DNA of 64,000 bases from Acetobacter orientalis (GTDB lineage: Bacteria; Pseudomonadota; Alphaproteobacteria; Acetobacterales; Acetobacteraceae). The stretch lies in assembly GCF_000963965.1 (NCBI RefSeq), contig NZ_BAMX01000013.1:1-64000 (forward strand), written 5' to 3'. The notes beneath the pieces are model-generated. The model worked only from the letters and a program-made list of their open reading frames with translations, made no database searches and was not told where the DNA came from. Each line of letters opens with the position of its first letter. The stretch's first letter is position 1. A program made the position numbers and the translations under genes. Below are positions 1 to 64,000 of the stretch, in pieces.

Positions 1-2035
<2,035 letters not shown>

Positions 2036-2572
2036 GGGAACGAAAGCCCCTACAGATTTTTGCAAGTATTATGCAACCATAAAAAAAACAGAAATAAAAA
2101 TGAGTTTCTCAAATGATATTACTAAAGAAAACAAATGAGTGCAAAAAATTGATACTATGCAGAATTTAAAGGCGAAATCAAAAATTACTGCACTGGTTTT
2201 AACGTGCAGTTTAGAGCCAGAAGGCGCTGCCTCTTGGCTGGGGCAATGACCTTATTATGTTTGTAAAGCTCTCTATCTTGTTGCAAAAATAAGTATATCA
2301 AATCTGAACTTTCACAACACCTCTTTAGCAGGTTCGAAAAATTTGCACGTGATCGCATTCAGAATAATTTTATACTCGAATAATCAGGTTTACAGATACA
2401 GGTCATTTTACAAAAGCCAAACAAGATAAATAGAGATGATTCCTGGAATATATTTTAAAAATAGCAAATCTGATTTTAGAAGAAATACTTTCCCCATTTT
2501 AGAAAAAGTATTTTTAATTCACCCCAACCCTGCAATGTAATCAAAAACACTACAGGGTTGTGATACTACGCC
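2036..2572. other. AT-rich intergenic region, 537 bases
   Basis: This gap separates the convergent trehalase and histidine phosphatase genes and is far richer in A/T than its neighbours. It holds a short open frame at 2157-2249 that resembles the start of a flavodoxin-like reductase (listed separately). A 34-residue open frame at 2436-2540 resembles nothing I know. An inverted repeat, CAACCCTG at 2525-2532 with CAGGGTTG at 2553-2560 (20-base loop), lies just past the end of the minus-strand gene but lacks a following T-run. Otherwise I see nothing in it. Confidence 0.6.
2157..2249 (+). pseudogene. Possible remnant of a flavodoxin-like NAD(P)H reductase gene
   Basis: An ATG-initiated frame of 30 codons contains the stretch KITALVLTCSLEPEG. 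That resembles the first beta strand and nucleotide-loop entry of NADPH-dependent FMN reductase/flavodoxin-family proteins (typically ...ITALxLTCSLKPSP...). The frame then stops, and no continuation is evident in any frame of the AT-rich sequence that follows. No ribosome-binding site is visible. I read it as the decayed 5' end of a lost gene. The similarity is from memory and short, so a chance open frame remains possible. Confidence 0.35.
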
Positions 2573-3244
2573 TTAAATGCCGGGCAGTTCATTCACAGTA
2601 ACAACACGCCAGCCTTCTTCTAAACGTTCCAGAATAGTTAAAGATAAATTCTGAATTGAAAAATGTAATGCTGTATCAGGGTGAATACGCAGCGCATGAG
2701 AAAGAGCTGCACGAATAGCCCCACCATGGCTAACAGCCACAATATCTTGCCCGGCATGCGCCTGCGCGAGTTTATCTAACGCCTGCCCAACGCGCGCACT
2801 TACATCAATCATGCTTTCGCCTTCTGGGGGGCATTCTGCGGCAGAAACAGGCCAGAAAGGGTGTGCCGCCAAACGCAAATGCTGGGGCAGTTCACCATGG
2901 GGCATACCCTGCCACTGGCCTAGGTCTTGCTCTATCAAGGCGGGCTCCACGGCTAAGGCATGGGGGCCGTAACCAGCATCTTGAATGGCTTGGGCTGTTT
3001 TGCGGGTGCGTGATAGCGGGCTAACAAACCAGCGTGCTTTACGCGGCAGGCGGGCAGCCAGTGCCTCGTACATAGGCCGCTGTGCAATAAGGCTTTCTGG
3101 GCACAAGGGCACATCTAAAGAGCCATACAGGCAAAGCCGTGCGTTTTGTTCAACCAAAGCGTGGCGGATAAGCCAGAACCGCGTTACGCCAGTAGCGAGT
3201 TGTGGGGTATCGAGAAAATTACCCTGATTGGTTTGCTGTGTCAT
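2573..3244 (-). CDS. Histidine phosphatase family protein
   Basis: A 223-residue member of the histidine phosphatase superfamily (phosphoglycerate mutase-like, CobC/GpmB branch), which removes or transfers phosphate through a phospho-histidine. Visible signatures are the catalytic RH pair at residues 27-28 (FWLIRHALVEQN), the conserved Arg in SPLSRTRKTAQ, a Glu in the EQDLGQWQG loop, and the second catalytic His in VSHGGAIRAAL. I chose the ATG at 3244, which lies 16 bases after the stop of the PLP enzyme gene. A longer frame to 3331 would run into that gene and adds residues unlike the family. No signal peptide is seen. The tight spacing makes a two-gene operon with the PLP enzyme, so its substrate may be a phosphorylated product of that enzyme (inference). 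Confidence 0.85.
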   Translation of the reverse strand: MTQQTNQGNFLDTPQLATGVTRFWLIRHALVEQNARLCLYGSLDVPLCPESLIAQRPMYEALAARLPRKARWFVSPLSRTRKTAQAIQDAGYGPHALAVEPALIEQDLGQWQGMPHGELPQHLRLAAHPFWPVSAAECPPEGESMIDVSARVGQALDKLAQAHAGQDIVAVSHGGAIRAALSHALRIHPDTALHFSIQNLSLTILERLEEGWRVVTVNELPGI

Positions 3245-3260
3245 ACTCTGCTTTGTGCGG

Positions 3261-5420
3261 TCAGGACGGGCCAATGGCAAGAGAAGAAAACGTGACAGCA
3301 CCTTGCCCCATACGCCCAAACAACACAGCATTATGCGGGTCTGTGCTCTCTAAAGCCCCAGAAAGAGGCCTGTAAGAGGGTAAAGGGTCTGCTTGTGCAA
3401 TGGCAGGCCAATGCGCCAGAATAAGGCTGATTTTATCAAGTACCTTTTTGGCATCAGCACTTTCACGCACCATGCGCGCTTCAAGCCCCAAGCCATTATG
3501 AGACGGCTCGCCCGAAACAAGCCGTGCCCCAGCCGAAAGGCGTAAAGCTGCGGCCATGCCCTTTAAAGCATGCGGGTGTGGCAGTGCTACAGGCTGCCCT
3601 ACATGGCACAAGAGAGCTGCAAGAGGTTTGTCTGTTGCAGGCACATAAGGGGATAGGTCTGCATTAAGCCATTGATACAGCTTGCGGCATCTTTCAAAAT
3701 CTAAAGGGGTATCTATATCAGCCGCTTCTGGAGCACGTACCATAAGGGAAAGAATAGTTTGCTGCCTGTCCCAGTCCTGCGGTAGCGCTGGGCGTTGCGG
3801 CACAAAAGGGGTTACAAGTTGCAAGTCTGGGTTAAGCAAAATGGCCTGTGTAACAGCGTGTAAAAACTGGTGCAGCCTTTGCTGCACGGCTGGCACGGGC
3901 ACTGCGGCAAAGGCCTCCATTTCGGCGCGGGCAGCAGCCCACCTAAGCAGTAAGCCGTGGTTATACCCTGCCGCCAAACCACGGCAGGCTGGCGCCTGTG
4001 GCCATTCGCTTTGGTGCGCATAAGCCTGTAAGCCCGATGGCAATACCGTATACTCTAGGCGTTGCCGCCAACTTTGGGGCAACAATAAAGCCCCGCAAAA
4101 TGGCGGCCCAGTATAAAATTTTGAGCCAGTAACCATAACAGCCCATTGTTTAGCCAAATAAGCCTGCACCCGCTCTGGCATAAGCCGAGCTTGGCAGACA
4201 TCTACCACAATATCCAACTGCTCTGGGTATATTTGCGCTAAATGCTCAATGGCCTGCATATCTGGCGCAAGTAAGCCCGTTTTAGAAAGATCAAGCACAT
4301 GCAATAAAACATGCTGCCCTTTTTCTATGGCTTCCGCCACCATCACCTGGCAGGCCTGCACAACACTTGAAGCAGGGAGAACGCCCCCTTCTTTATTGCG
4401 TAGGGGCAGCACAAGACAGACTGATTTTTCTTTAAAACCGTCTATTAATTTACCTTTTTCTACCTGCACACCACAGGCAGTTTCTTGTGCAAAGTGGCAC
4501 CCTTGTGCAGCAAGCGGTATACCGCTACCCGTTTCATCTGGGGCGGTAAGAATTGTTGTAACCGGCCTATTTTTAAGACCAGAAAGAGCGAGTGTAAATA
4601 AAGCACTATCCGTACCAGAGGGAGAAAGAATAACACCTTGGTATGCACTAAGACCAAAAAAGTCTGCTAAAAATTTCCTTGTTTCATCAGCTGTTTTTGT
4701 AAGAAAATTATCAGATTTTTCTTCTATAATGGCTTTCATAAAAGCAAGGCGCATATGCTCGCCCGCAGCAAACCCCCGCTCAGATAAAGATGACGCTGTA
4801 GATGATGCAAACGTAACAGCCCATGGCCGAGGACGATGAGAACACCCGTAATGATTAAGGCCTGTTGTAGCATCAATATTCAGGCGGCCATCGCCCCCTT
4901 CTGCCATTAACGCTTCAACTGGCCCGATAGAGGGCCACACCGTGGCAAGCCACGCCAAAAAATGTGACCATTCAGGCCCAGATAGCGGCAACGTTGTTTC
5001 TGGCGCGTTACACAACGGTAAGAGTTGGGCAAGACTTTGCGCCAAAATGTGCTGTGAAGGAGGGTGCTGCGCTGCGTAAGCCTTACCCCATGTAACAGGG
5101 CAAGGCGCTTGCCCGTCATGATCTAGCAACCAAAAACGCGCGGCATTACGGGCAGAGACAACTAAAATTTTTACTGTTTCTAAAGGTGTATTTTTTAAAT
5201 CTTGGAGCAGAAACGCTAACTCAAGCGCATGGCGGACATAAAACGCAGCCTGCGCGTTCTCACCTAAACAGAGTGGTCCAAAAATAATATGCCCATCACG
5301 CTGCACCTCAAACGGTAACGTAAGTTTTTCGTTAAAAGAGAAATAACAATATCCAGCCAGAACCTTGACCTCTGGAGCATGAAGACGTTGTGATAACGCT
5401 TTCAGTTTTTGGGTTTTCAC
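3261..5420 (-). CDS. PLP-dependent enzyme, fold type I, unrecognised family (719 aa)
   Basis: A large protein with the layout of a fold-type-I PLP enzyme (aminotransferase, decarboxylase or cysteine lyase type). The segment SPSGTDSA (about residues 263-270) fits the phosphate-binding loop. VVDVCQAR (about 405) carries the Asp that contacts the pyridine nitrogen. VTGSKFYTGPPF (about 434) supplies the likely Schiff-base lysine. About 170 residues precede this domain and match nothing I know; the region after it looks like the usual small domain. The start is GTG, chosen because a good Shine-Dalgarno, AGGAAG, stands eight bases upstream. It is the first gene of a two-gene unit with a histidine phosphatase and is divergent from rmlB. 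Substrate and reaction cannot be read from the sequence. A class-V aminotransferase or a group-II-decarboxylase relative are both possible. Confidence 0.7.
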   Translation of the reverse strand: MKTQKLKALSQRLHAPEVKVLAGYCYFSFNEKLTLPFEVQRDGHIIFGPLCLGENAQAAFYVRHALELAFLLQDLKNTPLETVKILVVSARNAARFWLLDHDGQAPCPVTWGKAYAAQHPPSQHILAQSLAQLLPLCNAPETTLPLSGPEWSHFLAWLATVWPSIGPVEALMAEGGDGRLNIDATTGLNHYGCSHRPRPWAVTFASSTASSLSERGFAAGEHMRLAFMKAIIEEKSDNFLTKTADETRKFLADFFGLSAYQGVILSPSGTDSALFTLALSGLKNRPVTTILTAPDETGSGIPLAAQGCHFAQETACGVQVEKGKLIDGFKEKSVCLVLPLRNKEGGVLPASSVVQACQVMVAEAIEKGQHVLLHVLDLSKTGLLAPDMQAIEHLAQIYPEQLDIVVDVCQARLMPERVQAYLAKQWAVMVTGSKFYTGPPFCGALLLPQSWRQRLEYTVLPSGLQAYAHQSEWPQAPACRGLAAGYNHGLLLRWAAARAEMEAFAAVPVPAVQQRLHQFLHAVTQAILLNPDLQLVTPFVPQRPALPQDWDRQQTILSLMVRAPEAADIDTPLDFERCRKLYQWLNADLSPYVPATDKPLAALLCHVGQPVALPHPHALKGMAAALRLSAGARLVSGEPSHNGLGLEARMVRESADAKKVLDKISLILAHWPAIAQADPLPSYRPLSGALESTDPHNAVLFGRMGQGAVTFSSLAIGPS

Positions 5421-5595
5421 GGTTCTAACTTCCTATTATTTTTTAACGGCTTATTCGTTTTTAAGCGAACAACAAGGCAACGATACAAAATTTATAACTT
5501 TTCATATTTATGCTCGAATTCTGCTATTCGCGCACCCAAACATTTCATAAATTTAACTATCATTCTTTTTGCTCCAAACACAACACGGAGTCTCA
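5421..5595. promoter_or_regulatory. Divergent promoter region, PLP gene / rmlB
   Basis: A 175-base, clearly AT-rich stretch lies between two divergently read operons, so it should carry promoters for both. It contains the AGGAAG ribosome site of the minus-strand gene near its left edge and the ACGGAG site of rmlB near its right edge. I could not assign -35/-10 boxes with confidence. Confidence 0.45.
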
Positions 5596-6654
5596 ATGCG
5601 TATTTTATTAACCGGAGGATACGGGTTTATCGGTTCAGCGGTAACCCGTTTTCTTATGCGCAACACGGCACATGTAGTCTTAAATGTTGATTGCATGACT
5701 TACGCTGCCTCACCCGAAACTGTGGAAGATGCCAGCTCTAACGAGCGTTACCATTTTACGCAGACCAATATTTTGGAGAGCGCCTCTCTCAACCGCCTGT
5801 TTGAAACCTTCCGGCCCGATGCCGTTATGCACTTGGCCGCAGAAAGCCACGTTGACCGCTCTATTGATGGGCCGGGCGCATTTATTCAAACCAATATTGT
5901 GGGCACCTATACCTTACTGGAAGCCGCACGGAAATACTGGCTAACGCTGGACAGGTCTGACCGCAAGGCGTTTCGTTTCCATCATATTTCTACCGATGAA
6001 GTATTTGGCGCTCTTGCCCCGCAAGACCCACCGTTTACAGAAACCACCCCCTACGACCCACGCAGCCCCTACTCTGCCAGCAAAGCGGCTTCAGACCATC
6101 TTGTGCGCGCATGGTACCATACTTACGGCCTACCAACCTTTGTGACCAATACCACAAATAATTATGGGCCATGGCATTTCCCTGAAAAACTCATTCCCCT
6201 TATCACTCTTAACGCCATTGAGGGCCAAAAACTGCCTGTTTATGGCCAAGGCACCAACGTACGTGACTGGCTATTTGTAGAAGACCACGCACGCGCCTTG
6301 GTGAAAGCAGTTGAATGCGGTGTGCCGGGGCAGACCTATGCCATTGGCGCCCGCCAACCCCGCACCAATTTAGAGGTTGTGCAGGCCATCTGCCATGTGC
6401 TGGACGAGCTCGCCCCCAACGCAGCAGGCCCACATGAGCGGCTTATTGACTTTGTAACAGACCGACCCGGGCATGATTTCCGGTATGAAATTGACCCAAG
6501 CCATGCTGAGCAAGCTCTTGGCTGGAAAGCTGACTACACTTTTGAAACTGGCATACGCCACACAGTGCAATGGTATTTGCAAAATAAAAGCTGGTGGCAG
6601 GCTATACGCGCTAACCGCTATACTGGCCACCGTATGGGAGCTGCCGCAGAATGA
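5596..6654 (+). CDS. rmlB: dTDP-glucose 4,6-dehydratase
   Basis: Converts dTDP-glucose to dTDP-4-keto-6-deoxyglucose, the second step of dTDP-L-rhamnose synthesis in the cytoplasm. It is a 352-residue extended short-chain dehydrogenase. The NAD-binding [12 protein letters not shown] is at the N-terminus, HISTDEVFG carries the catalytic Thr-Asp-Glu, and [10 protein letters not shown] carries the Tyr-x3-Lys. I placed the start at the ATG at 5596 because MRILLTGG is the normal N-terminus and ACGGAG precedes it; a frame from 5569 is longer but has no support. It is the first gene of rmlBACD, and its stop overlaps the rmlA start by four bases (ATGA), which implies translational coupling. The order B-A-C-D matches the polABCD genes reported for pellicle polysaccharide in Acetobacter. 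Confidence 0.95.
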
Positions 6655-7544
6655 CCCAACCCTCTAGCACCCCCATGAAAGGTATTTTGCTTGCTGGTGG
6701 CTCTGGCACCCGCCTATACCCCATGACATTAGCCGCCAGCAAACAACTGCTGCCGGTTTATGACAAACCAATGGTATATTACCCGCTTTCTACCTTAATG
6801 CTGGCGGGTATTCGTGATATTATGATTATCAGCACGCCACTTGATTTACCCCAGTTTCAGCGCCTTTTGGGCGATGGTTCGCAATTTGGTGTGAATTTTG
6901 AATACCGCGTGCAGGAAAAACCTGAGGGTATTCCACAAGCATTTTTGATTGCAGAAGACTGGTTGCAAAATGCCCCTTGTGCACTCGCTTTGGGTGATAA
7001 TCTGATTTTTGCTGACCATTTAAGCACCTCTCTTCAACTGGCGGCGCAACGTACAACAGGAGCAACGCTTTTTGCCTATCAGGTCAGAGACCCTGAGCGC
7101 TACGGTGTGGTAAGCTTTGACAAAACCGGGCGTGCTTTGAGCATTGTTGAAAAACCAGCAATGCCTGCATCAAATTGGGCCGTAACGGGGTTATATTTTT
7201 ACGATAACAGAGTGCTGGACTTTGCAAAACGAGTGCGCCCCTCTGCCCGTGGTGAGTTAGAAATTACAGACCTGAACCGTTTTTATCTTGAAGATGGTAG
7301 CCTACATGTTGACCGCTTAGGGCGTGGCTGCGCATGGCTTGATGCCGGACTCCCTGATAGCCTGATGGAGGCTGGACAGTTTGTAAACACCATTCAGGCC
7401 CGACAAGGTATGCTGGTTGGGTCTCCGGCTGAGGTCGCTTTTAGAATGGGGTATATTACCCCCGCCCAGCTCAGAACCCATGCACAACGTATGGGCAAAA
7501 CAGAACTGGGGCGCGTGCTCACATTAATTGCTGATTCTGCATAA
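6651..7544 (+). CDS. rmlA: Glucose-1-phosphate thymidylyltransferase
   Basis: Makes dTDP-glucose from dTTP and glucose 1-phosphate, the committing step of dTDP-rhamnose synthesis. The 297-residue length is normal for the family. The nucleotidyltransferase signature [16 protein letters not shown] lies directly after a short N-terminal extension and is followed by [16 protein letters not shown]. The start ATG overlaps the rmlB stop (ATGA). A second in-frame ATG at 6675 would give the more usual N-terminus MKGILLAGG, so the exact start is open. The enzyme is usually feedback-inhibited by dTDP-rhamnose (family knowledge, not visible here). Confidence 0.95.
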
Positions 7545-7606
7545 TTTTGTTTAATAGCAACACAACCTCTCTTGTCGCCCCGTCTATTATTCAGGAGTTT
7601 TTTACC

Positions 7607-8164
7607 ATGAAGGTTCAACGCCTTGCTGTTCCTGAGGTCATTCTTGTGACCCCACCACGTTTTGAAGATAGTCGGGGGTTCTTTTCAGAAACGTATAATG
7701 CTGAGCGCATGCACGATGCAGGCATTACTCTCCCTTTTGTGCAAGACAACCAAAGCCTTTCGCGCCAGAAGGGGGTAGTCCGTGGGCTACACTGCCAGTT
7801 AGCCCCCTACGCCCAAGGCAAACTGATACGCTGCACCAAAGGTGCTATCTGGGACGTAGCAGTCGATGCCCGCACAGGCTCACCCACTTATGGCAAATGG
7901 GTTGCAGCCGAATTGTCTGAAGATAACTGGTCTCAACTCTGGATTCCACCGGGCTTCTTGCACGGTTTTTGCACCCTGACCGATAACGCAGAGGTGCAGT
8001 ATAAATGCACAGCCCTTTACAACAAAGCCTCTGAGCGAGCCGTAATCTGGAACAGTAAAGACCTGAATATTGCGTGGCCCATTAAAGAAGAGGCCGCCAT
8101 ACTCTCTGAAAAAGACCTGATTGCCGGTGAATTTTCTGATGCTAAAGGCTGGTTTCATGTCTAA
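7607..8164 (+). CDS. rmlC: dTDP-4-dehydrorhamnose 3,5-epimerase
   Basis: Epimerises dTDP-4-keto-6-deoxyglucose at C3 and C5. It is a 185-residue cupin-fold protein with the catalytic His in VVRGLHCQL, the Lys of KLIRCTKGAIWDVAVD, and the substrate-loop WIPPGFLHGF. I placed the start at the ATG at 7607, nine bases after a CAGGAG ribosome site; the open frame extends to 7547 but those codons are not family-like. It follows rmlA after a 62-base gap, the only real gap in the operon. It overlaps rmlD by eight bases. Confidence 0.95.
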   Translation: MKVQRLAVPEVILVTPPRFEDSRGFFSETYNAERMHDAGITLPFVQDNQSLSRQKGVVRGLHCQLAPYAQGKLIRCTKGAIWDVAVDARTGSPTYGKWVAAELSEDNWSQLWIPPGFLHGFCTLTDNAEVQYKCTALYNKASERAVIWNSKDLNIAWPIKEEAAILSEKDLIAGEFSDAKGWFHV

Positions 8165-9083
8165 AACTCAGCACCTGCCCGCCGCCATTTTAGCACCCAA
8201 CGGTGGCCCTATTCTAGTTACAGGGCAGCATGGGCAACTGGCCACAGCATTACGCGCACTAGGTGGCCCGCGCATTCAGTGCATTGGCCGCCCAGAGCTG
8301 GATTTTGACGCACCAGACACACTGCAAAAAACGTTTGATGCCATAAAGCCCAGCGCTATTATTAATGCCGCAGCCTGGACGGCGGTTGATTTGGCCGAGA
8401 GCGAAGAGGCTGCCGCCACACGCGCAAACGCCACAGGCCCCGCAGAACTGGCACGGCTTTGCGCCGCAGCCGACATACCATTTCTGCACGTTTCAACCGA
8501 TTACGTCTTTGCGGGAGATAAAGGGGCACCCTACGTAGAGACAGACCCGATCTCTCCCCAAACGGTCTATGGGCGTAGCAAAGCAATGGGGGAGGCTCTA
8601 ACACTGGCAGCCAACCCTAAAACGCTTATTTTTCGGACAGCATGGGTTTACTCAGCCCACGGTAAGAATTTTGTACGCACCATGCTTAATGCCGGTGCCA
8701 AAAACCCAGCTCTTAAAGTGGTGGGCGACCAGAAAGGTAACCCCACCAGCGCAGATGACCTGGCACGGGCCTTGCTGGAAGTTTTAGCCTACATTGAAAA
8801 CAATGGGTGGCAGGACGCGTTTGCTGGTATTTACCACGCCTGCGGCACAGGAGAGACAACCTGGCACGGGCTTGCGGTCGCAACCCTGCAAGAAGCGACC
8901 CACCATGGGCAAGCCATGCCAGACATTACCGCCATTGCCACGCAAGATTGGCCAACCCCAGCCAAACGCCCGGCTGATTCGCGCATGGATACGAGCAAGT
9001 TAGCCCGAACTTTTGGTGTCACCCTCCCGCACTGGGGTGACAGCGTGAAACGCACTGTGCGCGACATTTTTAACCAGCGGTAA
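8157..9083 (+). CDS. rmlD: dTDP-4-dehydrorhamnose reductase
   Basis: The last step of dTDP-L-rhamnose synthesis, NAD(P)H-dependent reduction of the 4-keto group. It has 308 residues. The Rossmann motif VTGQHGQLATAL follows an unusually long N-terminus of about 18 residues; STDYVFAG and YGRSKAMGE carry the active-site Tyr-Lys. The start ATG at 8157 lies inside the end of rmlC, so the two are coupled. The operon ends here. No rhamnosyltransferase gene (polE in the Acetobacter pol cluster) follows; ftsK comes next. Confidence 0.95.
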   Translation: MSKTQHLPAAILAPNGGPILVTGQHGQLATALRALGGPRIQCIGRPELDFDAPDTLQKTFDAIKPSAIINAAAWTAVDLAESEEAAATRANATGPAELARLCAAADIPFLHVSTDYVFAGDKGAPYVETDPISPQTVYGRSKAMGEALTLAANPKTLIFRTAWVYSAHGKNFVRTMLNAGAKNPALKVVGDQKGNPTSADDLARALLEVLAYIENNGWQDAFAGIYHACGTGETTWHGLAVATLQEATHHGQAMPDITAIATQDWPTPAKRPADSRMDTSKLARTFGVTLPHWGDSVKRTVRDIFNQR

Positions 9084-9475
9084 GCTGGAACCCTCCGTCT
9101 TTTTGTTACACATTCCCCCGCAAAGGGGGCTTTCACAACGGCGCTTACACATATTGCTGTAGGGGGGAGTGCGCACGAGTCTCACTGGCGCCTATACCCA
9201 AGCGGCTCTCTTGCAGGCAACGTACATAGCGCCGCCCATAACATTTTCAGTACCGCTACACGGACGCTAAACGCATTTTGCCTGCAGTTTTAATGGCATA
9301 AACCCAAAAAAATGCGACATTGCCAAAACTCTGCCGTACAAACCTTCTTTATAACGCGGGTTCGCGGTAGATTGGTGTGCTCTTCTCAACACCTTTTTGT
9401 TGCAATTGCCCGACAAGAGCAGCGCCCTTATACGGCGCCTGCTTTTTTGGCCCACTGGAGTCAGGACACAGACCT
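9084..9475. other. Intergenic region between rmlD and ftsK
   Basis: About 390 bases with no convincing gene. A small GC hairpin, CCCCC-GCAAA-GGGGG at 9115-9129 followed by CTTT, may be a weak terminator for the rml operon. Near the right end AGGA at 9463-9466 precedes the TTG chosen as the ftsK start. I see no remnant of a glycosyltransferase. The ftsK promoter should lie here but I cannot point to its boxes. Confidence 0.5.
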
Positions 9476-12091
9476 TTGGCGCGACCAAGCCACACACACA
9501 CAACTGATTATGGTTCTTCCACTTACAAAAGCAAGTTGCGCCTGCGGCTTGAAGAAGGCGGCGGCATAGTTCTGTGCGTGCTGGCCTGTGCGCTCCTGGT
9601 CGCACTGGCAACCTATAACCCAAAAGACCCCTCATTTAACACCGCAACAGGCCAACCCCCTACCAACCTACTGGGTATGGTGGGCGCTGTGTTGTCTGAC
9701 ACATTGTTGCAAGGCATTGGTATAGCCGCAGCCTTACCCGCCCTTGTGCTTATGGCATGGGGCTGGCGGTTTATGGGCCACCGGCTCTTGGGCCATGAAA
9801 CCCTTATGGTGTTTGGGTTGCGGGTTGTGGCCTTTTTGTGCCTGCTGCCGGTAGCGGGGGCACTTTTTGCGGCCATACCGTTACTCTTTACGGCACTCCC
9901 CCCCTTACATTGGCCAACTGAGGCCGGTATTGGCGGCGGTATTGGTTTTTCTATTGCGCAAACCTCTCTCTCTGCTGGTAGTGCCGCCATTGGCCCTGCG
10001 GGGGGCATGGTGCTTTGGATTTTAGGGCTATTGCTGGCATGCCTGCTTACGGCCCTTACCACCGGCCTTAACCGGCAGGAGTGGTTGGCACTGTGGCACG
10101 GCGTTATGGTTGTAGCCCGCCTGCCCGGTAAACTGAGCATGCGCTTTGTACGCTATTATGCCAGCCGCAAACCGCATACTGATGAAGCCCCCCTTGGCCC
10201 CGTGGGCGGTTATGCTACGGGCGAAGAAACCTCTTACGCGCCAAGCAGTGGCCCTACGCAAACACCCCATTCTCTTTTCCATGATGATCTGGACGAAGAT
10301 GATCTGGCATTTGATGAGCACCCGGCAGCACCCGGTACAGCTTTAGCCCTACGCGATGACGAACCACCGGCACGCCCTGCCCCAACGCCAGAGCCCACCC
10401 GTACCACGCCAGCCCTACTGCGCGACGAAAAAGCGGCACCCGCACCATACCCCGTGCAACCCCCAGCCCCACAAACACAGGCTGCACCACCAAAAAATGG
10501 TCTTTTAGGCAGGCTCTTTACCCCCAAAGACCAAGCTGGCAGCAGCCCCTCTGCCCGCAGCATGGCCACCACCCAAAAGGGTGGGTGGGAGCTACCGCCA
10601 CTTGATTTGCTCAAACCCCCACCCCTGAGCGCACAGCATGGCCCTACCCCAGATGTTTTGAACGCCACCGCCCGCCTGCTTGAGCAGGTTTTGGCTGATT
10701 ACGGCGTGCAAGGCACCATTGTGGGCATGAGTGCTGGCCCCGTGGTAACATTGTATGAGCTTGAGCCTGCCGCGGGTATTCGCTCAGCCCGTGTTATTGG
10801 GCTGGCAGATGACGTAGCGCGCTCTCTTTCGGTACTAAGCGTGCGTATTGCTACCGTGCCGGGGCGCAATGTTATTGGTATAGAAGTACCCAATAAAACA
10901 CGCGAAACCGTTTACCTTTCTGAACTGCTCAGCCAACCAGACTGGCAAAACGACCCAGCACAGCTCTCTCTCGCTTTGGGTAAGGATATTGCTGGCGAGC
11001 CAACCTTTAGCGACCTAGCCCGTATGCCACACCTACTGGTGGCTGGTACCACAGGTTCGGGCAAGTCTGTTGGTGTTAACGCCATGATCTTGTCGCTGCT
11101 TTATCGGCTTTCGCCCGATGAATGCCGCCTGATCATGATTGACCCAAAGGTGCTTGAGCTCTCTATTTACGATGGTATTCCCCACCTGCTTACCCCGGTT
11201 GTGACAGAGCCCCCCAAAGCCGTAAACGCCCTGAAATGGGTAGTGCGGGAAATGGACAGGCGCTACCGCACCATGGCCCACCTTCAGGTGCGCAATATTG
11301 CAGGCTACAACGCCCGCGCTGCCGAAGCCCGCGCCGATGGGGAAGTGGTCGTGCGCCGCGTACAAACCGGCTTTGACCCCGAAACCGGTACCCCGGTGTT
11401 TGAAGAGCAGTCTGTCGCGCTCGACCCCATGCCCTATATTGTGGTCATTATTGACGAAATGGCTGACCTGATGATGACCGCAGGCAAAGAAATTGATGCC
11501 TGCGTACAGCGCTTGGCGCAAAAGGCCCGTGCTGCGGGTATTCACGTTATTATGGCCACACAACGCCCCTCTGTAGACGTGATTACCGGTACCATTAAAG
11601 CCAACTTCCCTACCCGTATCTCGTTTCAGGTTATTAGTAAGTTTGATAGCCGCACCATTTTGGGCGAGCAGGGCGCAGAGCAACTGCTAGGCCAAGGTGA
11701 CATGCTGTTTATGCAAGGTGGTGGCCGTATCACCCGCGTGCACGGCCCATTTGTGGCTGATAGCGAGGTGGAGCAGGTGGTCAACTTCCTGAAAGAACAG
11801 GGCGAGCCGATTTACGATGATGACGTGTTGGCCGAACCCGTTGAGGAAGCTGCCGCCAGCGGTGGTGGCCGCTCTGGAAGCAACGATGGCGAAAACGATA
11901 TGTATGACGAAGCCGTGGCCATTGTAACGCGCGAGGGCAAGGCTTCGACCTCTTTCGTGCAGCGCCACTTATCTATTGGCTATAACCGTGCCGCTAAACT
12001 GATAGAGCAGATGGAAAAAGAAGGGGTTATTAGCCGCGCCGACCATGTTGGCCGCCGCAAAGTGCTCGTAGGCTCGGCACGCGAAGAATGA
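9476..12091 (+). CDS. ftsK: DNA translocase FtsK
   Basis: Septum-anchored DNA pump that clears and aligns chromosome termini during division and activates XerCD at dif. Order of parts: four membrane helices in the first ~180 residues; a Pro/Ala/Asp-rich linker (about 200-390); the motor with Walker A GTTGSGKS (about 525) and Walker B IVVIIDEMADL (about 655); and the C-terminal winged-helix gamma domain ending GRRKVLV. There is no in-frame ATG upstream of the motor that could serve as start. The longest frame begins with GTG at 9377 and adds a Cys-rich, unlikely N-terminus. I prefer TTG at 9476, which has AGGA nine bases upstream and gives 871 residues. The stop overlaps the next gene by ATGA. 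Confidence 0.9.
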   Translation: MARPSHTHTTDYGSSTYKSKLRLRLEEGGGIVLCVLACALLVALATYNPKDPSFNTATGQPPTNLLGMVGAVLSDTLLQGIGIAAALPALVLMAWGWRFMGHRLLGHETLMVFGLRVVAFLCLLPVAGALFAAIPLLFTALPPLHWPTEAGIGGGIGFSIAQTSLSAGSAAIGPAGGMVLWILGLLLACLLTALTTGLNRQEWLALWHGVMVVARLPGKLSMRFVRYYASRKPHTDEAPLGPVGGYATGEETSYAPSSGPTQTPHSLFHDDLDEDDLAFDEHPAAPGTALALRDDEPPARPAPTPEPTRTTPALLRDEKAAPAPYPVQPPAPQTQAAPPKNGLLGRLFTPKDQAGSSPSARSMATTQKGGWELPPLDLLKPPPLSAQHGPTPDVLNATARLLEQVLADYGVQGTIVGMSAGPVVTLYELEPAAGIRSARVIGLADDVARSLSVLSVRIATVPGRNVIGIEVPNKTRETVYLSELLSQPDWQNDPAQLSLALGKDIAGEPTFSDLARMPHLLVAGTTGSGKSVGVNAMILSLLYRLSPDECRLIMIDPKVLELSIYDGIPHLLTPVVTEPPKAVNALKWVVREMDRRYRTMAHLQVRNIAGYNARAAEARADGEVVVRRVQTGFDPETGTPVFEEQSVALDPMPYIVVIIDEMADLMMTAGKEIDACVQRLAQKARAAGIHVIMATQRPSVDVITGTIKANFPTRISFQVISKFDSRTILGEQGAEQLLGQGDMLFMQGGGRITRVHGPFVADSEVEQVVNFLKEQGEPIYDDDVLAEPVEEAAASGGGRSGSNDGENDMYDEAVAIVTREGKASTSFVQRHLSIGYNRAAKLIEQMEKEGVISRADHVGRRKVLVGSAREE

Positions 12092-12783
12092 GCAACTTAC
12101 CCGACCCCAACTCCCCCCCTTTTGCGCTGGATATTCTCTACCAAGACCAGCACGTGGTTATTCTTAACAAACCTGCGGGCATACCAGTACATACCGGGCC
12201 TGCTGGAGGTGTAAGTGTAGAAGCCTGTTTTGCCTTTCTATCCCGCCGTAAAGACGGGCCATGGTTGGCCCACCGGCTGGATACAGAAACATCAGGCTGT
12301 CTTGCCATAGCCCTGCGCAAGCAACCCCTTATTGCCATGCAGCAGGCTTTTGCCGCTAAAACCGTACACAAAACCTACTGGGCGGTTGTGCAAGGCAGCC
12401 CAGACGACGCACAAGGAGACATTACCCTGCCTTTGCGCAAACACAGCACAAAGGCAGAGGGCTGGAGCATAAAACCAGACCCAAAAGGGGAGCCAGCCCG
12501 CACGACATGGCGCGTGCTAGGCCGCTCTAAAAGTAAGAATTTAACGTGGTTGGAACTGACCCTGCACACAGGCCGCACACATCAGGCACGGGTGCATTGT
12601 GCTGCTATGGGCTGGCCTATTATGGGGGACACGCTGTACGGCAAAGCCCACCCACAAGGCTTGCACCTACTGGCCCGCAGCTTAACCTTACCTTTTACGC
12701 CCCCCTTGCACACTATAGCCCCACCACGCCACGGTATGCAGGCAGCCCTTAAAGCCTGCGGATGGCAGAATAAGACCGAGTAA
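12088..12783 (+). CDS. RluA-family pseudouridine synthase
   Basis: Isomerises uridine to pseudouridine in rRNA or tRNA. The 231-residue protein has the RluA-family catalytic block LAHRLDTETSGCLAIA with the nucleophilic Asp, the downstream HTGRTHQARVH block, and the IMGDTLYG segment. No N-terminal S4 domain is present, so it is nearer RluA or TruC than RluC/RluD; the target uridine cannot be read. It is coupled to ftsK by a 4-base ATGA overlap. The following gene is convergent. Confidence 0.9.
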   Translation: MSNLPDPNSPPFALDILYQDQHVVILNKPAGIPVHTGPAGGVSVEACFAFLSRRKDGPWLAHRLDTETSGCLAIALRKQPLIAMQQAFAAKTVHKTYWAVVQGSPDDAQGDITLPLRKHSTKAEGWSIKPDPKGEPARTTWRVLGRSKSKNLTWLELTLHTGRTHQARVHCAAMGWPIMGDTLYGKAHPQGLHLLARSLTLPFTPPLHTIAPPRHGMQAALKACGWQNKTE

Positions 12784-12828
12784 ATGGGCTAAAGCCACAC
12801 TCTTGCAGCAGCTAAACTCCCCCTAAGC

Positions 12829-13992
12829 TTAGCCACCACAGCACGTGCGCCATGCAGCAATACAGGCGCGCTGCAAACTTTCACGTGTTAACCTGAGTGT
12901 GTCTGTTTGAAAAAATTGCGCACGCTCTAGGCCCTTTTGCGCCAACTCTGCGCGTAGGGCTTCGTTGGTTATCAGGTCTGTGAGTTTTGCCACCATTTCG
13001 GGCAGGTTGTCGGGGTCACACAGCAGCCCGGCCTCACCCACCACATCTGGCAAGCCACCTTTGTTAGACACAAGCAAGACAGCACCACAGGCCATAGCTT
13101 CTAGGGCTACCATGCCAAAAGGTTCTGGCCAGCGGCTTGGCACCACAACAACAGCCGCACGTGCCATAGCCTCCAGCACGGCTGTATGCGTTTGATAGCC
13201 TAACAGCACAACACCGGCTTGTTGCGCTTGGGGCCGGAGCGCTGCCAGAAAAGGTGTTTCAGGCGAGGTTGGGCCAAACCGGTCTGCGCCTATCATGTTT
13301 GCGCACCATGCGGGGTGGTGGGGTAATACTTGAGCACAGGCTTTTACAAAAATATCGGCCCCTTTATCGGCCACGATACGCCCGGCAAAAAGCAGTGTTT
13401 TCTCTCGCTGCATAAGGGGGTGAGGTATTTCTGCTAAATTAAGGCTATTAGGCAAAACCTGCACGCTGCCCTGTACGCCTTGGCTTAAAAAGCGCTGCCT
13501 TACCCACTCAGACACCCCAACAACACTGACAGCTTTAGCCAGTTGGGTGCGCTCTTGCGCTGTTTTAGCCCGGCGCATGCCGCATGGGTCGTTATGCAAC
13601 ACCAGCATAATGGGCAGAGACGGCAAAAAACGGCGTAACATAAGGGCAATATCTGGCCGGTTATGCACCTCCAAAATGTCTGGCTTGAGCCGTTTAACCT
13701 GCCGGGCTAACGCCCAAGCGTAGCGCCTGCTTTTACTAAAAGGGGCCCAAAGAGGTGTAATGGGCGTAAACGGCACACCCGTAAAAGGCTGCCCACTGGG
13801 CGGCTGTCCCAACACACTCTCAACCGTGGTTGTCCCTTGAGTAGCGTGGGCCATACGCCGTACCAGCAACGCTATGGCACCAGCTTCACCCGGTGCAAAA
13901 CGCTCGGCAGGGGGTAAAATAGTTACGCAGCGGAAAGGCGTGGCCAGCGTAACACCGTGCGTTTGGCTGATATACGCTGCCTCGTGCTGCAT
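12829..13992 (-). CDS. Glycosyltransferase family 4 protein
   Basis: A 387-residue GT-B-fold, retaining glycosyltransferase of family GT4 that transfers a sugar from a nucleotide donor, probably to an envelope polysaccharide or lipid. The C-terminal donor-binding half shows LLFAGRIVADKGADIFVKA and the E-x7-E motif in PEPFGMVALEAMACG, followed by SNKGGLPDVVG. The N-terminal acceptor half has AWALARQVKRLKPDILEVHNRPD. The ATG start is preceded by AGGGGAG. It stands alone, convergent to the pseudouridine synthase gene and about 3.7 kb from the rml operon. A role as a rhamnosyltransferase for that pathway is possible but unsupported by sequence. Confidence 0.88.
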   Translation of the reverse strand: MQHEAAYISQTHGVTLATPFRCVTILPPAERFAPGEAGAIALLVRRMAHATQGTTTVESVLGQPPSGQPFTGVPFTPITPLWAPFSKSRRYAWALARQVKRLKPDILEVHNRPDIALMLRRFLPSLPIMLVLHNDPCGMRRAKTAQERTQLAKAVSVVGVSEWVRQRFLSQGVQGSVQVLPNSLNLAEIPHPLMQREKTLLFAGRIVADKGADIFVKACAQVLPHHPAWCANMIGADRFGPTSPETPFLAALRPQAQQAGVVLLGYQTHTAVLEAMARAAVVVVPSRWPEPFGMVALEAMACGAVLLVSNKGGLPDVVGEAGLLCDPDNLPEMVAKLTDLITNEALRAELAQKGLERAQFFQTDTLRLTRESLQRACIAAWRTCCGG

Positions 13993-14126
13993 TGGCTCCC
14001 CTTCTTATTTCTATGCTGCCTGCTCTTTTAAAGGCACGTTCAAATACGCGGTTTTAAAGCTGTTTCAAAAGCCCAAAATTACGGACTGGCAAAGCATTTT
14101 TGTAACTGAACAAACAGTTGAGCCTA

Positions 14127-14148
14127 CCCTGATGCTATTCTATCAGGG
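14127..14148. other. Hairpin upstream of the GT4 gene
   Basis: A perfect 7-base inverted repeat, CCCTGAT with ATCAGGG, surrounds an 8-base loop. It has no T-run, so it is not a typical terminator. It lies 135 bases before the start of the glycosyltransferase gene and could be an operator or RNA structure. Confidence 0.35.
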
Positions 14149-14170
14149 CGCAGTAATACCGCCTTAGAAA

Positions 14171-14207
14171 AGAAAAAAGCCACGCCAGACTAGCCTGCGT
14201 GGCTTTT
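14171..14207 (-). terminator. Intrinsic terminator after the GST gene
   Basis: Perfect 11-base stem (AAAAGCCACGC with GCGTGGCTTTT) and an 11-base loop, followed on the minus strand by a run of T. It starts 12 bases after the stop of the GST-like gene, so it ends the minus-strand sulfur-trafficking cluster. Confidence 0.9.
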
Positions 14208-14218
14208 GAAACACCCTT

Positions 14219-14905
14219 TTAGGGAATAGATTCGTATAAAGGGAGTTGCCAGCTTTCTGGCTCCTGCGCGGCATCGGCCTGCCATTCCTGCATAAGAGGA
14301 TGTTTAATGACCGCCTGCATGTAAGCCTGCGCGACCTCGGACAAACCCGGCACTGCGTAAGAAAGAAAGCGGTACACAACCGGGGCAAACATGGCATCTG
14401 CAATGCCAAAATTTGCGCCAAACAGGTAGGGGCCACCTTGGCCAAACTGAGCACGTGTTTCTGCCCAAATGGTGTTAATGCGGGCAATATCCTTCACCGC
14501 ATCTTCAGGCAATGGAGTGGTAAGAGGCCGCGCAACACGCCCCAAATTCATGGGGAATGTGGAGCGCACCCCCCGAAAGCCGGAATGCATTTCTGCGGCA
14601 ATAGAGCGGGCCACGGCTCTGGCGGCACGCTCTTGCGGCCAAAGGCTGGGCTCAAACTCTGCGCAATAGTCTGCAATAGCCAGAGAATCCCATACTTTTG
14701 CGCCGTCATGCTCAAGGTAGGGCACGCACCCGTTGGGAGACAGAGCTTTGAGGGCACGGGTTTGGCCCGCACCTTCTAGCGCTATAACCTGCACCGTAAC
14801 TGGCAGTTTAGCCAGCTTAACAGGCAACCAGCCCCGCAATGACCATGAAGAATAACGCTGCGTGCCAATAACAAGCCGCCCGTTGGTGGTCTGGTTGTCT
14901 GTCAT
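14219..14905 (-). CDS. Glutathione S-transferase family protein
   Basis: A 228-residue cytosolic GST-like protein. The N-terminal thioredoxin-like domain has the active-site region QRYSSWSLRGW and the cis-Pro strand GCVPYLEHDG, followed by WDSLAIADYCAE, which binds glutathione in the family. The C-terminal half is the helical GST domain. I chose the ATG at 14905 because a GGGAG site precedes it and because a longer frame to 14950 would overlap mnmA. It follows mnmA by 14 bases and is the last gene before a strong terminator. It may be a detoxifying or redox accessory; the electrophile is unknown. Confidence 0.85.
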   Translation of the reverse strand: MTDNQTTNGRLVIGTQRYSSWSLRGWLPVKLAKLPVTVQVIALEGAGQTRALKALSPNGCVPYLEHDGAKVWDSLAIADYCAEFEPSLWPQERAARAVARSIAAEMHSGFRGVRSTFPMNLGRVARPLTTPLPEDAVKDIARINTIWAETRAQFGQGGPYLFGANFGIADAMFAPVVYRFLSYAVPGLSEVAQAYMQAVIKHPLMQEWQADAAQEPESWQLPLYESIP

Positions 14906-14919
14906 GCGTCTTTTCTCCC

Positions 14920-16002
14920 TCAGGCTGCGGTTGCACTTTCTGTACGGCAAATAAACCCACCACCCAAAATACGGGTGCCATCGTAAAACACGCAGGCCTG
15001 ACCCGGCGCGGGCATGGCTGGCTCTGTGAGCTGCACAAGTGCGCCTTTGGGGGTTGGTATAATATGGGCTGGGCGCGGCACTTCACGCGCGCGCATTTGC
15101 ACCCGGCAAGACAACCCTTCTGGCGGGGCATCAACCAGCCAGTTTACGTCACGCACGCGCAGGGTATCTACAAACGAGTGGGCACGGGGGCCAATAATAA
15201 CGCGGCGGCTGGCGGGTTCTACCCCCACCACCATCTGGCGTTCACCATTCAGGCGGGCGGCATTACCCAAGCGCTTACTCTGGCCAACGGTAAAGCGCAT
15301 AACGCCTTCATGCTGGCCAACAACATTGCCGCTTGCATCTACAATTTCGCCAGCCCCGGCCATTTCAGGGTGCATGCTTTCAACAAGGTCAACGTAAGAC
15401 CCGTCGCTTACAAAGCATAAATCTTGGCTGTCGGGTTTGCCTGCAACAAGAAGGCCGTATTTTTCAGCCTCGGCACGCACTGCCGCTTTGTCTGGCATAT
15501 CTCCTAACGGAAAGCGCAGATACTCAAGCTGGTCGCGGGTTGTGGCAAACAAGAACCAAGACTGGTCACGCTCACTATCAACAGGGCGGTGGAGCTCCGC
15601 CCCCTGTGGCCCTTCTATGCGGCGCACATAATGGCCGGTGGCCATGGCATCGGCACCAATTTCTTTGGCCAAGCCAAGTAGGTCTGTAAATTTTACGCCC
15701 TGGTTACAGGCAACGCAGGGCACTGGGGTTTCACCCGCTGCGTAGGCATCTGCAAAGCGCTCAATCACGCTGTCCTGAAAACGGCGTTCAGCATCTATCA
15801 CGTAATGCGGGAAGCCGAGGCGGTCTGCTACCGCGCGGGCATCGCGTATGTCTTGCCCGGCACAGCACGCCCCTTTTTTGGCCGCCCCACGAGCATCGTA
15901 AAGCTGAAGGGTGGCACCCACCACCTCGTGCCCTTCTGCCTGAAGGCGGGCGGCAACCACTGAGCTGTCCACCCCTCCGGACATGGCCACAAGAATGCGC
16001 AT
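14920..16002 (-). CDS. mnmA: tRNA-specific 2-thiouridylase
   Basis: Installs sulfur at C2 of the wobble uridine (position 34) of tRNA-Lys, tRNA-Glu and tRNA-Gln, using ATP and sulfur relayed from a cysteine desulfurase. The 360-residue protein begins with the PP-loop VAMSGGVDSSVVAARL. The first catalytic Cys is in PCVACNQGVKF and the second in DSQDLCFVSDGSY. The C-terminal beta-barrel ends near GGGFI. A 32-base gap separates it from the ferredoxin gene, and two cysteine desulfurase genes stand upstream on the same strand. That placement suggests the cluster supplies its sulfur (inference). A tRNA-Gln(UUG) gene, one of the expected substrates, is at the right end of the window. Confidence 0.95.
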   Translation of the reverse strand: MRILVAMSGGVDSSVVAARLQAEGHEVVGATLQLYDARGAAKKGACCAGQDIRDARAVADRLGFPHYVIDAERRFQDSVIERFADAYAAGETPVPCVACNQGVKFTDLLGLAKEIGADAMATGHYVRRIEGPQGAELHRPVDSERDQSWFLFATTRDQLEYLRFPLGDMPDKAAVRAEAEKYGLLVAGKPDSQDLCFVSDGSYVDLVESMHPEMAGAGEIVDASGNVVGQHEGVMRFTVGQSKRLGNAARLNGERQMVVGVEPASRRVIIGPRAHSFVDTLRVRDVNWLVDAPPEGLSCRVQMRAREVPRPAHIIPTPKGALVQLTEPAMPAPGQACVFYDGTRILGGGFICRTESATAA

Positions 16003-16034
16003 GGGCGCTTTCCTTTCTTTCTCTAACGTAAAAA

Positions 16035-16349
16035 TTAAGCCGTGCGCGGCAGGCGCACAACCAGACCATCAAGGTCTTCGGTCATAACAATCTGGCAACC
16101 TAGGCGAGAGGTTTTTTCAAGGCCAAAGGCCAAGTCCAGCATATCTTCTTCGTCGTCTGTTGGTTCGGTCAGCTTGGCGGCCCATGTGGGGTCAACAATC
16201 ACGTGGCATGTGGCGCAGGCCAAAGAGCCTTCGCAAGCGCCTTCAAGGTCAACGCCGTGCTTGTGGGCAATTTCGAGTACGGACAAACCAAGGGGCGCAT
16301 CTACTGTGCGCTCAGTTCCATCCTGTTCAACAAATGTCATCTGGGGCAT
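16035..16349 (-). CDS. 2Fe-2S ferredoxin, adrenodoxin type
   Basis: A 104-residue electron carrier with a plant/adrenodoxin-type 2Fe-2S cluster. The ligands are the Cys residues of [10 protein letters not shown] (spacing C-x5-C-x2-C) and a fourth Cys in SRLGCQIV. This is the ISC-type ferredoxin that donates electrons for iron-sulfur assembly in many Proteobacteria. It sits between the cysteine desulfurase genes and mnmA, which fits a role in sulfur or cluster assembly. The other ISC partners (IscU, IscA, HscAB) are not in the window. Confidence 0.92.
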
Positions 16350-16393
16350 TCGGTCTTATCCTGCCAAGGCTGTGTCTTTAACGCGGTGAGAGG

Positions 16394-17578
16394 TCACACG
16401 CACAGTTGTTCCGGGGGTGTGTGGGCTGCACGCACCCTTTGGGCGGCCTGTGCCAGCAACTCTGCCGCACGCTCCGCCTCGGCGGCTGAGGTAAAACGTC
16501 CGGGAGAGAGACGCAAGCTCCTTGCCGCTTCTTCTCGCGTTAAACCCATTGCCTCTAGCACGTAAGACGGGGCCAATGCGGCAGAAGAACACGCCGACCC
16601 GAGTGACGCCGCAACACCGGGGCACGCAGCAAGTACTGCTTGTGCCCCAACATCTTGCGGCAAACGCACGCTCAGAATACCGGGGTACCGCAGCGCATTA
16701 TGCGCATTAACGTGCACACCGGGCAGCATTTTTTGCAATTTAGCTAAAAAAGCCGCCTGCACTTGCGCAAGGTGGGCTGCATCTTGTGTCTGTTCGTGCG
16801 CGGCAATACGGCAGGCCTCACCAAAGCCAGCTAACAAAAAGCCGGGTAGAGTGCCAGACCGCACCCCACGCTCTTGCCCGCCCCCAGAAAAAAGCGGTTG
16901 TAAGCGCACACGCGGCCTACGCCGCACATACAAAGCCCCTACCCCTTTTGGCCCATAAAGCTTGTGCGAAGAGAGCGACGCTAAGGCCAGCCCCATGTGC
17001 TGAACGTCTAGCGCAATTTTACCCGCAGCCTGCGCAAGGTCTGCATGCAACAACGCACCCGCTTGTTGTACCAACGGGGCAAGGGTTGCGTAATCTTGCA
17101 CCACACCGCTCTCGTTATTAACCCCCATGAGAGACACAAGAGCCGTTGGCACCTCTAGCGCCCGGGCCAGTTCTGCCGGGTTAACCAAGCCATTAGGCTG
17201 CACGGGCAAAATAACGGGGTCGAACCCTTCTTGAGCGAGGTCGCGCACGCTTTCCAGCACGCATTTATGCTCTGTCTGCGCCGTAATAATGCGTTTGCGC
17301 GGGCTACCTTGCGCTGCCAAAAAGCGTGCCGCGCCTTTAATGGCCAGATTGTTGGCCTCAGTCGCACCAGAGGTAAAAATAATTTCTCGTGGGTCTGCCC
17401 CTATCAGGGCCGCCACATGGGCGCGCGCGTGTTCGACCATATCTGCCGCCCGCCGCCCCGAGTCGTGCGTGGTGCTGTGCGGGTTACCGTTTTCTTGTGC
17501 CAGCGCTTTGGTGACCACCGCCAGCACGCGCGGGTCGCACGGGGTGGTGGCGGCATGATCAAAATACAGTTCTTCCAT
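16394..17578 (-). CDS. Cysteine desulfurase (NifS/IscS family), second of a tandem pair
   Basis: A PLP enzyme that takes sulfur from L-cysteine as an enzyme-bound persulfide and releases alanine. The 394 residues start LYFDHAATTPCDPRV, typical of the family. The PLP lysine is in SLSSHKLYGPKG, and the mobile catalytic Cys is in SLGSACSSAALAPSYVL. Both key residues are intact. The start has GGAGGG a few bases upstream. It lies 30 bases after the end of a second cysteine desulfurase gene, and the two share family motifs but are clearly diverged. Whether this one or its neighbour serves MnmA or iron-sulfur assembly cannot be read. Confidence 0.93.
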   Translation of the reverse strand: MEELYFDHAATTPCDPRVLAVVTKALAQENGNPHSTTHDSGRRAADMVEHARAHVAALIGADPREIIFTSGATEANNLAIKGAARFLAAQGSPRKRIITAQTEHKCVLESVRDLAQEGFDPVILPVQPNGLVNPAELARALEVPTALVSLMGVNNESGVVQDYATLAPLVQQAGALLHADLAQAAGKIALDVQHMGLALASLSSHKLYGPKGVGALYVRRRPRVRLQPLFSGGGQERGVRSGTLPGFLLAGFGEACRIAAHEQTQDAAHLAQVQAAFLAKLQKMLPGVHVNAHNALRYPGILSVRLPQDVGAQAVLAACPGVAASLGSACSSAALAPSYVLEAMGLTREEAARSLRLSPGRFTSAAEAERAAELLAQAAQRVRAAHTPPEQLCV

Positions 17579-17608
17579 TTTAGCCCTCCTCCCCCGGTTG
17601 TCGGTGGC

Positions 17609-18754
17609 TTATAAGCCCAAGGCAGGCGTGGCACTTTGGGCCATACGCTCATACGCCTGCACAAAGTGATGTATGTCTTCTTCCTGCACGTTCCAAGGGA
17701 GAGAGACGCGAATAGCCTCCCCCGCCTGCTCGCCAAAACCCATGGCCTGCAACACATGCGAATATGCAACCTTACCCGATGAGCAGGCAGACCCGGCAGA
17801 GACGCAGATATGTGCCAGATCAAGCCGCATAAGCTGGGTTTGGGCCTTACGCCCCGGCAGTATGAGCGAGCTTGTGTTACCCAAACGCGGGGCCTGTGCC
17901 CCACAAACCTTTGCCCCTGCCTTTTGTGCAGCCTCTTCTAGAGTATTGCGCAGGCCACTCAGGTCTCTGGGGGATTGGAGCGAGGCACTAAGCGCCGCAG
18001 CTAACCCGGCAATGGCTGGTAATGGCTGCGTACCACCCCTGCGCCCCTGCTCTTGGCCGCCACCTTCAAACAAAGGCTGTAGCCGTGCTGGGGCAGGCCC
18101 GGCCAACAAAAGCGCCCCAGCCCCTTTAGGCCCACCCATTTTATGGCCAGAAATGGCTAAACTGCCCACACCACTTTGCGGGACTGAAAACACCATACGC
18201 CCAGCAGCCTGCACGGCATCAACATGCAAATGGGCCCCATAACGGGCGCACAGGGCTGCGGCCTCGGCTACGGGGTGCAGAACGCCGGTCTCGTTATTAG
18301 CCAGCATAAGGCACACAAAGGCTGGCACATCAGAAGCCGCTAGGGCCTGCTCTAGGCAGTCAAGCTTTACCTGCCCGCTGGCTTCAACTGGTAGCACTGC
18401 AACATCTGCCCCCGCTGGCGCCCCTTTGCGCACGGCATCGTGCTCGGTCGCGCCCACTAAAAACCGCCGACCGTGCCCGAGTCCGTGCATGGCCAGTACG
18501 TTAGCCTCTGTACCGCCAGAGGTAAAAATGCAGTTAAGCGGGGCGACCTCAAACGCCTGCGCAACCGTATCGCGTGCTTGTTCAAGCAATGCGCGGGCCA
18601 TGCGCCCTGCACGGTGCACAGAAGATGGGTTACCCTCCAGTTCTGCCGCCTCCAACAAGGCCTCGCGCGCTTGGGGGCGGAGTGGCTCTGTTGCGTTCGC
18701 GTCCAGATACACAACACGGGGCTGGCTGGGGCTGCCGTGTGCGCTTGCGGTCAT
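17609..18754 (-). CDS. Cysteine desulfurase (NifS/IscS family), first of a tandem pair
   Basis: A paralogue of the gene at 16394-17578 with the same chemistry. The 381-residue protein has VVYLDANATEPLRPQA at the N-terminus, the PLP lysine in AISGHKMGGPKG, and the catalytic Cys in SAGSACSSGKVAYSHVL. It lacks the DHAATT motif of its partner, having DANATE instead. It is the first gene of the five-gene minus-strand cluster. No clear ribosome site precedes the ATG at 18754, so the start could be a few codons further in. The upstream 458 bases separate it from a divergent hydrolase gene. Confidence 0.92.
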   Translation of the reverse strand: MTASAHGSPSQPRVVYLDANATEPLRPQAREALLEAAELEGNPSSVHRAGRMARALLEQARDTVAQAFEVAPLNCIFTSGGTEANVLAMHGLGHGRRFLVGATEHDAVRKGAPAGADVAVLPVEASGQVKLDCLEQALAASDVPAFVCLMLANNETGVLHPVAEAAALCARYGAHLHVDAVQAAGRMVFSVPQSGVGSLAISGHKMGGPKGAGALLLAGPAPARLQPLFEGGGQEQGRRGGTQPLPAIAGLAAALSASLQSPRDLSGLRNTLEEAAQKAGAKVCGAQAPRLGNTSSLILPGRKAQTQLMRLDLAHICVSAGSACSSGKVAYSHVLQAMGFGEQAGEAIRVSLPWNVQEEDIHHFVQAYERMAQSATPALGL

Positions 18755-19212
18755 GGTTCGTGGTTCCTGATTTTACAAGGCATAACCGCCATACGAGGCA
18801 GAAAACAGCCGATTTGACGATTTATGTGGAATTTTTGCACCCGCACCCGCTATAGAGGGGCCTATGGTCAATACCATACAGCGCAGCAAGGCGTCTCACC
18901 ACGGAAAAATTTCCGGCAGTGGGGCACCAAGAGACAGAACAGGAGGGAATTATGACCTCATCTTCGGGCACGTCAATGCCGGATTTTCTGCCTCCCCCTT
19001 TTCCTGCACCCTGCATGATACCATGTCCATAACTGGTACCCGCCGTTTTGTGCGCTTTGTGCGTAAAATGGTGGGAGAAAATTGCAAGTGGTTGCAGGCG
19101 GTATTGGCCTGCCTGTTCTGGGGCAATGTGCGGCATCGCATTGTTTTGGAACACACGCCCAACCTGAATACGCCATGCCCTCGGACGTATTCATACAGTA
19201 TGCGGAAACCCT
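18755..19212. promoter_or_regulatory. Divergent intergenic region, cysteine desulfurase / hydrolase
   Basis: 458 bases that must contain promoters for both directions. No Rrf2/IscR-type regulator gene is present, although one often accompanies such clusters. The plus strand has one short open frame with a consensus ribosome site (18952-19032, listed separately). A frame at 18864-19220 is also open but reads as low-quality protein, and I do not call it. Confidence 0.5.
18952..19032 (+). CDS. Possible 26-residue small protein or leader peptide
   Basis: An ATG frame of 26 codons begins six bases after AGGAGGG, one of the best Shine-Dalgarno sequences in the window. The peptide is Ser-rich at first and then Pro/Phe-rich with two Cys near the end (it ends CMIPCP). 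It resembles nothing I know. It lies 180 bases upstream of the alpha/beta hydrolase on the same strand and could be a leader peptide or a small protein. The ribosome site could also be chance. Confidence 0.3.
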   Translation: MTSSSGTSMPDFLPPPFPAPCMIPCP

Positions 19213-19878
19213 ATGCCTGAGGTTATGTTTGCCGGTCCAGACGGTCGTCTGGAAGGACGTTATCACCATTCAAACGAACCTAACGCGCCGCTTGCTCTCG
19301 TGCTGCACCCACACCCGCTGCATGGCGGCACGATGAACAACCGTATTACCTATGCCATGTACCGCTCGTTTGAAAAAATGGGCTTTTCTGTCATGCGCTA
19401 TAACTCCCGTGGCGTTGGCCGCTCACAAGGGCGTTATGATGGTGGTATTGGCGAAATTTCAGACGCAGCCGCTGCCCTTGACTGGATGCAGATGGTAAAC
19501 CCCAATGCCAGCGGCCTCTGGATTGCCGGGTATTCTTTTGGGGCTTTTGTTGGCATGCAATTGCTAATGCGCCGTCCTGAAATTACTGGCTGGATTAGCG
19601 TGGCCCCACCCGCCACCTATTACGACTTTGGCTTTTTGGCACCGTGTCCGTGCGGGGGCCTAATGATTGCTGGCGGCAAGGACGACATGGCCCCCGAACC
19701 AGCCATTCATAAGCTGGTCGATAAGCTGAACACCCAAAAAGGTGTAACAGTGGACTACCGGGTGTTTCCGGAAGCTGATCATATTTTTGCCAAGCAAGCT
19801 GAAAAAATTACCGCAGCGCTTGAAGACCATGTGACAACCGCCATGGCCCAACGCAACATGCCACTCGCTGCTGACTAA
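19213..19878 (+). CDS. Alpha/beta hydrolase
   Basis: A 221-residue cytosolic alpha/beta-hydrolase of the compact type often annotated as a dienelactone-hydrolase-like or CocE/NonD-like protein. The nucleophile elbow G-x-S-x-G is GYSFG. HPHPLHGGTMNN forms the oxyanion loop, VMRYNSRGVGRSQG follows it, and the acid and His are probably in AGGKDDMAPE and EADHIFAK. Substrate unknown. It has its own strong terminator just downstream and is divergent from the cysteine desulfurase cluster. No good ribosome site precedes the ATG. Confidence 0.88.
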   Translation: MPEVMFAGPDGRLEGRYHHSNEPNAPLALVLHPHPLHGGTMNNRITYAMYRSFEKMGFSVMRYNSRGVGRSQGRYDGGIGEISDAAAALDWMQMVNPNASGLWIAGYSFGAFVGMQLLMRRPEITGWISVAPPATYYDFGFLAPCPCGGLMIAGGKDDMAPEPAIHKLVDKLNTQKGVTVDYRVFPEADHIFAKQAEKITAALEDHVTTAMAQRNMPLAAD

Positions 19879-19891
19879 AACCTAACACTAT

Positions 19892-19937
19892 ACCTCCGGG
19901 TGGCGCTTTTCCGCGCGCCCACCCGGAGGTCTGTTTT
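19892..19937 (+). terminator. Intrinsic terminator after the alpha/beta hydrolase
   Basis: ACCTCCGGGTG at 19892-19902 pairs with CACCCGGAGGT at 19920-19930. The inner GCGC/GCGC pairing extends the stem past a small bulge, and TTTT follows. It lies 14 bases after the hydrolase stop. Confidence 0.88.
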
Positions 19938-20085
19938 GCTTAAAACCATAGTCCAAAATTTAGCGCCAAGAGCAAACAGAGCCTTTTATGGCGCAACACG
20001 TAGCGTTTGAACTGGCGTTTAAAACACTACGCACCTACGCACGCAGCAAAGCCAACAGCACCTAGCGTGCCGTAAACCTTCTGCT

Positions 20086-20862
20086 TTAGGCTTTGGGCGT
20101 TTTACGTTTATTAGAAAGCTCCCGCACGACACCGTGCAATGTGCGCAGTTCTTGCTCGGTTACTTCCCCACGTGTGAAAAAATGCCGCAGGTTACGCACC
20201 ATGCCGGGGCGCTTTTGCTCGTTACGCCAAAAGCCACAGTCATCCAACTCTTGCACCATATGGCCCATAAAGTTTTCAAGCTCACCTTTGGTGGCCACGT
20301 GGGTTTCGTTGGTCATCAGTTCACGCGCTGGGGTTTGGTCAGCGGCCATCCACCATTCATACGCCATAATCATGACCGCCTGCGCCAGATTAAGCGACAT
20401 GAAAGCCGGGTTTAACGGGTAGCGAATAAGGCCATCTGCGCGGGCCATATCTTCATTATCTAGCCCGGCACGCTCTGGGCCAAACATAAGGCCCACTTTA
20501 AGGCCACGGTTGGTGGCAGACCGCAGTTCAGCAGCGCCACCGCGTGCGGTCATAATGGGTTTTACAATATGCCGAGGCCGTGGGCAGGTGGCGTAAACAT
20601 GGTGCAGGTCTGCTACTGCATCATCTACCGTTTCATGCACTGTGGCGGCATCCAGAATACGGTCTGCGCCAGAGGCTGCCCGCCATGCCCTCTCTTGCGG
20701 CCAGCCGTCACGCGGGGCCACAAGCCGCATATGAAATAAGCCACCATTAGCCATGGCCCGTGCGGCTGTGCCTACGTTTTCGGCCAGTTGGGGGCGTACT
20801 AAAATAACAACAGGCGTGTTGCCAACAGGCTCCAGCGGTGCCCCGCCGTCACGCCCGGTCAT
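20086..20862 (-). CDS. trmJ: tRNA (cytidine/uridine-32-2'-O)-methyltransferase, SpoU family
   Basis: A SPOUT-fold 2'-O-methyltransferase using S-adenosylmethionine, of the TrmJ type acting on position 32 of tRNA. Its 258 residues show the N-terminal VVILVRPQLAENVGTAARAMANGG block, GLMFGPERAGLDNEDMARAD and NPAFMSLNLAQAVMIMAYEWW, which form the trefoil-knot cofactor site. The C-terminal extension of about 80 residues is usual for TrmJ. The start overlaps the cysS stop by four bases (ATGA), so the two are translated together. The TrmJ assignment over other SpoU members rests on length and motif spelling. Confidence 0.88.
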   Translation of the reverse strand: MTGRDGGAPLEPVGNTPVVILVRPQLAENVGTAARAMANGGLFHMRLVAPRDGWPQERAWRAASGADRILDAATVHETVDDAVADLHHVYATCPRPRHIVKPIMTARGGAAELRSATNRGLKVGLMFGPERAGLDNEDMARADGLIRYPLNPAFMSLNLAQAVMIMAYEWWMAADQTPARELMTNETHVATKGELENFMGHMVQELDDCGFWRNEQKRPGMVRNLRHFFTRGEVTEQELRTLHGVVRELSNKRKTPKA

Positions 20863-22229
20863 GCGCGCCTCCAGTTTGTGCCCTCTTTGGTGTCTTCAAG
20901 GACAATGCCTTGGGCCTGTAGCTGGTCACGCAAAGCATCTGCCTTGGCAAAGTCTCGGGCTTTTTTGGCTGCAAGGCGCTCGGCTATCAGGGTGTCAATC
21001 GCAGCATCTTCTTCAGATGCTTCCCCCTTAAACCAAACCTCAGGGTCTTCTTGTAAAAGGCCCAGCATACCAGCACCTGCTTTTAACGCCCCGGCAGCGG
21101 CTCTATCACCCGCAAGTGCTTGGCCTGCTAAAACATGTAGTTCTGCAATGGCAAGCGGCGTGTTCAGATCATCTGCCAAGGCAGCAAGTACCGCTTGGGG
21201 CACACTGGCCTGCGGTACGGGGCCTGCGGCCAGCGCACGGTAAAACCGGTCTAGTGTTTTGCGGGCATCTTGCAGGCCTGCCACGGTGTAATTGAGTGTA
21301 GAGCGATAATGCGCACCCAGCAGCAGTAAGCGCAGGGCCTCTGCCGGGGCTTGGGCCAACACATCCCGAATGGTCAGGAAATTACCGAGAGATTTTGACA
21401 TCTTCTCGCCTTCCACCAACAGCATGGCATTATGCACCCAGTAATTGGCAAACTTACCTTGCGGGAAGCAGCACAGGCTTTGGGCGCGCTCGTTTTCATG
21501 GTGCGGGAACAAAAGGTCTGACCCACCGCCGTGAATATCAAAACTTTCACCCAAATAACGGTGCGACATAGCCGAACACTCAATATGCCACCCCGGCCTA
21601 CCCCGGCCCCAAGGGCTTTCCCACCCCGGTTGGTCTTGGCCGGAGGGTTTCCAGAGCACGAAGTCTCCGGGGTCTTTTTTGTAAGTGGCAACCTCTACAC
21701 GGGCACCGGCCACCAGTTCTTCTGGGTCTCGGCCAGACAGCGCACCGTAAGACGGAAAAGACGCGACTGAAAACAAGACGTGGCCATCGGCTGCATAAGC
21801 GTGGCCGTTTTCTATCAGGCGGCTAATAAGCGCCTGCATTTCGGCAATGTTATGGGTGGCACGCGGCTCAATATCAGGTGGCAGCACGTTCATGGCGGCC
21901 AGATCAGCGTGGAATTCTTCAGTGGTGCGGGCCGTAAGGGTTGCTATGTCTTCCCCATTGGCGTGGGCGCGGGCGGTAATTTTGTCATCAACATCGGTAA
22001 TGTTGCGCACAAATGTTACGCGCGGGTAGATAAAACGCAGCAGGCGCACCAGCACATCTGCCGTAAGCATGGCACGCAAATTACCAATATGCGCCAAGTC
22101 ATACACCGTTGGGCCACAATAATAGACCTTTACATGCTCGGGGTCGAGCGGTGTGAAGGGTACCGTTGCGCGGCGCTGGCTATCATGCAGAGAAAGGTGG
22201 GGCATTGTTTCTGGCTCTGAGTGCGGCAT
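20859..22229 (-). CDS. cysS: Cysteinyl-tRNA synthetase
   Basis: Charges tRNA-Cys with cysteine. The 456-residue class-I synthetase has YYCGPTVYDLAHIGNLR, combining the first zinc-ligand Cys with the HIGN form of the HIGH motif. It also has the further zinc-site residues in IECSAMSHRYLG, and GEKMSKSLGNF as KMSKS. The ATG at 22229 gives eight residues before a second ATG at 22205; neither has a good ribosome site, so the start is open. It is coupled to trmJ downstream. Its upstream neighbour is a tRNA-Thr gene on the other strand. Confidence 0.95.
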   Translation of the reverse strand: MPHSEPETMPHLSLHDSQRRATVPFTPLDPEHVKVYYCGPTVYDLAHIGNLRAMLTADVLVRLLRFIYPRVTFVRNITDVDDKITARAHANGEDIATLTARTTEEFHADLAAMNVLPPDIEPRATHNIAEMQALISRLIENGHAYAADGHVLFSVASFPSYGALSGRDPEELVAGARVEVATYKKDPGDFVLWKPSGQDQPGWESPWGRGRPGWHIECSAMSHRYLGESFDIHGGGSDLLFPHHENERAQSLCCFPQGKFANYWVHNAMLLVEGEKMSKSLGNFLTIRDVLAQAPAEALRLLLLGAHYRSTLNYTVAGLQDARKTLDRFYRALAAGPVPQASVPQAVLAALADDLNTPLAIAELHVLAGQALAGDRAAAGALKAGAGMLGLLQEDPEVWFKGEASEEDAAIDTLIAERLAAKKARDFAKADALRDQLQAQGIVLEDTKEGTNWRRA

Positions 22230-22364
22230 GATGGACTAGATGCGCCAGCACTCAGCGCGATGCAATATCGTAACGCTCAAAAATGTCGTATAGAACGCAA
22301 AACCAGCCTTGACGTGGAGCAAAATTTCCCGTTTTAATCCGCTCCAACACAGATCGTGCGTTAT

Positions 22365-22439
22365 GCCCTTATAGCTCAGTGGTAGAGCAACCGCCTTGTA
22401 AGCGGTAGGTCTTCAGTTCAAATCTGAATGGGGGCACCA
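22365..22439 (+). tRNA. tRNA-Thr (anticodon TGT)
   Basis: A complete 75-base cloverleaf. The acceptor GCCCTTA pairs with TGGGGGC, the D arm is GCTC-AGTGGTA-GAGC, and the anticodon stem ACCGC/GCGGT encloses the loop CTTGTAA with anticodon TGT. The T arm TTCAG/CTGAA has loop TTCAAAT. The discriminator is A and the CCA end is encoded. A T-rich stretch follows and may end transcription. It reads ACA and, by wobble, other threonine codons. Confidence 0.97.
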
Positions 22440-22487
22440 TTCTCTCTCTTTTTTACCGTGTAATGTAACAGCTGCCTTTATGGCACG

Positions 22488-22507
22488 CGGGTGCTTTTAC
22501 GCACCCG
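22488..22507 (-). other. Hairpin at the end of folC
   Basis: CGGGTGC and GCACCCG form a 7-base stem around a 6-base loop that contains the folC stop codon. No T-run follows on the minus strand, so it is a weak terminator at best. It may instead protect the messenger 3' end. Confidence 0.4.
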
Positions 22508-23852
22508 GTTTCCAGCCATCTTGGGTAAGCGCTACCCCTGCCAAGTAAAGGCTACCACAAATAAGCACACGCGCTGGCGTGCTGGCAGACTCGGGCTGAG
22601 CGCTCAAGGCCGCAAGAGCTTGGGCCAAGGTTGGCCCTACCTGTGCTTTACCGCCAGAAGCCGCCACAATAGCCTCAACCGGTAAAGCTAAATGCTGCTT
22701 AGGTTCGCTAATAGCCCAAAGCGTTGTGGCATAGGGTAATACCGGGCCTAAAAAGCCAGATGCGTCTTTGGTTTGCTTCATACCCACCAGTATATGCAGT
22801 GGGCGGTCGTTCCAGTTTTGTAGCTCTTTGGCCAGTGCGTGACCGGCACCGGGGTTATGCCCGCCATCAAGCCAGACCTCCCACCCTTGGGGCACTTGTG
22901 CGGCCAACGCACCTGTTAGGCGCTGCATACGGGCTGGCCAAGAGACCCGGCCAATGCCCTGCCACGCAGTATCTGGCACACTAAGGCCGGTCGCCCGTAA
23001 AGCCGCCACAGCCAAACCTGCATTTTCAACCTGCCACGGGCCAGAAAGTGCTGGGCATGGCAACGTTAGGCTGCCCTTGGCATCTGTATAGGTAAGAGAC
23101 ACCGGTTTACTGGTGCCATCTTGGGGCATGGTGGCGGTAATGTGCCACTCATGCCCACGCCGGTTTAGGGGGGCACCAACACGGGCGGCTTCGGCCTCTA
23201 GCACCGGCATAACCTCAGCGGGTTGTGCGCCGGTAATGGCGGGCACGGCGGCTTTAAAAATACCCGCTTTTTCTGCTGCGATAGCGGCAAGTGAGTTACC
23301 AAGAAACGCCTCATGATCCATAGAGACTGAGGTAACAATGCAGGCGGCTGGGTGCTTGAGCACGTTTGTGGCATCGCACCGGCCACCAAGCCCTACCTCA
23401 ATAATAGCAAGGTCTGCCGGGTGGCGGGCAAAGAGTAAAAAGCCTGCTGCGGTAAGCACTTCAAACACGGTAATGGGGCTACCGGCATTAATGCGCTCAA
23501 TTTCTTCGAGCGTGGCAACCAGTTCAGCCTCGCTTACCAGTTTGCCAGCAATACGGAAGCGCTCCGTAACATCAACCAGATGCGGGGATGTCATGACATG
23601 CACGCGCCAGCCTGCGGCCTCGCCCAAAGCCCGCAAGGTGGCACAGGTGCTGCCTTTGCCGTTGGTGCCTGCAACATGAATAACGGGGGGCAGCTTTGCC
23701 TCTGGGTTACCCAGTTTGGCCAGCAAAGCCTCTAGCCGGTCTAGCGAGAGGTCTATTAATGCCGGGTAAAGATGGTTGAGACGTTCCAGCACCGCTCCGG
23801 TGCGGCCAGAGAACTCGGTCGTCGGCGCGGGGCCGGGGGCAGATGCTGTCAC
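22497..23852 (-). CDS. folC: Folylpolyglutamate synthase / dihydrofolate synthase
   Basis: A Mur-ligase-fold enzyme that adds glutamate to dihydropteroate and to folates using ATP. Its 451 residues include the P-loop IHVAGTNGKGSTCATLR, the following MTSPHLVDVTERFRIAG that defines the folate site, and IIEVGLGGRCDATN. GGHNPGAGHALA lies in the C-terminal domain. It sits nine bases after accD on the same strand; accD-folC is a common pairing in Proteobacteria. folP, another folate gene, is also in this window at 36165-37199. Confidence 0.95.
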   Translation of the reverse strand: MTASAPGPAPTTEFSGRTGAVLERLNHLYPALIDLSLDRLEALLAKLGNPEAKLPPVIHVAGTNGKGSTCATLRALGEAAGWRVHVMTSPHLVDVTERFRIAGKLVSEAELVATLEEIERINAGSPITVFEVLTAAGFLLFARHPADLAIIEVGLGGRCDATNVLKHPAACIVTSVSMDHEAFLGNSLAAIAAEKAGIFKAAVPAITGAQPAEVMPVLEAEAARVGAPLNRRGHEWHITATMPQDGTSKPVSLTYTDAKGSLTLPCPALSGPWQVENAGLAVAALRATGLSVPDTAWQGIGRVSWPARMQRLTGALAAQVPQGWEVWLDGGHNPGAGHALAKELQNWNDRPLHILVGMKQTKDASGFLGPVLPYATTLWAISEPKQHLALPVEAIVAASGGKAQVGPTLAQALAALSAQPESASTPARVLICGSLYLAGVALTQDGWKPGA

Positions 23853-23860
23853 GGACGGGT

Positions 23861-24775
23861 TTACTCGGCTGCTGTAGGGGCGGCTGGCTGTTTTTCTGGT
23901 GCGGGCGGCGGTGGGGCTGTAATGCCCTCTGGTGCGCTGGTAAGCAGGCCAATAAGGCGGCCCAACGTTTCGCGCATGTCTTTGCGGCTTACCACCATGT
24001 CGAGCATACCGTGGTCGAGCAGGTATTCAGACCGCTGGAAGCCTTCTGGCAATTTTTCGCGCACAGTGTCCTGAATAACGCGGGGGCCAGCAAAACCGAT
24101 CAAGGCATTTGGCTCACCAATTTGCACATCACCCAGCATGGCAAAAGATGCCGTAACACCACCGGTTGTGGGGTTGGTTAGCACCACAATATAGGGCAGG
24201 CCTGCTTCTTTAAGCATTTGCACGCCAATGGTGGTGCGCGGCATTTGCATAAGGCTTATCGCGCCTTCCTGCATACGGGCACCACCAGAGGCTGTAAAAA
24301 TAACCAGCGGAGATTTTTGCAGCACGGCCAAACGGGCAGCAGCCACAAAACGCTCACCAAAGGCTGCGCCCATGGTGCCAGCCATAAACTCAAACGCCAT
24401 AACCGCAACAACGGTTGGGTGGCCACCAATGGTGCCATGCGCCACAACCAAAGACTCATCAACGTGGCTTTTGCTACGCGCGTCTTTTAAGCGGTCGGTA
24501 TATTTTTTCTGATCTCTGAAGTTGAGCGGATCTATGGGGGCAGACGGCAGCTCGATACGGGTAAAGACGCCGTTATCAAACGTCCAAGCTAGGCGCTCTG
24601 CAACGGGGGCCTTCATGTGGTGGCTGCAATGTGGGCACACATTCAGGTTTTTGTGCAGCTCTTTGGTCAGAACCATCTGACCGCAGGACTCGCAGTTGGT
24701 CCACAGATTATCCGGCACTTCACGGCGCAAAAGACCGCGAATTTTAGGACGGACATATTCAGTGATCCAGCTCAT
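23861..24775 (-). CDS. accD: Acetyl-CoA carboxylase, carboxyltransferase beta subunit
   Basis: Together with AccA it transfers CO2 from biotin to acetyl-CoA, giving malonyl-CoA for fatty-acid synthesis. Its 304 residues start MSWITEYVRPK. The zinc ribbon has Cys pairs CESC and CPHC in the first 60 residues. The crotonase-like core has FTASGGARMQEG and TTGGVTASFAMLGD. The last ~20 residues are a Pro/Ala-rich tail. The ATG at 24775 is chosen because AAGGG precedes it and MSWI is the family N-terminus; a frame to 24862 is longer but unsupported. It is followed closely by folC. Confidence 0.95.
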   Translation of the reverse strand: MSWITEYVRPKIRGLLRREVPDNLWTNCESCGQMVLTKELHKNLNVCPHCSHHMKAPVAERLAWTFDNGVFTRIELPSAPIDPLNFRDQKKYTDRLKDARSKSHVDESLVVAHGTIGGHPTVVAVMAFEFMAGTMGAAFGERFVAAARLAVLQKSPLVIFTASGGARMQEGAISLMQMPRTTIGVQMLKEAGLPYIVVLTNPTTGGVTASFAMLGDVQIGEPNALIGFAGPRVIQDTVREKLPEGFQRSEYLLDHGMLDMVVSRKDMRETLGRLIGLLTSAPEGITAPPPPAPEKQPAAPTAAE

Positions 24776-24826
24776 CTTGACCCTTGTAACTGCGAGAGAG
24801 GAAAAATGGGCAATAAGCCCCTTATT

Positions 24827-24930
24827 GGGCTGTGCATTACGCTGCTTACGCGCATATGCCAAGTATTATGCGCCAAAACCCTTATGGCGCACAGTACGGC
24901 AGGCCCTTCAGCAAAGGCCCTGCACAGCCC
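24827..24930. repeat. Nested inverted repeats between trxA and accD
   Basis: An outer perfect 9-base inverted repeat (GGGCTGTGC at 24827, GCACAGCCC at 24922) encloses an inner hairpin, TGCGCCA at 24869-24875 with TGGCGCA at 24885-24891. A third imperfect stem is formed by GCAGGCCCTT and AAGGCCCTGC near 24898-24923. Read from the minus strand it directly follows the trxA stop and could end or process that transcript. No clear T-run is seen. Confidence 0.5.
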
Positions 24931-24943
24931 TTAAAACGGCAGC

Positions 24944-25270
24944 TTAGAGTGCTGCTTCAACCCAAGCTTTAAGCTGGCTTTTAGGCAGTGCGCCCACTTT
25001 GGTTTCGACCACTTTGCCGTCACGCACCAGCATAAGGGTAGGAATGCTACGCACGCCATAAGAGGTTGGGGTTGCTGGGTTTTCGTCAATGTTCACTTTG
25101 GCGACAGTGACCTTACCTGCGTATTCTTTGCCAATTTCTTCTAGGGCTGGGCCAATCATTTTGCATGGGCCGCACCATTCTGCCCAGAAATCAACTAAAA
25201 CCAGACCCTGTGCCTTAAGCACATCAGCATCAAACGTGGAATCGCTGACAGCAAGCGTATGTTCACTCAT
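24944..25270 (-). CDS. trxA: Thioredoxin
   Basis: A 108-residue cytosolic thioredoxin that reduces protein disulfides and is itself reduced by thioredoxin reductase. The redox motif WCGPC is in [15 protein letters not shown], with the cis-Pro in [10 protein letters not shown]. The start at 25270 is supported by AAGGA nine bases upstream and by the usual length; the open frame extends further but is not family-like. It follows addA on the same strand after 127 bases and probably has its own promoter there. Confidence 0.97.
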
Positions 25271-25397
25271 CTTGTTTATCCTTCTAGCGGGGCGGTGTTT
25301 ACCCCGTTTGTTTGGCTGCCTTGCACCACAGCGCCGCAAAGGCCGGGCTGGCCGCTTGGCGTGTCTGCTCTTACACTTAGAGTGCTCGGGCCGCGGG

Positions 25398-28300
25398 TCA
25401 AGATGTAGCCCCACCGGGAGCATGTGCCGCTAACATCGTATCGGGCAGCACATCGGCCCGAGGGCCTTCTGTCCAGACCAGCACACACACAATGGGTTTT
25501 GTAGGGTAAAGTCCTTGCAACAAGGCCCGGTAAGCCGCCATTTGCCGCAAATAAAGCACAGGGGTACCCGCAACATTACGGGGCATGTGCCGCCCGCTTT
25601 TAAAGTCACACACCAGCACGCGGTCTGGTAAAACACGCATACGGTCTACTTGGCCCACAATAACCTGCCCGCCAGCCAGGCCTGCCAGTTTTTGTTCAGC
25701 CCGCGCTTCGGGCGCAAATAGGGGGGCTAGGTCTGGCAAGGCCAACACACCTAAAACCTGATGTGCCAAATGCTGGGCCTCTGCCGGTTTTAGGCCACTG
25801 GCAGGCCGGGCCAGCCACCCTTGCGCGCGCTCGGCCCATTGCTCTGGCGGGTGGGCGGGCAAATACTGCAACAACGCATGAATAAGATTACCGCGCCTAA
25901 AGGCTGCCTCACGCGCCGCAGCGGGGGTAATGCTGGCAACATCAAGCGGTGAGCGCACAGGAGGTAGCGGGCCGAGCATGGCATCATCTGGCCTGCTGGG
26001 GCTTAGTGGGCGGGCCAAGGTTTTTTCAGCCACGGGTAGCACCGGCCGCCACAAGGGGGCGTGGCCCATCCAGCTTGGCAACGCAGGGCGGCTTTCTGGG
26101 CCGGGGGCTGCGCTGGCCTGCTGGGGTGGCTGTGCGCCGTCTGGCTGTTGTAAGGCTGGTACTTCTTCCAACACCAAGGCTTCGCCCTGCCAGTCACCTT
26201 CTTGCCAAGGGCGTTTTTGTGCGCCTGCCGCTTCAAACCCCACTTTACACCGCTCGTACCAGCTTTCTGGTGGAATATGCTGGCTTGGCATCCAGCCACA
26301 CACAATAAGCCGCTCGGCTGCACGGGTAAGGGCCACGTAAAGCAGGCGGTTATATTCTTCTATGGCACAGGCTTGTGTTGCCGCCCGCAAAGACTGGGTT
26401 AGCCCGGTCGCCAAAGCGCTGCGGGGCACATACACCGGTACATCTAGCCCGGTATGTTTGTCTTTGGCCCAAAAAAGCCGGTCTTCGTATTTTGGTTTGC
26501 CTACCGTATCGGGCAGAATAACCAAGCGGGCCTGCAAACCTTTAGCCCCGTGGGCGGTCATCACACGCACGGAGTCCCCTCCGGCTTCGGCCTCTCGCTT
26601 TACACTTTCTTCTGAGTTGCGCAGCCAATGCACAAACCCCTGCAAAGACGGCGGGTGCTGCTCTTGGTAGCGCAGGGCGGCAGACAGCAGTTCATCTATC
26701 GACTCGGCTGCTTCTGGCCCAAGGCGGGCCAGCAGGCGTGCACGCCCCCCTGCCCTGCCCAAGGCTTCAGAGAGCAGTTCATGCGGGGTCAGGTAATCTA
26801 CCCGGTGGAACAAACTATCAAGCAATGCCCAAGCCTGCGCCCACTCTGGCCGCTCGGTATGGCGGGTGCGCAAGGCAGACCAAAGTGGCTCTGCGGGCCT
26901 GCGCTGTGTCGCTAAATCCATCAAGCTGGCATCAGACACCCCGCCCAGCGGCGAGGTTAGGACACACGCCAGTGTCAGGTCATCTTGGGGTAACAACAAA
27001 GCCGCGCACAGTGCCATAAGGTCTTGCACGGCCAATTGGTCTGCCAAGCCAGTACGCACCAAGGTTGCTACCGGCACGTTCTCGGTTTTAAGGGCGCGAA
27101 TAAGGGCCGTTACAAAAGGGGAGCGCCTTGGCACCAGAATAAGCACATCACCCGGTGTAAGAGGTTTTTCTCCTGCCTGCGGCGGGGTGGCCAAGGTGCG
27201 GGCAATATGGCGGGCAAGGGTATCTGCCAGTTTTTGGCGCGGGCTTTGGCGGGTGGTGTTCGCTTGGGCCGCCTGCCATGGGCTGGTGCTTTCATCTTCC
27301 TCCTCTCCCGCTTCGGCCAAGGGCCAAAGCTCTACGCGCCCACCTTGGCCGGGCCGGGCACTTTGGTGGTGCATGGCGCGGCCATCTTCCTCCGCAACGC
27401 CTTTGGCGGCTTCTGGCACAGAAAAAACAGCATCAACCAAGGCCAGAACAGGGGCGGTAGAGCGGAAAGACACCGTAAGTTCAGGCTCGCGCCAGCGTAA
27501 GCCCGCAGCCTGTGTGCGCTCTTTAAACACCCGCCGCCATGTTCTGAACGAATCCGGGTCTGCCCCCTGAAACCCGTAGATGGACTGTTTATAGTCCCCC
27601 ACAGCAAAAACAGTGCGGGGTGTTTCGTTGAGGGTACGGGTTCCTTCTCCGGCAAAAAATTCCTCGGTCAGGTCTCCGGCAATGCGCCATTGCTCGCGTG
27701 AGGTATCTTGCACTTCATCAAGCAGCAAATGGTCTATGCCGCCATCTAACTTATACATAACCCATGCTGCCCCCGGCTCGCGCAGTAGGCCTAAGGTGCG
27801 GCGTATCAGGTCATCATATTCAACTAAACCGCGCTGGGTTTTACGCGCGGCATACAGGGCGGCAACGGGGGCGGCACTTTGTAAAAGCGCTACCCCTAAA
27901 CCGGCCAAAGCACGGGCACGCAGGGTTTCTTCTACGGCCACAATACGCTCGGCCTCGCGTACTAAATACTCAGCTTGGCTTGTATATTTGGTGCGGAGCT
28001 TGGCGGTAATAAGCCCGGTGCTACGGGGTTTGCCATCTTTGGTCAGAAAACCATTACGCCAAACATCCCACTGCTCGGCCCGTTGAATAGGGGCAAGGGT
28101 GAGCCAGTCGAGCAATACCAGCACATTACGCTTAACCGTATCTGTGCCTTCATCTGCCAAAATGCCCAAAAAAGCACGGAGCGTTTCCTCGTGCGGGATA
28201 GCGGTGCAGGCGGCTTGGCGTTGGTCGAGGTCTGAGCCTTTTAGTGCGGCAGGCGAAAGACCCAGCACCCGGCTAAAAATGGTCGGAATATCCTGCGGCT

Positions 28301-28967
28301 GTTTAAGTGCCCATTCCAACATACGCTCAGCCTGTGGCAAATGCCGCAATTTACCGGCCAGAGAGACAAAGTCGCTTAAGCCTATTTGCCCTGCTAAGGG
28401 GGCAAGAGTAGCGGTGTTTTTGCCGCCCAGCACGGTTTCTACACACCCCAACAACGCGAGGGAGGCATCTGTTTCCTCCATCACGGTAAAATGGGGGTTC
28501 ATGGCAGCTTCAAGCGGGAAGCGGCGAAGCAGCGACTGGCAAAAAGCATGAATAGTGCCAATACGCATACCGCCGGGCAGGTCGAGCACATCTGCAAACA
28601 AAGCGCGGGCCCGGCGGCGGGTTTCTGGCGTGCAAGGCACAGACAGCGCGTGCAGTTCTCGATCGAGCGCCGTATCTGGCAGCGTGACCCACCGGCCAAG
28701 GCGCTGTTGCAACCTAATGGCCATTTCTGCGGCTGCGGCTTTTGTAAAAGTAAGGCACAAAATATGGGCGGGGTGGCTGCCCGGTGCAATATCTCCACTT
28801 TCAAGCTGGCGGGGCAGCATAAGCCGCAGCAGGCGGTCTATGAGCAGTTTGGTTTTACCGCTCCCCGCAGAAGCCGACACAAAAACCGATGCTGTAGGGT
28901 CTGACGCCAGCCCTTGCTGCACGTTAGCCTGCGTAATGGCATCTAAAGAAGCAGGATGCGTGCTCAT
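25398..28967 (-). CDS. addA: Double-strand break repair helicase-nuclease AddA
   Basis: The helicase and nuclease subunit of the AddAB complex, which resects double-strand ends for RecA loading and replaces RecBCD in Alphaproteobacteria. It has 1189 residues. UvrD-type motif [18 protein letters not shown] lies near residue 35, motif III follows in [17 protein letters not shown], and motif VI is in [13 protein letters not shown]. The C-terminal PD-(D/E)xK nuclease has [21 protein letters not shown]. The start ATG at 28967 overlaps the addB stop (ATGA); the longer frame to 28997 would lie inside addB. Second gene of the tsaE-addB-addA unit. Confidence 0.95.
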
Positions 28968-31900
28968 GCGTCGTCCTCCGTGCGGGCGGTGTTCCACTCC
29001 GGCACGCGGGCCAAGCGGGCATAGTCTGCAAACCGCGGCTCTTGCCCTGGGTGGGGGTGTGACAGGTAGGGTTGCTCGGGGTTGTCATACGCCTCTACCC
29101 GCGCACGCAAGTTGGCCCATGTCTGCTCTGCCAGATCGGTCAGGGTGCAGTCTTTTTCTGACTTAACGCCAGCCTCCTGCCCCGGCTCTGCCCCGCCGGT
29201 GAGCCGCCAATACACCAAGCCTTCAATATCTGGTGGGGGGCTGTCTTTTGGTAAGGGCAAACCAGCAAACCCGCCGCGCAACAACATGGCGGCCTCAAGC
29301 GGTAATTGGGGGCTCCACCCTGAAAGCACATCTCGGATGGTGGGAAGCGTGCCGGTTTTATAGTCACGCACAATAATGCGGCCCTGTTGGTCGTAATCAA
29401 TACGGTCTGCCCGGCCAACCAGTTGAAACGCGCCATGTGGCGCATCTGGCATGTCTACCTTACCACGCAACTCGGTTTTAATGGCGGCTGGGGTGCCGTT
29501 TTCGGCGCGGTATGCGTCTTCGGCCTGCACAACCCATGTGGCTATGCGCATAAGCCTTGGCTCCCACCATGCGCGCAACGCAGGGCGCAGGCTTTGCTCT
29601 GCCAATACGGTTTGGAACATGGCCTGCAATGCGGCCTCTGCATTGTTTGGCCACGCTGTACCGTGGTGGGCAAACCAACGCTCTAGGGCGGCATGCACGA
29701 TCATACCGTAATCAGACGCATCGGCGGCTTCTTCAAGCTCGGGCATGGGCTGTAGGCGCAACACATGGCGGGCATAAATGGCGTAGGGATCGCGCATCCA
29801 TGTTTCAATTTCGGTCACGCTTAAGCGGCGGGGGCGGAGGGCAACCGCAGGTGTGGGGCGGGGTGGTTTAACGGGCTGCGCTGGCCCTGCCGGGCGGTCT
29901 AACATGGCCAGCCAGTCTGCTACCGGGTGAAGCGGCACTTTAGCCCCCCGCCCCGCCAGAAATGCCTCCAACCGCGAAAGCCAACGCGCAGGCACAACCG
30001 GTGCGCCGTCTCGCCGCCGGGGGCAAGACAGCACGACCTCAGATGCGGCTGTAGCACTCGCAAAAAAATCGTGCGCAGCTTGGCCTATGCTTTGCTCGGG
30101 CGATGGTAGGCCAATTTCTTGGCGCATAGGGCGGCTCATCCATGGCCCGGCATCAGCTACCGGGGGCCATACGCCTTCTGCCAAGCCCCCTAAAATAACA
30201 GTATCTGCTGTTTGCAGGCGGGCCTCAAATAACCCCCAAATAAGTACACGCGGGTGTAGGGCTGCGGGGTCTCCCCCCCGGCGGCTGGCCACACGTTCTT
30301 CAGCCAATACAGCACTCAGCAAACCATCGAGCACGGCAGGGGGTTGGGGCGGTAAAATATCTGTTGCCAGCATAAGCTCTGTCAGTTTGCCAGCCAGAAG
30401 GTTACCGTCCTCACCCCGCCAAAGGCGTTGGGGGGCTTCTTCCGTATCGGTTGCAACCAGACGCTCCACCGTTTGTACCAATGCGGCCAGCAGGTCTGGC
30501 ACGGGGGCCTGAAAACCGGGTGCGCCTACGGTAACATGCTCTGGCATAATAGCAGCCTGTTCGGCTGTATCAGGCCATGCCAGCACAGGCTCCAAGCACG
30601 TTGCCACACGGTCTATAAAGGCAAGTAGTGGCTCTGGGCCAAAGGGGCGGTCGGCCTCGGCCCCCGCTTCTGTCTGGGCGGCTTTTTTCTCGTGCTTAGC
30701 CTGCTCTGCCAAAGCGCGCTCTGCGGCCGCACGTAGGGCTGCAAAACCGGGTGGGGGTGCTGGGCCGCGCAGCACAACACGCTCTAACAAACGGGCAGAC
30801 GCACGGCACACACCCGCAGGCAGCCCACACGCCACAAGCGGGTGTTTTAACAAAGAAAGTAACGGCACCGGGGCGTAATGGCTTTCTACCACTTGGGCCA
30901 CAAGCCGCAGCAACACCCCACCCGGTGTGCCAATGAGAGAGGCCCCGCCGCTATCATCGGCCAAAATACCCCAGCGTGAGAGCTCGGTTACCACACGGGC
31001 TGCCAAGCCCCGGTCTGGAGTAATAAGGGCTGCCCGCTTACCCGGTTGCTCCAGCACATTGCGCATAACCATGGCAATGGCCACGGCTTCTTCCTGCTGG
31101 TCTGCCGCATCAAGTTTAGACACATTAGGCAACGCCACGGGGCCAGCTTTTGCCCAGTCATCCAACGCAGAAGCCGGGAGTAGGGCACGGCCTAAAACAT
31201 GTGCACGCTCTATAAACCCACCTTGGCCGTGCCACACCTGCACATCGGCCCGCGTGGCCTCTAGGGCCGCAAGTAAATGGCTTAAACCAGCTTGCGGGTG
31301 GCTATCGGGTAGGGTCGCAAACACATCGTCCGGCATGGCCATATCTAGCCCCGGCACAACCACCATACCGGCGGGGCAAGCCATAATAGCCCGTAATGCC
31401 TCTGCCGTTGCGGGCATAATATTGGTAAACCCTGCGGCCCATAGGGGTGTTTCGTCACCCTGCTCCGCCTGTTTGTGCCACGCTGCAGCTTGCGCACGGA
31501 GCAAGGCCACCTGCCGGGCTACGGGGTTCATCACGCCTTGCGCCTGTAACCATGCAGGCCATGCCTTGGTTACAATTTCCAGAAATTCGAGAATAATTTG
31601 CCAATGTTGTGCAAAACCGTCCTGCACGGCACCGGGTAAGCGCTCGGCTAAGGGCACATCGGCCCACTCGGCTTCGTCCATTAATTCAGCGAGTGCTTTG
31701 GCGAGTGGCCATGCTTGGTCGAGTGTTGGGCGTGTGCCAAAGGCTTTATCGGCATGCAACACAAGCCGGGTCAGGACAGCAAGGCGGGTCATGCCTGCTA
31801 CGGCGGGGGGAAGAGCCAGCCCTTGCTCGCCGCCTAAACCAGAGGCAAGGCCAAGCTCTGCTTCATCCAGCGCACTAATAGGCACAATGCGGGGCAGCAG

Positions 31901-32140
31901 CATGGGTTTGCCGTCCATGTGCCGCAAAAAGGCTTCAGTTAAGCCGCGCGCCGCGCGCCTGCCGGGCAAAACAAGTGTACCATTGCCCATAAGGTGCGGG
32001 TCCCACCCGGCAGCGTCGAGCCAGCGCAGTGCAAGTTGATCCAGAAATGGTAAATGCGCAGGAATTGTAGCCAGCTTAACCTTACCAACGGGTACATTGG
32101 CATGCGGCACCATGTGCCCAAATACTTCAGCGTGGGTCAT
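28964..32140 (-). CDS. addB: Double-strand break repair protein AddB
   Basis: Partner subunit of AddAB, with a degenerate helicase-like body and a C-terminal nuclease. The 1058-residue length is normal. The N-terminal region has no strong Walker A, as is usual for alphaproteobacterial AddB. The nuclease motif is visible as LVGRADRIDYDQQGRIIVRDYKTG in two parts (the D of RADRID and the D-Y-K core). The start overlaps tsaE by ATGA and the stop overlaps addA by ATGA, so all three genes should be made in a fixed ratio. The antisense strand is rich in long open frames; these are shadows. Confidence 0.93.
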   Translation of the reverse strand: MTHAEVFGHMVPHANVPVGKVKLATIPAHLPFLDQLALRWLDAAGWDPHLMGNGTLVLPGRRAARGLTEAFLRHMDGKPMLLPRIVPISALDEAELGLASGLGGEQGLALPPAVAGMTRLAVLTRLVLHADKAFGTRPTLDQAWPLAKALAELMDEAEWADVPLAERLPGAVQDGFAQHWQIILEFLEIVTKAWPAWLQAQGVMNPVARQVALLRAQAAAWHKQAEQGDETPLWAAGFTNIMPATAEALRAIMACPAGMVVVPGLDMAMPDDVFATLPDSHPQAGLSHLLAALEATRADVQVWHGQGGFIERAHVLGRALLPASALDDWAKAGPVALPNVSKLDAADQQEEAVAIAMVMRNVLEQPGKRAALITPDRGLAARVVTELSRWGILADDSGGASLIGTPGGVLLRLVAQVVESHYAPVPLLSLLKHPLVACGLPAGVCRASARLLERVVLRGPAPPPGFAALRAAAERALAEQAKHEKKAAQTEAGAEADRPFGPEPLLAFIDRVATCLEPVLAWPDTAEQAAIMPEHVTVGAPGFQAPVPDLLAALVQTVERLVATDTEEAPQRLWRGEDGNLLAGKLTELMLATDILPPQPPAVLDGLLSAVLAEERVASRRGGDPAALHPRVLIWGLFEARLQTADTVILGGLAEGVWPPVADAGPWMSRPMRQEIGLPSPEQSIGQAAHDFFASATAASEVVLSCPRRRDGAPVVPARWLSRLEAFLAGRGAKVPLHPVADWLAMLDRPAGPAQPVKPPRPTPAVALRPRRLSVTEIETWMRDPYAIYARHVLRLQPMPELEEAADASDYGMIVHAALERWFAHHGTAWPNNAEAALQAMFQTVLAEQSLRPALRAWWEPRLMRIATWVVQAEDAYRAENGTPAAIKTELRGKVDMPDAPHGAFQLVGRADRIDYDQQGRIIVRDYKTGTLPTIRDVLSGWSPQLPLEAAMLLRGGFAGLPLPKDSPPPDIEGLVYWRLTGGAEPGQEAGVKSEKDCTLTDLAEQTWANLRARVEAYDNPEQPYLSHPHPGQEPRFADYARLARVPEWNTARTEDDA

Positions 32141-32598
32141 GGGGCTTGCACTACCCCCGCTGCAGGTAGGCGGTCTTGCCAGCCTTCGACACTCAAGCTG
32201 CGCACACCATCAGCCCCAACGGTTAAAGTAAGCTGCAAAGCGTCTTGTGGGGCTAGGTCTTCTAGGCGTTCTGGCCATTCAACAAGCACAATCCCTTCTC
32301 TGGCTTCGTCCCACCCCAACTCTTCCAGTTCATCTGGGCCGCCAAGCCGCCACAGGTCAAAATGAGAGAGTGCGCCAATGGGAGCCTGATAGGTTTGCAC
32401 CAAGGTGTAAGTAGGGCTTGGCACTTCTAAGGCCGGGTTTTGGCAAACGGCCCGTAAAAAAGCCCGTGCAAACACGCTTTTGCCTGCCCCAAGCGGGCCA
32501 GAAAGCAAAATGACATCACCCACACGCGCCAATTTGGCAAAATATCTCGCCAGATCCTGCGTCGCGTCTTCAGTGTGCAAAAGGTGGGTGCTGGCCAT
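32137..32598 (-). CDS. tsaE: tRNA threonylcarbamoyladenosine biosynthesis ATPase TsaE
   Basis: ATPase of the TsaB-TsaD-TsaE complex that forms the t6A modification at position 37 of ANN-decoding tRNAs. It has 153 residues. The Walker A motif SGPLGAGKSVFARAFLR is near residue 38, followed by the family block VPSPTYTLVQTY and the aspartate region FDLWRLGGPDELEELGW. It is the first gene of the unit with addB and addA. tRNA-Thr, decoded by ACA and so a t6A substrate, is at 22365. The 486 bases upstream are AT-rich and should hold the promoter. Confidence 0.93.
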   Translation of the reverse strand: MASTHLLHTEDATQDLARYFAKLARVGDVILLSGPLGAGKSVFARAFLRAVCQNPALEVPSPTYTLVQTYQAPIGALSHFDLWRLGGPDELEELGWDEAREGIVLVEWPERLEDLAPQDALQLTLTVGADGVRSLSVEGWQDRLPAAGVVQAP

Positions 32599-33084
32599 TA
32601 TCTTTTCTCTCCGCAGCCGAAGGGTACGCTTCTGTTTAAGCGTTTAAGCCCCAGAACAAAAGGCAGACACACCCAGAGCCCCACGCTTTGAATGTGCGCT
32701 CCATCATCTGTCTCCGCTTTTTCTTACGCTTGTTTGGTGCGGAAACTCTTTTTTAAGAGTGTTTCATCTTTCTTAAACATTGCTCAATTTTTATTTATAG
32801 TACATAACGCAGTAATGTTTTTTCTGCTTTGTTTGTATTTTGATAACGTATGAAAATTTGGTTTACTTAAAGAAATCAAAGGAAGGATTCAATTTTCAAT
32901 GACAATAAAAGCAACATTCATGAATTTAAGGTTTAATACATCTTTTTTCACTAAAAATTTTATCACGAAATCGACAATTCACTTTTTCGTGATATTATAT
33001 AAAAACACCTAAAAGTATATTATAGCCTTAACATCACAACCAATAGGTGTGATGCACACTCTTTGTGGGGGAGTTCAAACCACA
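32599..33084. promoter_or_regulatory. AT-rich intergenic island before the CtrA-like gene
   Basis: 486 bases lie between divergent tsaE and the response regulator, and the right two thirds are strikingly AT-rich. It contains: GAAACTCTT/AAGAGTGTTTC, a bulged hairpin at about 32741-32771; a 37-residue open frame at 32899-33012 preceded by GGAAGG, rich in Phe, Lys and Asn, which I do not trust as a gene; and a perfect 10-base inverted repeat, TATCACGAAA/TTTCGTGATA, at 32961-32994. Several TTAA half-sites occur, but I find no TTAA-N7-TTAA full CtrA box. Confidence 0.5.
32961..32994. promoter_or_regulatory. Perfect 10-base inverted repeat upstream of the regulator gene
   Basis: TATCACGAAA and TTTCGTGATA are separated by 14 bases, centred about 107 bases before the regulator's ATG. 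The centre-to-centre spacing of the arms is about two helical turns, which suits a dimeric DNA-binding protein such as an autoregulator. An RNA hairpin is an alternative. Confidence 0.4.
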
Positions 33085-33847
33085 ATGCGTATTCTATTCG
33101 CTGAAGATAACCAGGCCTCGGCCAAGAAGATACTTCCTGCACTAACGCGCGCTGGTTTGGTGACGGATATTGCCACATCTGGGCAAGACACGCTGGAAAT
33201 GCTGCGTAACTACAGTTACGGTCTTGCCGTTATAGAGCTGATTTTACCCGATATGGACGGGTACGATATTATCAGCGCCGCCCGCACCATGAAAATTCAG
33301 ACTCCCATCATCGTGCTGTCTTCCATTGATAAGCCTCATTCCAAAATAAAGGCTTTTACCAATGGTGCAGATGATTACCTCACCAAACCATTCGACACAG
33401 ATGAACTTGTGGCACGTATTCAAGCCATTTTGCGGCGCTCTGGCGGGTTCTCAAGCCCTATTACGCAGGTTGGCAACCTGGTGATGGATATGAACACCCA
33501 TGCGGTTATGGTGAACGAGCAGCCCGTACACCTAACAGGCAAAGAGTTCTCTATTCTGGAACTGCTGATTTTGCGCAAAGACATTGCTCTTACTAAGGAA
33601 ATGTTCCTTAACCACCTTTATGGCGGCAGAGATGAGCCAGACGTAAAAAATTATTGATGTCTTTATCTGTAAGTTGCGCAAAAAACTGCAAGAAGCTGGA
33701 GCGGGCAACCTTATCTCTACCATCTGGGGCCGTGGTTACATTCTAACCGACCCCAAAAATAAAAAAAATGCAGCCCCCAACGCTAACCACACAACCTCTC
33801 CACCACCATGCTTTCAGCCTGATCTGTGCCGTCAAGCCGCCAGCTAA
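33085..33847 (+). pseudogene. CtrA-like response regulator, Glu at the phosphosite, frameshifted
   Basis: An OmpR/PhoB-type response regulator closest to CtrA, the alphaproteobacterial cell-cycle and motility regulator. The receiver domain (1-~120) has the acidic pair in LFAEDN (7-8), Ser at about 79-80, and Lys101 in YLTKPF, but the phosphoacceptor at residue 51 is Glu (IELILPDMDG) instead of Asp. The winged-helix domain has the CtrA-typical HLTGKEFSILELL and LTKEMFLNHLYGG. At 33645-33650 a run of six A puts the frame one base out, and translation stops at 33657 after 190 residues, losing the recognition helix and wing. Reading five A restores [13 protein letters not shown] and WGRGYIL and runs to a stop at 33847 (253 residues). 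The start ATG at 33085 follows GGGGAG. It could be a true pseudogene, a slippage-controlled gene or a base-calling error. Confidence 0.85.
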
Positions 33848-33857
33848 CACTGTAAAC

Positions 33858-34667
33858 CTATTGTTGGGCAACCACTGTGTGTGCGTGCCAAAGCGGGCCT
33901 GCCCCCTGCCCTAAACCGGGAGCTTGTAAAATAGCTTCCCGCACATACTGCCGCGCTTTTGCAACCGCGTCTTGCATGGCATGCCCTTGTGCCAACAGGG
34001 TTGCAAGCGCACTTGCTAAAGTACAGCCCGTGCCATGCGTGTGCCGGGTTTGAACGCGCGTATCGGTAAATTCGGTAAAGCCTGCGCTATCACACAACAC
34101 ATCTACCAAAATATGACCGCTCAAGTGGCCACCCTTTAGTAAAACGGTAGCGCCTGTTTGGTTGCGCAGCATTTGGGCTGCGGTACGCATAGCCCCAACA
34201 CTGTCTATACTCAGCCCCGTTAAGCACTCAGCTTCTGGTAAGTTGGGGGTCAACACACTTGCTTGCGGAAACAACACCGCCTGCATGGTGCTTACTGCCT
34301 CGTTTTGCAAAAGGGCCGCACCACCTTTCGCTACCATAACGGGGTCGACCACGACTGGCAGGTTAGGTATGTGCTTGCGGTAACGTGCTATTTCTTCTGC
34401 AATGGTACAAATTTCTGCGCAGCCACCCAGCATGCCGGTTTTAATGGCATCGGTGCCTAAATCATCCAGCACACAGCGTATCTGTTGGCGCACAAAGTCT
34501 GGTGGCACAGGCAAAATACCCGCTACACCCAACGTGTTTTGCGCAGTTAAGGCCGTTATGGCCGTGGTGGCATAGCCACCAAGGGCCATTATGGCCTTAA
34601 TATCTGCCTGTATTCCGGCCCCTCCGCCAGAATCACTCCCGGCAATGGACAGAACACGCGCTGGCAT
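33858..34667 (-). CDS. thiD: Hydroxymethylpyrimidine/phosphomethylpyrimidine kinase
   Basis: Phosphorylates HMP and HMP-phosphate to HMP-diphosphate for thiamine synthesis. The 269-residue ribokinase-fold protein begins [25 protein letters not shown], the family N-terminus. It carries the conserved DPVMVAKGG and, near the C-terminus, HTHGTGCTLASA with the catalytic Cys/Asp region of the anion hole. I chose the ATG at 34667, which overlaps the glmM stop by one base (TAATG). No thiamine riboswitch is visible, as expected for a gene read through from glmM. It is convergent with the regulator gene, with ten bases between them. Confidence 0.93.
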   Translation of the reverse strand: MPARVLSIAGSDSGGGAGIQADIKAIMALGGYATTAITALTAQNTLGVAGILPVPPDFVRQQIRCVLDDLGTDAIKTGMLGGCAEICTIAEEIARYRKHIPNLPVVVDPVMVAKGGAALLQNEAVSTMQAVLFPQASVLTPNLPEAECLTGLSIDSVGAMRTAAQMLRNQTGATVLLKGGHLSGHILVDVLCDSAGFTEFTDTRVQTRHTHGTGCTLASALATLLAQGHAMQDAVAKARQYVREAILQAPGLGQGAGPLWHAHTVVAQQ

Positions 34668-36025
34668 TAGACCTGCTCGCTCACGGTTTGAATAACGTGG
34701 CACATCTCGGCCACCGCGCCATCAACCAAGGCAGCATCTTCAGCTTCTACCATAACACGCACCAATGGCTCTGTGCCGCTTTTGCGCAACACCAAACGCC
34801 CACGGCCTTTAAGCAGGTTTTCAACTTCTATACGTTTGCTTTGCACACAGTCTGCTTCTAACGGGCTGGGGCCTGTAAAGCGTACATTCTGCAATTTCTG
34901 CGGAAAGGGGTTAAACAAACGGCATACTTCACTGGCAGGCCGCCCCTCTTCAACCAAAACTGCCAGAATTTGCAGGGCCGCAACCAAACCATCGCCGGTA
35001 GTGCCAAAGTCTGTCAGCACCATATGGCCAGATTGCTCGCCCCCTACATTGCTACCCAGCTCACGCATGCGCTCCACCACGTAGCGGTCTCCTACCGCGG
35101 TGCGCTCCAACCCAACGTTCAGGCCATTCAAAAACCGCTCCAGCCCCATATTAGACATAACGGTTGCCACAACAGACTGGCCAGCCAAGCGCCCTTCGCG
35201 TGCATAAGACTTCGCAATAAGAGCCAGTATCTGGTCACCATCAATAAGGCAGCCTGTCTCATCGGCTATCAGCACACGGTCGGCATCCCCATCTAGGGCA
35301 ATACCGAGATGGGCTTTGTGTTGCACAACGGCGGCGCACAAGGCTTCGGGGTGGGTAGAGCCGCATTGCTCGTTAATATTTACCCCATCTGGGCTACACC
35401 CAATACGGATAACTTCTGCCCCCAACTCCCACAATGCGGTAGGGGCCACGCGGTAAGCCGAGCCGTTGGCACAATCAATGACAATTTTCATGCCATCAAG
35501 CCGCAGCTTACGCGGGAAAGACGATTTAGCATTTTCAACATAACGCCCCGCCGCATCGTTCAAGCGGGATGCACGGCCTATTTTTTCAGGTGTGGCCAAA
35601 CGGTGCGTTAGGTCGGCCTCCATCAGGTCTTCAATTTCTGTTTCGTCCTGATCAGACAGTTTAAAGCCGTCTGGCCCAAACAGCTTAATACCGTTATCGC
35701 CAAACGGGTTATGCGACGCTGAAATCATAACCCCGAGGTCTGCCCGTAAAGAGCGTGTAAGAAAGGCAATGGCAGGGGTAGGCAATGGGCCAACCAGTGT
35801 TACGTCCATACCAGCAGACAAAAAGCCTGCCACCATAGCGCTTTCAATCATGTAGCCAGACAAGCGGGTATCTTTACCCAGCAAAACGCTGTGTCGGTGC
35901 TCGCCCCGTGTAAAACGTAAACCAGCGGCTTGGCCCAAACGTTGGGCGGTTTCTACCGTCATGGGGGCAATATTGGCTGTGCCTCTAATACCGTCTGTGC
36001 CAAAAAGCCGTTTAGTGCGCCCCAT
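34667..36025 (-). CDS. glmM: Phosphoglucosamine mutase
   Basis: Interconverts glucosamine 6-phosphate and 1-phosphate on the way to UDP-GlcNAc, needed for peptidoglycan and lipid A. The 452 residues are of normal length. The N-terminus is [12 protein letters not shown], the phospho-serine loop is [17 protein letters not shown], the metal site is [12 protein letters not shown], and the sugar-binding GGEQSGH and C-terminal [14 protein letters not shown] are present. It is followed by thiD with a one-base overlap. ftsH-folP-glmM is a standard order in Proteobacteria. Confidence 0.96.
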
Positions 36026-36164
36026 GCTGTACTCTCCTTACTTGCACGCTGTTTTATAGACAGCCCGCACGCCCTAAACAGGAACGAGAGCTGTTTGCTA
36101 TAGGCATGTTCCTAAAACGATTTGAGGTGTTACGGAACCATACCCACAGAAAATGCGGCAATTT

Positions 36165-37199
36165 TTATACGTTATGGACAGACTGCCAAACTTTAACGGC
36201 CTGCACCATGCCCCCCACGTCATGCACGCGCAAAATACTGCCCTTAAGCGCTAAACCACACAGGCTGGCGGCTTGCGTACCGGGGTCTCGTCGTGCCGGG
36301 TTTTGCGCGCCTGTTACCGCCCCAATCATGCGCTTGCGTGAAACGCCCACAACAACACGGCACCCCAAATTAGCCAGTAATGGCAGGCGGGCCAGTAGCT
36401 GCATATTTTGCTCTGTGGTTTTAGCAAACCCAAAGCCGGGGTCTACCATTAGCCGGGCAGGGTCTATGCCCCCTGCAACTGCGCGCTGCACACACTGGCC
36501 CAACTCACGCACCACATCATACCCAATGTCGGTATAGTGGGTGTGCTGCTCCATAGTTTGCGGGGTGCCCCGCATATGCATAAGCATAACCCCGCATGTA
36601 TGCTGGACAAGCAGTGGCAGGGCTTGGGGGTCGTGCATTAGTGCTGACACATCATTAATAACATTAGCCCCAGCGTTAAGAGCCTGCTCCATAACAAAGC
36701 TATTGCGCGTATCGATAGACAACACGGTGTTGGGCGCCTGCGCCCGTAATGCGCATAAGGCCTCTTCAAGCCGGGCCCATTCTTGCTGCGGCGTAACCAG
36801 AGCGGCACCGGGGCGGGTACTTTCTGCCCCAAGGTCGAGCAAGCCCGCACCTGCCCGCACCTGCTCCAAACCTGCCGCCACAGCATGTTGCGCCTGAGCA
36901 TGCACGCCGCCATCGCTAAAGCTGTCTGGGGTAAGGTTTAAAATACCCATAACCTGCGCACCCAGCGGCACCATACCGCCAACAGGGGCAGCAACCACGC
37001 GCGCCAGTTCGGCCTGCCACCCAGCCGGTACAGCTGCAACCGGCATAAAGCCACTGCGGGTATAACCTTCTATGAGGTCAACCAAGGTAAAAGCCGCAGG
37101 GCCACCAGCTAACGGCAGGGCATTACCGGCTTTAACAGCCTCTTGCGCAGCACGGCCATAAACCAGCCCAGCGGGTTCAACTAAACGCGTAAAATCCAT
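36165..37199 (-). CDS. folP: Dihydropteroate synthase
   Basis: Condenses p-aminobenzoate with dihydropterin pyrophosphate, the step blocked by sulfonamides. Its 344 residues are longer than the usual ~280. About 80 N-terminal residues precede MGILNLTPDSFSDGG, the first substrate loop; then come DLGAESTRPGA and VSIDTRNS, with NDVSAL further on. The C-terminal DPGFGFAK and VGVSRKRMIG complete the site. The extra N-terminal segment is not a signal peptide and may be a lineage feature. It follows ftsH on the same strand across a strong hairpin. Confidence 0.93.
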   Translation of the reverse strand: MDFTRLVEPAGLVYGRAAQEAVKAGNALPLAGGPAAFTLVDLIEGYTRSGFMPVAAVPAGWQAELARVVAAPVGGMVPLGAQVMGILNLTPDSFSDGGVHAQAQHAVAAGLEQVRAGAGLLDLGAESTRPGAALVTPQQEWARLEEALCALRAQAPNTVLSIDTRNSFVMEQALNAGANVINDVSALMHDPQALPLLVQHTCGVMLMHMRGTPQTMEQHTHYTDIGYDVVRELGQCVQRAVAGGIDPARLMVDPGFGFAKTTEQNMQLLARLPLLANLGCRVVVGVSRKRMIGAVTGAQNPARRDPGTQAASLCGLALKGSILRVHDVGGMVQAVKVWQSVHNV

Positions 37200-37218
37200 A
37201 CCCTACCCCACAAGACAA

Positions 37219-37246
37219 AGAAGGGCGGCATTACTGCCGCCCTTCT
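37219..37246 (-). terminator. Strong hairpin between ftsH and folP
   Basis: A perfect 12-base stem, AGAAGGGCGGCA with TGCCGCCCTTCT, closes a TTAC loop. On the minus strand it lies 24 bases after the ftsH stop and 20 bases before folP. The following sequence is only weakly T-rich, so it may be a partial terminator or processing site that lowers folP expression relative to ftsH. Confidence 0.65.
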
Positions 37247-37270
37247 GGTACCGTTACCAAAAATGTTCTT

Positions 37271-39220
37271 TTAGCCGGGCTGCGGCACTGGTGCAGCGCC
37301 GTCATCACCCTGCTCAGGTTTTGGCTCGGGCGGTGTTATTTCTGGGCCAGAAACCTGCGGCACAGAAGACCGGCGGTTAACGGGGGCTGTATCGTCAATT
37401 TCTACGCGCTCAATAGGTTGACCGCGCATAATTTGGCGAATTTCCTCACCAGTCAGTGTTTCAAGCTCCAGCAAGGCTTCTGCCAAGCGGTGCAGTTCAT
37501 CAACATGGTCGTGCAGGTAATTGCGGGCTTGGTCGTAGGCTTCATCAATCAAACGTTTGATTTCAGAATCAATTTCCATAGCCGTATGTTCAGAGAAGTT
37601 TTTAGCGGCCCCACCAAAGAAGCCCATACCGCCCCCTTGGTCGTCGTTGGCATAAGCAATCATGCCAACTTTCTCGCTCATCCCCCATTCGGTCACCATG
37701 CTGCGGGCAACACGGGTGGCCATCTGAATATCACCCATTGCGCCGTTGCAAATGTTGTCTTTGCCGTAAATGACCTCTTCTGCAACGCGGCCGCCCATTG
37801 CGACTACCAGATGAGCAATGCAGTTCTTTTTGCTCATTGAAAGGCGGTCACCTTCTGGCAGGCGCATGACCATACCCAGTGCGCGACCACGCGGAATAAT
37901 GGTGGCTTTGTGAATAGGCTCACTTTCTGGCACCAGCACCGCGGTAATGGCGTGCCCAGCTTCGTGGTAGGCTGTGCGCTTTTTCTCTTCTTCGTTCATG
38001 ACAAGAGAGCGGCGCTCTGCCCCCATAAGCACTTTGTCTTTCGCGTCTTCAAACTCACGCATGGCAACAGTGCGTTTACCCAAGCGCGCGGCAGCCAAAG
38101 CGGCCTCGTTCACGAGGTTAGCCAGATCAGCCCCAGAGAAACCGGGGGTGCCACGGGCAATAATACGTGGGTCAACGTCTGATGCCAGCGGCACTTTGCG
38201 CATGTGCACACGCAAGATTTTTTCACGCCCGTTTACGTCAGGGTTAGGCACAGTCACTTGGCGGTCAAAACGGCCGGGGCGCAGCAAAGCGGGGTCAAGC
38301 ACGTCTGGACGGTTTGTTGCCGCTATCAGAATAACGCCCTCGTTGCTTTCAAACCCGTCCATTTCAACCAGCATTTGGTTAAGGGTCTGCTCGCGCTCGT
38401 CGTTACCGCCGCCCATACCGGCACCACGGTGGCGGCCTACGGCGTCAATTTCGTCAATAAAGATAATGCACGGCGCAGCTTTTTTGCCCTGCTCAAACAT
38501 ATCGCGCACACGCGATGCACCAACACCCACAAACATTTCCACAAAGTCGGAGCCGGAAATGGTGAAGAAAGGCACGTTGGCTTCACCCGCAATAGCGCGG
38601 GCCAGCAGGGTTTTACCTGTACCGGGCGGGCCACACAGCAGCACACCTTTGGGAATTTTACCGCCCAAGCGGGTAAATTTCTGCGGGTCTTTCAAGAAGT
38701 CCACAATTTCTTGCAGCTCGCCTTTGGCTTCATCAATGCCCGCCACATCTTCAAACGTAACGCGGCCCTGCTTTTCGGTCAGCATTTTGGCGCGAGACTT
38801 GCCAAAACCCATAGCCCCACGGCCACCGCCACCTTGCATTTGGCGCATAACAAACAACCAAGCCGCAATCATGATGATAATGGGCAGGGAGTTCAGGAAA
38901 TAGCGCAGCAGCGGGCTGCCATCACGGTCGAGCGGTTTGGCAACAACCTCTACCCCTTTACCCACCATGTGCGAGACAAGGCCGGGGTCTAGCGGGGCGT
39001 AGGTTTCAAACGCTGTGCCGTCTTTGAGCGTGCCAGAGATATTATGCTCCTGCATGACCACAGAGCGCACGCGGCCTGTATCTACGTCTGTAACAAAATC
39101 AGAATAGGCAAGCTGTTGGGCCGCATGCTGTGTGCTCCCCGGCTGGAAGACATCTACCAGCAAAAGCAGCAGCACGATGATGCTGACCCAGAGAGCCAAA
39201 TTGCGGCCTAAATTATTCAT
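37271..39220 (-). CDS. ftsH: ATP-dependent zinc metalloprotease FtsH
   Basis: A membrane-anchored hexameric AAA+ protease that degrades misassembled membrane proteins and short-lived regulators. It has 649 residues. Two membrane helices lie near the N-terminus ([18 protein letters not shown], and the one before MRQMQGGG). Walker [14 protein letters not shown] is near 200, Walker [18 protein letters not shown] follows, and the zinc site HEAGH is near 420. The C-terminus is Pro-rich. I chose MNNLGRN at 39220 as the start over a longer frame to 39271. It is followed by folP. Confidence 0.96.
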
Positions 39221-39398
39221 CTTGGCTGTGTTTCCATAACTTATCGTGCGAGAGCGCGGGTAGGCTCCCAATCTGAACGGCAGATGCCCGAAAATGCAAC
39301 CTCTGGCTTAATACATGGTACGCCAGATGCATATTCCTAGCCCGCACAGCATTTTTCCGCCAGTTTGCTGCGCCAGTAACGCTTTATTTAGGCATTTT

Positions 39399-40709
39399 TC
39401 ACACTTCTGCACCATAAAAACTACCGGGGCCAAGAGAGGTCGGTGGTTGAAAGACTATCTCAAGCCCCTGCAAAGCCGTGTCGTGCCATACACCAAGGTG
39501 GGGTATGGCAACCCGTTGGCCCTGCACCCATATGGCGGGCAAAGTGGCACAAAACTGGGCAGGCCACCCCATACGGGCAGCACGGGGTATGCCCAAACCG
39601 GCAGCCCCAATATAGGCCCCTTGCGGCACAGAGCCAGAAATCTGGCTTACCAGAAACCGCTGGTCCCACATTTGGTTGGCCCGTAACGGTACTGGTGCTT
39701 GCAAGGCTGCTCTTTCTCGTACCAAAAACCACTGGCTTTGGTGCTTTACAAGCTGCACGCCGCACACAGTGCCGCCATTGCTATGCTGGTATAACCCCGC
39801 CACAGCTGTGTGCGCGGGCGGGTAAACCAGCCCCCCCACTGTGCGCACAAAGCTGGCCAGTACCGCACTCTCTGGCAGGGTTGTGCCAAGGCAGGCCCAC
39901 CCTAAAGGCAAAAGGGCCCCAGCATACGCCTGTGCTGCCGCCAGAATGTGCTGCCTGAGCATACGCCCCTGCCCTTGCCGGGCAGCTTCGTGCCAACAGG
40001 CAAGGCGGGCGGCGGGGTCTTGCGCAAAATATTGCCGCACACGCACACGCTCAGCTTTGCGGTCTTCGTTCGAAGGGTCATCGACCCATGCTAGGCCTTG
40101 CACCTGCAAAGTGTTGCGCAACGCAACACGAGAAAACCCCAGCAATGGGCGTACCAGCCGCATGGTGGGTAACGCGGTCACCCATGCCATACCTGCCAAG
40201 CCATCTGGCCCGCTACCAGCACGCTGGCGCATGGCAACGGTTTCAGCTTGGTCATCTGCCTGGTGGCCTAGCAGCAGGTCTATGCACCCGGCATCGTGGC
40301 AGGCTTGGGCCAATATGGCATAGCGCGCGTGGCGGGCACGCTCTGCCATACCGGTACCTTTACGCAAATTGGTTAAGGTTAACAGGCGTGCGGGCACCCC
40401 AATGGCCGCTAAACGCTCCAGCGTTAAGCGGGCTTCTGCCGCAGAATTTTCCCGCAACCCGTGGTCAACCACAAAAGCCAGCACGTTTTTGCGCCAGTGG
40501 GTAGCCAGCCACGCAAGGCACAGGCTGTCTCCACCACCAGACACAGCTATGCCAACAGGCGGCAGGTCTGGGCAGTCTGGCAGCCAAGGCCCCAAATGCG
40601 CCATAACCGCAGTAAACTGCTCTGGCTGGAGTGGGGCTTCTGCAAAGGGGTGCGCACACTGTGGGGGCATAAAGCCCCCGTGGTTACTGTAGCAAGGCGT
40701 AAAGGTCAT
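39399..40709 (-). CDS. tilS: tRNA(Ile)-lysidine synthase
   Basis: Attaches lysine to C34 of the tRNA-Ile that reads AUA. The N-type PP-ATPase signature AVSGGGDSLCLAWLA is near residue 55, followed by VDHGLRENSAAEA and GHQADDQAETVAMR. The C-terminal half is diverged. The start is uncertain: ATG at 40709 lies ten bases after the cpoB stop, a second ATG at 40670 follows a run of five G, and neither has a classic ribosome site. It lies between cpoB and ftsH, the usual place in Alphaproteobacteria. Family certain, start tentative. Confidence 0.9.
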   Translation of the reverse strand: MTFTPCYSNHGGFMPPQCAHPFAEAPLQPEQFTAVMAHLGPWLPDCPDLPPVGIAVSGGGDSLCLAWLATHWRKNVLAFVVDHGLRENSAAEARLTLERLAAIGVPARLLTLTNLRKGTGMAERARHARYAILAQACHDAGCIDLLLGHQADDQAETVAMRQRAGSGPDGLAGMAWVTALPTMRLVRPLLGFSRVALRNTLQVQGLAWVDDPSNEDRKAERVRVRQYFAQDPAARLACWHEAARQGQGRMLRQHILAAAQAYAGALLPLGWACLGTTLPESAVLASFVRTVGGLVYPPAHTAVAGLYQHSNGGTVCGVQLVKHQSQWFLVRERAALQAPVPLRANQMWDQRFLVSQISGSVPQGAYIGAAGLGIPRAARMGWPAQFCATLPAIWVQGQRVAIPHLGVWHDTALQGLEIVFQPPTSLGPGSFYGAEV

Positions 40710-40719
40710 ACGCTCAGGG

Positions 40720-41583
40720 TTAAGAGCACCCACCCTTTGCCGTATAGCTTTCTGCCGCACGCGCCACGCGGGGTGCCGGTGTGGGGAACTCAGATTTTAG
40801 CTTACCCAAAGCCTGACAAGCTGCTTTTTTGTCGCCCATTGCCAAAAGCGATGCAGAAACACCAAGCAACGCATCTGGTGCGCGCGCACTTTTGGGGGCT
40901 TGGCGGTAGGCATCATAATACGCCACGGCAGACTGGCGGTACTGCTTTTGGCCAGCCAGAGATTGCGCAAGCAGGAACTGGGCATCAACCTTAAAATTGC
41001 CCTTGGCATTTTTAAGCGCTGCCTCAGCATTATCGTAAGCCGTGGTGTAGTCACGCTGCTTAAGGGCCGTTTTGCCAGCGGCCAAAAGGGCGTCAGGCGT
41101 TGTGGCTTTGGCTGGGCTTGCTGCCGCAGTTTCTGCCGTAGCCGCAGGCGCAGCAGCTGCCGCACCACCACCGCCATTTTGCATGGCAAACTGCGCGTCT
41201 GACACTTGTTTAGACAACGCGGCTGTTTGCTTTTGCAGGTCGTTGGTAAGTTGGTCTATCTCACCACGCATTTCGCGCTGTTGCTGCTCTAGCGTATTAA
41301 CACGCTCAAGCAGTTGGGCCGTAAGGTCACCATTGCTACCACCAGACGGTGCAGAAACAGTGGAAGGGGCCGCAAGCGCACCACTGCCACCGGCAGACTG
41401 TACCTGATCTAGCTGCTGCTTAAGGGCTAAAATTTGGTTTTGCAGAGCCAGCCCTTCACGGCTGGACACGTCCTGCGCGTGGGCTACATTTGGGGCCACA
41501 AAGGCAGTTGCTGCCAGCAGAGGCACACAAAACGCTGCCATACGCCCCTTGGCAGTAACAGACGTTATAGACAGGCGTTTCAT
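40720..41583 (-). CDS. cpoB: Cell division coordinator CpoB (YbgF)
   Basis: A periplasmic protein that links outer-membrane constriction by Tol-Pal with septal peptidoglycan synthesis. Its 287 residues start with a signal peptide (MKRLSIT..., cleavage near VAHA-QD). A coiled-coil trimerisation segment follows (about 80-125, LLERVNTLEQQQREMRGEI), then an Ala-rich linker and TPR repeats to the C-terminus (DALLAAGKTALKQRDYTTAY onwards). I chose the ATG at 41583 over a GTG at 41595 because a GTGAGG site fits it. It stands downstream of pal but is separated from it by a terminator-like hairpin. Confidence 0.92.
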   Translation of the reverse strand: MKRLSITSVTAKGRMAAFCVPLLAATAFVAPNVAHAQDVSSREGLALQNQILALKQQLDQVQSAGGSGALAAPSTVSAPSGGSNGDLTAQLLERVNTLEQQQREMRGEIDQLTNDLQKQTAALSKQVSDAQFAMQNGGGGAAAAAPAATAETAAASPAKATTPDALLAAGKTALKQRDYTTAYDNAEAALKNAKGNFKVDAQFLLAQSLAGQKQYRQSAVAYYDAYRQAPKSARAPDALLGVSASLLAMGDKKAACQALGKLKSEFPTPAPRVARAAESYTAKGGCS

Positions 41584-41650
41584 AACAAACCTCACCCTTT
41601 ATAGTATCGGGCAACAGTTTCATGATTCCAGCCCGAAAAACAAGAGCCTG

Positions 41651-41685
41651 AATAACAAAACAGGCCGGGTGAAACCACCCAGCCT
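41651..41685 (-). terminator. Terminator after pal
   Basis: AGGCCGGGTG at 41662-41671 pairs along ten positions (one G-T) with CACCCAGCCT at 41676-41685 around an AAAC loop, and GTTTTGTT follows on the minus strand. It is 35 bases past the pal stop and would reduce read-through into cpoB. Confidence 0.8.
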
Positions 41686-41720
41686 GCCTTGATCAGACCA
41701 AATCTGAACGAACCCGAAAC

Positions 41721-42197
41721 CTACTTAACAGCAGTAATCGCGTTACGGTTCTGGGCCCATGCGCTTTCGTCATCACCCACTGCGGTCGGACGGTCTTTAC
41801 CGTAAGAGATGGTGGAGATGCGAGAAGAAGCAACGCCTTTAGCAACCAGGAAGTCGCGGGCAGCGTTTGCACGGCGCTGGCCAAGGGCAATGTTGTATTC
41901 TTCGGTGCCGCGGTCATCGCAGTTACCAGCAATTTCAACATTAACCTGTGGGTACTGAGCCAGCCAGGAAGCCTGCTTCTGCAGAGTTGCCTGTGCGTCT
42001 GATGTCAGACCGCTTTTGTTCAGGTCATAGAAAATGCGGTCGCCTACGTTAGCAACCAGGTCAGCTTCACTGCCGGGAACTGGGCCGCTTGGAGCAGCCG
42101 TCGCTGCGCCAGAAGACGCACCGGTATCTGCTTTTTCATGCGCACAGGCTGAAAGCAGGGCAACCATACTAAGCGCAGCGATAAACTTCAGTCTCAT
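41721..42197 (-). CDS. pal: Peptidoglycan-associated lipoprotein
   Basis: An outer-membrane lipoprotein that binds peptidoglycan and TolB. It has 158 residues. The signal ends in the lipobox LSAC, so the mature protein starts at Cys18. A Gly/Ala/Ser-rich linker follows, then the OmpA-like domain with NVEIAGNCDDRGTEEYNIALGQRRA split across the peptidoglycan-binding site, and RISTISYGKDRP. It is cut off from tolB by a terminator and a 445-base gap, so it probably has its own promoter and can be expressed well above the other Tol proteins. Confidence 0.96.
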   Translation of the reverse strand: MRLKFIAALSMVALLSACAHEKADTGASSGAATAAPSGPVPGSEADLVANVGDRIFYDLNKSGLTSDAQATLQKQASWLAQYPQVNVEIAGNCDDRGTEEYNIALGQRRANAARDFLVAKGVASSRISTISYGKDRPTAVGDDESAWAQNRNAITAVK

Positions 42198-42642
42198 GTG
42201 TCGGATCCTGAGATCTAGTTCCGTAATTGGAACTATGTCGGAGAAAAAAACAATGTGTTTCTACAATCTCCGCGCATTCTTCTGCTCCTCTCCGAAGCCT
42301 TCGAAGAGCCGACGAACTTTGGGAGACTATCTTGCCCTAAGCCATAGCTTATTCTTTGGGTCAAGCATCATCTTCATGTGTGATAACAGCCATTCGCAAA
42401 ACGATGCCAAAAGGACACAAAAAAGGCTCAATTCCTTCTTTTTACTTTGCATGCTAAGTAAAAATTAAGCTCTCGTGTCTCTTTACTTAACTGTTACCCG
42501 CCCCCACACCTCTGGATTCGTGACACTAATTTTTATTAAGCACACCCCTTACGGCATAAAAAAGGCAGGGGCCACGCTTGCAGCCCCTGCCCTAAAATAA
42601 CCCCACACCCCAAACAGAAGGCGCGGTTTTATAACGCTCTTT
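42198..42642. promoter_or_regulatory. pal leader and promoter region
   Basis: 445 bases between tolB and pal with no gene. The tolB terminator lies at its low end (42557-42592). In the part nearest pal, TAGTTCC at 42216-42222 and GGAACTA at 42229-42235 form a 7-base stem with a 6-base loop, 19 to 38 bases before the pal ATG. This may be an operator or a hairpin in the messenger leader. The middle section is AT-rich and should contain the pal promoter. Confidence 0.5.
42557..42592 (-). terminator. Intrinsic terminator after tolB
   Basis: GGCAGGGGC at 42564-42572 pairs with GCCCCTGCC at 42583-42591 around a 10-base loop. On the minus strand the stem is followed by six T. It lies about 50 bases past the tolB stop and ends the tolQRAB transcript. 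Confidence 0.9.
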
Positions 42643-44007
42643 TTACCCGTTAAGCGGAGACCACGCCGGGTCTGACGCCTGGCCGGGGGTAAGAAGGGCA
42701 CGGTCGTTAAAGCCGGTAATATCCACCATACCAATGGAGGAGTTAAAGCCAGCACCACCTGCACCAGCACGAGACTGGCGGCAATATGCCAGAACACGGC
42801 CATTGGGGCAGAAACTGGGGCTTTCAACCGTAAAGCCTTCGGTCATAATACGTTCACCCGTACCGTCTGGGTTCATAACCCCCAAAGAGAAGCTACCATT
42901 GGCAATACGGGTAAAGGCTATCAGGTCTCCACGCGGTGACCACACGGGCGAGCCATAAGTGCCATGCCCGTAAGAAATACGGCGCGCACCACCGCCAGAA
43001 GCACTCATAATGTAAAGTTGAGGGCTGCCACCACGGTCAGAGTTGAACACAATTTGTGAGCCATCTGGGCTATAGCTTGGGCTGGTATCAATTGCGCCAG
43101 AAGCCGTAATTTGGCGGCGTGAGCCAGAGGCCAGATCAACCACAAAAATGTCTGACCCACCGTTACGGGTTACAGACAGCACAACCGAGCGCCCATCAGG
43201 TGAGAAACGCGGCGCAAACGAAATGCCCGCAAATTCACCCAAAATCTGCTGGCGGCCACTGCCTAGGTCAAACAGATACACACGGGGGCGGTTGTTGGCG
43301 TAAGACATAAACGCCACTTGGTCTTTAACCGGGCTAAAGCGTGGGGTCAGGGTCAGCCAGTTGCCAGCGGTAAGCATACGGCTATTAGCGCCGTCTTGGT
43401 CCATAATAGCCAGGCGGGTACGCTGGTGCGCACGCGGGCCAGAGCGAGAAATGAACGCAATGCGCGTATCAAAATACCCTTTTTCACCCAGCATACGCTC
43501 ATAAATAACATCACCCACAATGTGGGCGATACGCCGCCAGTTAGCGGCAGATGTGGTGTAGGCCGTGCCCTGTATTTGCTGTTGGGTGAGCACGTCCCAC
43601 AGGCGCATTTCAACGCGCACGCTGCCGCTACCAGAAACCGAGCCAGTTACCAGAGCGCGCGCACCCATAGACTTGGCAGACGCAAAGTCTGGCGCGCCGC
43701 CAGATGCGCCACCTGGCAGCACTTTAAACAGGCCAGTATTGGTCAGGTCGTTGGTAAGCACTTCTGCAATCTGGCCACCCAGACCGCCCCCAAAGTTAGG
43801 CAACACAAGGGGGATAGGCGCTGTGCGGGCCTGATCAACCGTAATTTCTGCTTCTGGCTGGCCAGATGCCGCAAATGCTGAAAGAGGGGTTGCCAGCACG
43901 CCACCAGCCACAAGCCCCGCCCCCATAAGGGTGCGGCGCTCAAGCAGCAGATTTTTCAGGGCATCGGCATCCTGGTCAGAAATAAGCGGCCGAGAGTTGG
44001 TCAGCAT
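42643..44007 (-). CDS. tolB: Tol-Pal system beta-propeller protein TolB
   Basis: A periplasmic protein that shuttles between TolA and Pal. The 454 residues comprise a signal region, an N-terminal alpha/beta domain (about 55-190) and a six-bladed propeller with repeated PxFSPDG-type motifs, such as PRFSPDGRSVVLS and PSYSPDGSQIVF. The signal is odd: about 25 charged residues precede ERRTLMGAGLVAGG and the cleavage region PLSAFA. The twin Arg resembles a Tat signal more than a Sec signal. It follows tolA after 24 bases and ends at a strong terminator. Confidence 0.94.
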   Translation of the reverse strand: MLTNSRPLISDQDADALKNLLLERRTLMGAGLVAGGVLATPLSAFAASGQPEAEITVDQARTAPIPLVLPNFGGGLGGQIAEVLTNDLTNTGLFKVLPGGASGGAPDFASAKSMGARALVTGSVSGSGSVRVEMRLWDVLTQQQIQGTAYTTSAANWRRIAHIVGDVIYERMLGEKGYFDTRIAFISRSGPRAHQRTRLAIMDQDGANSRMLTAGNWLTLTPRFSPVKDQVAFMSYANNRPRVYLFDLGSGRQQILGEFAGISFAPRFSPDGRSVVLSVTRNGGSDIFVVDLASGSRRQITASGAIDTSPSYSPDGSQIVFNSDRGGSPQLYIMSASGGGARRISYGHGTYGSPVWSPRGDLIAFTRIANGSFSLGVMNPDGTGERIMTEGFTVESPSFCPNGRVLAYCRQSRAGAGGAGFNSSIGMVDITGFNDRALLTPGQASDPAWSPLNG

Positions 44008-44031
44008 TCGTGTTTCCTCCGTGCGGCCCGA

Positions 44032-45024
44032 TCAAGGCCGGAATACAAATTTCAACTGCCGGGTCTGGCCCAGAAGGTTTTTGGGGATCGGCAGCTTGGA
44101 GCAGGTTGGGCTAAGCACTGCCGCCCGTGCGCGTTCAGCCAACGCACGGTAAGACGGGTCAGCGTTCATCTGCGCCTGGGTTTGTGGTGCAAACTGCACA
44201 ATACGTGCCTCACCTGTTGCATCGACTGTCACAATCAAATGCGCAACAAATGTGGCATAATTCTTGGCGGCGGTATCTTCTGTGTAACAACGCCTTACAG
44301 CGCCCCCAATGGCCTTTTGCTCCCCACTGCTCATGCTGCGGGTAATATCACCATCAGGCGAGCCGCCACCATTAGGCGCACCCCCCTGCACGGGGTTGGC
44401 CTTGGCTTTGGGTGCGTGTGTCTGTTTTTGGTCAGACCTAAACGAATCCAGCGTTTCCAGCAGAGAGTGTGAGTCTTCCTGCGTTTTTTTAGCCTTATTG
44501 GGCTGCGTAATGTGTGAGGGCAACGGCGTGTCTGGCAGCGTATCCGTTGGCTGTGTCACGGGTGATGGCGGCGCAACACTCGGCGTGGCCTTAGGCGGCG
44601 CAGGCGGAGAGGGCGGCGTTTTCACAACATCGGGCGATGGCTCATCTGCCTTGGGCGGCATTGGCGTATCTGGCAGTTGCTCCGCCTGCGGTACAGGCGG
44701 GGGCGGCACAGGCTGTGGCGGCGGAGGAGGCGGTGGTGGCTCCTCGTTTGGCACAGGCTTGGGCGGCTCTGGCGTTGGCGGCGCATCATTTGGCACCGGC
44801 GCAGGGGCTGGAGCCGGTGTAGGCGAAGGCTGAGACGCCTTGGCCTGAGACCCACCAGCATCGGCACTCTCAAACTGCATTTCAACCACTGGTGGTGGTT
44901 CTTCGGGCGGTTTTTCTGGGGGGAGTGACAACAGCATAGCCAGCAGGAGCGCAATATGCGCCCCCCCTGACAGATAAAGCGAGCGCCGGAGCAGTCGCTG
45001 GTCGGAACGGCGTGGCCGCACCAT
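44032..45024 (-). CDS. tolA: TolA-like envelope protein with polyproline stalk
   Basis: An inner-membrane protein that uses the proton-motive force transmitted by TolQR to pull on TolB-Pal. The 330-residue protein has a short cytoplasmic tail, one membrane helix (LSGGAHIALLLAMLLSL), a long periplasmic stalk and a C-terminal TolA/TonB-type domain (VRRCYTEDTAAKNYATFVAHL onwards). The stalk (about 35-190) is Pro-rich, with one run of eight Pro, unlike the Ala/Lys/Glu helix of enterobacterial TolA. The position between tolR and tolB supports the name. The Pro runs should make translation depend on EF-P (family knowledge). Confidence 0.9.
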   Translation of the reverse strand: MVRPRRSDQRLLRRSLYLSGGAHIALLLAMLLSLPPEKPPEEPPPVVEMQFESADAGGSQAKASQPSPTPAPAPAPVPNDAPPTPEPPKPVPNEEPPPPPPPPQPVPPPPVPQAEQLPDTPMPPKADEPSPDVVKTPPSPPAPPKATPSVAPPSPVTQPTDTLPDTPLPSHITQPNKAKKTQEDSHSLLETLDSFRSDQKQTHAPKAKANPVQGGAPNGGGSPDGDITRSMSSGEQKAIGGAVRRCYTEDTAAKNYATFVAHLIVTVDATGEARIVQFAPQTQAQMNADPSYRALAERARAAVLSPTCSKLPIPKNLLGQTRQLKFVFRP

Positions 45025-45056
45025 AATATTACGCCCTCTCCACGTGTGGGAGAAAT

Positions 45057-45488
45057 TTAGTGCCCACTGCTGGCGGGTTGCTGCGCCAGCAGGGCCACGT
45101 GAGTGAAGCCGCCTTCGGTAATCTGCCCCATAACCTGCATGACGCGCCCGTAGTCAATGTGCGAGTCACCCCGCACAAAAATACGGTGCTCTGCATCGTT
45201 ATTGGCCGCAGCTTTAAGCTGCGCCACCAATTGGTCGGGCGATACCTGAGATTCCCCAAGGTACAGGCTGCCATCAGCTCTGATAGAAACCGTTATGGGT
45301 TTGGTGTCTGAGTTAACCGGCCGGGCATCGGTTTTTGGCAGGTCAACATTCACACCGCTGGTCATCATGGGAGATGTGACCATAAAAATAATGAGCAGCA
45401 CCAACATGACGTCCACCATGGGGGTCACGTTAATGTCAGCCATTGGGCGCCGACGGCGACGCCCCCCTCCGCCCGATGGCATACCCAT
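45057..45488 (-). CDS. tolR: TolR (ExbD family)
   Basis: A proton-channel partner of TolQ in the inner membrane. It has 143 residues. After a basic Gly/Arg-rich N-terminus comes ADINVTPMVDVMLVLLIIFMV, with the membrane Asp that carries protons, and then the periplasmic domain. The C-terminal part is SHIDYGRVMQVMGQI, typical of TolR. It lies three bases after tolQ and 32 bases before tolA. Confidence 0.95.
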   Translation of the reverse strand: MGMPSGGGGRRRRRPMADINVTPMVDVMLVLLIIFMVTSPMMTSGVNVDLPKTDARPVNSDTKPITVSIRADGSLYLGESQVSPDQLVAQLKAAANNDAEHRIFVRGDSHIDYGRVMQVMGQITEGGFTHVALLAQQPASSGH

Positions 45489-45491
45489 AAG

Positions 45492-46235
45492 TTAGGCCCT
45501 TTCCTCGGACTGGCGGGAGAGAATGGCTGCAAACTCGGTACCAAACCCTTCCAGACGGTCCTGAAACAGGTCTAGGCTGTTGCTAATAACGTTGTAAGCC
45601 ACATAAGCCGGAATAGCGGTCATGAGGCCAATAGCCGTTGCAAACAGCGCTTCTGAAATACCGGGGGCAACAACGCTCAGGTTGGTATTATGTTCTGCCG
45701 CAATGCTGGCAAAAGAGTGCATAATACCCCAGACCGTACCAAACAGCCCGATAAACGGTGCCACAGGGGCCACCGTTGCCAGAAAAATAACCCAGCGCCG
45801 CAGACGGTCCATCTCGCGGGTAACCGTAATCATAATAGCGCGGTCAACGCGCTCTTTTACGCCACCACGCACCAAATCCACACCGGGAATACGGGCAGAA
45901 CGCCGCCACTCACCCATGGCCGCGCCAAAAACGGCTGCCAGCGGGTGTACAGGCTTTGCGCCATCGCTTTCGTACAGGTCATCTAGGCTGCCACCAGACC
46001 AAAAACGGTCTTCAAAATTGGTAGCGGCTTTATTAATGCGCCGTAGGGTTACAATTTTATCAAAAATAATGGCCCAAACCACTATGCTACACAGCACAAG
46101 GCCCAGCATGACCAACTTGACCATTGGGGAGGCATGCATGAACATGCCCCACACGGACAGGTCTCCCGCCGCCGCTGTTCCGCCGAGATTTGCCGCGTCA
46201 ACCGCACGATCCAAAAACGCCTCCTGCCTCTGCAC
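45492..46235 (-). CDS. tolQ: TolQ (MotA/TolQ/ExbB family)
   Basis: An inner-membrane protein of three helices that, with TolR, forms the proton-driven motor of Tol-Pal. It has 247 residues. The first helix is KLVMLGLVLCSIVVWAIIF; the conserved GLFGTVWGIMHSF precedes the second, and ISEALFATAIGLMTAIPAYVAYN forms the third. The start appears to be GTG at 46235, with GGAGACAGG upstream; an in-frame start a few codons later is possible. ybgC lies 97 bases upstream on the same strand, the usual arrangement. Confidence 0.95.
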   Translation of the reverse strand: MQRQEAFLDRAVDAANLGGTAAAGDLSVWGMFMHASPMVKLVMLGLVLCSIVVWAIIFDKIVTLRRINKAATNFEDRFWSGGSLDDLYESDGAKPVHPLAAVFGAAMGEWRRSARIPGVDLVRGGVKERVDRAIMITVTREMDRLRRWVIFLATVAPVAPFIGLFGTVWGIMHSFASIAAEHNTNLSVVAPGISEALFATAIGLMTAIPAYVAYNVISNSLDLFQDRLEGFGTEFAAILSRQSEERA

Positions 46236-46332
46236 CCATACCGGGCAACCTGTCTCCGACTCGGGCTTTGTTTTTTAAAACCCAATTGCCCTGTATTTAC
46301 TGTCTTCCAAGCAAAAGCAGAAGAGGGCGTGT

Positions 46333-46746
46333 TTAATCCTCTGCCGCCAATTTGCGTAAAAGATCACGCCATAACGGCGGAAATCGGGCAGGGCGCCCAT
46401 CTTGGGCGCGCACGCATGCCAGCACTACCTCAACATGAGCGCACAATACGCCCTCCCGCGTGAATGTTTGAGAGAGCTTGCAGCTCGCCGCCCCTTGCTC
46501 AAGCAAGCGTGTGGTAACGGTAAAAACTTCGTCCAGTTTTAAAGGCGCGCGGTAATTCAAAGTGGCGTCACGCACCACAAAAACCAGCCCATATTCATCA
46601 TGCATGCTAGAGGCAGGCATACCTAAACTGCGGATAGCCTCTGTTCGTGCACGCTCGGCAAAGGCCAGATAGCGGGCATGGTATACAATGCCCCCGGCGT
46701 CTGTATCTTCGTAATAAATCCGGAAATCGATGCTATGCGTGGTCAT
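46333..46746 (-). CDS. ybgC: Acyl-CoA thioesterase YbgC
   Basis: A hot-dog-fold thioesterase of the 4-hydroxybenzoyl-CoA type that associates with the Tol-Pal genes and acts on acyl-CoA or acyl-ACP. The 137 residues have the catalytic Asp region [22 protein letters not shown] (here shown in family form, with Asp in TDAGG) and the tail of a typical YbgC. Its start overlaps the ruvB stop by four bases, so the ruv and tol operons are physically joined. Confidence 0.92.
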
Positions 46747-47825
46747 GCGTCATCGCCTTCGTTCTCGGGTAAAAGATCCATCTGGGCAGAGCGTGGCTCG
46801 TCTGGGCGGGCGGGCGGTGTTAAGCCAAGGTGCCGCCACCCCCGCTCTCCCAACATGCGGCCACGACTTGTGCGCATAACAAGCCCTTCCTGAATCAGGT
46901 ACGGCTCAATTACATCTTCCAAGGTATCACGCGCTTCGGCCAAAGCGGCGGCAAGTGTTTCTACCCCAACCGGCCCACCGTGGTGGTATTCAGCAATACG
47001 GCGCAGGTAGCGCCTGTCCATGGCATCTAGGCCAAGGGCGTCTACTTCCAAACGGCTTAGGGCGGCATCGGCTACTTCGCGGCTGACAGGGGCATTGCCC
47101 GGTACAATCACCGCGGCAAAATCTCGCACGCGGCGCAATAACCGCCCGGCAATACGGGGTGTCCCGCGCGAGCGGCGAGCTATTTCCTCCGCCCCTTCAG
47201 AACTCAGAGCAAACCCTATTTTTTCCGCGCCGCGCGCTACAATGGCGCGTAGTTCATCTGGGGTGTAAAACACCAACCGGAGCGGAATACCAAAGCGGTC
47301 GCGCAATGGGGTGGCCAGCAAACCTGCCCGCGTTGTTGCGGCCACCAGTGTAAAAGGTGGCAGGTCAATACGCACAGAGCGCGCGGCTGGGCCTTCGCCA
47401 ATAATCAGGTCAAGCTGGAAATCCTCCATCGCGGGGTAGAGAATTTCCTCAATAGCGGGCTGTAGGCGGTGAATTTCGTCAATAAACAGCACATCACGCG
47501 GCTGTAGATTGGTCAAAATAGCAGCAAGGTCTCCCGCCCGTTGGATAACCGGGCCAGACGTTGCCCTAAACCCCACCCCCAACTCGCGCGAGACAATTTG
47601 GGCCAGCGTGGTTTTACCCAACCCCGGCGGGCCATGCAGCAAAACATGGTCTAAGGCCTCGCCGCGCTGGCGGGCAGCAGCAATAAACACAGATAAATTT
47701 TCGCGGCTGGCTTTTTGCCCTGTAAAGTCTGCCAACGTTTGTGGCCGTAAGGAGGCCTCGCCGGTGTCTTCTTCGCGCCGGGTTGCGTCAATTTCACGCT
47801 CGGGCGGGTACTCTGCCCCGCTCAT
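46743..47825 (-). CDS. ruvB: Holliday junction helicase subunit RuvB
   Basis: An AAA+ motor that drives branch migration of Holliday junctions with RuvA. It has 360 residues. Walker [15 protein letters not shown], Walker [11 protein letters not shown], and sensor [19 protein letters not shown] are present, and the C-terminal winged helix has [17 protein letters not shown]. It starts within the ruvA stop (ATGA) and its own stop overlaps ybgC in the same way. Confidence 0.97.
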
Positions 47826-48430
47826 CGGGCAAGTTCTTTCAGGGCATCACGCAGCACGGAATCCAGTGTGGCCTCTCCCCCCCGCTCTGCCAAAAGGCGG
47901 CCAACAACCGGCACCGCTTCCGAGCGCCTAAAGCCAAGCCCGGCCAGTGCCATAAGGGCATCGGCCTCTATACCGCCATCGGGGGTTGCGCGGGCAGGTA
48001 TAACAATACCCCCCCCACCACCGGGCATTTTGGCTGCTTTGTCGCGCAGTTCGGTTAAAATACGCTCAGCCAGACGCCCACCCACACCGGGGGCACGGGT
48101 TAGGCTTGCTTTGTCTGATGTTGTAAGGGCTGCCACCAACTCACCGGGCGAAAGGGTAGAGAGAATACCCAAAGCCACTTTGGCCCCTACCCCTTGCACA
48201 CTGGTAAGTAGGCGAAACCACTCACGCTCAGCGCTTTCAACAAAGCCGTACAGCAAAATGGCGTCTTCACGCACAACGGTTTCTATTAAAATACGGGCTT
48301 TTTCAGGCGGGTTAGGCAGGGCCGCCAAAGTACGGGTAGACGCCGCAACCAAATACCCAACGCCATTCACATCCACCACGCACGAGCCGGTATCAACCTG
48401 AATAATCAGGCCGCATAAAAACGCTATCAT
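47822..48430 (-). CDS. ruvA: Holliday junction DNA helicase subunit RuvA
   Basis: Binds four-way junctions as a tetramer and docks RuvB. The 202 residues have the OB-fold N-terminal domain ([20 protein letters not shown]), two helix-hairpin-helix motifs in the middle ([26 protein letters not shown]), a Gly-rich linker, and a C-terminal RuvB-binding domain with [16 protein letters not shown] overlaps join it to ruvC upstream and ruvB downstream. Confidence 0.96.
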
Positions 48431-48933
48431 GCCATTCTTACTCCGGCTGCAATATGGCGGGCACTGGCCCTATGGTGCGCGTGGCAAATAGCAACCGCCA
48501 ACGCATCAGACGCATCGGCGCGCATAACGCTCACACCGGGCAGCAGACGGCGTACCATCATTTCCACCTGGTCTTTGTCGGCCGAGCCAGTACCAACCAC
48601 AGATTTTTTGACAGAAAGCGCGCCGTATTCGGCAACACTCAACCCGGCCAAGGCTGGCACAAGCAAAGCAACGCCACGCGCGTACCCAAGCTTAAGCGTG
48701 GCCGCGCCATTTCGGTTTACGTAGGTTTCTTCTACGGCGGCCTCAACCGGCGCCAGACGATCAATAATGATCATCAGGTTGTCATGCAGTACTTTCAGGC
48801 GCTCTGGCACGCTGTCTGCACTATTGGTCGCAATAACGCCGTTTTCAACGTGCTTAAGCCGGTTGCCCTCAACATCAATAATACCCCAGCCCGTAAAGCG
48901 CAGGCCGGGGTCAATGCCGAGCAGGCGTACCAC
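48427..48933 (-). CDS. ruvC: Holliday junction resolvase RuvC
   Basis: Cuts Holliday junctions symmetrically. The 168-residue RNase-H-fold nuclease has the catalytic acids in LGIDPGLRFTGWG (Asp), VEETYVNRN (Glu) and DASDALAVAICHAHH (Asp). It is first in ruvCAB and lies two bases after yebC, so all are likely co-transcribed. Confidence 0.96.
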   Translation of the reverse strand: MVRLLGIDPGLRFTGWGIIDVEGNRLKHVENGVIATNSADSVPERLKVLHDNLMIIIDRLAPVEAAVEETYVNRNGAATLKLGYARGVALLVPALAGLSVAEYGALSVKKSVVGTGSADKDQVEMMVRRLLPGVSVMRADASDALAVAICHAHHRASARHIAAGVRMA

Positions 48934-48935
48934 TG

Positions 48936-49685
48936 TTAGGACGACAGTTTTTCGGCCAGCTCGTCTGGCAGGTCAAAGTTGGCGTACACGTTCTGTACGT
49001 CGTCGTTATCTTCCAAAACGTCTAACAGCTTGAAAACACTGGTGGCTTTCTCTTCGTCTAGCATCACGGTGTTTTCTGGCCGCCAATCTAATTTGGCATT
49101 TTCTGGCTCACCAAATTTTGGCTCCAAAGAATCCCGCACAGCAAAGAAGGATTCAACCTCGCAGGTTACTTCATGCGTAGTGCCGTTAGATTCAACGTTT
49201 TCCGCACCGGCCTCAATCGCGGCTTCCAGCATGTCGTCTTCAGAAGCAACGGCAGCAGGGTAGGTAATAACCCCAAGACGGCGGAACATGAAGGACACCG
49301 AATTGGTTTCCCCCATTGACCCACCGTATTTAGAAAACGCTGCCCGCACGTCTGAGGCCGTACGGTTACGGTTGTCGGTCAGACCTTCAACAATAACAGC
49401 AACACCTGCGGGGCCGTAGCCTTCGTAGCGCACTTCCACATAGTCTTCCCCACCGGCGGTGCCGGTTGCCTTTTTAATGGCGCGGTCAACGTTGTCTTTA
49501 GGCATATTCACTTCACGCGCGGCCACAATGGCAGCACGCAGGCGTGGGTTAGATGCCGGGTCTGGCAGGCCGGAGCGGGCGGCAACCGTCAGCTCACGGA
49601 TAACCTTGGCAAACTGTTTCGCCCGTTTGGCATCCTGCGCACCTTTACGGTGCATAATGTTCTTAAATTGGGAATGACCCGCCAT
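48936..49685 (-). CDS. yebC: YebC/PmpR family protein
   Basis: A family described as DNA-binding regulators or, more recently, as factors that help ribosomes on polyproline and similar stalls. The 249 residues start [18 protein letters not shown] and include the conserved [14 protein letters not shown] and [16 protein letters not shown]. It directly precedes ruvC, the usual place. If the translation role holds, the Pro-rich TolA made from the same gene string would be a natural client (inference). Confidence 0.95.
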
Positions 49686-49716
49686 ATCTTCTTACCTGTT
49701 GTCTTAACCTGCCCTA

Positions 49717-49737
49717 GCGTCTGGTTAAACCAGACGC
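49717..49737 (-). other. Hairpin spanning the secA stop codon
   Basis: GCGTCTGG and CCAGACGC form an 8-base stem around a TTAAA loop that holds the secA TAA stop. No T-run follows on the minus strand. It lies 31 bases before yebC and may protect the secA messenger end or mark a processing site, with read-through into yebC still possible. Confidence 0.5.
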
Positions 49738-52448
49738 CCGTGGCAATGCTTATATTTTTTACCAGACCCGCATGGGCACAGCGCATTGCGCGGTGTTTCA
49801 CCCCAGCTTGAGGGGTCGTCTGGCATAATGGCGCTACCGCCAATTGGTGTTGCCATTGCGGGGTCTGCCCCCACAGAAAGGCCCGGCCCCGGCTCAGACT
49901 GGTAGCCCTGCACTTCGGGGTTGGCATGAATTTCTGCCGTATTGGCAAACGGGTCTACCGTAGCTGGTGGCGCAACCTCAACCCGCGCCATAAGCGATGT
50001 TACCCGCTCGCGCATTTCTTCCAGCATGATGGTGAAAAGCTGGAAGGCTTCGTGCTTATACTCGTTAAGCGGGTCTTTCTGGCCATAAGCCCGCAGGCCA
50101 ATCCCCTGGCGCAGTTGGTCAAGAGCATGCAAATGCTCTTTCCACACCGCGTCATAGGTGGTCATAAGCACCTGCTTTTCAATAAAGCGCATTAGGTCTG
50201 GGCCAATATTAGCAGCGCGTGCAGCCTGTGCCTGTGTTGCGGCCTCACTAATACGCTGGGCAACCAGCTCGGCATCCATGCCGTCTTCCTGCGCCCATTG
50301 CGCCAGCGGCAGGTCTAGGGCCAGAGTTTTATCAACCTCGGCATGCAGACCGGCAATATCCCACTGTTCTGCAAAAGATTTTTCAGGGATATGCCGCATG
50401 ACCATGGCGTCAATGACATCATCAAGTGCCTCACCCACAATGGAGGAGACATCTTCAATGGCCATATATTCGCGGCGCTGTGCGTAAACTTCTTTACGCT
50501 GGTCGTTCATCACATCGTCGTATTTAAGCGTGTTTTTACGCATATCGAAGTTACGCGCTTCGACCTTTTTCTGCGCACGCTCAAGGGCTTTGCTCAACCA
50601 TGGGTGAACAATGGCCTCGCCTTCTTTCATGCCCATTTTCTGGAACATGCCGCTCATGCGGTCAGACCCGAAGATACGCATCAAGTCATCTTGCAGAGAA
50701 ATAAAGAAGCGCGAATTACCGGGGTCACCCTGACGGCCAGCTCGGCCGCGCAGCTGGTTATCAATACGGCGGCTTTCATGCCGCTCTGTACCAATAACGT
50801 ACAAGCCACCAGCTTGCTTAACAATGTCGTGGTCGCGGGCCACTTGGTCACGAATACCCTGCTCCAGCGCCGCACGCTCGGCGGGGTCTTCAACCCCTTC
50901 CAGCTTTTGGGCAATGAGCATATCTGTATTGCCGCCCAGCTTAATATCTGTGCCACGGCCAGCCATATTGGTGGCAATAGTAATGGCACCCGGTGCACCG
51001 GCTTGCGCAACAATTTTAGCTTCTAGCTCATGGAAGCGGGCATTAAGCACATTATGGGGCACCCCTTCCTGCTTGAGCAGGTCAGACAGGGCTTCACTTT
51101 TTTCAATAGACGTGGTGCCAACCAGAATGGGCTGGCCCCGCGCTGTAACCTCCCGGATAAGACGCACAACAGCCGCAAATTTCTCTGCTTCTGTCAGGTA
51201 AATTTCGTCATCTTCATCTTTACGGGCAATGGGCCGGTTGGTGGGAATTTCCACCACATCCAGCTTGTAAATTTCCGCAAACTCGTCCGCCTCGGTCATG
51301 GCGGTGCCGGTCATGCCAGAGAGTTTGGGGTAAAGACGAAAGAAGTTCTGGAAGGTAATAGAAGCCAGCGTCTGGTTTTCTTGCTGAACCTCAACATGTT
51401 CTTTGGCTTCAAGGGCTTGGTGCAGGCCGTCTGAATAACGGCGGCCATCCATCATACGGCCCGTGAACTCGTCAATAATGACCACTTTGTCGTTACGGAC
51501 AATGTAGTCAACATCACGCGCGAACAAGGTATGAGCCCGCACGGACTGCTGCACATGGTGCACAACGGCAACGTGGTGCAGGTCGTACAAGCCGCCCTCA
51601 CCCAGCACACCAGCGGCGCGCAAAAGCTCTTCTACCTTGTCCGACCCGACATCGGTCAGAATAACGCTGCGGAACTTTTCGTCTTTTTCGTAGGTCGCTG
51701 GGTCTTGCACCAACTGCGCCACCACTTCATCAACAGCCCGGTACAGGTCTGAGCTGTCTTCTGCCGGGCCAGAAATAATGAGCGGCGTCCGTGCCTCGTC
51801 AATCAAAATGGAGTCCACTTCGTCCACAATGGCGTGGTAGAAGGGGCGCTGCACCATTTCTTCCAGACGGTACTTCATATTATCGCGCAGATAATCGAAG
51901 CCGAATTCGTTATTGGTGCCGTAGGTAATGTCTGCTGCGTAAGCCTCGCGCCGGGCATCGTCTGGCATATTGGGTACGATAACGCCGGTAGTCAGCCCTA
52001 AAAATGTATAGAGCTTGCTCATTTCGGCGGCGTCACGCGCGGCAAGGTAGTCGTTTACAGTAACAACATGCACGCCTTTACCGGCCAATGCGCTCAGGTA
52101 AACCGCCAGTGTTGCCACCAGGGTTTTGCCCTCACCGGTGCGCATTTCAGCAATACGGCCTGCATGAATAACCATGCCGCCAATAAGCTGCACATCAAAG
52201 TGGCGCATACCCAGCACACGGCGCGAAGCCTCACGCGCAACAGCAAAGGCTTCTGGCATAAGCTGGTCAAGGGTCGCCCCTTGCGCCAACCGCTCACGAA
52301 ATTCGAGCGTTTTGCCAGCAAGCGCGGCATCGTCCAGTGCCTGCATTTGGGGTTCGAGGGCGTTGATTTCCGGCACGCGGCGCTGGAACATCTTGAGCGT
52401 CCGGTCATTGGCGGTGCCGAACAGGGCGCGGACGAAGCTTGCGAGCAT
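49725..52448 (-). CDS. secA: Preprotein translocase ATPase SecA
   Basis: The motor that threads preproteins through SecYEG. It has 907 residues. Walker A is in [14 protein letters not shown] (about 105), the DEAD-like box in [16 protein letters not shown], and [12 protein letters not shown] lies in the second nucleotide-binding fold. The C-terminus has a 60-residue variable linker and the zinc-binding SEC-C motif [15 protein letters not shown] chose [11 protein letters not shown] at 52448, which follows GGAAAGG; the frame continues to a GTG at 52472 without support. It is divergent from the parvulin gene. Confidence 0.96.
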
Positions 52449-52682
52449 GAAAACCTTTCCAGAACAATGCACGACCTGAACCGCTTTCCGCCCGGAACCA
52501 GACCGGAAGAAATCGGACGGGGTATCAGCATGCGTGGCTTAGTAGGCAAAATACGACCGGGGCCGCCTGCGGTCAACCAAGCAGCCCTGTTTCTTGCACA
52601 ACAGAGTGCCAAGAGGGCTTGCAGGGCATGGGAGGCTCCTTCATACAAGACAATACAATTTATCTTGCTAAGGTTTGTCCTC
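52449..52682. promoter_or_regulatory. Divergent promoter region, secA / parvulin
   Basis: 234 bases between two exported-protein functions read in opposite directions. The secA ribosome site GGAAAGG is at its left end and AAGG before the parvulin ATG at its right. I could not assign promoter boxes. Confidence 0.45.
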
Positions 52683-53630
52683 ATGCGGTTTACCACCAAG
52701 GCCATTGCTCTTGCAGCTACGGCCCTGATTGCCTCTACAGCACTCCCTTCCAGCTCTTTTGCTGCTCCTGCCGCTCCGGCAGCAGCACCAGCTGCAACCC
52801 CGGCAGCGCCCCCGGCAAAACCCGTTGACCCCAACGCAGTGGTTGCCACCGTAAACGGTGAAAAAATTACGGTAGCTGATGTGCAGGACGCCCTGTCCAA
52901 CCTGCCACCCCAGATGCGCCAGCTCCCCCCCAACATGATTTTCCCGATGCTGGTTAACCAGTTGGCAGACCAAAAAGCCATTCAGCTGGTTGCCCACAAG
53001 GAAGGTCTGGACAAAACCCCAGACGTCAAAAAAATGATGGATGCAGCGGCTGTTAGCGCGCTGCAAAATGCGTGGCTGTCTAAACAGGTTACCCCGCAGC
53101 TTACAGATGCCGCAGTGCAGGACTATTACCAGCAAAACTTTGCTGGCAAGCCACCAGAGCAGGAAGTGCATGCACGCCACATTCTGCTGAAAACAGAAGC
53201 TGAAGCGAACGACGTTATCAAGAAACTCAAAGCGGGTGCCGACTTTGGTAAGCTGGCCGCAGAAGTTTCTACCGACACAGGCAGCGCCAAACAAAACGGT
53301 GGCGACCTTGGTTGGTTTAAGAAAGACGACATGATTCCGGCTTTCTCAACTGCCGCTTTTGCCATGAAAAAAGGTGAAGTCAGCAGCACGCCAGTTAAAA
53401 GCCAGTACGGTTTCCATGTTATTCAGGTGCTGGACACCCGCACAGACCCCATTCCGTCTCTGGACAGCGTAAAAGACAAAATCCGTCAGGCGCTTATTCA
53501 GAAATATGTGCGTGAAGCCGTTGGTAAAGCCACAACACAGGTTAAAATTGTGCGCTTTGACCCCAGCACCGGCAAAGCCCTGCCAGATGCCCCGGCTGCC
53601 GGCGCACCAGCAGCACCTGCCAAAAAGTAA
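52683..53630 (+). CDS. Periplasmic peptidyl-prolyl isomerase (parvulin/SurA-like)
   Basis: A periplasmic folding factor. The 315 residues begin with a signal peptide (MRFTTKAIALAATALIASTA, cleavage near SFA-AP) and an Ala-Pro-rich segment. A helical SurA-N-like chaperone region follows (about 45-150), then one parvulin domain (VHARHILLKTEAEANDVIKKL split around ADFGKLAAEVS, then GGDLGWFKKDDMIPAF and YGFHVIQVLD). The C-terminal tail is again Ala-Pro-rich with a final Lys pair. The frame is open far upstream, into antisense secA, but the signal peptide sets the start at 52683. PpiC/PrsA-like in layout. Confidence 0.92.
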   Translation: MRFTTKAIALAATALIASTALPSSSFAAPAAPAAAPAATPAAPPAKPVDPNAVVATVNGEKITVADVQDALSNLPPQMRQLPPNMIFPMLVNQLADQKAIQLVAHKEGLDKTPDVKKMMDAAAVSALQNAWLSKQVTPQLTDAAVQDYYQQNFAGKPPEQEVHARHILLKTEAEANDVIKKLKAGADFGKLAAEVSTDTGSAKQNGGDLGWFKKDDMIPAFSTAAFAMKKGEVSSTPVKSQYGFHVIQVLDTRTDPIPSLDSVKDKIRQALIQKYVREAVGKATTQVKIVRFDPSTGKALPDAPAAGAPAAPAKK

Positions 53631-53661
53631 GTTACCTTACCTTTTAACCTCCTACTTCCTG

Positions 53662-53690
53662 CCCGCCATGCCCTAGCATGGCGGGTATGC
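53662..53690 (+). terminator. Hairpin between the parvulin gene and argJ
   Basis: A perfect 10-base stem, CCCGCCATGC with GCATGGCGGG, has a CCTA loop. It starts 32 bases after the parvulin stop and ends 26 bases before the argJ ATG. Only a short TTTT occurs further on (about 53694), so it may be a partial terminator that lets some transcripts reach argJ. Confidence 0.6.
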
Positions 53691-53711
53691 CGCTTTTAAG
53701 GACTTTGCGTT

Positions 53712-54959
53712 ATGGCGCACGCTCTCCCCATTTCTCCTCTCGCCCGGCCACTGCCTGAGCTTGGTGTTATTCGTGGGGTGCGCCTTGGCGCGGCAGCAGC
53801 GGGTATTCGCTACAAAGGCCGTACAGACCTTGTGCTGGCCGAATTTGCTGCGGGCACAACCGTTGCTGGCGTTTTTACCAAGTCCAAATGCCCCGGTGCC
53901 CCCGTTGACTGGTGCCGTGCGGTTCTGCCGCATGGTCAGGCAGGCGCACTGGTGGTTAATGCTGGCAACGCCAATGTTTTTACAGGCAAAGCAGGCCGAG
54001 ACACCTGCCAAGCAACAGCCGAAGCCGCAGCCAAACTGGCAGGCTGCCCGCTCGATGCCGTCTATCTGGCATCAACCGGCGTTATTGGCGAAATTTTACC
54101 CCATGAGCGTATTACGGCCGCTCTGCCAACCCTGCACAGCAGCCTGACAGAAGACGGCTGGGAAGCAGCAGCCCGTGGTATTATGACCACAGACACCTTC
54201 CCCAAGGCAGCTATTCGTACCGCAACGCTTAATGGTGCCACAGTTACCATTCAGGGCATTGCAAAGGGCAGTGGCATGGTTGCGCCAGACATGGCCACCA
54301 TGCTGTCTTTTGTTGCAACCGATGCCGCACTCCCGGCACCGGTTTTGCAGGCTCTCCTTGCGGCTGAAGTAAAAACCACCTTCAACTGCATTACCGTTGA
54401 TTCTGACACCTCAACCTCAGACATGGTGCTGCTATTTGCCACCGGTGCGGCCAATAATGGCCCCGTTGCCGCAGAAACAGACGCCCTGACAGACCCCACC
54501 CTTGGGGCTTTCCGTGCAGCCCTGCATGCCGTGCTGCACGAACTGGCCCAGCTCGTGATCCGTGATGGTGAAGGAGCGACTAAACTTATGAGCATTCAGG
54601 TTTCTGGCGCTGTATCAGACCTGTCTGCATGGCGGGTGGCTATGGCCATTGGTAATTCCCCACTGGTTAAAACCGCCATTGCCGGAGAAGATGCCAACTG
54701 GGGCCGTATTGTTATGGCTGTTGGTAAATGTGGCGAACCCGCAGACCGCGATACGCTCTCTGTTTCTATTGGTGGGGTTTGCATTGCCCGCAACGGCACC
54801 GTTGTACCGGGGTATGACGAAACACCAGTTGTTGCCCACATGAAGGGCCAAGAAATCGATATTGCCGTAGACCTAGGCCAAGGCGCCGGTGCCGCACAGG
54901 CATGGAGCTGTGACCTAACGCATGGTTATATTGACATTAACGGCTCTTATCGTAGCTAA
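53712..54959 (+). CDS. argJ: Glutamate N-acetyltransferase / amino-acid acetyltransferase
   Basis: A bifunctional enzyme of arginine synthesis that moves the acetyl group from N-acetylornithine to glutamate and can also use acetyl-CoA. It has 415 residues. The protein cuts itself at the conserved Thr in VAPDMATMLSFVATD to give alpha and beta chains, and the Thr becomes the nucleophile. Other family blocks are FTKSKCPGAPVDWC, GNANVFTGKAG and the C-terminal DLTHGYIDINGSY. AAGGA precedes the ATG. It follows the secretion-factor gene on the same strand. Confidence 0.95.
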   Translation: MAHALPISPLARPLPELGVIRGVRLGAAAAGIRYKGRTDLVLAEFAAGTTVAGVFTKSKCPGAPVDWCRAVLPHGQAGALVVNAGNANVFTGKAGRDTCQATAEAAAKLAGCPLDAVYLASTGVIGEILPHERITAALPTLHSSLTEDGWEAAARGIMTTDTFPKAAIRTATLNGATVTIQGIAKGSGMVAPDMATMLSFVATDAALPAPVLQALLAAEVKTTFNCITVDSDTSTSDMVLLFATGAANNGPVAAETDALTDPTLGAFRAALHAVLHELAQLVIRDGEGATKLMSIQVSGAVSDLSAWRVAMAIGNSPLVKTAIAGEDANWGRIVMAVGKCGEPADRDTLSVSIGGVCIARNGTVVPGYDETPVVAHMKGQEIDIAVDLGQGAGAAQAWSCDLTHGYIDINGSYRS

Positions 54960-55011
54960 TTTACTGCCAGTGGGTTAGCCTACCTAAACAGCCGGATAAG
55001 GAGCGGTCTGA

Positions 55012-55650
55012 ATGTCTAACGATCTTCCACCCGGTTGGGGCGGCCCCGCGCCATCGCAAACTGGCTACAACACCATGGGGCAAGGCAGCCTAAACCGCCC
55101 TATCTGGATTTATGCCGGGTTCTGGTGGCGGGTCTGGGCGTTTTTGATTGATGCTGTGCTCTTGAGCATGGTCGAGGGTGTGCTGGGCTTTTTTCTGCTG
55201 CCGCACATGACGGTAGAGTGGGAAGAAACCCCTATTCCCGATGCGTCTGGCCAAACTATGGACGTTGTGGATATTGCCAGTATCCAGCCCGATACCGTGT
55301 CTGTGCTTATTCCGCACATTCATACCGGAGACTGGCACGCAGCCTCTATTATACTGGCCTGCATTCCCGCCTTGTATTTCATTTTATTTGAAGCCTCGTC
55401 TTACCGAGCTACACCGGGCAAACGCCTGTGTAACCTTGAGGTTTTAACCTTACAGGGTGAGCAGCTTTCTCTTGCCCGGGCGGCTTTGCGCTTTGCCATT
55501 AAAGCGTTTATCTCTTTCCCGTTCGTTTACATCGGCGTGCTTATGGTGGCCTTTACGCGCCACAAACAGGCCCTGCACGACCTTATTGCTGGCACACTGG
55601 TTGTACGGGCAGAAAACAAGCAAACCGTTACTTTTGAGCGCAGGTTTTAA
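55012..55650 (+). CDS. RDD family membrane protein
   Basis: A small integral membrane protein of unknown function. Its 212 residues show the RDD pattern: RVWAFLIDAVLLSM (Arg and Asp in the first helix), a second helix around AASIILACIPALYFILF with the ATPGKRLCNLEVL motif after it, and a third helix near AFISFPFVYIGVLMVAF followed by KQALHDLIAGTLVV. The region between helices one and two is a ~60-residue loop with acidic residues. AAGGAG precedes the ATG. Some RDD proteins act in ion transport; none of that can be shown here. Confidence 0.87.
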   Translation: MSNDLPPGWGGPAPSQTGYNTMGQGSLNRPIWIYAGFWWRVWAFLIDAVLLSMVEGVLGFFLLPHMTVEWEETPIPDASGQTMDVVDIASIQPDTVSVLIPHIHTGDWHAASIILACIPALYFILFEASSYRATPGKRLCNLEVLTLQGEQLSLARAALRFAIKAFISFPFVYIGVLMVAFTRHKQALHDLIAGTLVVRAENKQTVTFERRF

Positions 55651-55796
55651 GCGCTCTTAGCCTGCGCGTTAAATCTGGCCTCTTGCCACCCCGGTCTTGA
55701 TACCGCCTGAATTGCCCCCTACGCTTATGCCCTGATACTAGGCATTTCATGCCTTTTCCTGTTTCTTGTTGCGTAAAATAAAGGATACGGCACGCC

Positions 55797-58328
55797 ATGG
55801 CGGCAGATAGCCACTCTCAAGGCTCGACCGGTCTTTCCCTCCGTGCTGGGGGTAAGTCGTTTTTTTCTTTCCTGTTTGCAATGCTACTTATGGTTGGGCT
55901 GTTGCCCACCTTTGCCCAGAGCGCACAGGCACAAAGTGCAGCTTCTGCACCCACAACGACGGCCCCAAGCCTAAGCCGCCAAGATGCAGAGCAACTGCTC
56001 AGCGTGCTCAACGACCCCAAAAAACGCGACGACTTTACCCATACCCTCTCCCTTATGGCGAAGGGCTTACCCGCAGCAGCACCCGCTGCCGCCCCGGCCA
56101 AAAGTGCCGCCGCAACCCCAGCCGTGGTCGATACCGACATTAATTCCGAACTGGATAACCTGTCTGATTCTGTGCAGGGCTATGTCCAGAATTTTGCGGG
56201 CCTGTTTAAAGATCTTGGGTTTGTTGGCTCATGGTTCCGCTCGCAAATTAGCAACCCCGACACGCGCAAAACGCTTATTGATGCCTTCAGCCGGGCATCT
56301 CTTATTTTGCTAACAGCTCTGGCACTTGAACGCGGGGCCAGCTTACTGCTGAAAAAACCCCTAACCGCCGTAACGGCCCTAGCCGAAGCACGCGAGCGTA
56401 AACGCCAAGCCGCAGCAGCCGTTGAGAGTGTGGCAACGGCCACCTCAACCCCAGATACAGATAACACCCAAACCAGAGTTAATGACCAGTTACACCGTAA
56501 TCAGGTCATGCAGTATCTGGTGCGCGTGCCTTATAATCTGCTGCATTTTTTGCTCAAGTTACTGCCTGTTCTGGCTTTTTTTATTCTGGGCTACCTTGGG
56601 GCAGAATTTCTCACCACAACGCCGCAGGCACGCACGGTCACCCTTACGCTCACCAACGCCTATGTTATTGCACGTGGCTTTTACCTGTTGCTTGAAACAG
56701 CATTTGCCCCCCGCTCTCCGGCTATTCGGCTTGCCCCTGCTACAGATTCAACCGCCCGTATGCTTACGCGCTGGTGGAACGTGCTGGTCGCAGCCCCCTC
56801 TCTTATTATCTGCCTTTCAACACTAGGGAGCGAGTTCCATCTGGCGCAGCGCGGTACAGATGCCATGCTGCGTGCTGTGGTGTTGGTGCAGCACCTTATT
56901 ATTGCGGCCTTCATTTGGCGGTTGCGGCATATTGTGGCACGCGCCCTTCAGCCTTCTCCGGCTTTGCGTAAGCATGCGTTTTGGGCCTTTGTGGGTACTA
57001 TGGCCCGCTTTTGGTGGATCCCGGTTCTGTTTTTAGACATTGCACTGTGGTTTGTCTGGGCTGCCCACCTACGCGGCGGGTATAAATGGATTTTGCATGG
57101 CACGCTGCTGACCGTTGCCTGCCTTGTGCTTTCCCGCCTTGTGGCTGTGCTGCTATATGGCCTGCAAGACCACTTATTTAGAGTGTCAGACACCATTGAA
57201 GCCGAATACCCCGGCCTACAAAAACGCGCAGACTACTACTACCCCGCTGTGCGGCGTATTCTGACCATCTTCATTATTTTTGTAACCGCAGTATGTGTGG
57301 CGCAAAGCTGGGGCCTGCCCGCATTTTACTTCTTTACCCAAAACCCCTTGGGCGAACGTTTGGTCAGTGCGGCCATTATTCTTACCATTGGTCTGGTTAT
57401 TGCCGCCGTTGCATGGGAAGCCATTAATGGTGCGCTCAACAAGCAAATTGACCGCTATACCTCAAGCGCCCAAACATCACGCGCAACGCGCTTGCGCACT
57501 ATTTTACCTATTATTCGTACCGTGCTGCTGGTGGTTATTATTATTATTGTGGCCGTTACCACCCTGTCGCAAATTGGCATTAACGTAACACCTTTGCTTA
57601 CCGGTGCTGGTATTTTGGGTGTGGGCCTGTCTTTCGGGTCTCAAAGTCTCTGGAAAGACGTTATCACCGGGTTCTTCATGCTCGCAGAAGATGCCATTCA
57701 GGTAGGTGACTGGGTTACAACCAGCGGTGTTGCCGGTACGGTTGAGCATTTGTCTATCCGTACCCTACGGGTACGCTCCTTCGACGGTGACCTGCACATT
57801 ATTCCTTTCTCGTCTGTTACGTCTATTGCCAACACGGGCAAGGGCTTTAACCAGCTTATTGTGCGCCAAACCCTAGACCTGACAGAAGATTCAACGCGCG
57901 TTGCAGCCCTTATGGCGCAGGTCATTAAAGAAATGCGCCAAGAAGACGCTTTCAAAGACATGATCTACTCAGAATATAACGATCTGGGCGTTGATTGCAG
58001 CGACGGGAACGGTGCTGTGCTAATTGGCACTATTCGCACGGCCCCCATGATGAAATGGAAAGTGCAACGTGAATTTTACCGCCGTCTGGCCAACCTCATG
58101 GCCGAGAATAAGGTGAAATTCTACACCCCCACCTCGTATTCCACTACGCCACCGGGCAATAGCTTACACCTTGCACTAGACAGCATGCCCGATGCCCTTT
58201 TAAACGCCAGCACCCAAGCCCCTCCGGCTACCCCAACCGCACAGCCAGACACTCAGAGCGCACCCGCCAGCAGCACGCCTGGTAACGCCAAACCGTCTGG
58301 CCCAACAGAAAGCGCACCACATGGCTGA
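55797..58328 (+). CDS. Large mechanosensitive ion channel, MscS family
   Basis: An inner-membrane channel that opens on osmotic downshock. At 843 residues it is about three times as long as E. coli MscS. It has a signal peptide (LLPTFAQSAQA region), an Ala-rich periplasmic part, about ten membrane helices between 170 and 600, then the MscS core with the pore helix GAGILGVGLSFGSQSLWKD, the beta domain AIQVGDWVTTSGVAGTVEHL, and the C-terminal domain. The last ~40 residues are a Pro/Ala/Ser tail. An AAAGGA site stands before the ATG. Its end overlaps the next gene by eight bases, so the two are coupled. Confidence 0.9.
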   Translation: MAADSHSQGSTGLSLRAGGKSFFSFLFAMLLMVGLLPTFAQSAQAQSAASAPTTTAPSLSRQDAEQLLSVLNDPKKRDDFTHTLSLMAKGLPAAAPAAAPAKSAAATPAVVDTDINSELDNLSDSVQGYVQNFAGLFKDLGFVGSWFRSQISNPDTRKTLIDAFSRASLILLTALALERGASLLLKKPLTAVTALAEARERKRQAAAAVESVATATSTPDTDNTQTRVNDQLHRNQVMQYLVRVPYNLLHFLLKLLPVLAFFILGYLGAEFLTTTPQARTVTLTLTNAYVIARGFYLLLETAFAPRSPAIRLAPATDSTARMLTRWWNVLVAAPSLIICLSTLGSEFHLAQRGTDAMLRAVVLVQHLIIAAFIWRLRHIVARALQPSPALRKHAFWAFVGTMARFWWIPVLFLDIALWFVWAAHLRGGYKWILHGTLLTVACLVLSRLVAVLLYGLQDHLFRVSDTIEAEYPGLQKRADYYYPAVRRILTIFIIFVTAVCVAQSWGLPAFYFFTQNPLGERLVSAAIILTIGLVIAAVAWEAINGALNKQIDRYTSSAQTSRATRLRTILPIIRTVLLVVIIIIVAVTTLSQIGINVTPLLTGAGILGVGLSFGSQSLWKDVITGFFMLAEDAIQVGDWVTTSGVAGTVEHLSIRTLRVRSFDGDLHIIPFSSVTSIANTGKGFNQLIVRQTLDLTEDSTRVAALMAQVIKEMRQEDAFKDMIYSEYNDLGVDCSDGNGAVLIGTIRTAPMMKWKVQREFYRRLANLMAENKVKFYTPTSYSTTPPGNSLHLALDSMPDALLNASTQAPPATPTAQPDTQSAPASSTPGNAKPSGPTESAPHG

Positions 58329-59067
58329 AACTCCAGCCTGTAGGGGCACTGCCCCTACCCTGCCCTTTGAAGATGATCTGGCCAAAAACGGCTTTGCCTA
58401 CCAGCAAGCCGCCACCATGCGCCCTTTGTTAGAAGCCTACGGGCTAGAGCGGTGGCACGATTTTGCCGAGAGCTGGAACCATTTGGGCGTAGACCGTTAC
58501 ATGGCAGATGGCGGCCGCTACCGCCGCCGCCGCTACGCCACTTTTTCGGTAACGGAAGAGGGCATTACCCGCAAACCCCACCAGCCCCACTACCAAAGCC
58601 GAGACTACAACACCCTTAATGGGGGTATTGAGCGGTGGTTTAAACCCATGCTGCCAGACATTGGCAGCCACCCCGCCCTACTGGCCATATTACGAGTTGC
58701 CCACCGTATGGCCACAGACCTAACCCCGCAGGCCCAGCGCCCGCAGGCTTGGCATACAGAGGTACACCAGTTTCGTATTGAGCCAAGCCCAGACACGCTT
58801 GGCCAACCCACCCCAGAAGGGCTGCACCGTGATGGGGTGGACTGGGTCTGTGTTGTAATGATTGACCGCGACAATATTGCGAGCGGTGAAACATCCATCC
58901 ATGATCTAAACCGCACAACAGTTGGGAGCTTTACCCTCACCAACCCGCTGGATACAGCCTTTGTGAACGACAGCCGCGTCTACCACGGCGTAACCCCCGT
59001 AACCCCGGTTGACCCCACACGCCCCGCACACCGTGACGTGCTGGTAGTAACCCTACGGCACGAATAA
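58321..59067 (+). CDS. 2-oxoglutarate/Fe(II) dioxygenase family protein (amino-acid hydroxylase-like)
   Basis: A 248-residue protein resembling the 2OG-Fe dioxygenase group that includes the L-isoleucine 4-hydroxylase IDO. Metal ligands can be read as His169 and Asp171 (GLHRDGVDWV) and His222 (RVYHGVTPV); Arg238 (HRDVLVVTL) would bind the oxoglutarate carboxylate. FxxSWNHLGVDRYM and YRRRRYATF are typical N-terminal blocks. No signal peptide is present. It starts inside the end of the MscS gene, eight bases overlapping, an unusual partner. The substrate, perhaps a free branched-chain or hydrophobic amino acid, is inference. Confidence 0.82.
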   Translation: MAETPACRGTAPTLPFEDDLAKNGFAYQQAATMRPLLEAYGLERWHDFAESWNHLGVDRYMADGGRYRRRRYATFSVTEEGITRKPHQPHYQSRDYNTLNGGIERWFKPMLPDIGSHPALLAILRVAHRMATDLTPQAQRPQAWHTEVHQFRIEPSPDTLGQPTPEGLHRDGVDWVCVVMIDRDNIASGETSIHDLNRTTVGSFTLTNPLDTAFVNDSRVYHGVTPVTPVDPTRPAHRDVLVVTLRHE

Positions 59068-59095
59068 AAAACGCGGGAAGTACTCCTTCCCGCGT
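59066..59095 (-). terminator. Intrinsic terminator, mainly for the minus-strand small gene
   Basis: ACGCGGGAAG at 59071-59080 pairs with CTTCCCGCGT at 59086-59095 around a 5-base loop. On the minus strand five T follow. It lies between the convergent dioxygenase gene and the small membrane protein gene and may slow both. Confidence 0.85.
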
Positions 59096-59142
59096 GTAGT
59101 GCGCACCAATTTATAGCCTGAGACTGCTTTGCCTAAAGGCGC

Positions 59143-59472
59143 TTAGTAGCCTGCATAAAACACGGCATGAAAACCTAACGCCGCAAAGCAGAACACAAAA
59201 ACCATTGCGCCCACCATCTGTGCTACTTCTCGCATTGTTATATCCTGCTCATTTACCGCAACCGCAGCAACGGGCTGCGGCGTAACGGGCACAACGGGGT
59301 CGGGCAGTGCGGCTTGGGCCTGTGTTTCTACAGTTTGGCCCACGGTTTGGTGTGCCGTATCCTGCTCTGCCACTCTGTTTTCAGGCTGCAAGGCGGCGGT
59401 GACATTTTGTGATGATTCTGTTCCGGTCACGGCACAACCCTTCCATTTTTGCAACTCTGATTTGTAATTCAT
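59143..59472 (-). CDS. Small predicted membrane protein, unrecognised
   Basis: A 109-residue frame that I do not recognise. Its first ~80 residues are polar and rich in Gln, Val, Ala, Pro and Thr. The last 25 form one hydrophobic helix (VAQMVGAMVFVFCFAALGFHAVF), suggesting a C-terminally anchored membrane protein. A Cys at position 13 of the N-terminal part is the only other notable residue. The ATG at 59472 has no good ribosome site, and the open frame continues to 59520, so the start is uncertain. A strong terminator follows it, which favours a real gene. Confidence 0.55.
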   Translation of the reverse strand: MNYKSELQKWKGCAVTGTESSQNVTAALQPENRVAEQDTAHQTVGQTVETQAQAALPDPVVPVTPQPVAAVAVNEQDITMREVAQMVGAMVFVFCFAALGFHAVFYAGY

Positions 59473-59610
59473 ACTTATCTGGGGGGAGAGACCCATTCCG
59501 TCAAGGGGCGGGGATCGCAAAAATCTGCATCACCCATGCCCCCATTAGGGATAGACGCCCGCCCACAACACAGGCACACGATAGAAAAACACGTTCAGGA
59601 GTTATCCCTC

Positions 59611-60042
59611 ATGAAATGCCTGCATGTATTGTCTGTGGTCGCAGTTGCCACACTGGGCAGCTTTATTGCCGCCAGCACGCCAGCTTTTTGCGCCGCCGCT
59701 AAGCCCGTAGCCCCTCCGGCCTTGGCCGATGCACACACAAACTATTCTGTGGCGCAGTTTCAGGGGCAGTGGGCGCTCATGTCCAATATGGGCACCATTA
59801 ACGTTATGGCTAACAAGGCCCTAGGCCCAGCAGCACGCCTACTGGTAGCACTGCCAGAAGACCTGAAAAAAATAGTCGGGCAAGATCGCTTTAGCCTTGC
59901 CCGCGTGTCTGGCACCGCATGGCAAGGTGCAGAGGGTGACCTTACAGCCACCCTTACCCTTATTTCTGAAAACAGCGCGCAATTGCACATTACGGGCAAA
60001 AGGGGCCACAAGCTCGACCTGCCCCTTTATCGTAACGACTAA
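59611..60042 (+). CDS. Small secreted protein, unrecognised
   Basis: A 143-residue exported protein of unknown function. The signal peptide is clear (MKCLHVLSVVAVATLGSFIA, cleavage near AFC-AA or CAA-AK). The mature part has a Gln-Gly-Trp region (VAQFQGQWALMSN), a helical stretch LPEDLKKIVGQDRF and a C-terminal strand pattern ATLTLISENSAQLHITG, like a small beta-rich fold. CAGGAG stands nine bases before the ATG at 59611. A Cys at the end of the signal region is not in a good lipobox. It is divergent from the small membrane protein. Confidence 0.7.
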   Translation: MKCLHVLSVVAVATLGSFIAASTPAFCAAAKPVAPPALADAHTNYSVAQFQGQWALMSNMGTINVMANKALGPAARLLVALPEDLKKIVGQDRFSLARVSGTAWQGAEGDLTATLTLISENSAQLHITGKRGHKLDLPLYRND

Positions 60043-60060
60043 CGTAGGCCGCTATACGCC

Positions 60061-60094
60061 TAAAAAAAACCGCCCTGCAACAAAGCAGGGCGGT
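60061..60094 (-). terminator. Intrinsic terminator after the DnaJ-type gene
   Basis: A perfect 10-base stem, ACCGCCCTGC (60069-60078) with GCAGGGCGGT (60085-60094), has a 6-base loop and is followed by eight T on the minus strand. It lies 38 bases past the end of the DnaJ-type gene and may also end the plus-strand small gene. Confidence 0.93.
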
Positions 60095-60131
60095 AAAACT
60101 GGCAGGCTAGTCTTCTCTCAAAACAACAGTT

Positions 60132-61040
60132 TTAAGCCGTTGTTTCAGGCGTCCAACCTTTCAGGAATTTTTCCAGAGCGGCATCTGGTTTACCAACTTT
60201 AATTTGCAGGGTCACATACAGGTTACCAACAGGACGCGTGCCATGTGCTTGTACCCCTCTGCCACGTAGCCGCAGTTTGGTGCCACTATCAGAGCCTGCA
60301 GGAATATTCATTTTTACAGGCCCAGTGGGTGTTGGTACCGTAAAGGAGCCACCAAGCACCGCTGTTTTTAAATCAACCGGCAGGGTTTCATACAAATCCG
60401 TGCCTTGGCGGGTGTAGGTAGCATCTGGCTTCACTGTCACGGTTATCAAGGCATCGCCACTGGGGCCACCTTGCACACCGGCTTCGCCTTTACCGCGCAA
60501 GCGCAGCATTTGGCCATCTTCAATACCGGGTGGAATTTTTACATCCAATGCAGACCCATCGGGCAAAGTAATGCGCGATGTCGCCCCGTTAACCGCGTCC
60601 AGAAAGCTCACACTTAAAGAGTAAGAACGGTCTGCGCCTTTACGCGGGCCTGCACGGCGGCCACGCCCGCTACCAAACATGCCGAACAGGTCGCTAAGGT
60701 CATCTTCAGAAAATGCGCCACCGGCACCACCGCCCGCACCGGGCCGAAAACCACCTTGGAACCCATGAAAGCCGCCACCGCCGCCAGCACCACCAAAACC
60801 GGGGTGCCGTTCTTGGCCTTCGGCATCAATTTCACCGCGGTCAAAACGTGCACGCTTTTCAGTATCAGACAACAGGTCGTTGGCTTGGTTAACAGCTTTA
60901 AACTGCTCTTCGGCCACCTTGTCATTGGGGTTTAGGTCTGGGTGGTATTTTTTGGCCAGCTTACGGTACGCTTTGCGCACATCGTCCTGACTAGCGCTTT
61001 TGGTAACGCCCAGCACTTCATACGGATTACGCGCACTCAT
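60132..61040 (-). CDS. DnaJ-type co-chaperone without zinc finger (CbpA-like)
   Basis: A J-domain protein that stimulates DnaK. The 302 residues have an N-terminal J domain ([15 protein letters not shown], with HPD in KKYHPDLNP), a Gly/Phe-rich linker (about 75-130), and two C-terminal beta domains ending in LEKFLKGW. The Cys-rich zinc finger of DnaJ is absent, so it belongs to the CbpA type. GGGAG/CAGG precede the ATG. It is a single-gene unit with a strong terminator. Confidence 0.92.
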
Positions 61041-61432
61041 GCCTGATCTCCCTGTTTGTTAGCAGAGACTACGGCCCCACAGACATGAGCTACAAGGCGA
61101 GGTTGTAAATAAGCCTCTGCCAATAAGGTGATCATAAAGTGCTTCTCTCCAGTCTTTTTTCTCGGTCAGGCACGGGCTGCACAAGCACCCCGCCCTTTAT
61201 GCCATACTGCTTTTTCTAACTTATAATAATGGGAACGCCCCAACGCCGGGTCAATGGACAGAACTGGGCATTCACGCCACAGGCTGTGCCTTTTTTTGCA
61301 CATGCGGGCCAGACATTTCCAAAGAAGCAATAGCCTATGGGCACCATACTCTCTATAAGCTGTTAGAAAGAAACGCGCCTGGGCAACCAACTGGCCCCCC
61401 GCCTAGGCCCTGCAGCAACTGGAGAACCGGCT
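61041..61432. promoter_or_regulatory. Divergent intergenic region, DnaJ-type gene / ubiK
   Basis: 392 bases between divergent genes. The DnaJ-type ribosome site lies at the left end and GGAG of ubiK at the right. An open minus-strand frame at 61166-61390 looks like a chance frame. I see no clear heat-shock promoter or other element. Confidence 0.45.
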
Positions 61433-61720
61433 ATGCCTGACAAACCGCGCTTTTTTGATGATCTGGCCGGTGTCGCTGGCGGCGCTTTTTCTGCCCTGAC
61501 CGGCCTGCGCGAAGAAATTAACGCCATTGTACGCAGTCGCGTTGATGAAGTTTTGACCGGCCTGCAAGTTGTACGCCGTGAAGAATTTGAAGTCGTGCGT
61601 GAACTCGCTGCCCGTGCCCGCATTGCTCAAGAAGAAGCAGAACGCCGCATTGCAGCCCTAGAAGCCCGGGTTGAGGCTCTAGAACACACCACGCAGCACA
61701 CACACCACCACTCAGCCTAA
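61433..61720 (+). CDS. ubiK: UbiK-family ubiquinone biosynthesis accessory factor (YqiC-like)
   Basis: A small coiled-coil protein of the BMFP/YqiC type, known as UbiK, that helps the ubiquinone-synthesis complex under aerobic conditions and binds membranes. The 95 residues have the family N-terminal pattern FFDDLAGVAGGAFSALTGLR and a long C-terminal coiled coil (EEAERRIAALEARVEALE). The last ten residues are His-rich (HTHHHSA end), which is unusual. GGAG stands nine bases before the ATG. It leads a run with ybjN, proC and a COQ9-type gene. Confidence 0.85.
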   Translation: MPDKPRFFDDLAGVAGGAFSALTGLREEINAIVRSRVDEVLTGLQVVRREEFEVVRELAARARIAQEEAERRIAALEARVEALEHTTQHTHHHSA

Positions 61721-61807
61721 GCCGCATACCCATTTTGGGACATGGCAGCACACATGCTGCCATGCGGCCGCACTTACGCCCGCCCCTTTTGCGCTGGAGA
61801 GTGAGCT

Positions 61808-62308
61808 ATGCCTGCACTAAGCACAACATCTGCCCATGATACCTCTAACCCGCTCGACCTGATGGAGCAGGTTATTGCCGGGCTAGACTGGAATTTTGAT
61901 CGGTGCACCGCAACAGAAATGGCGGTAGAGGCACCGGGTAAATGGTGTGACTACGGCCTGTTCTTTTCTTGGTCGGCAGAATTAGGCGCGGTGCATTTCA
62001 CCTGCGCTTTCGACCTTAAAGCCCCGCCCGCACAACAACGTGGCCTGTACGAGCTTTTGGGTATGGCCAACGAGCGTATCTGGATAGGCCATTTCAGCCT
62101 CGATCAAGACGATGGCGTGCTGCTGTTTCGCCACGCCCTGTTGCTCCGTGGCACAGAACTCAGCGTCGAAATGTTTGAAGACCTGATAGATATTGCCCTG
62201 ACAGAATGCGAACGCCTGTACCCGGCTTTCCAGTTCTTTCTGTGGGGTGGGCAAGAACCGGCAGATGCCCTTGCCGCTGCCATGCTAGACTGCGCCGGAG
62301 AAGCCTAA
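61808..62308 (+). CDS. YbjN-domain protein
   Basis: A 166-residue cytosolic protein with the YbjN fold, related to type III secretion chaperones; function poorly known. Motifs: NPLDLMEQVIAGLDWNFDR at the N-terminus, and FFSWSAELGAVHFTCAFDLKA in the middle as two strands. GGAG precedes the ATG. The stop codon overlaps the proC start by one base (TAATG), so proC translation depends on it. Confidence 0.85.
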   Translation: MPALSTTSAHDTSNPLDLMEQVIAGLDWNFDRCTATEMAVEAPGKWCDYGLFFSWSAELGAVHFTCAFDLKAPPAQQRGLYELLGMANERIWIGHFSLDQDDGVLLFRHALLLRGTELSVEMFEDLIDIALTECERLYPAFQFFLWGGQEPADALAAAMLDCAGEA

Positions 62309-63129
62309 TGAGCCAAAACACGCCTTTACCCTCTGTTTTACTTATTGGGTGTGGCAAAATGGGCGGCGCCATGCTTGAGGGCTGGCTGGAGCACGGGCTT
62401 AAACCCTCTGTTGTGCTAGACCGGCACGAGCACACGCTCCCCGCACCCCATGTCCATGCACGCAGCTTGACTGATATTGCGGCAGACTTTACGCCAGACA
62501 TTATTATTCTGGCAGTGAAACCCCAAAAAGCGAACGATATACTGGCAGAGCTTGCCCAGCACTACCCACAGGCAACGCTCCTATCCGTCATGGCTGGCCG
62601 TACCATTGAAAGCCTAAAGGCCCAGTTTACCGCCGCTATACCGGGTGCAAACCCCACCATTATTCGGGCCATGCCCAACACACCCTGTGCCATTGGCGCA
62701 GGCATTACTGGCCTCTATGCCCCCCCACAAGCCACAGAGCAGCAAAAGCAGAACTGTGACAGGCTTATTCGCTCTGTAGGTGAAACTGTTTGGGTTGAGA
62801 CCGAACACCTGATTGATGCCGTCACGGCTGTATCAGGCAGTGGCCCAGCCTACGCTTTTTTGCTGGCCGAACTGATGGAAAAAGCAGGTGTTGAGCAAGG
62901 CCTACCCCAAGAGCAAGCGCGCAAACTTGCACGCCACACAGTCTATGGCGCAGGTGCTCTGCTTGAACAGTCAGACCTCGATTCTGCCGAGCTACGCACA
63001 CGCGTAACCAGCCCCGGCGGCACCACAGCCGCGGCCCTTGCCGTGCTTATGGCCCCAGAGGCATGGCCCACCACCGTACCAAAGGCCATTGCGGCAGCGG
63101 CTCAGCGTGCGCAAGAGCTTTCGTCTTAA
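62308..63129 (+). CDS. proC: Pyrroline-5-carboxylate reductase
   Basis: The last step of proline synthesis, NAD(P)H reduction of pyrroline-5-carboxylate. The 273 residues have the Rossmann motif LLIGCGKMGGAMLEGW, the substrate block RAMPNTPCAIGAGITGLY, and the C-terminal signature VTSPGGTTAAALAVL with AVSGSGPAYAFLLAELM. The start at 62308 is chosen by coupling and by the motif; the longer frame from 62206 lies within ybjN. It is between ybjN and the COQ9-type gene. Confidence 0.95.
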   Translation: MSQNTPLPSVLLIGCGKMGGAMLEGWLEHGLKPSVVLDRHEHTLPAPHVHARSLTDIAADFTPDIIILAVKPQKANDILAELAQHYPQATLLSVMAGRTIESLKAQFTAAIPGANPTIIRAMPNTPCAIGAGITGLYAPPQATEQQKQNCDRLIRSVGETVWVETEHLIDAVTAVSGSGPAYAFLLAELMEKAGVEQGLPQEQARKLARHTVYGAGALLEQSDLDSAELRTRVTSPGGTTAAALAVLMAPEAWPTTVPKAIAAAAQRAQELSS

Positions 63130-63206
63130 ATCTACCCACCCATACCTGCCGCCCGCTTTAGGGTGGCACTTCTGTTTCCCCCCTTTCCCCGACAGCAGGC
63201 TTTTTT

Positions 63207-63872
63207 ATGGATACCGACGATTTCGACACAGCTCTTCTTACGGCCGCCATGGCACAGGCAGAAGAACGGGGCTGGTCTTCTGTTTCGCTTCTTGATGCCG
63301 CACGGGCTGCCGGTCTGTCATTTTCTGAAACACGCACCCGCTTTCCGCTTCGGGCCTCTCTGCTGCTTCGCCTAGGCCGCATTGCAGATGATTCGGCCTT
63401 GGCTGACGACACCGCCAGCGGTAACGCACGCGAGCGCCTGTTTGACCTGCTTATGCGTAGGCTTGATGTCTTCCAACTCTACCGCAACGGCATAAAATCT
63501 GTATTGCGTGGCCTGCCATTTGACCCACCTCTGGCCCTACTGTTGGGCGGTGCCACGGTAGAAAGCATGCGTTGGATGGCTGATGCGGCAGGCATTACCG
63601 TAACCGGCGTTATGGGCTTTGTACGCGTTAACATGGTGGTTGGTATCTGGACACACACCCTACGCGCTTGGGAAAAAGACGAAAGCGAAGACATGGGCAG
63701 CACTATGGCCGCCCTAGACCAAGCGCTGGATAAAGCCGCCCGTTTCAACCTTTTTCCGGCCGATACAGGGCTGAATGACGGTGATTTGCCTGACCTCGAT
63801 TTTGCTGAACCGGAGCCTCCGCTACCACCAAATGCAAAAAATACGACTTTTGATGAAAAACTAGACGGATAA
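63207..63872 (+). CDS. COQ9-family protein
   Basis: A 221-residue member of the COQ9 family, whose TetR-like fold binds lipids and supports the COQ7/Ubi hydroxylases in ubiquinone synthesis. Features: a TetR-like N-terminal helical region (WSSVSLLDAARAAGLS), RLDVFQLYRNGIKSVLRGLP, and MRWMADAAGITVTGVMGFVR typical of the family. The C-terminal ~35 residues are acidic and Pro-rich. With UbiK just upstream it suggests that this cluster supports ubiquinone-based respiration, central to acetic acid bacteria (inference). Confidence 0.87.
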   Translation: MDTDDFDTALLTAAMAQAEERGWSSVSLLDAARAAGLSFSETRTRFPLRASLLLRLGRIADDSALADDTASGNARERLFDLLMRRLDVFQLYRNGIKSVLRGLPFDPPLALLLGGATVESMRWMADAAGITVTGVMGFVRVNMVVGIWTHTLRAWEKDESEDMGSTMAALDQALDKAARFNLFPADTGLNDGDLPDLDFAEPEPPLPPNAKNTTFDEKLDG

Positions 63873-63924
63873 TCTCTTTACGAAACATGCTGGTTGGTCT
63901 TATTAAGGGCCAACCACACACTGG

Positions 63925-63999
63925 TGGGGCGTAGCCAAGCGGTAAGGCAGCGGATTTTGATTCCGCCATGCGGAGGTTCGAATCCTCCCGCCCCAGCCA
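63925..63999 (+). tRNA. tRNA-Gln (anticodon TTG)
   Basis: A complete 75-base cloverleaf at the right edge. The acceptor TGGGGCG pairs with CGCCCCA, the anticodon stem GCGGA/TCCGC encloses the loop TTTTGAT with anticodon TTG, and the T arm GGAGG/CCTCC has loop TTCGAAT. The discriminator is G and CCA is encoded. It reads CAA and is one of the expected MnmA substrates. Confidence 0.97.
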
Positions 64000-64000
64000 C

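Follow-up and report, generated by a model that had tools for sequence, protein, structure and literature searches.

The ctrA gene and its broken frame

The window (the whole stretch of 64,000 nucleotides analysed, from Acetobacter orientalis) carries at 33085-33657 an open reading frame whose product begins MRILFAEDNQ...GLAVIELILPDMDGYDI and has, on translation, a glutamate as residue 51 (Table 1). Pfam searches with this frame returned a Response_reg domain (E = 6.6e-22, 78 bits) and a partial Trans_reg_C domain (E = 1.2e-06). Residues were numbered on a MAFFT alignment that included a row for Caulobacter CtrA; this row served for the numbering and defined the Asp51 acceptor column. The gag codon of the window gene, read as Glu, aligns to that column, with no aspartate at the position, and Glu7, Asp8 and Lys101 are all present, in agreement with the initial annotation, which had described a CtrA-like regulator with a natural Glu51 and an otherwise preserved acidic pair and lysine. 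The window CtrA thus departs from the canonical combination of Asp51, acidic pair and Lys101 at residue 51, and corresponds to an aspartate-less receiver, that is, a Response_reg domain devoid of the acceptor Asp.

In a gene tree that included 12 of 16 paralogues, the window gene fell inside the CtrA branch, apart from the other OmpR-type regulators (SH-aLRT 99). The NCBIfam CtrA equivalog was the best-scoring model both for the window part (235 bits over 188 residues) and for the intact CtrA of Acetobacter cibinongensis (309 bits), each score lying below the cut-off of 350 bits. The nearest relative found, from A. cibinongensis 4H-1 (L042), is 87% identical and likewise carries Glu51. The gene at 33085-33657 is the single ctrA orthologue of the genome, the 18 other receiver hits showing at most 36% identity; no second, Asp51-carrying ctrA was found among them, nor any other orthologue-level hit in the genome. 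The window copy is therefore not a second, decaying paralogue of a real CtrA encoded elsewhere, as had also been proposed.

Table 1. Position of ctrA, of its diagnostic codons and of the related flagellar gene. Coordinates are those of the window unless a locus is named.
Feature	Position	Strand	Remarks
ctrA, first part (whole receiver and start of DNA-binding domain)	33085..33657	+	190 aa, premature stop; sole orthologue in the genome
Glu7 and Asp8 codons (acidic pair)	33103..33108	+	translation, alignment
Glu51 codon (gag), phosphoacceptor position	33235..33237	+	translation, alignment
Lys101 codon	33385..33387	+	translation, alignment
Adenine run, site of the frame break	33645..33650	+	frame uninterrupted here in all 32 other orthologues printed
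ctrA, remainder (recognition helix, wing, C-terminal tail)	33650..33847	+	legible solely in another frame
CtrA-derived 266-aa protein	L341:11973-12773 (window genome, contig C50:119972-120769)		flagellar gene cluster

The initial annotation had overlooked a break in the frame. The open reading frame stops at 33657 (VKNY followed by the stop codon), ahead of the recognition helix, and the remaining CtrA sequence runs from 33650 in another frame to a stop at 33845-33847. The winged-helix DNA-binding domain is hence incomplete in the window copy as assembled, while it is intact in A. cibinongensis (L013); the assembled gene would not encode a full DNA-binding domain, the recognition helix being absent from the predicted product. 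Since the stretch following the break still reads as CtrA, the break must be either very recent or an assembly error. If real, it would deprive the protein of its recognition helix and leave CtrA non-functional in this genome. We rather favor a homopolymer error of sequencing or assembly, with no biological content: the break sits in an adenine run, the CtrA reading continues beyond it, and a ctrA break is also found in another genome (G122). In the latter, ctrA (L183:368-1121) is split into two overlapping frames, which may mean a second break in the gene or, again, an error of assembly.

The 300 bases upstream of the window gene (32785-33084) have a G+C content of just 28%. The motif TTAA-N7-TTAA is absent upstream of the window ctrA and present in 6 of 44 genomes; its positions are alike only within two pairs of close relatives. 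CtrA boxes gave 0 matches in the window against 1.0 expected, and in the entire window genome TTAA-N(6-8)-TTAA was not enriched (159 occurrences versus 172 for a control pattern). No chemotaxis genes were recognised beside ctrA among the open reading frames of the window.

Residue 51 across the family

Eighty of the 108 genomes first chosen (73 family members and seven from the rest of the class) were arranged on a SecA tree, built quickly by maximum likelihood and with some forks unresolved. The window genome falls in a clade of 57 genomes (SH-aLRT 100), which we take to be the acetic acid bacteria. Residue 51 was legible in 52 of these genomes; G092 is illegible at this point, and four genomes have no orthologue. 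It is Glu in 31, Asp in eight, His in five, Ser in three, Asn and Thr in two each and Ala in one, so that the acceptor Asp is missing in 44 of the 52 readable members. Shared by 31 clade genomes including that of the window, Glu51 is clearly not a lone mutation. Outside the clade, all 19 readable genomes have Asp51; of the others, three lack an orthologue and one, G122, has the broken frame mentioned above, with an Asp recognised by eye. Asp51 was also found in 79 of 79 loci from other alphaproteobacteria when named genomes were scanned (best 80 of 584 loci, the one remaining being that of A. cibinongensis itself). A metagenome bin titled Asaia bogorensis (L090) encodes a CtrA of 48% identity with Asp51 that resembles those of other alphaproteobacteria, unlike those of the clade. 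Asaia is a genus of acetic acid bacteria; the title of the bin may be wrong, and otherwise this would be another Asp51 case.

Among the eight clade genomes with Asp51, the canonical site is complete in five (G009, G024, G034, G073 and G090) and incomplete in three (G004, G106 and G120). The five with a complete site are four related Acetobacter and the early-branching G073. When the SecA tree was pruned to the 71 genomes in which residue 51 is legible, Fitch parsimony required 12 changes: 11 within the clade, which makes up 51% of the pruned tree length, and a twelfth implied at its base. The state assigned to the clade root was Glu. The Asp51 of the eight clade genomes is best read as a reversal or a retention.

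Covariation with the rest of the site was scored in 104 sequences (107 ctrA loci minus those of G030, G092 and G122, which could not be read from residue 1 on). Lys or Arg101 accompanies an acidic residue 51 in 84 of 86 sequences and a non-acidic one in 0 of 18; on the tree, this coupling amounts to three independent losses. Asp8 is required for the chemistry of phosphotransfer. It has been lost in 28 of 43 Glu51 sequences, and in a set of 27 sequences, presumably Gluconobacter-like, its loss is complete (27/27), with Glu51 kept in 24 and Lys/Arg101 in 26. Although Glu51 ranks only 35th in conservation among the 120 receiver positions of this set, its persistence despite the loss of Asp8 is the best argument for a role other than awaiting a phosphate.

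Substitution rates were compared in 15 pairs of related sequences (the pair G033-G025 being left out), separately for the receiver and for codons 121-188. In 29 of the 30 comparisons dN/dS lay between 0 and 0.13, several of the dS values exceeding 1; the remaining ratio was undefined. The low ratios extend to pairs with His51, Thr51 or Ser51. Judged by these ratios, the CtrAs of the clade are maintained proteins under purifying selection and not decaying paralogues. The same data bear on the window gene itself, which could be a pseudogene in a lineage that is losing ctrA, with Glu51 and the frame break both representing steps of decay. Such a scheme would accommodate the broken frame, as well as the four clade genomes in which no ctrA orthologue was found (G012, G016, G020 and G089). 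We consider it unlikely, given that dN/dS between the window genome and A. cibinongensis is about 0.04 (with dS saturated), that the stretch beyond the break is still CtrA-like and that Glu51 is common to several genera.

The CckA-ChpT relay and other parts of the circuit

Long matches to the ChpT profile (Pfam PF10090) exceeded the cut-off in 19 of the 80 genomes, these being the seven outgroups without exception and 12 of the 16 members of the family that lie outside the clade. None of the 57 clade genomes had a match over the cut-off, nearly all the matches listed being short and to kinase-like frames; that of the window genome is a single short one, below cut-off, within a hybrid kinase. 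One longer weak match, in G032, was dismissed as ChpT on account of its score (5 bits, compared with 199-246 for the profile's own 14 ChpT members); by its sequence the protein looks like a class I glutamine amidotransferase.

The curated CckA models, with cut-offs of 1000, were unusable: the cut-off of the Caulobacter model was reached by none of the 80 genomes, the seven outgroups scoring 445-566 bits. A profile was therefore built from 16 kinases and used to score up to 24 candidates per genome. It gave 413-611 bits in 18 of the 80 genomes and no match of this level in the 57 clade genomes, among whose scored candidates the best reached 394 bits. The margin is narrow, the lowest true CckA scoring 413 bits and the best other kinase, from an outgroup, 402. 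In the window genome, where 24 of 41 candidates were scored, the best kinase had 304 bits and fell outside the CckA branch. So did all ten clade kinases sampled for the kinase tree, from which the kinase of G147, having no readable core, was left out. A 744-aa hybrid kinase of the window genome (L217) was likewise rejected as CckA, scoring 214-266 bits with the curated models and falling outside the CckA branch. Hybrid kinases as such remain in most clade genomes. Two genomes, G084 and G136, have ChpT but no CckA-level match with our profile.

The initial annotation had envisaged a regulator freed from the CckA-ChpT relay. This part of its interpretation gains support from Glu51 being common to the orthologues of acetic acid bacteria and from the absence of ChpT and of CckA-level matches in the 57 clade genomes searched; the decaying paralogue offered alongside it does not fit a sole orthologue whose relatives are under purifying selection. 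The loss of ChpT and the earliest change of Asp51 fall in one and the same region of the tree. Since they effectively amount to a single event, tests on independent pairs are powerless, and those made gave no significance.

Degeneration of the relay in Rhodospirillales is already in print (Brilli et al. 2010, PMC2877005; PMC8116508). Brilli et al. recorded cckA as present and chpT as absent in their Rhodospirillales cluster, and between them the two papers give chpT, cckA and divL in only 27-36% of genomes. To this the present data add the lack of a CckA-level match in the clade; residue 51 is not mentioned in the accessible parts of either paper.

Other members of the circuit fared differently. 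GcrA was matched in 79 of the 80 genomes, over the cut-off in 78, and this part of the circuit, by the measure of profile matches, remains. SciP (DUF1153) exceeded the cut-off in the seven outgroups and in 0 of 73 genomes of the family, where G097 alone gave a weak match; its loss thus seems to precede that of the relay. The loss of SciP was discarded as an explanation for the peculiarities of the clade, the gene being absent, at this cut-off, from all 73 family genomes. Outside the clade, G122 has ChpT, and in G107 (L219) and G037 (L222) ctrA lies within approximately 7 kb of chpT and of genes that look, by their sequences, like chemotaxis genes.

Possible modes of action, and a flagellar relative

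Textbooks present CtrA as the master regulator of the cell cycle in alphaproteobacteria, and a central place is given to its phosphorylation. The protein of the clade is like that of Caulobacter and other alphaproteobacteria in being an orthologue by tree and by its hallmark DNA-binding sequence, and in its two-domain architecture. It differs from the CckA-ChpT-CtrA systems in that 44 of 52 members are without Asp51, that neither ChpT nor CckA was found and, in the case of the window, that the frame is broken. We propose that CtrA in the clade probably acts without a phosphorylation switch, and we regard the following course of events, centered on a single orthologue, as likely. The CckA-ChpT relay would have been dismantled in the ancestor shared by acetic acid bacteria, as its absence in our searches suggests, and CtrA retained to regulate by binding DNA, with no further need of phosphorylation. 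Parsimony indicates that Glu took the place of Asp51 at the base of the clade or close to it. The site would then have eroded: in later branches residues 51 and 101 would have been lost together (Thr, His, Ser, Asn or Ala51 without Lys/Arg101) under continuing purifying selection, and a few branches would have Asp51 without a relay, through reversal or retention.

How such a protein might be active is suggested by the laboratory variant CtrA D51E, which has been used as a phosphomimetic (PMC12186491). The change is identical and affects the identical site; that of the clade is natural and old, and no relay was found to accompany it. By analogy, Glu51 may mimic the phosphate: facing Lys101, it would most likely hold the receiver in an active-like, dimer-competent form, as the D51E variant is meant to do. 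Where residue 51 is non-acidic, output would have to be set by abundance, by partner proteins or by a built-in active conformation. A stronger version of this proposal can be put forward tentatively, with close to even chances of being correct: the replacement would be a natural phosphomimetic that compensated for the ancestral loss of ChpT and CckA, and the site of the resulting permanently-on regulator could then decay even as selection maintained the protein. In that case the CtrA of the clade would be constitutively active, with its amount as the sole means of control.

Precedents exist among aspartate-less receivers, or pseudo-receivers, such as RitR, HP1043 and ChxR of Chlamydia. The situation described here is ChxR-like, ChxR being an OmpR-type protein with a natural Glu at the acceptor site. 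It differs from all three in that a conserved phosphorelay regulator has changed clade-wide, with the loss of its relay visible, and in that the acidic pair and Lys101 survive in some members, among them that of the window. Glu is reported to be the commonest substitution in aspartate-less receivers (26%; PMC4395418), and a Glu replacement can activate them but is often insufficient alone (PMC4395418, PMC12632262). In ChxR, constitutive DNA binding was not abolished when the natural Glu was replaced by Asp or Ala (PMC4395418). In Rhodobacter capsulatus, gene transfer rose on overexpression of CtrA D51A and dropped slightly with D51E (PMC6363796).

The ChxR and R. capsulatus results imply that Glu need not be what matters. 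Drift of an unimportant site is thus a serious rival to mimicry: CtrA would need no receiver signal, its residue 51 would drift under relaxed constraint, and Glu would simply be an easy change from Asp. The occurrence of seven different residues at position 51 in the clade and the erosion of Asp8 and Lys101 conform to this idea, as do the activity of an unphosphorylatable CtrA in Rhodobacter (PMC6363796) and the dispensability of the ChxR Glu for DNA binding (PMC4395418). Free drift is harder to reconcile with the retention of Glu in 31 of 52 genomes across deep branches, its coupling to Lys/Arg101 and the low dN/dS of the receiver in 15 of 15 pairs. On balance we see drift as a real possibility, though one we would not expect to prevail.

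Since five Asp51 genomes of the clade keep an intact site, another phosphodonor is conceivable. CtrA would then be phosphorylated on Asp51 by acetyl phosphate or a different kinase, the Glu51 lineages representing locally locked forms. The four related Acetobacter and G073, with Asp51, Glu7, Asp8 and Lys101 in place and no ChpT, would suit such a route, and the hybrid kinases of most clade genomes could provide the enzyme. For the clade at large it is improbable, however, as Glu, Thr, His, Ser, Asn and Ala are unable to take the usual aspartyl phosphate and as Asp8 is gone from 28 of 43 Glu51 sequences. A regulator operating independently of phosphorylation thus remains our preferred reading, and what would be new is a CtrA orthologue apparently turned into a pseudo-receiver throughout a clade. 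Among the papers listed by searches of the open-access literature, none dealt with residue 51 of CtrA from acetic acid bacteria; the word CtrA does not occur in the main text of PMC4395418 or PMC12632262.

A clade that maintains CtrA by selection, in most members devoid of its acceptor Asp, and in which no relay was found offers a natural test of the purpose of phosphorylation, and also of how a phosphorelay can vanish while its regulator stays. Laboratory work is practicable with several of its species, which serve in vinegar, cellulose and insect-symbiont research, so the question is open to direct testing.

A further CtrA-derived protein, 266 aa in length, is encoded elsewhere in the window genome, amid genes whose domains are of the FliG, FliM, FliE, export (FliR/FlhB type) and flagellar rod/hook kinds. 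Its best-scoring model is that of CtrA (142 bits versus 86 for the next best, and far below the cut-off of 350), and it nests within CtrA on a long branch of the gene tree. As a candidate for the real CtrA of this genome it was rejected, being more degenerate than the window protein, with Gly-Ser in place of the acidic pair; in other genomes one of the two acidic residues is often kept. Copies with E values of 3.1e-58 or better occur in 16 of the 80 genomes, all within the clade, and the 12 copies printed all have, by eye, Gln at the acceptor position. This protein is possibly another phosphorylation-independent regulator, with a flagellar role.
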